Positions 1 to 64,000 of a DNA stretch of 64,000 nt are shown here, piece after piece. Each line of letters opens with the position of its first letter. The first letter of the stretch is position 1. The stretch spans positions 23,123,144-23,187,143 of the forward strand of contig OU342634.1 in NCBI GenBank assembly GCA_910589415.1, given 5' to 3'. The translations under genes and the position numbers were made by a program. The notes under the pieces are model-generated. The model saw only the letters and a program-made list of their open reading frames with translations, had not been told where the DNA came from and did no database searches. Source of the DNA: Malachius bipustulatus. Lineage: Eukaryota > Arthropoda > Insecta > Coleoptera > Melyridae.

Positions 1-575
1 TGCCTATATTGCCTATGATCTATACTCAACTTTATTTTATCTGCAAATATTTATAAGTTAAAGGACAAAAATATAGTTACTTACCCTGTTTCCCAGTTCA
101 ACTGGTTTATGTAAATCCATTTCTCTGATGATTTTTAGAATAATAAATAGCTCAAGTATAAAAAGGTGTTGGTAGGGCTCACAACTCCAATAATTTTAAT
201 TTGAATGTGAGGAGTCAATCACACCATTCTCAACTTTTTCTGGTAGGATTAATTTTGAAAACTGTGAATTTTCATGAGAGAATTTCAAGAATAAATAATA
301 AATTATTCACAATAAGATAAGAAGACACAAATTATTAGAGAATTACACTAAGCTTTGGCATTGGATTCTAAGGCTATAGGCTGGTGACATTTACAGGTAA
401 CTACCTACATAAATTATTGAATATCGTCCACTACATTTTAGTTTTGGGAAACTAGTAATTGAAACTCGGTAATTGCCAATCAAGATAATTTCGACTATTA
501 GCTACCTAGTGCAAGTGCAGTAGTAGCTGATAATAGGTTATTTCTGCCGCAGGCCGCAGCATAGTGCAATGCAAT
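1..575. other. Non-coding left flank, nothing recognised
   Basis: AT-rich sequence with only short chance reading frames. The first 20 bases repeat TGCCTAT, a word that also fills the hAT-like element near 60.7-61.6 kb, so the edge may be the end of a related copy; this is too short to call. No gene, RNA or complete element seen. Confidence 0.4.
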
Positions 576-1162
576 TTGAATACAATTTTTTTTACAAATT
601 TTTTGGGTACCTGGTCCTGGTACCTGCTACCACCTGCTACTCTTGCTAGAGCGCCGATAATTTTGCAATACTCCGCATGCGCATTACACGTTCTCGTGGA
701 CAGTTTGACATTTGACATCCACCAAGTTCAGAGCAGTTCGGCTGTTAAATTGACTTGACGTCATATATCTATATATAGATATATGCTTGACGTTAACGGG
801 CGACTTTGAAATTTGAAGTTGATTTTTTCACATTGAGATGATGAGATGACTAATATCGTTTTCTAATACAACATCCATTTTCGTAATAATTAGTAATGGC
901 CGATTGCACAGTCTCTACTTAATAAAAACAGAAAACTGATTGGAATTAGAACCTGGTCATAAAGGTCATTAGGGTTTTCTCCTAAAATATCAAGAAAATT
1001 AAACGGCTGTGAATTTATTATTGCTACAAGTAGTAATCGCTTTAGTATCGGTCGATTTTTTTTTATAAAATTTTCTTCATAATGTTTTGAGCATCTTTTG
1101 AATACGCTTTTATTAACCCAACTAGGTTTTGCCATTGTATTAATATGTCGGTATGACGCGTT
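576..1162. repeat. Dispersed repeat, copy A, next to V-ATPase promoter
   Basis: This block is repeated in the same orientation at 54933-55383. Both copies run from TTGAATACAATTTTTT to GACGCGTT, with long matching stretches between (for example TAGAGCGCCGATAATTTTGC and ACCAAGTTCAGAG) separated by indels. On the minus strand both copies keep a similar peptide: copy A reads AKPSWVNKSVFKRCSKH and copy B AKPSWDINKRIFKKCSNH, with a 3-nt indel between them. Copy A is open from 1180 down to 890 on the minus strand (96 codons), divergent from the V-ATPase gene. It could be a transposon fragment, or the 5' part of a divergently transcribed upstream gene with a duplicated copy. I do not recognise the peptide. 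No terminal repeats or target duplication were found. Confidence 0.55.
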
Positions 1163-1599
1163 GTGATTGATGGAAGTCAAATCAAATGTATGATCGGATC
1201 AGAATGCCGCTTTTCAGATTACGTTATTTAATTTATTGCGCTATCAACAGACAACTACATCAAATATCAAAAATTGTGACATTTCAATGACAGCTGATGG
1301 CCGACACAGCCTAACCTAAAATATTCTTAATTTGAGTAATTCTAAAAAAAGGAGCATGTCATAAATAATTATCTATTATTTATTATTATTATTAACAATA
1401 ATAACAAACAAACTAAAAAAAAAACTAACAGTGCAGCAGTTGTAAGATTCGATTATTTATTTATTATTAAGTGATAACAATGTATTAAAGCAGATAGCAT
1501 TTGCATTTATTGAACACTTTGAATCTTGACCTAACCTGAGTAACCTGACCCAGCTTCTTTCAAGGAACAAAATACAAGACCAAAGACTAAAAACTGAAA
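1163..1599 (+). promoter_or_regulatory. Upstream region and probable promoter of V-ATPase c'' gene
   Basis: The 437 bases before the start codon must hold the 5'UTR and core promoter unless a further upstream exon exists. It is AT-rich with runs of ATT/ATA and no convincing TATA box, initiator or CpG cluster that I can place. Promoter assignment rests on position only. Confidence 0.3.
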
Positions 1600-3116
1600 A
1601 TGCTTTCATCCACTTTAGTTAAAACCTCTGTTGCTACTGCAGCTTCTGCTGTTACAGTATTGAGCATCTATTATGTCTTAACAGGAAAAGGAGAACAGGT
1701 AATTGACTGTTTTGTTACAAATTGTCTCATGATTATCAGTTTATAGGAATTTTGCTTCTTCCTGTATGATAAAATATTCATTCTTTTTTTTTGTCAGATT
1801 GATCTTGGATGGTTCTTAGGGTCTGTTTCACCTTATCTATGGGCATCGTTGGGCGTAGGACTGGCAGTGTCCTTGTCAGTATTGGGAGCAGCCCTGGGAA
1901 TCCACACCAGCGGTGTCAGTATTTTAGGTGCAGGAGTGCGAGCTCCTCACATTAAAACCAGGAATCTCATTTCTGTTATTTTCTGCGAAGCTGTAGCCAT
2001 CTACGGACTCATTATGGCCATCGTGCTCTCCAGTTCATTCAGTCCATACAAGTAAGTGAAAATGAACCTTACACTGCGTGAATAATTTTGTAAACCACTA
2101 TCCGTGTACTTATTATGTGTCCTATTTGGGTAATCCTGTACAATCTGTCTCTAAATTTTACCCTACCATATAAATAAAAATAAATCCTCCAAATTCCGGT
2201 TCCGTAAGTCAGGTCTTTGGTCAGGGTAGGTTTTTTTTTCATTTCAAGGCCATTTTAAGGAAAAAAAAACCCTACCCTGACCAAAGACCTGACTTACGAC
2301 GCATTTATTTTTATTTATAGGTATGGTAGGGTAAAATTCAGCGACAGATTGTACAGGATTACCCCTATTTGTTATGAAGGTAAAAATACCTAGTGTGGTG
2401 GATAAAAATGGTAAAATAAAAAAAAATTAGAAAAAAAAAGCCGCAAGGGCCTTAGATTTTAAGGGGAAAAGAAACCTAGCCTGACCAAAGACCAGACTTA
2501 GTGGAGGGGAACTCAGGGTGGTCAGCTGCTAGGTCCATATATATAAAATTAACCAAAAATTTTAAAAATCAAAGAAATAAAGAGGTCAAGAAATATTACA
2601 CAAAATTGCTTCTGACCAGTGGAATGGTACTCTAATACGGCAGACAATGTGAGACAGACAGGACACAACTGAAAGAATATCACTTCCTCTGATCATAGAA
2701 AATTGTTGCAATAGTTGGAAAAGCAAGGTTCTAATAAATGTTTAAACATTTTACTTGAGTATTGTTTCAAATCCATTTTTTATCATAATTATTTAATTTA
2801 AATAGGAACTTTCATAGCTCCTAATCTCTTACATTTGTTTATTCGTAGGGCCTCTCTTGACGATCAAATGCTGACAGCTAAGAACATCATGGGCTCGCAA
2901 GTGATTTTCGGTGCCGGTTTGACAGTAGGACTTGTGAACCTATTTTGCGGTATGTGTGTCGGCATGGTGGGCTCGGGAGCAGCCCTGGCTGATGCTGCGA
3001 ATTCTGCTCTTTTTGTAAAAGTGCTCATTGTGGAAATATTCGGCTCGGCTATTGGATTGTTTGGATTAATCGTAGGAGTATACCTTTCTTCCAAAGGAAG
3101 TATGGGCACAGTGTAA
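1600..3116 (+). CDS. VhaPPA1-1: V-type proton ATPase V0 subunit c'' (21-23 kDa proteolipid)
   Basis: Complete gene; exons 1600-1698, 1798-2051 and 2849-3116 give 621 nt (206 aa plus stop). Junctions are CAG|GTAATT, TGTCAG|ATT, CAA|GTAAGT and CGTAG|GGC. The product is a hydrophobic proteolipid of the membrane rotor ring of the V-ATPase, which pumps protons into endomembrane compartments. Helices lie near residues 10-27, 48-70, 90-112, 134-158 and 172-198. Two conserved membrane glutamates are visible: E97 in [13 protein letters not shown], at the position of the essential proton carrier of yeast Vma16, and E180 in [13 protein letters not shown]. The family signature [11 protein letters not shown] is at 159-169. 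Length matches fly VhaPPA1 (about 212 aa). The start is the first ATG of the exon and gives the expected short N-terminal helix. Intron 2 contains a foldback element. The gene converges on Ptp10D. Confidence 0.95.
2128..2364. repeat. Foldback element in V-ATPase intron 2
   Basis: Arms of about 115 bp are inverted copies: GGGTAATCCTGTACA on the left matches TGTACAGGATTACCC on the right, and the match continues inward (ACCCTACCAT / ATGGTAGGGT). The core at 2206-2295 is an inverted pair of AAGTCAGGTCTTTGGTCAGG, a word that recurs inside the foldback at 42966-43513. A third fragment with ACCTAGCCTGACCAAAGACC lies at about 2474-2500. It is a non-autonomous, MITE-like element with no coding content. 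Confidence 0.8.
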
Positions 3117-5287
3117 AAGTAAAACATCTTACAAATGAAACCAGGTTTTTTTGTTTGAGAAATACTTCAGACTTCAGCTCCAGTTGGAGCACGTTTTTCA
3201 TTTTATTGAAAAAAAGAGCTTGTTTTAATCAGAAAAAAGGTAATTGCTGGGGAATACATGTCTGATGAAATTGCTCCCCCAAGGTACCCCTACCCGCCTC
3301 TTATACCCAAATTCATAATTATTAAACATTAATTTTAATTGTTTTTCAAGCCATAAACTTTCGAAGATTAATAACAAATAGGAATAGTTGATTGAAGGGC
3401 TCATAAATCAGAGTAATGTTTCTCTGAAATAAATTTTGGTAAATAAAAAAATTCTGGTTATTTTACCAGATTACCTTTTACCTCTACCCTGATTTTCATT
3501 TTTTAATCCTATTTAATACTTTTTGAAAACTAAATATGTATAAATTAAAGGTTTCGCTTAAATTTTCTCAAGAAATCAGCTACTGAAAGAACTTCAAAAC
3601 ATAATACATGATTCCACGGGTATCCCGGGAACGAGGTGTATTCCCTAGTAATTCGGTTGAAAGAAATTTCTTGGGTAGCCATGTTTGTTTATTCAATTAA
3701 TTAATTAATGGCCATATTAAAGCAAGTAATGGTGGCATGTAACTGTGTCTCCCAGGAATGATCAACCAATGAATGATGTATGAAATTATAATAATAAATT
3801 ATTAACTAAAATATTTTTATTAATTTAAATTTTTACAAAAATTAAGTACATAATTTTAAAAGTGATTATAATATAGGTAATATTTTAAAATAGAAAATAT
3901 GCAATAAAAGTAATAACTATCCAACTCATATATCACAGAATTAATACAATGCAATGACATTATAATACATAGTTGCCAACAACCTCATTTTCTAAAATAA
4001 TATAATATATCAATCTATTAAAAAAACATGCAATTACTACTTCATTTAGCTAATAACAAGACACAATTCTTTAAACTAAGAACAACCTAGATAATATTAA
4101 AAGGAAGGAAATTAGATGATTACCTAAAGGAATTTGTATGTTTTAAGTAAAGTTGATTTTTCCCTTTCTCGTTCCTCTAACATTATAAAAGGTATATTTA
4201 AATATTTTGCAAGGACTGAAGATATTAAATTATTTTATTTATAAAAGTGTTCAAGAAATAAGTTACTTATAATAATTATAATAAAGTTTGACGCTTCTTC
4301 AAATATCAAAAATTGTTAAAACACAATAAACATTTTATTAGGTACCTACTATTGTTTGTTGAATAATCTAATACCTGCTCTAAAAGCCGCCCTGCAAAAA
4401 AATTTTTCAAGCAAATAAATAAAGCACTTCTTTTCAGGTAGGTTGACTTTCATTTATATGGTCGTGGTTCTAAATAAAATATAAAAATAAGCCAACTCAT
4501 TCCCATTCTTTGTGATGTATGAATAAAAATGTCTTTATTCACTTAAAAATAGTCTAATAGTGTAAAAACAAAGTGCATAATCAAACATTAATGTCCAATT
4601 TTAAATTTGAGTTTGAATAATTAATTCTGGTTAAAAAATATTGTCATAGCAGTACCATTTTGTTTTCATTGTTGGCGTTAATTAACAACACAAATTAATG
4701 CATTTGGTAGAACTCGACATACGAGACATGAACGTGTTTTAAGCTACTAAATTCGTCATTACATGAAGACAGCTTCACATATTGCCACGACTTGGTCTGA
4801 AGGCTATCTGGCAATAGAGCAACAACCAACATAAATCTTAAGGATTCAAATCATTTTAGTATGACTAAATGCATAAACCTTGATCTTGATTACTGACACA
4901 ATCAATTTAATAGCAAAATTGATGATGATATATTATGTAAAACCATTGTTACTGCATAAAGTTTGAATTTTTATGACTTGGATTGCTTTAATAGTGCCTG
5001 CTATGCTTTATCCAATTGATTCTCAGATGAGTTGAGTCAACTTCACAAAACCGAACATTAAGTCTGATAAGGTAAGTAAAATTATTGTCATAACAATGTG
5101 ATAAACCAATTCAACAATTTTAAAATTGAGACCACCTCTCAACCTTGTTTTATAAATCACATTCAGGATTGCAACAATATAAAATTACAAAAATATTTTG
5201 ATAAAATATACAAACTTACAAAATAACTTGGATTTCTGTTATTGACATAAAAATAAATGAGATTCCATTTTTTTTCTAGTTCAGAAG
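3117..5287. other. Convergent intergenic region (3'UTRs of V-ATPase c'' and Ptp10D)
   Basis: About 2.2 kb of very AT-rich DNA between two stop codons facing each other. AATAAA hexamers at 3428-3433 and 3442-3447 are candidate poly(A) signals for the V-ATPase transcript. No reading frame or element recognised. It presumably holds both 3'UTRs; their exact ends cannot be read from sequence alone. Confidence 0.5.
3428..3447 (+). terminator. Candidate poly(A) signals for V-ATPase c'' mRNA
   Basis: Two AATAAA hexamers 14 bp apart, about 310 bp after the stop codon. Such hexamers are frequent by chance in this AT-rich DNA. Confidence 0.4.
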
Positions 5288-17570
<12,283 letters not shown>

Positions 17571-19131
17571 CTGGAATGTAAAATATTGTTGTTTAATTCG
17601 TTGTTGATGTTTAAAAATAACAGCAGTTCGATACTGCAAAAAACAAAAATAAAAAGAGTGTACAATAATAGATAATAGATATAAAAAATTCGAATAGATA
17701 TCATTAGGTATATAGAAAAAACTGACACGAACTTGTTTTATCTGGTTCTCATTGGGTATCTTTTTTGTTTATATTATGTATGGTGGTTTATTATAATAAT
17801 ATTTTATTTATTTAGTCACTGTTCAATGGAGGTCAAGATAATATAATCATCGTATCTATATGGTTGGAATGTTGCATAAAAATAAATGATATTAGAGAGG
17901 ACCGAAAAATTGAAGTTACATAAAAATTGGGAGGCTTAAAAAACTGTAGTAGAAGACAAATGTCTGTTAAAGAAGAAGACTTGATCAAGTCAGTACCTAC
18001 ACGGTCGAGGGATCATAACAATATTATTACACTGTTTCCTTTAATTACTACTATGCACTATAAATAAATGATGCTTATAGTAATTATTATTATTAGTTAA
18101 CTCAACTGCACATAATTTATTGCTAAGTAAGCTTATTTTTACTTCACCTTATTAATATGTAAACGACATTACCTACCTAATTCCTCAACTATTTACTCAA
18201 GCAGCAATTTGTAACTTTATTAGAGCTGAATTTACATCAAACATCAAAGAGCGTGCTTCCAGAACTTCTACCCTTAAAGTTAGAAGGAAAATTATAAAGA
18301 CCGCGAGAAATGATGAGTCACCCCAGAATATTCCAGAACAGCAACTCTCCCAACGACGTTGTCTTGGATACTTTCAAGAATGAAGTGGGAGATAACGAAG
18401 TTTACGTGGTTTTCTCGAAAGTTTTAAAAGACAAAAATCTGTATAAATTGGGGCTCTAAATGTGAATTTGTTACAACATTTTTTAAATTAAATTCCCCCT
18501 CCCCCTCTTAAAATTTAGTTTTTGAAAGCATGGAAGCAACCTGAGGGTCAAAATAAATAAAATATAATTAATTAAAGATATAAATCAGTTTTGAAAGTGA
18601 ATTTTAAATTATTCATTACTGCAATTTTAAATGATAAGCAGTTCAAATATATGTATATTACCAATGTAGTACATAAATAATATAGTTATTTTAATTTCAA
18701 GTCCGTCTAATTTACTAGGCTGAGAAAACATGAATATATAAAATACACAGTGGCAAATATATTCCAAATAATTAGAGCAAACATTAACCATGAATTTCAC
18801 TGTTATTTTGTTACAATTACAAACAAACAAAAAAAATACTGAAATAGTCATGCCTCGACATCATACTTTCATTTTTATGGTAACTACATAATTTCAATAA
18901 TAACCAAAACAACAAAAAGGAACTGAAATAAGATTTTTTTTCTGGTTGAATTAATTTTTAGTACGTACTATTTTCTTCTAATTAAACGCAATTATTGCGT
19001 TAATTTTATTGTTAGTCTTCTTAATTAGATACTTAAATTAAAACATTCACATGACAAATCCTACTCAAAAAGACCTTTATGTTACCAATATGTTACAATT
19101 ATTATCCTTGCCTATTAGCATCGTGAAGTGA
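17571..19131. other. Non-coding, upstream of first visible Ptp10D exon
   Basis: AT-rich DNA with no recognisable exon. A signal-peptide exon should precede 17570 on the minus strand, but the short hydrophobic frame at 17492-17728 overlaps the known exon and its acceptor, so it is not that exon. Confidence 0.5.
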
Positions 19132-20190
19132 GCCGGAAAAACTCGGGAAAACCAGATTGCTATAGCGCATTCGATTGACCATTGTTTGACCACGTTTGAC
19201 CGCCCAATAATTTCGTTTGACCACCTTTTGTTTTTGTGTAATTGTAGAAAGAAAAATTTCCGGTTAACTTCACAAAATTCCCAAAGTGAGTAAACGGTGA
19301 TGTTTAAATGCTAATTCGTTTGACCATCGTTTGACCACAAGTTTGACCACCCAATAATTTCGTTTGACCACGTCCAGAAAAAAAGATATGATTTTTTTTT
19401 AATTTTCGATCCGGCCAACTTCACAATTTTTCAATTCTCTATGGAAGCTAAGCGGTTTGATTTCTGGGAGTCGTGGCTAGCTCATCCCGTTTGACCATAG
19501 TTTGACCAGATCTGACCACCCAAAAATTTCGTTTAACCACGTCCAGGAAAAAAGATGTGATTTTTTTAATTTTCGATCCGGCTAATTTCACCTTTCTTCA
19601 ATTCTCTTTGAAAGTTAAACGGTTCGTTTTCGAGGTTCGATACACTGCCGTGAAGTTAGTCCTTGAATTATATGAAACCACTAATTTTTTCAGTTTAGCT
19701 TCCAGAGAGAATTGTAGAATTTTGAAGTTGGCCGGATCGAAAATTAAAAAAAAATCTTATCTTTTTGCCTGGACGTGGTCAAACGAAATTATTCGGTGGT
19801 CAAACCTGGTCAAATGATGGTCAAACGGGGTGAGCTAGCCACGACTCCCAGAAATCAAACCGTTTAGCTTCCATAGAAAATTGAAAAATTGTGGAGTTGG
19901 CCGAATCGGAAATTTAAAAAAATCATATCTTTTTTCCTGGACGTAGTCAAACGAAATTATTGGGTGGTCAAACGTGGTCAAACGATGGTCAAACGTGGTC
20001 AAACGATGGTCAAACGAATTAGCATTTAAACATCACCGTTTACTCAATTTGGAAATTTTGTGAAGTTAGCCGGAAATTTTTCTTTCTACAATTACACAAA
20101 AACAAAAGGTGGTCAAACGAAATTATTGAGCGGTCAAACGTGGTCAATCGAATGCGCTATAGCAATCTGGTTTTCCCGGCTTACTTCACG
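19132..20190. repeat. 1.06-kb palindrome of GTTTGACCA-type repeats
   Basis: CGTGAAGTGAGCCGG at the left end pairs with CCGGCTTACTTCACG at the right, and the two arms of about 500 bp match almost throughout. Each arm is itself repetitive: GTTTGACCA(C/T) recurs many times, and a unit of about 180 bp (CGTTTGACCACGTCCAG, then AATTTTCGATCCGGC, then AATTCTCT) occurs twice per arm. No coding capacity. A diverged relative with the same words lies at about 31450-31980. Confidence 0.85.
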
Positions 20191-20443
20191 AAGCTAAAAG
20201 TTACCTCGTTTTTACGAAATTCAAGGCCTACCAAAACGGTACTTTGGTATTCAAAATCTTAGAGAAACCGGTGAAGTATTAACGATTTTATAGTCTAACG
20301 AAAATTGCAAGAATTCATATTAGGGGTGGAAAAAATCTGGGCACGCTACTGGATTAATCGCTAACATGAATTATTATTGAACTTTTAATTTGGCTATACT
20401 TATTAATAAGCTAGGCGTACGCATGTTAGGAATAAAAGGGGAG

Positions 20444-21225
20444 TTCAGATGAAAGTTTTGCTATAGTTTTGGTTTTCTCACCCTCCATGTTTTGTTGGTC
20501 GCTTAACACGAATTTGAAGTTTGATGGCAAAAATTTGGCCGAAAACTTTGTTTTTTTTTTGCACTTTTTGTCAAAATTTTTGCACTTTTTCAGTTTTTGA
20601 TCTACAATATCCGAGAAAGCAAAAAAAAACCTGCCCGCGCCAAAAAACCGTATTCAGCGAAATTCCTGTTTGTTCCAGATGATTAAGGCAGTCCAATTTA
20701 TGGCGCCACGATATTCGTTTTAGTACCTAATAAAACTGCATTTGCTTAGTTTGTCTCCATATTTCCATATTTTCATACTGGGTGAAGGAATGTTTTTTTG
20801 ACGCGTTCTACCGGCGGAACAGTTAGTCTTCCAAAAAATGTTTTTTACGAGAAACGTATGAAATTTTGTTTACTCTAATTTTGTATAGAATGGACTTCGA
20901 AAAAATGATTCCTTTCTGAGATTTATGCCCGTATTCACAAACGATAATTTCCTAAATAATTACGTAATTATTTAAATGAGTGAGATGGAGATATGCAGTT
21001 TTTTTGCAATAGAATGAGATGGGGATAATTGATTACGTAATTATTTTGGAAATGATCGTTTGTGAATACGGGCGTTAGACTAAAAATTGAAAAAAAGGCA
21101 AAAATTTGGGCAAAAAGTGAAAAAAAAATTCCGGCCGGGCCCAATTTTCAGCAAACTTCAAATTCGTATTCAGATACCAAAAAACATAGAGGGTGAGAAA
21201 ATCAAAACTATAGCTTTCCTCTGAT
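20444..21225. repeat. Foldback element with nested Harbinger MITE
   Basis: Outer arms pair TCAGATGAAAGTTTTGCTATAG with CTATAGCTTTCCTCTGA (imperfectly), then TTTTCTCACCCTC with GAGGGTGAGAAAA, and continue inward through GAATTTGAAGTTTG / CAAACTTCAAATTC. The right half is interrupted by the 148-bp MITE at 20927-21074. Non-coding. Confidence 0.75.
20927..21074. mobile_element. PIF/Harbinger MITE, 148 bp
   Basis: Terminal inverted repeats TGCCCGTATTCACAAACG / CGTTTGTGAATACGGGCG, flanked by a TTA duplication (20924-20926 and 21075-21077). A 3-bp TWA target site is characteristic of PIF/Harbinger. A copy of identical length lies at 61234-61381. Confidence 0.85.
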
Positions 21226-22645
21226 AATTCTAATATACCTCCTAGCCTATAAAATCATTACTACCTGGACAGGTTTCGATAAAATTTAGTATAGTGCCGT
21301 TTTGAGAGATGGTGATTCTGGAGGCGTGCCCAGATCTAATCCCCAACAGGTTAAAATTTGGAACGTTTTGAAAGTAGATTTTTTCAATATAATCTACAAA
21401 AAAATACTACTAAGCACTGATCTAGTAGCCCTTGGAATCTGTGGAAACTTTACGATTTTTGCTCCAAAGATACAGTTCATCAACGTCTGCCATTAAAAAA
21501 AATCTGGAAGAAGATAGGACTTTGGGAAAGATACGAAGAAAATTCCTGCTGCCACTTAGCTGGAATCGTAGCTATAGACACCTACACAATCTCCACCAAG
21601 CGGCAGCATCTGCGGTGCCCAATGTCACTTTTGTCCATGCCCTCATACTATAATACCAAAACAAATTTATTATAAGTGCATTGATTGCATCAATGGATAC
21701 ACAAAATTTTCTGTGATTTTGTGTTCAGATAAGTCAATTTTTTTAATATATTTTTAACTCAGAAATGATTTTCCCTCGTTTTTTTTTCTGGCACATCCTG
21801 AGCTTATCCTTGAAAGGAAAGTCACCAAAGATGAAATATCTCGTATAATTTCTTAGGGCCGCTTGCAGATATGATATTTTGAGAATTTTTTGTTTTTTTT
21901 TTGCAAAAAGTGGGATAGTTTGTTTTATTCACCTACAATTTGCGTTAAATTGGTCAATGCGAAGTACATGATGATATAAAAAGTTCATTCCTACCTAATA
22001 GAATTGCCAGACATTATTTGAATACATGCCACCTACTTACTATTTAATAAATGTATGTGCGATGGAGAAGGTGATTTAAAATATATAATAGTAAATTGAG
22101 AAATAATATATTGCAATTAACTCAGAAAAACTTTTTATTTTTAAATTAGTTTTGTAGTAGTTCTTGCATTAAGAAATAGAATTCATTTCATTTAACTATC
22201 AAACGCTTCATTATGTAATATTATTATGCAAATACATTCATTTATGCATCTGATTTTGTCATATTATTACAAGTTACTTGAAACAAAACTTGCGTATTCG
22301 CCATAGGAAGGTTTTCAAAAAGAATGAACCGCTGAAATTAATAAAAGATTTTGCTGCTAACCTGTTCATGTTTATATTATTTATTACAAGTAGGTGCAGA
22401 CCATCTTCAGTTTCCTTCCTTTCATTTTCCCATATTATACGACCTTTTTGGTGGGCAATGTACCTACCTATATTTTTAAATTTTAATTATAATTTTTCTT
22501 TTAGTTCAATTTTTCTTGAACTTTAGCGATTTTTTTTTGTAAGCACACTTCAGATTTCGTTAAAAAAACTCTACAACAGCTTCGAGAACTTGGTCATAAA
22601 AATATACTTACTTAGGGTACTTCGTACTTATAGGGTGGTAACTAC
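21226..22645. other. Non-coding, unassigned
   Basis: AT-rich. A 73-codon plus-strand frame at 21432-21653 (KIRRKFLLPLSWNRS, then HNLHQAAASAVPN) has a more protein-like composition than its surroundings, but I cannot assign it. It may be a fossil transposon fragment. Confidence 0.3.
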
Positions 22646-23663
22646 CAACTAGCACAAAATAAAGGAGGTGATTCTACGACTTATTCTAAGAAAAAAGGTT
22701 TCTATTACAATGGGTCCGCAAACGCACCGTTTTCGTGTTCAAAAAAATGTTTTTTTCATACTTTTTTTGCGATATCTCAAGAACCGTTAGAGCTACAGGC
22801 TCCAGCTTTTGTACAGATTTTTACATTAATAATAGCTACTTTTAAGGCTCCAAACTAATGTTCAAAGATATGCCAGTGATGGAGATTTTAGGGTTGGGTA
22901 AGGGTTTATACCCCCTAACTTGTACGGCACTGGATAATTAGCATTTTGAGAGCAAATTTCAAAGAGCCAAAGTTTTTTACACAAAAAAGTACTCTTGGTC
23001 AAAAGCTGTAGAAGCCACCGTTCTCGAGATAAACGGATTTTATGATCAAAAAAGTACAAACTTCAACATGAACGAAAAATTTATTTTCAAAATTTTCCAT
23101 ACTGTAAAATGGCACAAATTCAAATTTGCACCTATTCTTCTTATTTGTGCTAGCAGCCAGATTCTTTTCAACTTCGGCTAGAATAAATAATAAATAAAAT
23201 GAAATAAATACATTTCTATTTCTATTCATGTTGAATTTTGTACGTTTTTGATCATAAAATGCTTTTTTTTTCTCGAGAACGGTGGCTTCTACCGCTTTTA
23301 ACCAGGAGTACTTTTTTGTGTAAAAAACCTTGGCGCTTTGAAATTTGGTCTCAAAATCATAATTTTTCCAGTGCCGTAAAAGTTAGGGGGGTGAAACCCT
23401 TACGCAACCGTAAAATCTCCACCACTGGCATATCTTAGAACATTAGTTCCCAGCCTTAACAGTAGCTATTATTAATGTAAAAATCTGTACAAAAACTGAA
23501 GCTTGTAGCTCAAACGGTTCTTGAAATATCGCAAAAAAAGCAAGAAAATACATTTTTTTTAACACCTGTATCTCGAAAACGGTGCGTTTGCGGACCCATT
23601 TTAATATAAACATTTTTTCTTTGAATAAGTCATAGAAACTCCTCCTTTATTTTGTACTAGTTG
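22646..23663. repeat. Foldback element, about 1.0 kb
   Basis: Arms of about 430 bp: CAACTAGCACAAAATAAAGG on the left pairs with CCTTTATTTTGTACTAGTTG on the right. Matching continues through GGGTCCGCAAACGCACCG / CGGTGCGTTTGCGGACCC and CTCGAGATAAACGG / the corresponding right-arm block. The unpaired centre is about 150 bp. Ends are not crisp; a TAGGGTG word just outside the left arm suggests relation to the CAGGGTG family. Non-coding. Confidence 0.75.
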
Positions 23664-23695
23664 TTTTTGTTTTAGTTATTTTGTTATTTACTATA

Positions 23696-24674
23696 CAGGG
23701 TGTCCGGTAAGTACCTCCTAATCTCTCGGGAGCATATACAGGGGAGGTCAAAATAAACCTATAGTCTGTCATAAAAAAAAGATTCCTAAAGTGTCCCTAA
23801 ACGGAGATACAGAGCCCCAAAATGGTACCCTAAGATTTACTTTTTTGGCTCTAACTTTTGAACCGACCTGTATAATTTGATGAAATTTTAATTTTTTTAT
23901 AGAGGCCATAAAGACTCATTAAGCCATATCAGAGTGGATGTTTGACGTCCTAAAGGAAGTCAGGAACGGACTTACCACCACACTCATTGTGTCAAAGTTT
24001 TGACAGGTGTCCTTTTACAGAGCTGAAAACTTATTTTTTAAATACGCTGGTCATTCATCTTCACAAAAGGTACTCTTAATTTATTTCGATAAAACTAGCG
24101 GTTCTCAAGATAAATCGACTTTTATGCGAATTTTGATCAAGTTTCGTCAATAGCAATCCATTAGGTATGTTGGTAGGTTTATCAACAAGAACCTGATTTT
24201 TACCTGTTTGTGTTTAGCATTAGTAACTTTTTAGTGTTTCGCATTCCTAAAAACCGATTTATCTCGAAAACCGTCAGTTTTACCGAAATAAATTAAGAGC
24301 ACATTTTTTAAAGACGAAGTAGGTATTAGACTATTCAAAAAAATAGTTTTTAGCTCTGTAAAGTGACACCTGTCAAAATTTAGACTCAACGAGTATGATG
24401 GTAGGTCCGTTCCTGACTTCCCTGACGACGTCAAACATCGACTTTAATATGGCCTGATGGCTCTCTATGGCCTCTATAAAGTGTTTAAATTCCATCCAAT
24501 TATACAGGTCGGTTCAAAAGTTAGAGCCAAAAAAGCATATTGCGGGGCACCCTTTTAGGGCTCCATATCTCCGTTTGGGGACACTTTAGGATTTTTTTTT
24601 TATGACAGACTAGGTTTTTTTTGACCTCCCCTCTATGCTCCCGGGAGATTAGGAGGTACTTACCGGACACCCTG
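23696..24674. mobile_element. CAGGGTG-type foldback, 979 bp
   Basis: Flanked by TA on both sides (23694-23695, 24675-24676). The left end CAGGGTGTCCGGTAAGTACC pairs with GGTACTTACCGGACACCCTG. Long arms continue through AGGAGGTACTT, CTCCGTTT and GGTCGGTTCAAAAGTTAGAG. No coding content. Confidence 0.88.
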
Positions 24675-24676
24675 TA

Positions 24677-26022
24677 TTTACTAGTTATTTTGTTAACACC
24701 CTGTATAATAATAGGGGAACTAACAAAAATGATAATTTATTTGCCCGTTTGAAAATTAATTATTCAAATATATCTTCATTATTACCAATTTTAAATGAAA
24801 ATTGAAAATCAATTTTTTGGTTTTTGACTTTACACCTATCTTATATTCGCAACTTATTATAAACTAACTCTTATCAAAATTATAAAAACAAATATAATTC
24901 TGAAGTTAGACGCTTTACAATAATTGGTAAAAATTTTGGGGATGCAAACAGACTGAAAGAGGAACACGTAATGAAAAATAACCAGTTTATAAAAAGTGGT
25001 ATTTTTGAAACCAGAGAAAATTTTTCCATTTCTCGGGTGAAGAAACGATCGCCTAGCCTTAGCCTTCCTTTTATCCTTCAAAGGAAGTAAAAGTAAATAT
25101 ACAGATATGAATGAATTATCTTATAAATCAGTCAATAGGAGATCTCAACATTGCCAGATCATGCTAAAAATATCATAGTTTCTAAAACGCCACTTTCTCA
25201 TTTATTTTTATTTGTGATTTCTAAACATACTTTTCTATAACTTATATACCTACAAATAGAAGTAATGAACTAATAGAAGGAACAGCGTGAATAATTATTA
25301 AAATGCAACCGACTTATTGTAAGTGACATACTGCATGTGTATAAGTATAATACTCCTCTTCATTATATTATATTAAAATTTTTTGTCAACGCCCCGAGCT
25401 GAAGCTGTGAAGCAACCTACGTCATATATAAAGTCATAACATAACACATCAGTAGCTCCAAGACGTATCCTACATCAAACATGTATAATCAAACAAAAAA
25501 TGTAATTTCATAACTCATAAAATAACATGTGTATTTTAAATGAAAGAGACCTTCATGAGAACATACAACAACTATAAGTAATAACTCGAGTAATAATTAT
25601 TATTATAGCCTCTGTACTCGTATTATGCTACTCCTCGTGCTGTGATGTAAATTTTAGACAATTTCACAATTTGATTTTATACTAATTTAAACCAAGACCT
25701 CGGAAACTCATTAAGTATTTCTTAGAAAAAGTCAACTATCATAATTTGATGTAGGTAAGTTAAAATAAATTATTCTTTACGAAAAAATTAAAAGCCACCT
25801 TTTTTATTTAGAATAAATCAGACTATTCAAAATACATTCTTGGCTCCCCCTTCAAGCGATCTTACCCCAACAGGAGGAGGAGAGAAATCTCAAAATGATT
25901 TATTTTCAGTTGAAAAAAACTGCCTCAATTTCGACAAGAAATCGCCATCAATTTTTCTGCACTTATTCATTTACACCTGTATAAAATCGCATTTTGAACA
26001 TGAAAAAGAAAAACGTTTATGA
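24677..26022. other. Non-coding, unassigned
   Basis: AT-rich with a lone TAACACCCTGTATA end at about 24693-24707, probably a relic of another CAGGGTG element. No gene recognised. Confidence 0.4.
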
Positions 26023-26131
26023 CAGATCGGGCTTCGTTTAAGAAATTATTTCAAAAAATATATAGAACTAAAGCTTCTAATGTGAAAATAAATACATTTT
26101 TGGAAATATTTCTTAAACGAAGCCCGATCTG
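26023..26131. mobile_element. Short MITE, 109 bp
   Basis: Inverted ends CAGATCGGGCTTCGTTTAAG / CTTAAACGAAGCCCGATCTG around a short AT-rich centre. Target duplication is not clear, so the superfamily is not assigned. Confidence 0.75.
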
Positions 26132-26365
26132 GGATAGTAATTATTTTTTGCATGCTACAAAGCGGTTTTATTAGGTATATAAATATGACGTTTGATTTTG
26201 GGTGTGCAGTTACCAAACAGCTGTAGACGCGCTTACCACAAATTCCGCGCTGTATGTTGAGAATTAACGATACAAAAAAAGGCTCCAAACGGAAATCATA
26301 GAAAATTTTATTATCTATAGGTTTTATAGAGGGTGTTCCAGTGATAAAGTGTTCCAAATTTAAAG

Positions 26366-27560
26366 GGACAGGGGGTGTCCGCAGGGAGGAGTAACCTCCC
26401 CTTTGCTCTGGTCCCTTATTGTCGATGATCTTCTAGCCGTTCTCTCACTTATATGTCGACGTTCAGGCTATGCAGATGACTTGGTCATTCTGACCAAAGG
26501 AAGATCTGAAGCGACCATTTCTAGGGTCCTTCAGAAAGTACTCGAGGTGACTTATCACTGATGCGAGAGGGAATATTGATGTGTCAGTAAACCATCGCCA
26601 AACTGTCATATAGTATCATTTTTCAGAAAGAGAAGGTTGGTTTTTAACGCCCCCAACTCTTCTGTGAGAAACCGTCCCATTTGCAGACGAAGCCAAGTAC
26701 CTAGGAGTCATCCTGAATAAAAAGCTTACTTGTAAGTCTCATCTGGAAAAAGTTTTACACACGGCCAAACTCTCCATGTGAACGTGTAAAAAGATCTGTT
26801 AGCAAAACATGGGGAATCGGACCCAAACAAATACACTGGCTTTACGTAATGGTCGGGTGGTCTAAAGACCAGCAGGCCATGGCCAAAGTAAAGCTCTCTA
26901 GCGAGCTCTCTAGCCTACAGAAACAAGCTTGTCTGGCGATCTGTGGTGCTATTAACACCACACCATCGGCGGCTAACAGAAATTAACTCCTGACAGCAGA
27001 CTTCAGTTGGTTCACCGATGGATTTAAGACATCCACAGGAATTGGAGCTGGGGTGTGTATCGCTGGCTCGAAGAAGAGAGTCTTCTCGAGCCTGGGCCTT
27101 CACGCAACCGCTTTTCAGGCCGAAATCTATGCCATAAATGATGCACTGCCAACTCATATCAATAAAGATATTTTCAGATGGCGAAGCGGCTCTAAAAACC
27201 CTTAGTTCCAGCCACTGCAAGTAAGTTGGTCTGTAACTGATAATTAACTCTAAGTCTAAATGCTCTAGTAAGGAGCAATTAAGTAACTCTGATCTGGATT
27301 CCGGGTCAGTTGGATATATGGAGAGAACGAACTTGCCGACTATGTGGCAAGGAAAAGTACCGAATCCGAATTTATCGGACCAGAATCAGCATTTGGCATA
27401 TCAACGGATATTGTCAAAACTACAATACGAAGCTGAGCTGAGAGGGAAGTCCTCCAGCAATGGCAAAAGATTGGACCATACGAAGGCCTTCATACAGGGC
27501 ACGTCGAAAAAATTGACGTTTGACCTTAAATATCTTGCGACGCGGATACGAGATTCGATA
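26366..27560 (+). pseudogene. Decayed non-LTR retrotransposon (RT + RNase H remnants)
   Basis: From 26373 the frame reads GCPQGGVTSPLLW, then GYADDLVILTKGRSEA. These are the conserved reverse-transcriptase motifs, with the YADD catalytic box, of the Jockey/I/R1-like group. The frame ends at a TGA after VLEVTYH, then shifts. About 26690-26770 reads AKYLGVILNKKLTCKSHLEK (thumb region). An RNase H segment follows at about 27000-27200 (WFTDGFKTSTGIGAGVC, then HATAFQAEIYAI), ending near LADYVARKSTESEFIG at 27330-27380. Stops, frameshifts and missing segments rule out function. No endonuclease domain, 5' end or poly(A) tail was found. RNase H plus the CPQGG motif favours a LOA/I/R1-type source. Confidence 0.88.
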
Positions 27561-28406
27561 TTTTTTTACCAGCCATTAGAATACCCAAACAGAGGTATTT
27601 ACAGCTTAGTCCCTCACATTCCGGCGTCGAATCCTAATTTGTCTGGGAATATTTAATTATTCTCTTTTTAGTTTGCAGGATTACATATAATTATTATGCA
27701 AGATTATAATGAAGGTAGGTATAATAATTTTTTTTAAATATATTGAGGTTTTCATTATTTTACATACCTACATCCTACATTATAGGTATGTACAAACACT
27801 GGAGCAGAAAAGTAAGAAGATATAAAAAAAAACTCCTCAGTGACGTAAGTCAGCATGAAGGTAGTGTCTATTATTCTCGCGGTTATAAAATTAAATATTA
27901 ATTACGTATTTAATTTGCATTTTACATCATTAGAACCTTCCTCGAATCTGCTGCAATTGTGTAACACTCAAATTAATAGAATGTAATTATTGTTACTGTA
28001 GGAGACCTCACGAATATAAAATTGATTCAACCAGTATTAGAAGGAATATGTAATTATTAGAAACATGTTATTGTGTTTGATATTAAGATCTATGGCGTAA
28101 TAATACAAAATTCTCATGCATAATTAAAACAAAATTCCTTTTTCCGGTTTTCTACACCAGACGTCTTCTAATCTAAGTTATGCATTGATAGGCAAGCATA
28201 AGTATGCAAATTAATTTTTACATTTAGCAGTCACGGAAGGACAACTTGGATATTTTGCCATTCTAAAAATTTGTAAGATTTGAAATGTTTTACGACACCC
28301 CCATATGGGTGCTTGCTTTATTTTATTATGGAACAATGTGCCAGCCTCCAACTTTACAGTTGAAGCTTTTTGGAAAAAAAAGTCATAGGTACGTCTCTGT
28401 GCTATA
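27561..28406. other. Non-coding, unassigned
   Basis: AT-rich DNA between the non-LTR remnant and the next foldback. The left part may still be retrotransposon 3' sequence, but no motif is recognisable. Confidence 0.35.
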
Positions 28407-29429
28407 CAGGTTGTCTGCTTAAGGCTGGCCACCGGCTATATCTTGAAAACTAATGGGCCTATAACCTCAAAATAAAAAATTTCCAGACATAAGTGATCAC
28501 GAGAAATTCAATGAAAATATTTTCAAGATGGTCGCACTTCCGGAAATACCGGAAGTTGACACCTACTTCGTTATTTCAACGGGAACACCCTGTAAAATAT
28601 TATATTTTTTAAATGTCTGAAGAAATCGAATTCAGGTGGTTTTCACCATTGGAATTTAGATTGAGCGGTTTATGAGTTATAAACAAGTGAAAATCGAAAA
28701 TTTTCAACTTCAAAGCAGTCTAGAACTAGAATGGCTCAAGATATCTAAAAACGGTTTACATGTCCCTATCTTAACTTTTCACATGGTATCCTACTATGGG
28801 GTTTAAATTTTAATACAGGGTGATGAAAAATCGGATAATTTTCATCACCCTGTATTAAAATTTACTCCACATAAGCCCGTATTCATCAATAAATATAACC
28901 CCTAGGGTTATATTTTGGAACATGTGATTGGTTTAAAATTCGTAGCGTTCGTAGGGTTTGATCATTGGACCAATCAGCTGTCAGAAAATTCAAAATATAA
29001 CCCCAGAGTTATATTTTGAAGTTTGATGAATACGGACAATAGTGGGATAAAACATGAAAAGTTAGGATAGGGACATGTAAACCGTTTTTGGATATCTTGA
29101 GCCGTTCTAGTTCTAGACTGCTTTGAAGTTGAAAATTTTCGATTTTCACTTGTTTATAACTCATAAACCGCTCAATCTAAATTCCAATGGTGAAAACCAC
29201 CTGAATTCGATTTCTTCAGACATTTAAAAAATATAATATTTAACAGGGTGTTTCCGTTAAAATAACGAAGTAGGTGTCAACTTCCGGTATTTCCGGAAGT
29301 GCGGCCATCTTGAAAATATTTTCATTGAATTTCTCGTAATCACTTATGTCTGGAAATTTTTTATTTTGAGGTTATAGCCCCATTAGTTTCCGAGATATGG
29401 CCGGTGGCCAACCTTAGCAAGACACCCTG
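28407..29429. mobile_element. CAGGGTG-type foldback with nested MITE at its apex
   Basis: TA-flanked (28405-28406, 29430-29431). Arms of about 430 bp pair: GGCCACCGGCTATATCTTG with CGAGATATGGCCGGTGGCC, CTTCCGGAAATACCGGAAG with its inverse, and CTAGAACTAGAATGGCTCAAG with CTTGAGCCGTTCTAGTTCTAG. Near the apex is a 40-bp perfect mini-copy of the motif (CAGGGTGATGAAAA...TTTTCATCACCCTG, about 28815-28855), followed by a second nested element at 28875-29036. Non-coding. Confidence 0.85.
28875..29036. mobile_element. MITE nested in foldback
   Basis: Inverted ends GCCCGTATTCATCAA / TTGATGAATACGGAC, with internal ATATAACCCC / complementary blocks. Ends resemble but do not equal the 148-bp PIF family (GCCCGTATTCA shared). 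Target duplication unclear. Confidence 0.65.
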
Positions 29430-29657
29430 TATAATAACACTGATCTATTTTATAAGGTCTCAATTCCTACCCAATTTTGGTGATTTTTATTTCTATAGAT
29501 TTTTACACTAATACACGATCAGTATTGGCGAAAAGGGTCCTTGCTGGCATATTAGCTTATTTGGGGTGCATAACGCCTTTACGAGCCCCTTTCCGAAAAA
29601 TAGGAATTTTTACACAAAGGTCCTCTTTTGCTGCATTTTTTCCACGTGTTTAGTCTA

Positions 29658-30522
29658 CCGGGTGTCCCAGACTTAATTGACCAGGCCATATCTCATATAC
29701 AGGTTGAGATAATCGAGCCGAATAAAAGGCATATTATTATAATTTTTCAAGCTGTATAACATGACAGCATGAAAACAACCCCCACTCCAACATCCCCTAA
29801 GTTGCAGCCCCCACCCTTCAAAAAATGAATAGCACCCTGTATATATTTTTATATATTCAAAACCAGTATTCGATTCTCTATTCAGATGATTTTTCAGATT
29901 CAAAATTGGTTTACAAATAACCAAGAAAAAGCTCATCAAGGTGGTCATGACTTTTTATCTTGACTTTCTCTGGATGACTTTTGCTGTCAAAATTTATCAA
30001 TATTTAGTCATAGTTTTTAACAGGCAGGTGATAGTTATTATTATAATTAAAGTCCAAACAATTTATTTGATAATTCTGATTTGTTGGGAAATTTTAAAAA
30101 ATAAAACAAGAGATAAAGCACTTTATCATGAACCTTAATAATTACTGTGACCTGCTAATTAAAAACTATGACCAAAATATTGATAAATTTTGACAGCTAA
30201 AGTCATTCAGATAAAGTTAAGATAAAAAGTCATGACCACCTTGATGAACTTTTTCTTGGTTATTTCTGAACCAATTTTGAATCTGAAAAATCATCTGAAT
30301 AGAGAATCGAATACTGGTTTTGAATATACAAAAATATATACAGGGTGCTATTCATTTTTTTAAGGATGGGGGCTGCAACTTAGGGGATGTTGGAGTGGGG
30401 GTTGTTTTCATGTTGTCATGTTATACAGCTTGAAAAATTATAATAATATGCCTTTTATTCGGCTCGATTATCTCAACCTGTATATGAGATATGGCCTGGT
30501 CAATTAAGTCTGGGACACCCGG
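29658..30522. mobile_element. CCGGGTG-ended foldback, 865 bp
   Basis: TA-flanked (29656-29657, 30523-30524). CCGGGTGTCCCAGACTTAAT pairs with ATTAAGTCTGGGACACCCGG. Arms of over 300 bp continue through AAACAACCCCCACTCC / GGAGTGGGGGTTGTTT and TCATGACTTTTTATC / its inverse. A variant of the CAGGGTG family with a different interior. Confidence 0.88.
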
Positions 30523-30933
30523 TATAGTTATATCATTTTTTAAAGTGTGTTTAGAAGTCTATTATAGTTTGTAGGGGATCGTGTAAAGAAGTGAATTCTT
30601 CGTGACGCGGGGAGCGTCATTTCAATCTTATGACATTTTTTGACTTCGTTTGATACATTGATTAATTAGGTCGGTAAAGTTATTTATTGTGTAATATTTA
30701 TTTGTGTATCTAGTGCGCGAAATTAAACTTTGGCGCTGAGCATAAGAGCTTTTAGACGAGAGTCAAGACAAAAACTCATTCGAAAGCACATAATTTCGCG
30801 CTCGAGATGCATACGTCATTTTTTAGACAGCTTGATTGAAATAAGCGAAAAAATCGAAATTAAAATGATGAAAATGACGCAAGTAAATTTTTAATTCAGT
30901 TCCAAGTTGATTGTTGCTATAGGGAAACAAATA

Positions 30934-31265
30934 CAGTAGAGTCCCGCTAATCCGAATATGTGCGGATTAGTGAATATATCATTACTCCCAGCATTACTGC
31001 GAGCGTGTGCCGATTGCTGAATATAATGAAGAAATTTTACAGAAAATGTGCGTTAATGTTTTATGACGACGCTGGCTAATAGCCATGATCAAAGCAGACA
31101 ATAATTGTCTCGATCGAATGGATCTTTTCCTCGCGTTCGGTCGTTTTTATTTTCTGGAAATCGGAAATTTCGTTGAGCCTGCTAAAACATTTACATTGCA
31201 ATTTTTGGACGACTACTACAAGTATATTCGGATTAGCGAGGGGTGGGATTAGTGGGACTCTACTG
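30934..31265. mobile_element. pogo/Tigger-like MITE, 332 bp
   Basis: Ends CAGTAGAGTCCCGCTAATCC / AGTGGGACTCTACTG, with CCGAATAT / ATATTCGGATTAGCG just inside, flanked by TA (30932-30933, 31266-31267). This terminal sequence (CAGTAGAGTCCC...TAATCCGAA) is that of pogo/Tigger elements of the Tc1/mariner superfamily. No transposase is encoded. Confidence 0.85.
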
Positions 31266-31439
31266 TAGAAGGTTTTTATATTTCTATAGTCTATATTTCT
31301 ACTGAAATAAGTTTCTGTCAAATTTTGAAGTCACTTATTCCGCTTGACAACTATGAAGTATCGCAAGTTTCTGGCAAATTCAATTTTTGCGCTAATTCGA
31401 GCGCTAATAATGGTGACAACGGCTATAAATAGTATGGCG

Positions 31440-31980
31440 CCTTCTCGACTGACAATGGAATGATCGCGTTTGACCACCGAATGAATACTTTTGTTTAATT
31501 ACCTTTTAATTTTAGTTACATAATTACAAAAAACCCGGCCACCTTCACAAATTGTCCAAATTGTGTCAATAGCGATTAGCGACACATTTTTTCGGCCCCG
31601 GCTAACTTCAAGTCCCTCTGAAAGGCAAATGGTTAGTTTCTGGCGTTCGAAAATTGTTCACCAGTTTGACCATCCCCTTTGTAAAGGTAAAGGAATGACC
31701 AGCTGTTGAAATGGTTTGACCACCCCCGAGAAAAAACTTAAAAACAAGAATAACAACGAATTGGTAAATAATTGGTCACAAAAATGCGGTTTGTCAAACG
31801 AACCAACAACAAAAATTCACATTTGACACAATTTTTACCATTTTGTGAAGTTAGCCGGGATTTTTGGAAATCACACCAACACCAAAGGAGGTCAAATAAA
31901 ATTATTCGGTGGTCAACGGTATAATAACATTTTTTCTTGACTTTTCCCAGCTTAGGTACTTCACATAGCTGCGTTTACTT
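31440..31980. repeat. Diverged GTTTGACCA-type repeat block
   Basis: Contains GTTTGACCACC, CGGCCACCTTCAC, GTTTGACCATCC, AAGTTAGCCGGGATTTT and GGTCAAATAAAATTATTCGG, all words of the palindrome at 19132-20190. Order and spacing are diverged. Probably an older or truncated copy. Confidence 0.65.
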
Positions 31981-33437
31981 CACTGGGACATTTCTAGATT
32001 AGCGACTATGCTGAAGGTCGGTCTTCGGCCTTCCTCGAAATTTACTAAAAAAAGTTATAAAAAACTAGATTTTTTTGAAACAGGTTATATTAGTAGGTAT
32101 GTACATTACAATCGGACTAGTAGGTGCCTGATTTTTTATTATTTAAGCGATCAACTGAATCGTACTAGTAGATAAAACAGGATCTTTATAAGATTGATTA
32201 ATTCGCAATGCGTTGTTTGCTCGCCGTTTAAATGGAGGTTAAATAATAAACGTACACGTTCTGAAAAGTATGTTAATTTAGAAAGTGCTACCAAATAGGT
32301 AACTGCTGTTTAGCTTTAAAATACCTACTTGTACCTAATAAAACACGTAACTAGAACAACTAGATCGAGTTCTAATCGTGCCTTGCACATTCCCGAAGCA
32401 AATGATCTTAAAAATAGTTTCCAGGGGAGTATTTTTAGCACCGTGGAAACAGAAACAGGAAATAAAACGAACTTCAAACATGTGTGTCGGACGTTAATTT
32501 TATTTTATTGCCACATAGGTAGGTAGCATGATATGGTTTTGGGTTTGTCTTCACTCTGAACTGGATTTTATTTTCTTCTCGGTTTAGGGTTTTATGAATA
32601 TTTATTTTCATCCCATATCTTATTACATTTTCACTTAGGAAAAAATCGAAATAAAACTTAAAACATGTAGGACGTATTATAGGTGAATGGACTTTCCAAA
32701 TAATAGACAAAAGTATACCTTATAACTGTAACGAACTGTTTCGAAAAAAAAAAGAAAAGTGGACTCATGCGCGATAGTTGTTTCGACTTCCGCAACATTC
32801 CAATTAATTAGCAACGAAGACGAAGAATCAAAAACATCGTATCTATTTTAAAATAAGGTTAGTTCTAAAAATATGAAACTAGGGGATTCCTTATGGAGAT
32901 GACTGCATCGATCCTACATTAAAATGTTTTAAGGATACATCACACGAAAAAAACTAAAAATATTACGATAAGTAAAAATAGCGAAAAAATTATGTGTTCC
33001 ATTGTTCCATAAAATATGCAACTCTACAGCAAAAATTCAGATGGAATTCCTTGACTACATGCGCTATCGAAATAAAACCTTTATTGTCTATTTTCATCTT
33101 TACTGAATACGACATAAATGAAAAAACTCAATAAAACTAGGTCTTTGAGCAGCACCGCTGGAGTGGAATATGTAGGTATTGAATTGAGTCTACATTACCT
33201 ATTATAATAGGGTGCCTGTCCATAAAGCTGAGTTCAAATTATTTTCTTAGTAATTCTTAGTATCAGTCAAACTCTCGTCAAATAATTTTTCCAAAAATCA
33301 GAATTTGTTAATAAGCATTGTTACCACACTACTTATCCATCACACCTTCACACATAAGGTTAGGCGACTTTTATAAGAGTACCTTGTTTTAGAAAATGAG
33401 TCGTATAATCTACTCAGTATTTAAAATTTTAGTAAAT
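31981..33437. other. Non-coding, unassigned
   Basis: AT-rich, no gene, RNA or bounded element recognised. Confidence 0.4.
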
Positions 33438-35660
33438 ATTTACATCCACGTGTCCTAAGTTCCATCAATTTTTTCGGGATCGAGGAGCGAAATAGGGGTG
33501 CTGGGTGGGTAAGAAGCTAAAAACAGCCATTGCAAACTAATATTAAGGTCACAACTAAGGGCTCTTTGACACTACGGTCACATTGAAATTTTTTTTCTTT
33601 GCTTTCAAGGCAAGGAAAATCTTCGAGATTAACAGTAGCACGATTTTTATTTTGAAATTTGCATTTATTTTGTATTTACATTCCGACATCGGTCCTCGCA
33701 TCGGTCCCTATCCAACTAGCACTAAAGTGACAGTAACCGAGATCGGGAGTTGAGCTTGCATGGTTATCAATACGTAACCGCGACTTAATCCACGACTTTT
33801 TCGTAAAAATAACTTCGTTTTCCACTATTAAAGTCGCCGAAAAACTCCTAAAGTAGCCTTCAAGGTATTAAAGACGTCGTAGTTACTAGAAGAATAACGA
33901 CAAAGTATTTGGAACTCAAAGGTGGCAAAGAGATGGCAAATTATGGAAACAGCAACTAACTAATGTTACTAAAATGCGTCTTCAAAGTTCCACTTACTTA
34001 AAAGTAGTTTTGATAGTTGCCGCAGCATCTGGCTACCTCTAACTGGATCTTCACAGTTGTGAGACTTGTTGATAATATTTAGTGGTGGCAGTTATGTTTC
34101 TGCTATTTTACCTGTAGAAGTGAATTTGTCCGTGCATTGTTACTATCCAGTAGCAGGCACCGTTAAAATTAACCATGAAGTAATTTACACTATATGGTTC
34201 CGCCGGGTGACAACTATCCATGGAACATTATTTTTATATCGATATCGGCGACGGGCAAATAAGTGAGCTTAAAAATGGAACATAACAAGTTTTCCAAATT
34301 CAAAAAAAGTAAAAGTTAGAGGCATTCGACAACATTTTATAGAAAACTGAACTCACAGAGAAATAAAGCACACGTGAATATTTAAACGTTCTTTTTTCTG
34401 CCCGTAACGGAGTGACAAGTGAAAATATAAATCCGTGTCACTGACAATGAAATGAATGTGGCTAAGTTCCAGCGACTTGCCAAGTACCGTCGGCGACTTA
34501 CAGGTATCGAGCTTTAGTCCCATTATTTGGTACTTTGTGATTAAAATAACTTTGAAGTTCCATAATTGCAGGTTCTGTTACTAGTACCTACCTTTTAAGA
34601 AACAATTGCTTAGAAGAAGTCCATATATTCGTAAAAATTACTACAAAGTAAATGTTTGTAAAATACGCCATTTTTAAACAAGGACGAAGACGCCATTATC
34701 GGCCATTGCAACAATCACCTCAACAAAATATAAATATTCAAAAAGATTTTTCACATGTTTAATCAAAAATAGTACATACTCGTAAATCAATACCATACTA
34801 ATGAGTTAAAACTTCTGAGATCAATGAAAATTAGTTTCTACAACCTGAGCATGCTATTTCTTGAATGGAGCTTCTGTTGGTTTTATCGAGGGTTTTATAA
34901 CAATTACTTTAAAAACTGAAAATTTTCAATGACGCTTAACCATAATTGGAGGTATCATCGATACATTTAACTAAAAACTTTAATTCGTTAAGTTTTCACG
35001 CACGGGGGTGATGATATTTTTGAATATAATATTCCATATACCTGTGACTCTTGAGAAATGTTAAGATTTAGAATGATGGAGAGTTGCTGAGTTAAGCTAC
35101 ATGGTGAATACCTAACATACAATAATAGACAAAGTAGACAGAGTAGTGAAGTTCCGGGAAAGTCGCTGAAACAATTCTGCGACGTCACTTCATCGTAATG
35201 GAGACGGATGTGGAACGTAACCGTACGAGTTGCGGGCACGACCCAGGAACGTTATAGGTACCACAGAATCATTCCCCATTTTGGTGGCCAACGTAACCGG
35301 GACTAGTGGCAAGACACTTAAAAGTTCCTTGGGTAGTTGCCGCTACGTTCCAACGACCATGTGTTGCTTGGGAAATAGTCTGGATACGTTATGAGAAAGC
35401 TACCTATATCCGTTCCGATCCGTCTCTGTACGCTACTAGGCAGTTGGCCTTGTGGTCAAGTTGTTATTTCTGAGACCCGGCGTATTTAATCGGCGATTCT
35501 TGCCAGGACCGCACTCACAAAACAGATTTTTAGTGCCGTTTTCTTTTTGGCTAGCCATTCATTTGCAAAGCAAATGATTATCTTCCTGGTGTTACTATAG
35601 GTGCGCCCTCCACCTCTATATAAGTGCCATAATGAAACTGTAGGACACGCAGATGTAAAT
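33438..35660. mobile_element. TIR DNA element, 2.2 kb, non-coding
   Basis: Ends ATTTACATCCACGTGTCCTA / TAGGACACGCAGATGTAAAT are imperfect inverted repeats. The same left 150 bp and right 300 bp occur at 40631-41205, which is an internally deleted sister. Both copies are bordered by AAT on each side, which may be a target duplication or part of a longer terminus. No transposase frame is visible. Superfamily undetermined. Confidence 0.7.
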
Positions 35661-38180
35661 AATGACAAAACAATTTTAACTCCATTGGCGTAGAAGTTCA
35701 GAGGATGTGAAATCTGAAAAACCCATGATACTCATGTATACGCCAATGAATTAAAGTCATGTGCAATTATTTTAGTATGGCACTTGTCCTATAAAACCAT
35801 AACGTCATACCAAATTTCATCAAAATCGTTCCAGAGGTTTAGCTTTTAGAATCTAATAAATAACACTTTCAGAATTAACACTTTGACATCTTCTGGAGGC
35901 CAAATCAATAAGCAACTTTGGACTAAGGTTGGTTGACTTAAATCGTCCAACTTTCACCCGAGGAACATTTGGTAAGCGAGCTGAAGAGAGGATTAATTTA
36001 AATCTTTCAATTGACATGTTTTTAGATTTTTATCAAAACCCAAAGCTAGAAGATTTATAGACTTTTTGTGGCATTTCTTAATTTCCGGTAACTCTATAAA
36101 ACAGTTGATCGTTTCCATTTTTATGGTGATTAAATCGAGGGTTAAATATTATATTAAAATAGACAAATAAATGGTGTTTTTACTCTTTTTAAATAGTAAA
36201 AGCATTGCAATGTTCATTGTGAAATAAAGTTCAATGTCTAATATATTACTCTCGAGGAACTGTCTCACCAAATACCATTTTATCTCAGATTTTTATGGTT
36301 GCTTGTTGTTTTATTTTCTCCTAGGTTTTCTCATACAACTTACCTTTCATAGGTAATTTAACTCGATCTTTTAAATATAAATTCTAATGGCATTAGCCTA
36401 GAAAATAAATTAAAAAACCTGACGGGATGATTCTTCTTTAACCGATAATTATTAATGTTATCGGTGACGAGTTCGTATAAAAAAATTTCCGAAACCGAAA
36501 AAAAAACACGGAGCGAGGGCCGGAGTTGATCGTAAATTAAGTAAGCTTTTAACTTTTTATAATTTCCTAAATAATGACGTAATCAATTATACCCATCTCA
36601 CTCTAATGCATAAAAACTGCATATTATCTCCATCCCATTTATTTAATTATTTTCGAGATATTACAGGACAGAAACACTTTGTGAATACGGGCCTGTATCT
36701 ACCTCGGTATCTACTAATCAAACTAATTTTGTTTTTCAAATCGTACCTAATTAAAATTTGATGGCAATTATAACATACTTATTTTCCGAGCATTTAACAT
36801 CTTATATGGGAAAAATGGAATAAAAGTTTTTCTTGGTACCCACACCGCGATAAAACAACGAACCGTGTTCGAGTCCCCAGAACAAAACTTGCCTGCATGC
36901 AATTTCTTTTCACAGATATAATAGTTTCATGTAATGTTTGACAAATAATTCATTAAAAAATTGAAAGAGCGATTTTTGTCACTTTTTTTTTAAACTGCAT
37001 GAAACTACATACGGTAGGTACTTATATCGTATCTGTAAAAATAAAGTCCATGGGTAAGCTCGTTTCCGAAGTAGGTATGTACTACTACTACTACCTACTA
37101 CGAATTTTTCCAACGCGACTGGTGACGACCTCCGTGGCTCGGGTCCAGATTTAAATTTCCCTTCTTCAAGGAAAAAGTAATAAAGAAAGTGTCCTAACAA
37201 CGAAGCGGGTTGTAAGATACCGCCAGGCTCTTTTGCAAACCTAACTGGAATAGATTACCCTTGCCCCACCCTCCCTTATGCACCATGATGAGTGCAGACG
37301 ATTTTTTTCTCCGTTTTCCCCCAGGTTCGTAAAGGTTTTGTGTGTGGGAGTGCGAGTGCAGCGACACATTGGGGAAAAAGCAGCCAAGCAGAGTACCCCC
37401 AACATCCACTTATAATACCTAATTTGAAAAGGATCGATTCACTAACACAAAAAGTCATTTTCAAGAGAACGCATAACTCCGAAATTTTTGTGTTAAAAAA
37501 GGCATAAATATCAATATCATTGAATTTCTAATGGTCACTTAGGTATGTCTAAAAATTTTGTTTAGTTAAGGCCTCGGTTGAGGCCTAGGACCAATGCACC
37601 AATGTAGCAATTTCAAAGCTATAAAAATTAAAAAAAAGCAAGAATTTCGAGCTACAAACGAAATGCGGTACCGTCGCAGTCTCCCAGTCACGCTGCGAGG
37701 GCTGCCGTTCTCGGTCAAGGTGAAAACCGTATGGTGTGAAAATATGCATTTCAAACAACGTATTTCGGCTACACACGGTACCGTTGCCGTTTTGATTTGC
37801 GGCAATACCAGACCACTTTCAAGACTGTCCAGTGTCCAGTGGCCATTAATGCATTTGAAACAACAAACATGGATTTCATTATGGCCTAGAGGGCTGAAAA
37901 AAATCAAATAATTTTGTGTACCATAATTAGACCAAGCAAATAGCGGTTTTTTTCTGACAAAAATAGTACGGAATACCGCCGGTGCCATCACACGTGGAAT
38001 AGCCGCCAGATCCTACCTGCAGGCTTCTACTCGAGTTTACCATTTTCTTTTTATTAACAATTTAGAGCAAGTAATGGCATTTCTTTTTTTTCTTGCTTTT
38101 AAAAGAAAAACTGATAGAGCAATGTAAATGGTTCCAATGAACGAATTGTAGAAAAATAAATAACAAAGATAATAAGAGCT
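35661..38180. other. Non-coding with a partial Harbinger-type MITE
   Basis: At about 36560-36692 a damaged relative of the 148-bp MITE is visible (AATTTCCTAAATAATGACG ... TTTGTGAATACGGGC). The left terminus is missing. Short open frames at 37.2-38.0 kb overlap on both strands and lack protein character. Confidence 0.45.
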
Positions 38181-38649
38181 AAAACAACCAGATCGGTTCA
38201 TTATTAAGGGAGAAAACCCAAAAAAATCGAAAAATAGCTGTGTTTTTTTTCAAAAATTCGTAGCGTCGCCAATTTTTGAATTGCTGTGCAGGCTCTTGTG
38301 CGAGATGGTCGATATTCGTCAATCTTCGTTTTCCATTTAAAAGGCCTAATACAGTCGCTGTAATCGCTGTTATATCCCGCCTCGTCTGCTGTTCTACCAC
38401 CACTCCATGACCACTCTCGCACGCTTGCCCGTTTTCGCTCATGTTTTTGCGCAATTTTTACATATTTTTAGCATTTAAATGGAAAACCACAAAGTCTGGG
38501 TTTTGTGCACAGGAAGTACCTAATTATCGACCATCTCGCAAGGAGCCCGCGCCACAACTTAAAGAACGGTGACGTTGCGAATTTTGAAAAAACGCTACTT
38601 TTTCAGTTTTTTTTTCTCGCCCTTGATAATGAACCGATCGGGTTGTTTC
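38181..38649. repeat. Foldback element, about 470 bp
   Basis: AAAACAACCAGATCGGTTCATTA on the left pairs with TAATGAACCGATCGGGTTGTTT on the right, and GATGGTCGATA pairs with TATCGACCATC further in. The unpaired centre is comparatively GC-rich. No coding content recognised; target duplication not found. Confidence 0.7.
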
Positions 38650-38742
38650 AGCACTCATTTACTTCGTATTTTAACTCTTTACAATTCGCCCATTGGGACC
38701 ATTAACATTGCTCCGACAGTTTATCTTTTCTAACCAAGAAAC

Positions 38743-38780
38743 TAGGTAGGTAGGTATAGGTACCTACCTACCTACCTACA
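38743..38780. repeat. TAGG/CCTA microsatellite
   Basis: TAGG units switch to CCTA units at a central GGTACC, making a short hairpin-prone microsatellite. GGTACCTA words are scattered elsewhere in the window. Confidence 0.8.
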
Positions 38781-39141
38781 GCGTGTCCAAGGTAAGGATG
38801 AGATAATAAGATCGAGATATTGGAAATGGCAAGAGTTAACATACGAAATTTGTTAAATAAGAGAAAAGTTGCACAAGTTAATGCTTAATAAGAATCTGGA
38901 ATAAAAATTTGGGAAGCTTCAGGCTTTGCTAAAATACTTCTTTTTTTTTATTTCAAAGCAGACTAGATTCCAGAGTATTCACAGTCAACTATTGTTTTTC
39001 TTATGACCGACGTATTGTTTGATGTTGTTCGGTATAAAAAATCATGGAAACCAAAAATTATTAATTAGATAACATAACTTTTTTTTTACTTTTTAAAGTT
39101 CTACATAATATTATGTACTTACCTACGCATAGATACCTATA

Positions 39142-39556
39142 CAGGATGTTAGTAAATAAGTGGGACAAACTTCAGGGAGTGATTCTGCATGAAAAAATAG
39201 TGACAGTTTGCAATAAAAAATTTCAGTGGCGTACCATTTTTTTCTTTAAAAAATTGAGATCATTACCTATATACCCTAATGTGCGTCACTGATGAACATA
39301 AAATTATTTATTTCATGTCAAAAAATCCGCAATAACTTCCTCTTAAAACCCACCAAATTTCAATTGCATATCTCGACAGGTTTCAGAGCAAATCGTCAGC
39401 GAGATCGTCAGTTTTTAAGAAAACCTATAACACCCTGTGTTTGGAAAATGAAGCATTTGCGCACATACGTTTGGATAGCAAACTGTCATTATTGTTTCAT
39501 GCAGAATCACCCCCTGAAGTTTATCGCATTTGGGTATTTTATTTACTAACACCCTG
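39142..39556. mobile_element. CAGGATG-ended foldback, 415 bp
   Basis: TA-flanked (39140-39141, 39557-39558). CAGGATGTTAGTAAATAAG pairs with TTTATTTACTAACACCCTG, and ACTTCAGGGAGTGATTCTGC with GCAGAATCACCCCCTGAAGT. It shares its right-hand TA with the next element. Confidence 0.85.
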
Positions 39557-39558
39557 TA

Positions 39559-40556
39559 TAGGGTGTTCCAGTTTGTATGTTCAAACCGAGGTTCAAACTT
39601 TAGCAATTGGTTGAACACGTAAAAATAATTGTGTGTTTTTCTCGATGTTTTTCTATAAAGTATTGCTCTAAAACGCTTTAGTTTTGATATAAGTTAAACT
39701 TTTATTTAAAAATAGTATTTTTCAAAAATATACCTACTTCACCCAATATTGTTGAAATTTGGAAGTTTCATTTGCTGCAGTAAGGGGATAATTTAGCCCC
39801 AAAAATATTAAATTTATGAAGTCCAGTGGCGTCCTGGTAGCACCTCAACGATTATTTTTTTATATAAAAACGTACGCCAATGACAGATTAGGCAATTACA
39901 TATACAACTTTTTTGTCTATTAGATTTTTTAAATACATATTAAGAATTTATTTAATTTAGTGTTTATTTGTGCTTGTTGTTGCATATTATTATTAAGAAA
40001 AAGTAATCAAAAAGTAATCAAAAAGTAAAAAAAAAGTTTTTTGTGTGTTCAGAGATTTAAGTGAGTTCAGCTTTTATGGATTCTATTTTTTATTTCAAAA
40101 ACAAGGCAAGATCTGATAAAAATATAAATTACACAAAAATTGTACTTGTCATTGCCTAAGCTGACGAAAAAATAAAAATAGAAAAAAACAGTCATTGGAA
40201 AAAAGTCATTGGCGTACCTACTTTTTTTAGTTTTTGAAAAATAATTTTCCTTGAGGTCGTTGTCGTTGAGATGCCACTGGACTTAATAATTTTAATATAT
40301 TTAGAGCTAAATTAGCCCCTAACTACAGCAAATGAAACTGCTAAATTTCAACAATATTGGGTAGAGTAGGTAAACCGAGAGGTAAACCTACTTAAGATAT
40401 TTTCTAAAAATACAATTTTTAAATTAAAGTTTAACACACCCTGTACCTCGAAAATAAAGTGGTGTTTTAGAGCAAAACGTTATAGAAAAAAGTACAATTA
40501 TTTTTACGTGTTCTACCGTTTGCCGGAGTTATGAACACACAAACTGGAACACCCTG
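39559..40556. mobile_element. CAGGGTG-type foldback, 998 bp
   Basis: The left end TAGGGTGTTCCAGTTTGT pairs with ACAAACTGGAACACCCTG; TA lies at both borders. Arms of several hundred bp pair further (CAATATTGTTGAAATTT / AAATTTCAACAATATTG, GTCCAGTGGCGTCCTGGTAG and its inverse). It abuts the preceding element with only the TA between them. Confidence 0.85.
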
Positions 40557-40630
40557 TACGTACGTATTATGTAAACCTACATCCCTACAAAAATAATTTA
40601 CTAATTTCCAACAGAAAAAAAAAGGTAAAT

Positions 40631-41205
40631 ATTTACATCCACGTCTCCTAAGTTCCATCAATTTTTTCGGGACCGAGGAGCGAAATAGGGGTGCTGGGTG
40701 GGTAAGAAGCTAAAAACAGCCATTGCAAACTAACAATAAGGTCACAACTAAGGCCTCTTTGACTTGACACTACGGTCGAATTTCTAGTTTTTTCTTCACT
40801 TTCAGGGCAAGAATATCTTAGAGATTAACAGTAGCACAGTCTCGAGCACAGTTTTTATTTTGAATTTTGAATTTATATTCCAAAAATCGTAACATCAATC
40901 CCTGTGGTCTGGACACGATATGAGAAGCGGATATTTGCGGCTCCGTCTCTGTAATACGCTTCGAAGCGCTTGGCATTGTCGTCAAGTTGTTACTTCCGAG
41001 ATTCGAGGTATTTAATCGGCGCTTCTTGCCAGGACCCAGGACCGCGCTCTCACTGCACTCTCAAAACCGATTTTTAGTGCCGTTTTTTTGCCTAACCTTG
41101 GATTTGCTAAGCAAATGAATACCTTCCTGGTGTTACTATAGGTACGTCCTCCACCCCTATATACCTAAGTGCCAAAGTGAAACTGTAGGAGACGTGGATG
41201 TAAAT
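40631..41205. mobile_element. Internally deleted sister of the 33.4-kb TIR element
   Basis: Ends ATTTACATCCACGTCTCCTA / TAGGAGACGTGGATGTAAAT are a perfect 20-bp inverted pair. The left about 150 bp match 33438 onward (AGTTCCATCAATTTTTTCGG, GGTGCTGGGTGGGTAAGAAG). The right 300 bp match 35370-35660 (TCTTGCCAGGACC, CTTCCTGGTGTTACTATAGG). About 1.6 kb of the larger copy is absent. Confidence 0.75.
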
Positions 41206-41386
41206 AATGACCAAAAAAAGATATGGTTAAAACAAGAAATCTCTATTTTTCAGTTTTTTCAGGATATTTCAGCAACACCTGAAGTTTGGACACAGGACAC
41301 ACTGTATAACAACTACTCTCTGCCCTCTGCTGGTCACGAAATGATGCGCGGCCCAAAGTGCCTAAACAGTACAGTAGTTACCTAAG

Positions 41387-41677
41387 TATGGTTTGTCCAG
41401 GGAGTGTTGTCCGGTGAGATGTCACACTGATCCTGACTATAAACGATTTGATTTAATGCGATTTAATTCGTACTAATTACTAATAATTATTATAATTGTA
41501 CGAATCGAATCAATTATTGTATTATAATATGTCTATTAATTAATAGTAAATATTATATTTATTATATAAATCAATTATTGTAATTATTGTACGAATTAAA
41601 TCTCATAAAATCAAATCGTTTATAGTCAGGATCAGTGGGGCATATCTCACCGGACAACACTCACTGGACAAACCATA
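41387..41677. mobile_element. Foldback MITE, 291 bp
   Basis: TATGGTTTGTCCAGGGAGTG pairs with CACTCACTGGACAAACCATA. Arms of about 90 bp continue through GTTGTCCGGTGAGAT and ATAAACGATTTGATTT. The terminal TA on each side could be the target duplication. Extremely AT-rich centre. Confidence 0.8.
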
Positions 41678-42965
41678 CCTATAGGATACACACTGAATTG
41701 TTTTTCAATAAAAAATAATCACTGTCGATTACATGACATGCATTGAAAGTATTTTGACATTAAATCCTATAAAGGTATCTTAATTACCCGATCTTAAACC
41801 TTTTATTTTTACACTTAAACTTAATAAGGAGATAGGTACTTATTGGGTAATTTTATAAATTATGGAAGGTATAAGTGTGTGTGGGATTCTTGTGAGAAAA
41901 ACCGTAGGTACCTACCTGAATGAAATATAAAACAGTAGTAGTAATGACAGAAGACCAGATTTGTAAGCTCTTCATAATACACTGCTAAAACTGGTCACAG
42001 AACACACGTACAGGTACATTCAGTACAGGACACTTTTCTATTACACAGGTAGGTAGACATTTACATTACATTTAGCAACGAGGACAAACATTTAGTTGAG
42101 CACATAGGTACGAAGGAAATAACGAATGAACTGATTGAACATTTTAAAGCACACACAATAACAACATTTAATTAATTAATATATATCATCCTTTCATGTG
42201 TCAGTAATAGTAATCATTAAATTTGGGGCTTTGAAACACAGCCCACAAGAAGGAACCCATTTTCAACACTATTGTTTTATTAATCAAATTACATTTTAAA
42301 TGGGGATATAAAATTAAGTCTCGCTTTAAAACATCACAGTTATTCCTAACAATGACACTCGACGTCAACAATTCTTTATTATTAAACTGAAGGACCATTA
42401 TTTAAAAACTGTTGAGGACACGAATTGTTAAAACTTTTAAAACAAATCATCCGATTTAGAACGCTTTTATTATAAAACAGGGAGCAGCACATTCGTTTAC
42501 TTTTGCGCTAATATACTTGCCAAACTCGCTAAACTACTAAACATTAACAACAAACACTAACACTAAACTAAAATACTAATTCCCTTCCCTTCCTTACTCT
42601 TTAGGTGAAGCATTGAGCATTTCATTTGCATTGAGTAAGCACAAGCACCACCAAACCAACAGCAACAGGTAGGTAGTAGTAAAAAAAGCTATTAACTAGA
42701 GTGAAAGACAATGACATAATCTGTCTCGCTTTACCCTACTGTCATTACCCGTATAAAGCCTTGAGTGTGAGTGAGCTCAACTACCAGCTGTGCTGTGTTG
42801 TATAACTTACCTGTCCACTGAATTATATTTTACAGTCCAGGGGGTATCAAAATTTACAGTATAATATTGACACCTAGGCAACCAATAATACACTGAATTC
42901 AACGTAATCGGGTAAAGAAGAATTCTGTAAGCAACACGATTCAGTATTCTACATTATTCGTTGTT
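41678..42965. other. Non-coding; possible minus-strand 5'UTR exon
   Basis: At 42811/42810 the minus strand reads CAGTGGACAG|GTAAGTTATA, a strong splice donor with no coding frame before it. It could end a non-coding first exon of the Ptp10D-like gene, whose first visible coding exon starts about 25 kb downstream. This rests on one splice motif only. Confidence 0.25.
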
Positions 42966-43513
42966 TGGTAATCCTCCACTTTACGTCGCCGCCATAATGC
43001 GCGTGCGCGGAATATCAGATCCAGCTGGCAGTTTAGAACACCAAATGCATGCATAGTTGCCAGCTTTATTTACAATACCTATATTTGAGGGATCTACCTA
43101 TTATCAAATAATGAACTTTTTAATCTTGATATTCAGGTCTTTGGTCAGGGTACGTTTTTTTTTCATTTTAAGAACATTTGAAGGAAAAAAACCTACCCTG
43201 ACCAAAGACCTGATTTATAGTGATTCGCATTTTTTATTCGACTGGCCAAAATTTCCTTAAAATGAAAAAAAACCTACCCTGACCAAAGGACCTGACATAA
43301 AATGTGGTTTTATTATCATGCATTAATAATAATTCGTTGATTATCAACAAGGTAATTCATTATTATCAAGATTAAAAAGTTCATTATTTGATAATAGATC
43401 CTGCAAATAAAGATGATGGCAACTATGCATGCATTTGTTGTTCTAAACTGCCACCTGACTGATATATTCCGCGCACGCGCATTATGGCGGCGACGTAAAG
43501 TGGAGGATTACCA
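42966..43513. repeat. Foldback element, 548 bp, with CTTTGGTCAGG core
   Basis: TGGTAATCCTCCACTTTACG pairs with CGTAAAGTGGAGGATTACCA; the outer arms are CpG-rich (GCGCGTGCGCGGAATAT / ATATTCCGCGCACGCGC). The interior carries one plus and two minus copies of CAGGTCTTTGGTCAGGGTA, the core of the foldback in the V-ATPase intron. Confidence 0.8.
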
Positions 43514-43960
43514 TATTATATAATATAAATAGGTATACTGACGACTACTGGCTGCGAGATTCCGCTTCAAGAAAACGTCGTCTACGCTGGGAATCAACAT
43601 GGCGGCTGGTTGCTGCTACGAGTCACTACGAGTGCTCGTACAGTGAGAGAATCTTAGATGGGTAAGATAGCTAAATAGGTAAGCCTCAGGATAACTAAAG
43701 TCTTGTAGCTCACTACTTATCTGCCGTCAGTGTGACGTCACTAGGTTGGGCTAAGCGTAAACGGTTCCAAGTAAACAAACCGTTCACGTGGCCATTGTTG
43801 TCAGTTGTCGTGATTTAGTTGAAGTTTTAAGTTCACGTGGTCCTGAAGTTTGACTTATTGAGGTTGTTTTCATACATTGGCCTGCGATTGCCATCAATTG
43901 AATTGAACCAAATCATATTCTAGGTTTCCATGGAGTTCGAGCCGTTTGGCGGTAGTTTAA
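43514..43960. promoter_or_regulatory. CpG-richer stretch with twin E-boxes (possible promoter)
   Basis: GC content rises over about 43540-43870. The 10-mer GTTCACGTGG, an E-box core, occurs twice 49 bp apart (43782 and 43831). A TGACGTCA element lies at about 43732. No gene start recognised; the short frame after ATGGCGGCTGG stops after 15 codons. Regulatory role is inference. Confidence 0.3.
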
Positions 43961-43962
43961 TG

Positions 43963-44268
43963 CATATTGGTTTTTTATGTCGTTCGGTATGAAATAAATC
44001 AAGGAAACTCAAAATTAATAACATTAAAAAAAAAATCAAAAATTTTATTCTTTTTCGAAAAAAAAACTTTTCATACCGAATATCATAATTATGAAAAGTA
44101 AAAAACCATACAGCAAATAATATGCCTTCATAATAATGTAATTGGGTGAATTTTTTTTTGTTTTTTCCGCAAAAAAACACAATTCTTGAAAATTTAATTT
44201 TTTCGAATGTTAATAATTTTTGGTTTCCTTGATTTATTTTATACCGAACGACATAAAAACCCAATATG
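43963..44268. repeat. Foldback element, 306 bp
   Basis: CATATTGGTTTTTTATGTCG pairs with CGACATAAAAACCCAATATG, and TTCGGTATGAAATAAATCAAGG with its inverse CCTTGATTTATTTTATACCGAA. Centre is A/T runs. Non-coding. Confidence 0.75.
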
Positions 44269-44654
44269 GCGGCTATAAGAAAAACAAAAGTTGGCTATGA
44301 AAACTCTGATATCTAGTCGGCTTTGAAAATTTTTGTAATGCCAAGTGGATAGCTTTTGACGACTTATGTAAGCCTACAAAAAATAATTCATTATTTCCCA
44401 ATAATAAAAAACATATGGTTAAAATAAGAAATTTTGATTTTTCAGTTTTTTGAGGATATTTCAGCAATGACTGGAAATATTCAAAGAAAAAATTCAGATT
44501 CTCATTAAGCATTAAGTTGTGCAACTTTTCTCTAATTTAACCGACCGTGTATATCTTGCCGTTTCCAAGATCTCCATGTACTGCCACTTACACTTTTACA
44601 CACTGTATATTATGGGTTGCCTAACCTTATTTTAGGGATAACTTGCTTTTGACA

Positions 44655-44658
44655 AGTG
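44655..44658. repeat. Target-site duplication AGTG (left)
   Basis: AGTG immediately before the TG of the 5' LTR, matching AGTG at 51618-51621. The flanking identity extends to ACAAGTG because the LTR itself ends in ACA. Confidence 0.85.
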
Positions 44659-45498
44659 TGAAATGGATCGCACCTAGGTAGGATTATAAGGAAATTATTT
44701 CCTTCGCCTCATTAAATCAGCTCAAACCGAAAAAGCAAATAGTGCGAGATTAGGTACGTAAATACCTAAAGGTAAAATTGTTAGAAAATCAAAGCGCAGC
44801 CACCCGCCGTTACATCAAGTAAATGATCCCGCCAGCACATTAAATATTCATAAAACAAAATCGCTCCAGCTAGCCACAATTCAGTCCTTCGAGAAAGCGG
44901 CAACGGCGAGGGCAAACCTTTGCCAGATGTTAGGGCAGACACTGTCGGTCCGCGTGATGAAATAATAGGTGACCTACATACAAGAACGGATGGAAAGAAA
45001 CAGACCGTGTGAAGGAATGTGAAATCAGAATTTAAACAATAAGCCTTCGCAAAGACAAAAGTAACTCAGTAGTTATTACACCTACGACAATGAAAAGTTC
45101 ACCAATCGATAGGGCGAATTAATAAACCCCAATAGCCGGAAAAGCACCCCGGTACCTAAACGGCAAGCAGGTGTAAACGCGAAGTGAAAGTTAAGTCGGT
45201 GTAATTATAATAACTAGACACAATGAGAAGTACCCAAACGCGTTGACCGATTTGAAGGAAAATTTAGATAGTGCGGGTTTAGGAAAATTCAGTGAGATAG
45301 CCGCGAGGTTAAATCGCTAAGTCCAGTAATCAGGAAAATACGATTAAGGACTAAATCACGGCAGCAGAGAAGAGTCAATAAGGTTCATTATTGCGCGATG
45401 TTTAGAAATCGGGCGACTGCTTCTATAAAAGCAAACGTCCTGCCGCTGCTCCAGGCAGATGAGATCAGCTTTCGAGCAGGTCACGTCTGACTCCATAA

Positions 45499-45710
45499 CC
45501 CTTTGGCGTAAACCCGACGAGAAGGCGTTCAGTGAACTCTCGGTCGCCCAATCCTTATCTAAACCCAACCCTTTGGACATAAACCCGACGAGAAGACGTT
45601 TAGTGAACTCTCGGTCGCCCAATCCTTATCTAAACCAAACCCTTTGGACGTAAACCCGACGAGAAGGCGTTTAGCGAACTCTCGGTCGCCCAATTCTTAT
45701 CTAAACTCTA
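45499..45710 (+). repeat. Tandem repeat, 3 x about 70 bp, in 5' LTR
   Basis: Units begin CCCTTTGG at 45499, 45569 and 45640 and share TAAACCCGACGAGAAG and GAACTCTCGGTCGCCCAA. Copy in the 3' LTR at 49057-49268. Confidence 0.9.
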
Positions 45711-47376
45711 CCCACATAAATTTGCATCTCTCCTCTAAACAACTCAAACTTCGCAGTTGGCAAACTCTCTTCACAACAAAATCCACGTCGATAAATAATC
45801 AAACAGATTCACCAATCCATGAGCGCAGGTCCCATTTTAAATCAGACACAATAATCAACTAGGTATTAGGCGGCACCACAATAGGTACCTACGCAATTAC
45901 GTCAATAATTAGAAATAAACCAAGTTAGGCAGGAAACAGGAATAAATAATTACATATTCACGCATAGGAAATTGAGTTAGAGCTAGGAGCGAAAATAGAC
46001 CCAGGTCAGGAATTAATATGTAAACCAAACGGCCCATGATTCAATCGTCCTGTTCTTCGAAGAGTCCGAGTTTTTATTTAGCGCAGATGTAGGCAAGCAC
46101 CGGCTGTCCCTTTAAATCCGATATTAGAGAGTGAAAGTGAGAAATACTTCCCATTGTATGGCGTTATATGACAGGAACTCGCAACAGTAGGTTGAGCCCC
46201 AAATAGAACCAAGCAAGCTAAGGCAGCGTTGTCAGATGTAGCACCCGCTACTTATTTACATTATCAGGGAATACTAATTCCATTACAACACCCAATTAAG
46301 AGTTAAAATAGGTAGTCGATCATCCCCCGGGGGAGGGATCCACCTCGATGTCCAGGTGAAGACCTCCGTTGTACCGGAAAGTGGAAATCATAGATCGCAA
46401 CAGGGCAAAAGCACCCTCAGAGTAGGATAGCGTAACGCAAACCAAAGCAAGGTTGCCAGGTGTAATAACCGCCCTCACATATCAGGAAATCCAATAACCA
46501 AAATAAAGTTAGGATCAGGAATTGCAATTCACGAATAAAACATCCAAAGCAAATCAAAATTAATCCCGAGTATGGGAAAGCCAATTTAGATCCAGAAACC
46601 AAAGTGTCTTTATAAGGTCGTTTTTCCGAATCTCTTCTAACCAGATTTTATACATACCTGAATCTTATGTGACAAACGTTATTATTATGTTCTCATCATA
46701 CTATCTACGCTCTTTGGGTTGATAGGTCGACGTACTCGTGTTACTGGCGGACCGGTGGCTGGTGCCGTACAATCAAATAAGTAAATTTGTCCGTAAACAT
46801 GCCTAAACACGAATGAGGGATAAAAGTCCAGCATTTCCAATCATTAACTAGATTAATGGTTAAAGAGTCGTGGTCTGTAGTATGGTCAGCTGATAATCAC
46901 GTTGAGGAGCAAAGATCTTCGAGAACGGAGCCAACATGCTCTGGGTAATAAATCAAGGTGTGTAGAAAAATCTACAATAATACAGTTGATTAAGGTTTCA
47001 ATCAGAAAAGCAAATAAGGTAAATCACAAGGTATAACAGTGACAAATGCCTAAGGGCAAGGTAACTTATGTGACCTAAAGGTCGCCTGACGAGGCAGCAT
47101 CGACGGGTGCAATAAAAGGTAGAACAAGACAAATAACAACAAGGTATACAAAGTGATAACTAAATACAGTATCACCCAGGTTATGAATTAAATAAACGGA
47201 GGTGAAATAATTCACTCTCCTAGGTAAATCAACTGTGAAAATAAAATCATTAAATAAAAGAGAATCGGAAGGAACGATTTTATAAATGATACGAAATCAA
47301 AATTCCGGAGAAGTGGCAACCCTGTACTCGAATGAATCTCGCAAGGCAAAGAAAATCATTGAATAGTTAAACAGCC

Positions 47377-47605
47377 AGACATTTCCGCCAAACCCGGATA
47401 GTCTGTAAACCGAAACAAAAGCAAAACGAAATAATAAGACATTCCCGCAATATACCGGGTCGTCTGTAAAACGAAATAAAAGCAAAACGAAATAATAAGA
47501 CATTTCCGCATATACCGGATAGTCTGTAACCGAAATAAAAGCGAAACGAAATAATAAGACATTCCCGCATATACCGGGTAGTCTGTAAACGAAACAAAAA
47601 CCAAA
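47377..47605 (+). repeat. Tandem repeat, 4 x about 60 bp, in 5' LTR
   Basis: Units begin AGACATT(T/C)CCGC at 47377, 47437, 47498 and 47557, followed by ACCGG(A/G)TAGTCTGTAA and a polypurine-like AACGAAATAATA stretch. Units 1, 2 and 3 differ by small changes. The 3' LTR copy is at 50935-51163. Confidence 0.9.
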
Positions 47606-48060
47606 AAGAAAGCACAGGTGTGTAAAAGAGTGGAATCCGAAATGGATTATAGTTTGAAAGATGGATGAAAGGGATCCCTCTTCGCTTTCCATTTTTTTGT
47701 ACTCTCTATGCAAAATCACAGCCCAACTCGCCTTTCATCACTTTACGCCCTTACAAACGAATTCTCTCGCTCATCACTCGCTTTTAAACATCTGATAGGA
47801 AGCCAACAGTTGACAACAAGTCTCAGTAAATTTCCCCGCTTTTCCGACAAAAGAAAAATCCCAGTAGGTTCTTTGCGCATCCGTTTCGGTCATAGTAATC
47901 CTGGCATACCTCAATCAAAGAGCAGGGGTGACTACGGTAATTACGGTAAACACAACGTAGGAAAACACAAACGGTCCTGTTAGGAGAAATTAGGGAAACT
48001 AGACGATCACAAGGTGGCTTTTCGCTGCAGATCCTGCGACCCGGGGTCTAAACGTTACAT

Positions 48061-48078
48061 TGGTGCCAGCGACCAGGA
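48061..48078 (+). promoter_or_regulatory. Primer-binding site
   Basis: TGGTGCCAGCGACCAGG starts one base after the LTR. TGG complements the CCA tail shared by all tRNAs; the matching tRNA would end CGCTGGCACCA. I have not matched it to a specific tRNA. Confidence 0.8.
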
Positions 48079-48165
48079 TTGAGGGCTAATACGCGGGAAT
48101 AAATTGGCCGAGAAGGAAAACAAAACCGAAGAAGAACACGAAAACCAAGTAGGAGAGTTAGGGGG

Positions 48166-48207
48166 CGTCTTCCGTCTATCAGGGTACCCGCTGATAGCCT
48201 GAAGACG
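48166..48207 (+). other. Stem-loop with self-complementary GGTACC loop
   Basis: CGTCTTC (48166-48172) pairs with GAAGACG (48201-48207), and CTATCAG (48176-48182) with CTGATAG (48191-48197). A 3x3 internal loop separates the two 7-bp stems. The 8-nt apical loop GGTACCCG contains the palindrome GGTACC. The structure ends at the polypurine tract. Retroviral dimerisation hairpins have this architecture; the role here is inferred. Confidence 0.7.
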
Positions 48208-48216
48208 AGGGGGCGG
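48207..48216 (+). promoter_or_regulatory. Polypurine tract
   Basis: GAGGGGGCGG directly precedes the TG of the 3' LTR. It is purine except for one C, as expected for the plus-strand primer of an LTR retroelement. Confidence 0.8.
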
Positions 48217-51200
48217 TGAAATGGATCGCACCTAGGTAGGATTATAAGGAAATTATTTCCTTCGCCTCATTAAATCAGCTCAAACCGAAAAAGCAAATAG
48301 TGCGAGATTAGGTACGTAAATACCTAAAGGTAAAATTGTTAGAAAATCAAAGCGCAGCCACCCGCCGTTACATCAAGTAAATGATCCCGCCAGCACATTA
48401 AATATTCATAAAACAAAATCGCTCCAGCTAGCCACAATTCAGTCCTTCGAGAAAGCGGCAACGGCGAGGGCAAACCTTTGCCAGATGTTAGGGCAGACAC
48501 TGTCGGTCCGCGTGATGAAATAATAGGTGACCTACATACAAGAACGGATGGAAAGAAACAGACCGTGTGAAGGAATGTGAAATCAGAATTTAAACAATAA
48601 GCCTTCGCAAAGACAAAAGTAACTCAGTAGTTATTACACCTACGACAATGAAAAGTTCACCAATCGATAGGGCGAATTAATAAACCCCAATAGCCGGAAA
48701 AGCACCCCGGTACCTAAACGGCAAGCAGGTGTAAACGCGAAGTGAAAGTTAAGTCGGTGTAATTATAATAACTAGACACAATGAGAAGTACCCAAACGCG
48801 TTGACCGATTTGAAGGAAAATTTAGATAGTGCGGGTTTAGGAAAATTCAGTGAGATAGCCGCGAGGTTAAATCGCTAAGTCCAGTAATCAGGAAAATACG
48901 ATTAAGGACTAAATCACGGCAGCAGAGAAGAGTCAATCAGGTTCATTATTGCGCGATGTTTAGAAATCGGGCGACTGCTTCTATAAAAGCAAACGTCCTG
49001 CCGCTGCTCCAGGCAGATGAGATCAGCTTTCGAGCAGGTCACGTCTGACTCCATAACCCTTTGGCGTAAACCCGACGAGAAGGCGTTCAGTGAACTCTCG
49101 GTCGCCCAACCCTTATCTAAACCCAACCCTTTGGACATAAACCCGACGAGAAGACGTTTAGTGAACTCTCGGTCGCCCAATCCTTATCTAAACCAAACCC
49201 TTTGGACGTAAACCCGACGAGAAGGCGTTTAGCGAACTCTCGGTCGCCCAATTCTTATCTAAACTCTACCCACATAAATTTGCATCTCTCCTCTAAACAA
49301 CTCAAACTTCGCAGTTGGCAAACTCTCTTCACAACAAAATCCACGTCGATAAATAATCAAACAGATTCACCAATCCATGAGCGCAGGTCCCATTTTAAAT
49401 CAGACACAATAATCAACTAGGTATTAGGCGGCACCACAATAGGTACCTACGCAATTACGTCAATAATTAGAAATAAACCAAGTTAGGCAGGAAACAGGAA
49501 TAAATAATTACATATTCACGCATAGGAAATTGAGTTAGAGCTAGGAGCGAAAATAGACCCAGGTCAGGAATTAATATGTAAACCAAACGGCCCATGATTC
49601 AATCGTCCTGTTCTTCGAAGAGTCCGAGTTTTTATTTAGCGCAGATGTAGGCAAGCACCGGCTGTCCCTTTAAATCCGATATTAGAGAGTGAAAGTGAGA
49701 AATACTTCCCATTGTATGGCGTTATATGACAGGAACTCGCAACAGTAGGTTGAGCCCCAAATAGAACCAAGCAAGCTAAGGCAGCGTTGTCAGATGTAGC
49801 ACCCGCTACTTATTTACATTATCAGGGAATACTAATTCCATTACAACACCCAATTAAGAGTTAAAATAGGTAGTCGATCATCCCCCGGGGGAGGGATCCA
49901 CCTCGATGTCCAGGTGAAGACCTCCGTTGTACCGGAAAGTGGAAATCATAGATCGCAACAGGGCAAAAGCACCCTCAGAGTAGGATAGCGTAACGCAAAC
50001 CAAAGCAAGGTTGCCAGGTGTAATAACCGCCCTCACATATCAGGAAATCCAATAACCAAAATAAAGTTAGGATCAGGAATTGCAATTCACGAATAAAACA
50101 TCCAAAGCAAATCAAAATTAATCCCGAGTATGGGAAAGCCAATTTAGATCCAGAAACCAAAGTGTCTTTATAAGGTCGTTTTTCCGAATCTCTTCTAACC
50201 AGATTTTATACATACCTGAATCTTATGTGACAAACGTTATTATTATGTTCTCATCATACTATCTACGCTCTTTGGGTTGATAGGTCGACGTACTCGTGTT
50301 ACTGGCGGACCGGTGGCTGGTGCCGTACAATCAAATAAGTAAATTTGTCCGTAAACATGCCTAAACACGAATGAGGGATAAAAGTCCAGCATTTCCAATC
50401 ATTAACTAGATTAATGGTTAAAGAGTCGTGGTCTGTAGTATGGTCAGCTGATAATCACGTTGAGGAGCAAAGATCTTCGAGAACGGAGCCAACATGCTCT
50501 GGGTAATAAATCAAGGTGTGTAGAAAAATCTACAATAATACAGTTGATTAAGGTTTCAATCAGAAAAGCAAATAAGGTAAATCACAAGGTATAACAGTGA
50601 CAAATGCCTAAGGGCAAGGTAACTTATGTGACCTAAAGGTCGCCTGACGAGGCAGCATCGACGGGTGCAATAAAAGGTAGAACAAGACAAATAACAACAA
50701 GGTATACAAAGTGATAACTAAATACAGTATCACCCAGGTTATGAATTAAATAAACGGAGGTGAAATAATTCACTCTCCTAGGTAAATCAACTGTGAAAAT
50801 AAAATCATTAAATAAAAGAGAATCGGAAGGAACGATTTTATAAATGATACGAAATCAAAATTCCGGAGAAGTGGCAACCCTGTACTCGAATGAATCTCGC
50901 AAGGCAAAGAAAATCATTGAATAGTTAAACAGCCAGACATTTCCGCCAAACCCGGATAGTCTGTAAACCGAAACAAAAGCAAAACGAAATAATAAGACAT
51001 TCCCGCAATATACCGGGTCGTCTGTAAAACGAAATAAAAGCAAAACGAAATAATAAGACATTTCCGCATATACCGGATAGTCTGTAACCGAAATAAAAGC
51101 GAAACGAAATAATAAGACATTCCCGCATATACCGGGTAGTCTGTAAACGAAACAAAAACCAAAAAGAAAGCACAGGTGTGTAAAAGAGTGGAATCCGAAA

Positions 51201-51617
51201 TGGATTATAGTTTGAAAGATGGATGAAAGGGATCCCTCTTCGCTTTCCATTTTTTTGTACTCTCTATGCAAAATCACAGCCCAACTCGCCTTTCATCACT
51301 TTACGCCCTTACAAACGAATTCTCTCGCTCATCACTCGCTTTTAAACATCTGATAGGAAGCCAACAGTTGACAACAAGTCTCAGTAAATTTCCCCGCTTT
51401 TCCGACAAAAGAAAAATCCCAGTAGGTTCTTTGCGCATCCGTTTCGGTCATAGTAATCCTGGCATACCTCAATCAAAGAGCAGGGGTGACTACGGTAATT
51501 ACGGTAAACACAACGTAGGAAAACACAAACGGTCCTGTTAGGAGAAATTAGGGAAACTAGACGATCACAAGGTGGCTTTTCGCTGCAGATCCTGCGACCC
51601 GGGGTCTAAACGTTACA
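48217..51617 (+). repeat. 3' LTR, 3401 bp
   Basis: Differs from the 5' LTR at two positions that I noticed (48938 and 49110); the rest appears identical, including both tandem blocks. Followed by AGTG, the right target-site duplication. Confidence 0.95.
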
Positions 51618-51621
51618 AGTG
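51618..51621. repeat. Target-site duplication AGTG (right)
   Basis: Matches 44655-44658 on the other side of the element. Confidence 0.85.
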
Positions 51622-53408
51622 AGAAATTAATTTATTGATAAACAAAATGTTTGTTTATTTATTAACGATCAGTAAGCTAAAGCCCTTTAAATTTTACAAA
51701 AAAACATTTCATATTTTTCAATGCATACTATGTTACAAGAACTATTCAATAAATTGCTACTCCGCGGTAATTAAGTTAATAAAATGTTTGGTATAAAGTA
51801 TACAGTTAATGACATCTCATCACCAATGACTTGAGTTTTTTTCTTAACGCCAAATTATGTATATCTGCAAACCCCGAAGGTATAACAACTTTATTCCATT
51901 ACATAAGAATGAAAACACAAACAATAATATTATTAAATTTCTGGTCAACACAATTTTAGTTACGGAGATGGTGACAAAAATGCCTTGAATCTCCCAAATG
52001 GACGAAAAGCAGGCTTTTATATTATAGTTCGAGTCCCCTTTTGAAAATCCGTCATGTCAAGTAGGGGTCTAGTGCGTTGCGTTGCGCGGCTAATTGCCTT
52101 TTGCCCAGATTTACCCGAGCGATTTCAAAAAGTATCTACCATATATGGAAGAAAATTACTGGGGGGCATCTGGACAATTCCTCCAATTGAGGGAAGAACA
52201 TTTTCTTCTAATTTGCACCTTGCGTTTACATCCAGTACCCGGTGAGTAATTAATATGGTCACTGGGAATATCTCAGAAACTATATAAGCGTCGTACATCC
52301 TCGGGCAATTTTTTTGCTTTGCTTGAGGATGTACGATGCTTAGTTTCTGAGAAGACGGATTTTGAGAAGGGGACGCGAACTATGTATATAAAAACTCACC
52401 GCTTTGAAACCACCATATTACAGCCAATTTAAAGATCTAGCCTAATGATAAAAAAATTACAACTTACTATTTACACATTTAGCATGTAAGTATAGAAAAT
52501 ATCTATTTTCATTTTCGAATACTGTCATTAAAACTTCACTTTTACGTAATACTTATGAAGTATCAAAATGTCAAATTTGCATCTACTAGAGAGCAAAATA
52601 CTTTTGCACACTAGTACGTGTGTACACGTCTTTTCATTTATTGTTTACTAAAGCTTGTTTGTCATGGTGAATATTAAAATATTACATGCAGCAAGTTACA
52701 GAACGTCAACATTTTCTATTCATATTCTTAGTGTTTTTTAAGCTTTCGGATAGGTTCAGTATTCGAAAAAATGTCGTTTGATACGACACTGTGAAATGCC
52801 ACTTTTGCATTCTCGAATGATTTGCTTGCTCGGAAAAATTTCCATTCTCCATGTGCAAAAGTGTCATTTCACAGTCTTGTATGAAAAATAACTACTTACA
52901 ACCTACTATCTACATAACAGCCTACTATTTATAAATGTAGCCTAACTATAAGAAATATCTATTTACAATGTTTTATAGTAGGATTAACTTTAAAAAGTCA
53001 CATGTGACGTCACACTAACCGTCCGAATTAATATTTTTAATTTCACCAGAAAATGTCAAACAGTTAATTGTCAAGTTGTGAACGAGCGTAAATTATTGAA
53101 GGAATCATTCAAACAATGAATTGAAGCGCTTACGTCAGTTTGAGAGCCACTGACAACTACATAAAATTTATTCACGTAATGACATTCTATCCTCTGTGTT
53201 GTGCATTTAATTCTCATTCAAAACCAATGTTGACGTATACTTATTTATGCGGGATGGAGTGTTTAAACAAACTGGACGGTTACTATAAAAACACGTACAT
53301 GAAACAAAATAAATCGAACTATCAAAAGGATGTGTATTCTTAATCGATACGTATGACTTTTTAGATTTTATTGGACTATACAATCAGTGTCCTTCATTCA
53401 GCATATCA
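51622..53408. other. Non-coding, with a small foldback
   Basis: At 52024-52383, ATAGTTCGAGTCCCCTTTTG pairs with GAGAAGGGGACGCGAACTAT. Inside it, TCGTACATCCTCGGGC pairs imperfectly with TTGAGGATGTACGA. The rest is AT-rich with no recognised gene. Confidence 0.55.
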
Positions 53409-53960
53409 TTATTGTCTTTTGTCTTGCTGTACATTTGCCTTACAAAGTAACTGCAAAGCATCACCTAGCAAGGGCACTTTTTCGTTAATGCACATGTTCT
53501 GTAATATTTCAGAGGAGTTGACAAGAGTTCTGACAAATTGGGGTGAATATCTAGCAACACGTTCTTTCAGTAAACACCTAAAACGATTTTTTAGAAGTCC
53601 AATAAATCTCTTGATACAAGCTGTAACTCCACGTAGGTATGCATCTAGAAAAAACAATAATAAAGATTTAAAAAATAAATAAGTTCGTATATGCATAAGA
53701 AAATATTTCATAACTTACCTATGAAAGCATGCAGGTTTGGCTCAAACCCAAATTGCTCCTTTGGTAGCACCGTGTTGCATAAAAACGTAATGCTGTCAAC
53801 ACTTTGATTTCTGTGCTTAAACCCGACACATAGACTCAATTGTTTAATTATGGCCTCACAGCATTTATCAAGTTATTGGCGAGTTCTTTATTGAGTCTAA
53901 ATAGCTCAACAAATCTCTTCCCTGGGAGAGCAAAGGCATTACAATTTGCCAGTAAGGCCT
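53409..53960 (-). pseudogene. PIF/Harbinger transposase (HARBI1-like) fossil, catalytic core deleted
   Basis: Reading 5' to 3' on the minus strand: KRFVELFRLNKELANNLIN (about 53935-53870), stops, then TEIKVLTALRFYATRCYQ and SNLGLSQTC (about 53815-53715). The last block is KRFIGLLKNRFRCLLKERVA, then YSPQFVRTLVNSSEILQNMC (about 53640-53480). These are the N-terminal, helix-turn-helix-like and C-terminal blocks of Harbinger nucleases. The central DDE segment is missing. Between the last two blocks lies AT-rich sequence starting GTAAGTTATG and ending TTTTTTCTAG, which resembles an intron, but a TAG stop precedes it. In-frame stops make it a pseudogene. Confidence 0.82.
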
Positions 53961-54932
53961 TTCGCTGCAGACATATAGTTGTTGGTTTTGCTCCCTTTGC
54001 TTCTGCTGTCCGTCGCCCCCCATCAACAAGTGATCAGCGATGATAGGTAACATTTCTGAAATATATTCACAGATTAGTTGAAAGTATTATTGCATAATAT
54101 ACTAATTTTTATTCACTGCATGTGACAAAAGACAACACATTCATGTGACTTCAGCGCAGGCCTGCTTGCAGGAGACTAATCAAGTGATCATGTGGATAAT
54201 CACTGATTAGGTATAAAATGGCCTCTATATCAAAATATTGATGTCGATGAGAACTACTTAATTTACTTAAATCAACAATTTTATTTTCCCAATTACTTTT
54301 CCCTTGAAAATCGATAAAAGCACAGTAAATTTTTCACTACAACAATAATAGACCTTTGGAATTGTGGGAATCTGTGAATCAGCAATCAGCAGGCTACTAT
54401 AGCGATAAAGCTGTATTTGTATTGTTTGTTAAACAAAATAGTTAAATAAATAGATGGTTCTGGGATTTATGGGTTTCATTTACCAAGCTGAATTACCACA
54501 GAGGAATGTTCAAATTCAAATTATCCAAATGTCCTTTGTATAGTTATGATAATTAACCCCGCAGTCCCAATTTTACTTACATAAATAAGCTTTACTTATT
54601 AGCTGATTAAACAAGACAGTCAAGTGATTAACAAACAATAATCGCAGGAAAATAAAACAAAAACACTTCATCTTCCTCAAAACAATAAAAATGTTGTCAT
54701 GTCACTGCCACTGGCCACTGCCGAGCCGAAAAGATTTAAAGGTTATTCTCACTTTTAATTTTTTTTTAGTTTCACATCACCACATTATGCTCCTAATAGT
54801 GTACCTTTCTATGGTGACGGTGACAAAGAGTGTGGCTACGACGTGCTACGATCACGACATTTTGAGTCTTCTTTTTCCCAGCGTTGACGACGTTTTCTTG
54901 AAGCGGAATCTCTAGGCTCTGACGAGTTTGAA
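53961..54932. other. Non-coding, unassigned
   Basis: AT-rich, apart from some higher-GC stretches near 54690-54900. A minus-strand frame at 53868-54053 (HLLMGGDGQQKQREQ) may be N-terminal Harbinger sequence or chance. No gene recognised. Confidence 0.35.
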
Positions 54933-55383
54933 TTGAATACAATTTTTTTAACTAATTTTTTACGTATCTGCTGCTACTCTTGCTAGAGCGCCGATAATTT
55001 TGCAATACTTCGCATGCGCAGTACACGTGTTCGTGTTGTACAGTTGACAGTTTGACATCCACCAAGTTCAGAGTTCGGGTGTTGACTGTTGACTTGACGG
55101 ACGACTTTAAAATTTGAAGTTGATTTTTTCACATTGAGATGACTAAAAAACAGAAACTGATTAGAATTAGAACCTGGTCATTAAACAAGTCATTGAACCA
55201 TTAGGGTTTTCTCCTAAAATACCAAGAAAATTAAACGGCCCTGAATTTATTATTGTTACAAGTAATATAATAATCGGTAGATTTTTTTCTACAAAATTGT
55301 CTCTTCATTATGGTTTGAGCATTTTTTGAATATGCGTTTATTTATATCCCAACTAGGTTTTGCCAATGTTAATATGACGCGTT
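54933..55383. repeat. Dispersed repeat, copy B
   Basis: Same-orientation partner of 576-1162, about 135 bp shorter through several deletions (including the palindromic ATATCTATATATAGATAT stretch of copy A). Keeps the minus-strand peptide AKPSWDINKRIFKKCSNH in an open frame (55492-55289) that ends earlier. Confidence 0.6.
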
Positions 55384-57962
55384 TTTGGTGACGACTGACT
55401 GACACTGACCGTGGGCGCGTGTGGGCCATTGTGCCATTGAAGAGTGAGACAGAAGAAAGGTTGTATGTGCTCCTTGGTGCTCTACAAATCAATCAGGTAC
55501 AATTATTTTGACTCTAATTGAAATTTATATTAAGGTTATGACTGAGTGTTCCTGTCATTTGATAAGTGTCTCGTGACACTAGCTTATTTAAAGCAAAAAC
55601 CAGCTCGAGCCCTTGAACTAATTATGCGCGTAGGTATAAACCTTATGGATCAATTAGGTAATTTTTTTTAATCTCCCTATTATAATAAGTTTTGTCAATT
55701 ACAAAACATCTTACATAACCTGAATGTGAGCCTTAACACATACCTGTTGTGTAATGAGAATCAAAACAGTATGCTGTATTTTTTATTTATTACATTATTT
55801 TTTTACATTATTTTTTTTATATTATTTATTTATTACATCCTGCGTATCCTACAGTTTCTCTATAGTCTGTACCTATCACCTAACTACTATACGTCAGTTA
55901 GGTGATATCTACATGACTCTGCAGTATAGTAATGACGTAAAGTCGTGATTAGTAGCTTATTTCGATGTTTGAAGATTTTAATTAGTTTGCGACTTCAGTA
56001 CCTGACTGATAGCAAAAATATCGTTTATTGTGCGGTAAGTGCGGGTGTGAGAATCACGTAAGAAAAACGAAAAGCAAAGAGATTATCGTATCACAGTAAG
56101 CACCAGCACTTTTTATTTCACCACACCCCACACAAATGTTGACTTCCACCTTCAAATATTTTTAATTCTTCCGCTAGCGCTTGGATGACAATCACCACAG
56201 TGACATCATGCGCAGCGCAGACGAGTTTTCAGTCTTAAGTCTCACTCTTTCTCAACTCAAGCTGACATACTCTTGTGCTTGTGTATCTTGTATCAAATAC
56301 GCTAAAATAATTATTAATAAGTGTCACTTTCTCTCAAAACGAGCGACAACGTCATAGTCCATAAAACGCACACTGTCCGTCAATGTGTCATTCTTGGCAT
56401 ATGTGACTGGAACTGTCACGAAAGTGTAATTTCCTTGAATGAGGCTAATAAAAGTCATTATAAAAAAATGTAAAAAAACAAATAAATGTGAAACTTCAAG
56501 AAACAGACTCTGTGATACGATCATAGAATTTTTCGAGAGTGGTCTCTTTATGTTTTAGTGTATTTGGTTGTATTGTTGTTTTTAAATTGAACAATGTTTC
56601 CATGGTTTCGCATGCTGTCAGCAAAGACTACAGTCTGTTTTATTTGTCAAAAAAGTAAAACTTGAAAAAAAAAATTGTCAGAGCTAGCAAGAGCCACGAT
56701 ACGCCAATAGACTATGACTGCGCAAGCGTGACGTCTTTTGACGTCACGCGGTTGGAAGACTACACATCAGATTCTTTACGCGTTCTATCGTGTAATGCTC
56801 CATCTTTACTAATAAATCCCTTATCTGTCAACTTTCGATCTGTCACGTCATAATCATGTGACATTATGACTGTCAAACATGGCGCGCAATTCAAATCTTG
56901 CGCTCTTATTGAAACACCCTATACACATAATATATGTGTATCGTGGCAAGAACTTGGTCACAGACTATTAGACTCTTATTTTTTGAATTTCAGAGGCAAA
57001 AACCTAACCAAGACCAAATTCCAAAGTCCATCCAGTTCTTAGTCAGTTTCTGGTGGTCATCTCCATGTGAAAAAAATTCAACATCAAAGTCCAGGAAAAC
57101 TAAAACATGTAATAGGGGGATGCGGAGTATCACAAGATTTAGTTTTTTTATGCTTTAGCCAGCACAAAGAAGTAAAGACCTTTTTATTTCTGCTTCAGCA
57201 TGAGCTGACCCTTGTTTATTCAAAAGAGAGATAGGTACTTACCCTTATTGCCAACCTGACCCCTTATATAATTACCCACTGTTTGTCTAGCAAATTCTTG
57301 GATTTCTTGTCAGAATAAAAATTACTTCTGAATAAAATTTTATAGGTGGTGGTAAATGTAAGGGGTTGCTAATGATGTGGGTTCCACTTCCAAGAAAATC
57401 TTAGTAAATCATAATAAATTAATAATGGGGGTATGGTCTATTCCAATTCTATAGCACCTAGCTGGCAATGATTTATTAGAATGACCAACCACTTGTCATA
57501 TATTTTTACAGAGCACTACAGGAATAATTCTAACCTGACCAGAACCTGTATCTTGTTAAGTTTTTGTTGTTTAACAATAATTATTGTTTAGATGGGTGGA
57601 CTGGTATTCTTCCATGTGGGATCTTTCGACAATGTTGTAACATTGGGCGACCTTAATTGAATATGTTCCAAAAGTTATACTGAGTAACAGTAGTAACACA
57701 AAGATAGCAGAATTTTCTTAGTTGTCTTCGTTAATTTTGGTCAAATTTAACAGTTAAAAAAATCAGCATGTCACTTTGGCATAATTAATGCCAAAGCTAA
57801 TTTAAAAAAAAATCTAAATTTTTACAAAGATATAATATATATTATGTACATATTTTTATATAAAATTAACTACTTATTTAATTAAATATAATGTATATCC
57901 AAAATTTAAATAACGCAGACAAAAACTAATCTAAAGACAGGTAACATTTTATATTTCTGCGT
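55384..57962. other. Intergenic region downstream of Cap-D2
   Basis: Contains the CRE-like palindrome at 56726-56749 and a lone AACACCCTATAC end near 56913, a possible CAGGGTG-family relic. The right end must hold the Cap-D2 3'UTR. No gene recognised. Confidence 0.4.
56726..56749. promoter_or_regulatory. Perfect inverted pair of CRE-like sites
   Basis: GCGTGACGTC and GACGTCACGC flank TTTT, giving two TGACGTC half-palindromes in a perfect 10-bp inverted repeat. It could bind bZIP (CREB/ATF) dimers or be the apex of a foldback. Function not shown. Confidence 0.4.
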
Positions 57963-60900
57963 TCAAAAAGAATCATCTTGTTGAACTGATATATTTCTTC
58001 GAGACCTCGTTGATCTCCTGAGAGATCCCTCCTGTCCGTTTTCTCTACTGTTCTCTTTGTTTAATACAGTCGCCAAGTCTTCATCGTCGTCATCATCGTC
58101 ACTTGAAACTTTACGTCTTCTCTTCTGAACTGATTTTGGACGGACCTTTTTGGCTGATTTTTTCGATGATGGAGGAGGAGGAGGAGGTTTCATTGAACCA
58201 TCACCAACTTCAAATACACTTTTAATTTGTTGCTCAAGCTCAGCAACAATTGGCTGCAATAGACTTTTATTTAGAAACGTACACGCTATAAAAATAAACT
58301 CCTCTGTTTCTCAGTAAATTTAAACCCTTCATTGAGGAGCACTTGGTATTTGACATTTTAATAAAAAACTTCATTTCCTTATTTACTGAGGCACACCATA
58401 AGAAGAAAATAACTTTTACCTTCAAATCAACTTTGCCCGTTTGCTGCTTATTGCAAGATGCGATAATCTGTTTGAAATTATTGTGTACGTCAGCGATGTG
58501 CAGAACATGTTTGTAATTTTTGAAATTCTCGATTAAATTCTTCAGCCCCTTCTCGTTGTAACTTATCAGAGTGAGGCAGTATGAAATACTGGCATGGAGA
58601 CGTTCGTCCTCTGTTAGACAGAATTTCATACAAAATCTGTCCACTAAGTTCTCCATGTATTTCGATTTCCCTATTAAATCAAATAGGAACCTGCAATATA
58701 AATTAAACATCAACTAGTAACATGCCCATTTCTGAAACCTTCACCTGACATTAATTCAGGTGACCCTATGTACTTACTTCATAATTGTCTTCAGCTCTTC
58801 TTCACCAATGTCACCTGATTCAGCGAGATGAGACCAGATATCCGGCAGTACATTGTACAGGTTGTTCTCCTTGTGCGATAGCTGGAAGAAGAACGTCCTG
58901 CTCATGGTTTTTAGTTGCTCGTCGTCATCCACGATGCAACGGGCCAAAGCTGAAATGCGACTATGTACCCGTATCATGTCACGAAGGATCAGGTTAGACA
59001 GGGTGAAAAATGTGGTCCTTCTTATCTCCATGTTCTGGTCCTTTAACCTAAATTTTACAAATAATACCGGTTAGTGTTAGCTTAAAACAAAATTCCAAAA
59101 TAAAACAGTATTGTTTATATTTTTTCTTACCTATCAAAAATTTTATCAGTCCAAGGTTCCACGATATTAGGAAATCTTGTTAACAAATCGGAGCAGTGAA
59201 ATAATATCGTGCATTTTACTACAGAGCTCTCAGTTTTCTCAAAAATTGTGAAAAGTAATTGGATATTATCCTCACAAAATTTACCGGATATCAGCATGTA
59301 CCTGTAAAAATAACCTCATTTATCATTTAATAACATGATTTTTGTTTCTCTCCTTTTTCTCATTCATTCTCCTGAACAGAAGAAACAATAAGTGAAGGGA
59401 GCGTTTTTTTTTTTTTTTGTAAGTTAAAATTGCAGAATTCCTAACTATAATAACTGGTGTAAACATTTATCGAAACTAATAGAATTGTTGGGTATGCAAC
59501 CAATGATTTTTGGTGTTGCAACAGGAGTTGTGTATTCGTATTGACAATTTAGTTAAGTGACAACTAAAGGATGCGATGTATTTAAAAATATTTTAATAGC
59601 TGTATTGGAAGTGTAAGGCATGTTCAGTCAGATTGATCAGTAATAATTTATTATTAGATATTAATATTTACCGAATAAGTGCGATAACTGCAGCACCCTG
59701 CAGCATCTCATCATTGTACCGGTTGGGTCTCTGACAGATATTGATAATAATGTGAGCGAGTTTACCCAGACCACCCGAACCGGTTACCGTGTCCTTTTCC
59801 AAGACGTTGAGGATGAACTCGGCGTCTTCATCTTCAGCCAGAGCGCCTTCCATTTCGACCTCTTCGTTCTGTATAAGATATAAAAATTTACGAATAGAAA
59901 ATTATTAAAAGACGAATAATAAATTTAGACATACCAATGTCGAATCAATAACCGAAGTTCGAATTACCGATTCACAACTTGTGTTTGCTGCTTCACTTGC
60001 ATTCATAGATTTCCTTGTGCTCCTTTTTGACTGATTGTTTCTCCTGCCGGGTTTCTTGTTATTTTTCTTGCCCTGTTTCTTCTCATCCCTGATGTTATTG
60101 CGTCTTTTCAGTTCTTTATATACAACATCATCTAAAAACTCCAAATGTCTAATGGCTATTGCACCAAGCAACTGGCAGATTCTTATAAAAACGAACTTCT
60201 CAATTTCCTGTTCTCCATTTTCTTCCACATTTTCAGTTAACTTGCTCATTACCTTGAGTATGATATCTTCACAGACTCTTTCCGGCTTTGAGCATAGCTT
60301 ATGGAAAAAAATCAGAAAAATTATAGAACTCACACGCAAAAGTATTACGACAAACCTACCCTGTAAATTACATCGATTCCAGCGAATATGACCTTGGAGA
60401 AAAACTCTTTTGGCAGGAAAAAATCTTCTGTCAGAACGCGGCTCAAGTTTATAAAAAGCTCATCGTCCTGGGGAATCCTGAATTGGGGCTCATGACTGTT
60501 TACATCTAATTTTACTTTCCCAGCAATGACCAGCAATTCCAAGCAAGCCGAGAGTAACAGGTTGTTCTTTAGTCCTCGTTCGGAAAAAGCTATGGCTGCC
60601 ACAACCTGCAAAAATTACACCAACTGATTGTGGTTTCAATTTTTACATTTATACATTATAGTTTTTAAGAAAATAATAATTTATACTATTACAGATTACT
60701 AGAGAACGGATTATAGGCAAAGTGCCTATCTGTGCCTTTTTTGCCTATTTGAGTATCTGGTGCTTATTTTCACAAAAAATGCCTATTCTTTCATATTCAA
60801 ATAAATTTAAATTTATCCACCTCAAAATACCTACATTTCATGGTAATAATTATTAACTTTGAAAGAATATTTGAAAATTTTACTACCCTACTTGAGATAA

Positions 60901-63794
60901 TTTATTATAGGTCCTAAGTCAATAGCTATAACCCCTTATAGAAAAAAATAATAACTGACCCAGACACCTGTGGTGAAGGCTGAGGCATATCTTTTCAAGT
61001 TCTCAAATTAATATTGTTTCCATTTACTACACATATCTGGTTTTAATGATTTCCAGATGTATCTATTACTTTCTTACTTCTCATGAATGAATATGAAGGT
61101 ACTGGTAGACCAGAATTTGCTGGCATAAAATTTTAAATGAGTAAATGAAGCAAAATTTCTTTGTGGATTAAACCATATCCTAAATTCTTGGATGGTGACA
61201 CAATATTTTTCCGAGCTTGTAGCAAAATGATAATGCCCGTATTCACAAACGATAATTTCCTAAATAATTAAGTAATTAATTAAATAGTGAGATGGAGATA
61301 TGCAGTTTTTTTGCAATAGAATGAGATGGGGATAATTGATTACGTAATTATTTAGGAAATTATCGTTTGTGAATACGGGCATAAGTTAATATTTGTAATT
61401 ATTGTTTTATTTATCAAACAATGTGCTTGATGTAAAACAAACTCTTAGGAAAATTGCTGTAAATTTTTGGAAATCGGTAGGAATTTTTAAGGCACATATA
61501 AACGTAAATTTGTGTTCCTCATTTTTTCTATGTAGTGAAAATTTGGTAGTAAAATTTGCCTATTTGTTTAAAGTTTAAGCCTTTTTATCCCAAAAAATGT
61601 GCCTATAAAGGCGCCTATTTTGCATTTTTTCTTTGCCTATAATCCGTTCTCTACAGATTACAGTTAATACGAATTTATACATCCAAAAGATAAGTCAGTT
61701 GTTATAAAGAAATGTATTTTGAAAATGATCTTTCTTTGTGTTTAGAACAATAAATCTTTTGATTTTAGGCCATTGATTATGTCAAAATAAATAGGGAAAT
61801 AAGGAACTATCAAAATAAGAGAAGAGCAAATTGATGTGATCTTCACTGACAATGTGCAAAGGGATTTGACAAGATCTGCCGTGAAACCCTGAAAAAGAAA
61901 TTTATCTAACTACAACTTTTCGAGATCCGTTTGTTTGTTCTTAAGGTCTTATTTGAAGCAAATTTAATCTGCTTATTTTTCTGTGAAACAATGCCTACAC
62001 CTATCTCTACTCAGAAAAAAATTATATGCAAAAAAGATGAAAAAAAAGGATTTCTTCTTTTCTTCAAATTCCTTTTTTAAATAAGTTGACACAAGAATTT
62101 ATTCCTAAAATTTTTAAATAAACTATTTCAATGTAAAATCGCATCATCTACAAACAATTTCCTTTCAATTATGCCTGAATTTTGCTTGGTTTTCGAGATA
62201 TGATTAGAAAACTGAAAGGGATGCTCCTTTCTCTCCTATCTCCAATTTCCATTCTCTAATTTATTAATAATCATTTACTACAGGATTCATGCAATATAAA
62301 CCCGTTCTTTTGATAGTTCCATTGTCCTGTTTATTAGGACATAATCAGTAGAGATGTGAAAATAAAATCAGCCTTTTTTCAAGTGAACACCGACCTTTAT
62401 ATTACGACCGATAATCGTTCGGCGTCCCATCGCAGCCATTCGGAGCAGCAGGACGGCAGAACAACAATCATCGTCTGATACGGGCACCTTCTGGGAAAAA
62501 TATTGCCACAGCATGTCGATGATATTATTATCGAGTGTACCCTTGGCCGTCCATTCAGATATTATCATCTGGAGATCATCGTAGTTATTAACGGGTACAT
62601 TTTTCAGTAGGGCAATCAGGCGATTCACTACTGTGCTTGCATGCTCCCTGGAATTAATTCAAATTATTGTAGTTTTTTAATAAGAATCTTATAATCATAG
62701 CAGACTCTTGTGTATCTGGAATGGTAACAATGGACCAATAATACTTATTATCACATTACAAATTTGAATATCTACAATTCATTTTTAATGTATTTATAAA
62801 AATTCAAGTAAACGGCCAAAAATGTTCTGGACGATCGAGAGTCTACTATACCGACATATTTTGGTTTTGAAATTTCTCGTCTGAAGATCAACTGAAACTT
62901 ACACCATGTTATTTGTGTCTGTGTTAAGGTATATTGTTTTGAATGCTTTGATGATATTATCTTTTCGGTCCTGCTCGTTTCGTTTCATAATATTTAACAT
63001 TGCTAAAAAAAAAATAGTGTTAATAAATAACAAAAAGAAACAAGCAATAAAGCTTACCTAAAATTCCAGTACCGGCATTCTGGATATTGAACTGATAAGC
63101 GGAAATAAAAAACTCGATCGCTTCTGACATATCGCCGACGGCGGTCGTATCCAAGAGTTCGACCATAGGTCTGATGGCGCCGTCAATCAATTCTAGGAAC
63201 GTCAAGGTGTCCTTACAAAAATCGACAGCTTTTTCTAAAGCTTCAAAGTTTCTCAAGTCTTCTCGACTGACCAGCTCATCAGCTAAGGGAGTTTTGAAAT
63301 CCAAAAACACATTATGCATTACAGCTAAAAATAAATCAACTTCATTTGCTTCTTCATCCATTTCGTCCCTGAGGAACATAAATCAATAATCGAAATTAAA
63401 CACGTGTTAGGTTTACTTACCGTATCTTTTGAAATGATTCAAATTTGTCAAAATACATCCTGCACAACTGAAACGCTTCCAAGAACTTGCCGTCTAGCAA
63501 GTACATACGGATCAATTCGTTTACCTCTTCTTCCGGTATTTCGGTCTCTGATGGCTCAAGATCTAAATGACATGGTTATAATTATTGCATAATTGCATTA
63601 TTAAAAGTGGAATCAATCACCATACCTTTCTCTAACTCTTTTTCAATACTAGGCTTCAGCAATTTCACAATATTGCTCCATCTAACCTCAAGTTCTTTCA
63701 TCTTCAACTGTCTAGTTTCATTTACACGACCCACAATTTCATCTAATAAGCACTGTTTCTTCTTCAGTTCAGTTTCTACCTCTTGCTGTTGAAG
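57963..63794 (-). CDS. Cap-D2: Condensin complex subunit 1 (CAP-D2), C-terminal two thirds; 5' part off the window
   Basis: Twelve exons, from 5' to 3': 63794-63626, 63562-63421, 63368-63058, 63002-62903, 62647-62395, 60605-60360, 60297-59935, 59868-59672, 59301-59131, 59047-58778, 58690-58420, 58253-57963. Phases agree at every junction; 2784 nt code for 927 aa plus stop. The product is a HEAT-repeat subunit of condensin I, which compacts chromosomes in mitosis. Similarity to vertebrate NCAPD2 runs in order: GRRTIIGRNI, then FPNIVEPWTDKIFDRL, EIRRTTFFTLSNLILRDMI, QLSHKENNLYNVLPDI and ISYNEKGLKNLIENF. The tail has a proline run, a basic stretch (KKVRPKSVQKRRRK, a likely nuclear signal), an acidic stretch and RRSTRSRR. 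A lysine-rich linker (KKQGKKNNKKPGRRNN) lies in the 60297-59935 exon. The donor at 62395 (AAAG|GTCGGT) is weaker than the rest. The 1.8-kb intron 60606-62394 hosts a hAT-like element. Confidence 0.94.
60700..61653. mobile_element. hAT-like non-autonomous element, 954 bp
   Basis: Ends TAGAGAACGGATTATAGGCA / TGCCTATAATCCGTTCTCTA are perfect inverted repeats, flanked by a perfect 8-bp duplication CAGATTAC (60692-60699, 61654-61661). An 8-bp target site and TAGAGA-type ends indicate the hAT superfamily. The interior is full of GCCTATTT words and lacks a transposase frame. It sits in a Cap-D2 intron and itself contains a MITE at 61234-61381. Confidence 0.9.
61234..61381. mobile_element. PIF/Harbinger MITE, 148 bp, nested in hAT element
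   Basis: TGCCCGTATTCACAAACG / CGTTTGTGAATACGGGCA, flanked by TAA (61231-61233, 61382-61384). Same length and nearly the same sequence as 20927-21074, so these are recent copies of one family. The nesting shows that it inserted after the hAT element. Confidence 0.88.
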
Positions 63795-64000
63795 CTAGAA
63801 AATAAAGATTTCAATTACCTCCATCTCCATTAATGGGAAACGATATAATAAATGGTTTACAGCATCGCACAGCACATAGAAACATACATTAAAACTGTAA
63901 CTATGCTAATCAATAAATATTGTTCATCGGTCTGTTGTATTAAGAAGAAGTTTATCCGGGACTTACAGAACACCTGTAGATAGTAACTGCTAATAAAAAA
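63795..64000. other. Cap-D2 intron running off the window
   Basis: After the acceptor TTTTCTAG at 63795-63802 no further exon could be supported. GATGGAG|GTAATT near 63820-63830 (minus) looks like a donor, but no matching acceptor or frame was found. N-terminal exons should lie beyond position 64000. Confidence 0.5.

What the first reader, a model, noticed from the sequence alone, without database searches (positions are those of the whole stretch)
44659..51617. Giant-LTR, near-zero-interior retrotransposon
Two 3401-bp LTRs with TG...CA ends, a 4-bp target duplication, and only 157 bp between them carrying PBS and PPT. TRIMs have small LTRs and small interiors; LARDs have large LTRs but kilobase interiors. 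This combination (98% LTR by length) fits neither. The cis elements look intact, so it should be mobile in trans. The sequence shows the structure; non-autonomy follows from the absence of any coding domain; novelty is inference.
Basis: partly seen in the sequence, partly recalled or inferred. Interest (0 to 1): 0.9.

Follow-up and report, generated by a model that had tools for sequence, protein, structure and literature searches.

The report
Giant-LTR, tiny-interior retrotransposon family
This is a recently inserted copy of a family of parasitic jumping genes that carry almost nothing between two enormous end repeats, so they must borrow all their proteins, and the family fits neither of the two textbook kinds of borrowed-machinery element.

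Summary
Two 3401-bp LTRs (2 mismatches), TG...CA ends, a 157-bp interior and an AGTG target duplication lie at 44659-51617. It is neither a one-off deletion nor an assembly doubling. The genome holds at least 12 other copies with two LTRs of about 3.4-3.8 kb and about 155 bp between, plus one with a shortened 5' LTR. Seventeen of 18 giant copies (5 of 6 complete, 12 of 12 solo LTRs) have perfect 4-bp target duplications. Fifty-nine of 65 hairpin hits have a primer site at a near-fixed distance. The interior holds a primer site for host tRNA-His (altered in this copy), an A-rich spacer, a hairpin and the polypurine tract. The string CTATAAAAGC (TATA box) is in all 18 giant LTRs and in none of four short-LTR relatives (269-774 bp). 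Best reading: a young non-autonomous LTR retrotransposon family moved by another element's proteins; long LTRs carry the promoter, and TRIM-sized copies are deletion products (both inferred). No coding partner was found, but the search was incomplete. A new variant between TRIMs and LARDs.

The parts
44655..44658 (+). Target-site duplication AGTG, left
44659..48059 (+). 5' LTR, 3401 bp, TGAAATGG...GTTACA
   Evidence: family copies
45424..45429 (+). TATA box in 5' LTR (LTR position 766); the string CTATAAAAGC is in 18 of 18 giant LTRs, 0 of 4 short LTRs
   Evidence: promoter role inferred
45497..45713 (+). 71-bp tandem repeats, 3.1 copies, in the LTR
47394..47611 (+). 59-bp tandem repeats, 3.6 copies, in the LTR
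48060..48216 (+). Whole interior, 157 bp (154-157 in the 31 copies aligned, this one among them)
48061..48080 (+). Primer-binding site TGGTGCCAGCGACCAGGATT; variant of the tRNA-His type (TGGTGCCGTGACCAGGATT) found in other copies
48166..48207 (+). Hairpin with the palindrome GGGTACCC at its loop; z -4.43 against shuffles; possible dimerization/packaging signal (inferred)
   Evidence: covariation not above shuffles
48207..48216 (+). Polypurine tract GAGGGGGCGG
48217..51617 (+). 3' LTR, 3401 bp
51618..51621 (+). Target-site duplication AGTG, right

Best explanation
A young copy of a multi-copy, non-autonomous LTR retrotransposon family. SHOWN: giant LTRs (about 3.4-3.8 kb), an interior of about 155 bp with PBS, hairpin and PPT, 4-bp target duplications, near-identical LTR pairs within a copy, and solo LTRs. 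INFERRED: a host polymerase transcribes from the LTR TATA box to a poly(A) site in the other LTR. A coding LTR element (most likely Ty3/Gypsy-like, given the 4-bp duplication) supplies Gag, RT and integrase. Reverse transcription starts from tRNA-His, the PPT primes the second strand, and integrase makes the 4-bp duplication. The hairpin may pair two RNAs for packaging. Short-LTR copies without the TATA string look like deletions made during reverse transcription, which copies one change into both LTRs.
For: LTR pair identity 3384/3396 to 3411/3412 in six giant copies (window 3399/3401), against 90-98% between these copies, gaps not counted, as reverse transcription predicts. 17 of 18 giant copies have perfect 4-bp duplications, of 11 different sequences. 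Near-fixed PBS-to-hairpin distance in 59 of 65 hairpin hits. Host tRNA-His genes whose 3' end complements the family's other PBS version: 9 pattern matches, and 3 of 3 fetched loci gave a tRNA-His call in ARAGORN. No coding frame: longest LTR frame 145 aa against 153 aa at the 95% point of 100 shuffles, and 0 Pfam families for five LTR frames. CTATAAAAGC in 18 of 18 giant and 0 of 4 short LTRs. Short LTRs join different LTR positions (w143 to w3217; w99 to w2703), with a shared GCGCA at one join.
Against: No coding partner was found. The own-genome DNA searches scored only 40 of 1836, 40 of 160 and 40 of 1226 candidates, and the PPT search that could have exposed coding relatives did not complete. 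One giant copy (L010) lacks a matching 4-bp duplication. The PBS of this copy departs from tRNA-His, and no tRNA 3' end with its version was found (0 of 9 matches). Hairpin covariation is not above shuffles (159 of 500 reach it), and the whole interior folds no better than shuffles (z 0.33). There are no RNA data. Two short copies without the TATA string (L051, L053) have target duplications, so they moved at least once.
Confidence: 0.86

Rival explanations
1. The giant-LTR copies are internal-deletion derivatives of a coding element with the same long LTRs that is still in this genome, so the family is simply a LARD-like deletion series with an extreme interior.
For: Coding capacity must come from somewhere, and some TRIMs are known to arise by internal deletion (PMC10886601, passages). 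L067 has the hairpin, PPT and LTR start but other DNA upstream.
Against: Among the 40 + 30 match rows paired, no same-strand neighbours have a spacing that a coding interior would give: all are 3.5-4.0 kb except one damaged copy, one third LTR 2.8 kb away and one pair 22.6 kb apart whose downstream member (L018) is a solo LTR. These rows are part of the family only. About 237 bp of the L067 upstream stretch found no other copy (40 of 65 candidates scored). Fifty-nine of 65 hairpin hits share one geometry.
Confidence: 0.25
2. It is an ordinary TRIM family, and the giant LTRs are TRIM LTRs that gained about 3 kb of foreign DNA.
For: Short-LTR members exist with the same kind of interior (L047, L051, L053, L066). 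The join in L051 leaves GCGCA on both sides of the extra DNA in the window's LTR, as a 5-bp insertion duplication would. L066, an older relative by its LTR divergence, is short.
Against: Short LTRs keep different parts of the middle (L047 keeps w1-196, L053 keeps part of the 59-bp array), which separate deletions explain and a single insertion does not. Only giant LTRs have the TATA string. No inverted ends were seen at the L051 join (by eye).
Confidence: 0.15
3. Assembly artefact or segmental DNA duplication of a 3.4-kb unit.
For: A tandem LTR-interior-LTR-interior-LTR copy exists (L051), so recombination at DNA level does happen.
Against: Target duplications at 17 of 18 giant copies, in mostly unrelated flanks; LTR pairs of six copies differ by 1-6 substitutions.
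Confidence: 0.01

Closest known systems
TRIM (terminal-repeat retrotransposon in miniature), e.g. PbTRIM of the harvester ant (PMC3532108, passages read)
   Same: Interior non-coding with PBS and PPT; 4-bp target duplication in PbTRIM as here; tandem LTR-interior-LTR arrays as in Cassandra (PMC7215508, passages).
   Different: TRIMs are under 1000 bp with LTRs of about 100-350 bp; here complete copies are 6.9-7.3 kb (six measured). PbTRIM uses a leucine tRNA site, this family a histidine one.
LARD (large retrotransposon derivative)
   Same: LTRs of several kb, no coding capacity.
   Different: LARDs have a central domain of about 3.5 kb (PMC3532108, passages); here it is about 155 bp.
SMART, small LTR element of grasses (PMC3281118, listing and abstract start only)
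   Same: A very small element without coding capacity (the latter as described in PMC10886601, passages).
   Different: 292 bp in all; complete copies here are over 20 times longer.
Helenus / Ajax / Cassandra TRIMp3 (PMC10886601, passages)
   Same: Non-coding LTR elements thought to be moved in trans; primer-site switching within a lineage.
   Different: Their LTRs hold sequences from tRNA or 5S rRNA genes, proposed Pol III promoters; here a TATA box, and no Rfam match at the gathering score in the element.

Membership tests
LTR retrotransposon | Two near-identical direct LTRs with TG...CA ends | tested here: met
LTR retrotransposon | Target-site duplication | tested here: met
   AGTG here; 17 of 18 giant copies
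LTR retrotransposon | PBS complementary to a host tRNA | tested here: met
   Met for the family's other version (tRNA-His); the window copy has AGC for GT within the site
LTR retrotransposon | Polypurine tract before 3' LTR | tested here: met
   31 of 31 aligned copies, one (L050) with one change; altered in the older relatives L065 and L066
TRIM | Interior non-coding and almost only PBS and PPT | tested here: met
   157 bp
TRIM | Total size under about 1000 bp, LTR about 100-350 bp | tested here: not met
   6959 bp, LTR 3401 bp; only the short-LTR relatives L047, L051 and L066 are within the LTR range
LARD | LTRs of several kb | tested here: met
   3401 bp
LARD | Kilobase-sized non-coding core | tested here: not met
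   157 bp
Ty3/Gypsy superfamily | Order RT-RNaseH-INT in pol and RT phylogeny | not testable with these tools
   no coding sequence in the element; partner not found
Non-autonomous element moved in trans | No coding capacity | tested here: met
Non-autonomous element moved in trans | Identified coding partner | tested here: inconclusive
   none among scored candidates; the PPT-junction search did not complete

The most novel reading that the evidence does not exclude
The family is a distinct, self-maintaining class of trans-mobilized retroelement, 'all LTR': every cis signal sits in about 155 bp plus the LTRs, the multi-kilobase LTR is the functional part (promoter, long repeated R region, perhaps RNA length for packaging), and TRIM-sized elements appear as dead-end deletion products of it. 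That would give one route by which TRIMs arise.
Probability: 0.35. Interest if true: 0.72.

Novelty: new variant of a known kind. Interest (0 to 1): 0.58.

Why it matters
Non-coding LTR elements are filed as TRIM (small LTRs, small interior) or LARD (large LTRs, large interior). Here one family keeps a TRIM interior inside LARD-sized LTRs and also has small-LTR copies, so LTR length and interior length vary independently. It shows how few bases are needed between the LTRs of a 7-kb element that has moved recently, and offers a natural series for asking which LTR parts trans-mobilization needs. Annotation pipelines that demand a minimum interior, or that cap the LTR share, might call these copies tandem duplications or miss them (inference).

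Tried and rejected
Coding in the LTR: rejected; the longest stop-to-stop frame is 145 aa, on the minus strand across the 59-bp repeats, and 100 shuffles reach 153 at the 95% point; five frames gave 0 Pfam families. Known RNA in the LTR: the same sub-threshold hit in each LTR only (E 0.17, 24.9 bits against a cut-off of 43.2). Autonomous partner through the primer site: the 20-mer tRNA-His site has 531 matches with up to 2 mismatches (reversed control 0), but 45 of the 81 exact ones are not paired with a hairpin hit. Five of those 45 were read (L069-L073), along with three one-mismatch sites (L074-L076). By eye none showed an evident gag-like frame within the roughly 400 bp read; no domain search was run on them. 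At least three (L069, L072, L074) lie in another repeat. L064 (3-mismatch primer hit) and L068 (3-mismatch hairpin hit) were judged chance. L067 looked like a partner's 3' end, but part of its upstream stretch belongs to another repeat and about 237 bp found no other copy. Host name: the one protein search gave no useful name; the family search for a mitochondrial gene did not complete. The host is taken as an arthropod from recall, not from any call. Paper searches: six answered (one search held 0 papers), one sent back for a five-word term. Judged by titles and abstract starts, none listed a family with kilobase LTRs and an interior of this size. That covers open-access full text only, not Repbase or Dfam.
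Full report
WHAT IS THERE. The window holds two direct repeats of 3401 bp at 44659-48059 and 48217-51617, with two substitutions between them and no gap. They start TGAAATGG and end CGTTACA. Between them lie 157 bp (48060-48216). AGTG stands directly outside both ends. The genome is 544 Mb in 52 contigs, with the window at C6:23123144-23187143.

IT IS A FAMILY, NOT AN ACCIDENT. A search of the same genome with one LTR found 115 matching stretches while scoring only 40 of 1836 first-look candidates. A search with the interior and 30 bp of LTR on each side scored 40 of 160 candidates and gave 41 matches, 40 of which run from the primer end of the interior into the next LTR. A search with the last 562 bp of the LTR scored 40 of 1226. 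These counts are lower bounds. Pairing neighbouring matches on one strand (40 rows and 30 rows) gives 14 two-LTR copies, the window among them. In 13 of them the LTR-to-LTR spacing is 3526-3934 bp; the fourteenth (C6:13142670) has a shortened 5' LTR (spacing 2638 by the 5' parts, 3969 by the 3' parts). For all 14 the tiny interior is shown by sequence or by a primer site and hairpin at the right places. Other neighbours are a third LTR at C13:9205237 (2814 bp away) and two copies 22.6 kb apart, the downstream one of which is a solo LTR (L018). Among these rows no pair has the spacing of about 8 kb or more that a coding interior would give.

INSERTION BY INTEGRASE. For six complete giant copies the LTR pairs match at 3399/3401 (window), 3384/3396, 3411/3412, 3381/3382, 3564/3566 and 3564/3569 positions, while different copies match at 90-98% with gaps left out. 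Thirteen single-LTR loci were examined. Twelve are solo LTRs of 3377-3673 bp, each with a perfect 4-bp target duplication (in L015 two candidate ends were found, and one of them has it); L027 did not give both ends. Adding five of six complete copies, 17 of 18 giant copies have the duplication, of 11 different sequences; L010 does not. In flanks of 400 bp from 21 copies (18 giant and L051, L053, L066), six matches were listed, in five pairs of flanks, one of them between the two flanks of L018; the rest are unrelated. DNA-level duplication or misassembly would not give this pattern.

THE INTERIOR. Thirty-one interiors, the window's among them, are 154-157 bp and align with few changes. They hold a primer site one base after the LTR, an A-rich middle that comes in two versions, a hairpin, and the polypurine tract GAGGGGGCGG (one change in L050). 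In 2 of the 30 loci L029-L058 no LTR end of the expected kind stands upstream (L041, none recognised; L049, an inverted LTR start). The primer site comes in two versions. TGGTGCCGTGACCAGGATT is complementary to the 3' end of host tRNA-His including CCA: the tRNA 3'-end pattern has 9 matches in the genome, and each of the three loci fetched gave a tRNA-His call. The window has AGC (48068-48070) where that version has GT. Its 24-mer with LTR edge has 23 exact matches, the window included, so it is not a private mutation, but none of the 9 tRNA 3' ends has AGC. Which tRNA primes this version is open.

The hairpin pattern has 65 matches with up to 3 mismatches and none for the reversed control. 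In 59 of the 65 a primer site starts upstream at 112-120 bp, counted from the start of each pattern (23 of the window's type, 36 of the exact tRNA-His type). The six others are three places without a listed primer site that were not read (C4:46097487, C1:89168676, C16:33394670), L066 with another primer site, L067, and L068, a chance match. The hairpin alone folds better than all 200 shuffles (z -4.43); the whole interior does not (z 0.33); the L061 copy has changes that break the fold. The loop contains the palindrome GGGTACCC, reminiscent of retroviral dimer-initiation loops (recall). Only one pair shows a change on both sides, and 159 of 500 shuffles do as well, so the structure rests on folding energy and conservation, not on covariation.

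THE LTR. It has no coding frame beyond chance, no Pfam match in the five frames tested and no Rfam match at the gathering score. It has a TATA box (TATAAA at LTR position 766; 45424 in the window). The exact string CTATAAAAGC is in 18 of 18 giant LTRs. In the window 71-bp and 59-bp tandem repeats follow. Giant LTRs differ by whole segments: one group (L017, L020, L021, L022, L023, L024) shares about w1-1981 and w2841-3401 but has a mostly different middle, so the LTRs look modular.

SHORT-LTR RELATIVES. Four copies with the same kind of interior have short LTRs: L066 269/271 bp, L047 279 bp (second LTR cut short), L051 322 bp and L053 772/774 bp. L051 (duplication GACG) and L053 (ATAC) have 4-bp target duplications; L066 has none I could see and is older, with 22 substitutions between its LTRs. 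None has the string CTATAAAAGC. L051 joins w143 to w3217 at a shared GCGCA, L053 joins about w99 to w2703, and L047 keeps w1-196. Different joins argue for separate deletions from long LTRs. A deletion made during reverse transcription would appear in both LTRs at once, as seen in L051 and L053. The GCGCA could also be the footprint of an insertion, so the direction is inferred. L051 is LTR-interior-LTR-interior-LTR, the array form known from Cassandra TRIMs (PMC7215508, passages).

HOW IT MOST LIKELY WORKS. Shown: the layout, the integration signature, the primer match of the family's main version, and the lack of coding. Inferred: Pol II transcription from the LTR TATA box; packaging of the RNA into particles of a coding LTR element, helped perhaps by the hairpin; priming by tRNA-His; PPT-primed second strand; integration by the helper's integrase with a 4-bp cut. 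The helper is probably Ty3/Gypsy-like, from the 4-bp duplication (recall), but was not found. Insertion of this copy is recent, with 2 substitutions in 3401 sites; no clock was applied.

THE PARTNER QUESTION. Of 81 listed exact tRNA-His primer sites, 45 are not paired with a hairpin hit. Five of these and three one-mismatch sites were read for about 400 bp downstream; by eye no gag-like frame was evident. L067 has the hairpin, PPT and LTR start joined to other DNA, of which about 237 bp found no other copy (40 of 65 candidates scored). A scan for the PPT-LTR junction, the best test, was sent 13 times between and never answered. So absence of a coding relative is not shown.

COMPARISON AND NOVELTY. 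The ant TRIM paper gives LARDs as about 4.4-kb LTRs with about 3.5-kb centres and TRIMs as under 1000 bp with LTRs of about 100-350 bp (PMC3532108, passages); a 2024 paper also sets TRIMs below 1000 bp (PMC10886601, passages). The element meets the interior criterion of TRIM and fails its size criterion, and meets the LTR criterion of LARD and fails its core criterion. It works like both and is a member of neither as defined. Six answered paper searches listed no such family by title and abstract start; Repbase, Dfam and subscription papers were not searched. I call it a new variant of a known kind.

Noticed in passing
L049 (C6:28994255-28997440), about 1280-1510: A copy in which an inverted LTR start plus an inverted stretch of the PPT is joined directly to the primer site, giving inverted LTR starts around one interior; may be an autointegration or strand-transfer error product.
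   Followed up: partly
L051/L058 (C4:46310469-46314154): LTR-interior-LTR-interior-LTR array of a 322-bp-LTR member, flanked by GACG on both sides.
   Followed up: partly
genome-wide; L069, L072, L074 as examples: The 20-mer that equals the tRNA-His primer site, CCA complement included, occurs 531 times with up to 2 mismatches, partly inside another dispersed, minisatellite-like repeat without evident coding. Its origin is unexplained.
   Followed up: partly
window 48068-48070; 23 exact sites in the genome, window included: Two primer-site versions (GT versus AGC) coexist in many copies, although reverse transcription should copy the tRNA into the site. Only the GT version has a matching tRNA 3' end among the 9 found.
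   Followed up: partly
L066 (C1:88582350-88587350), 2127-2812: Older short-LTR relative with another primer site (TTGGCGCCAAGTAACCAGG) and the hairpin stem kept by a paired change.
   Followed up: partly
L067 (C6:5400200-5405200), 2247-2560: Hairpin, PPT and LTR start joined to unrelated DNA with a short open frame, next to frames that may come from another mobile element.
   Followed up: partly
window 8907-12001, minus strand: Exons of a receptor-type tyrosine phosphatase-like gene (fn3 and PTP_tm domains).
   Followed up: no
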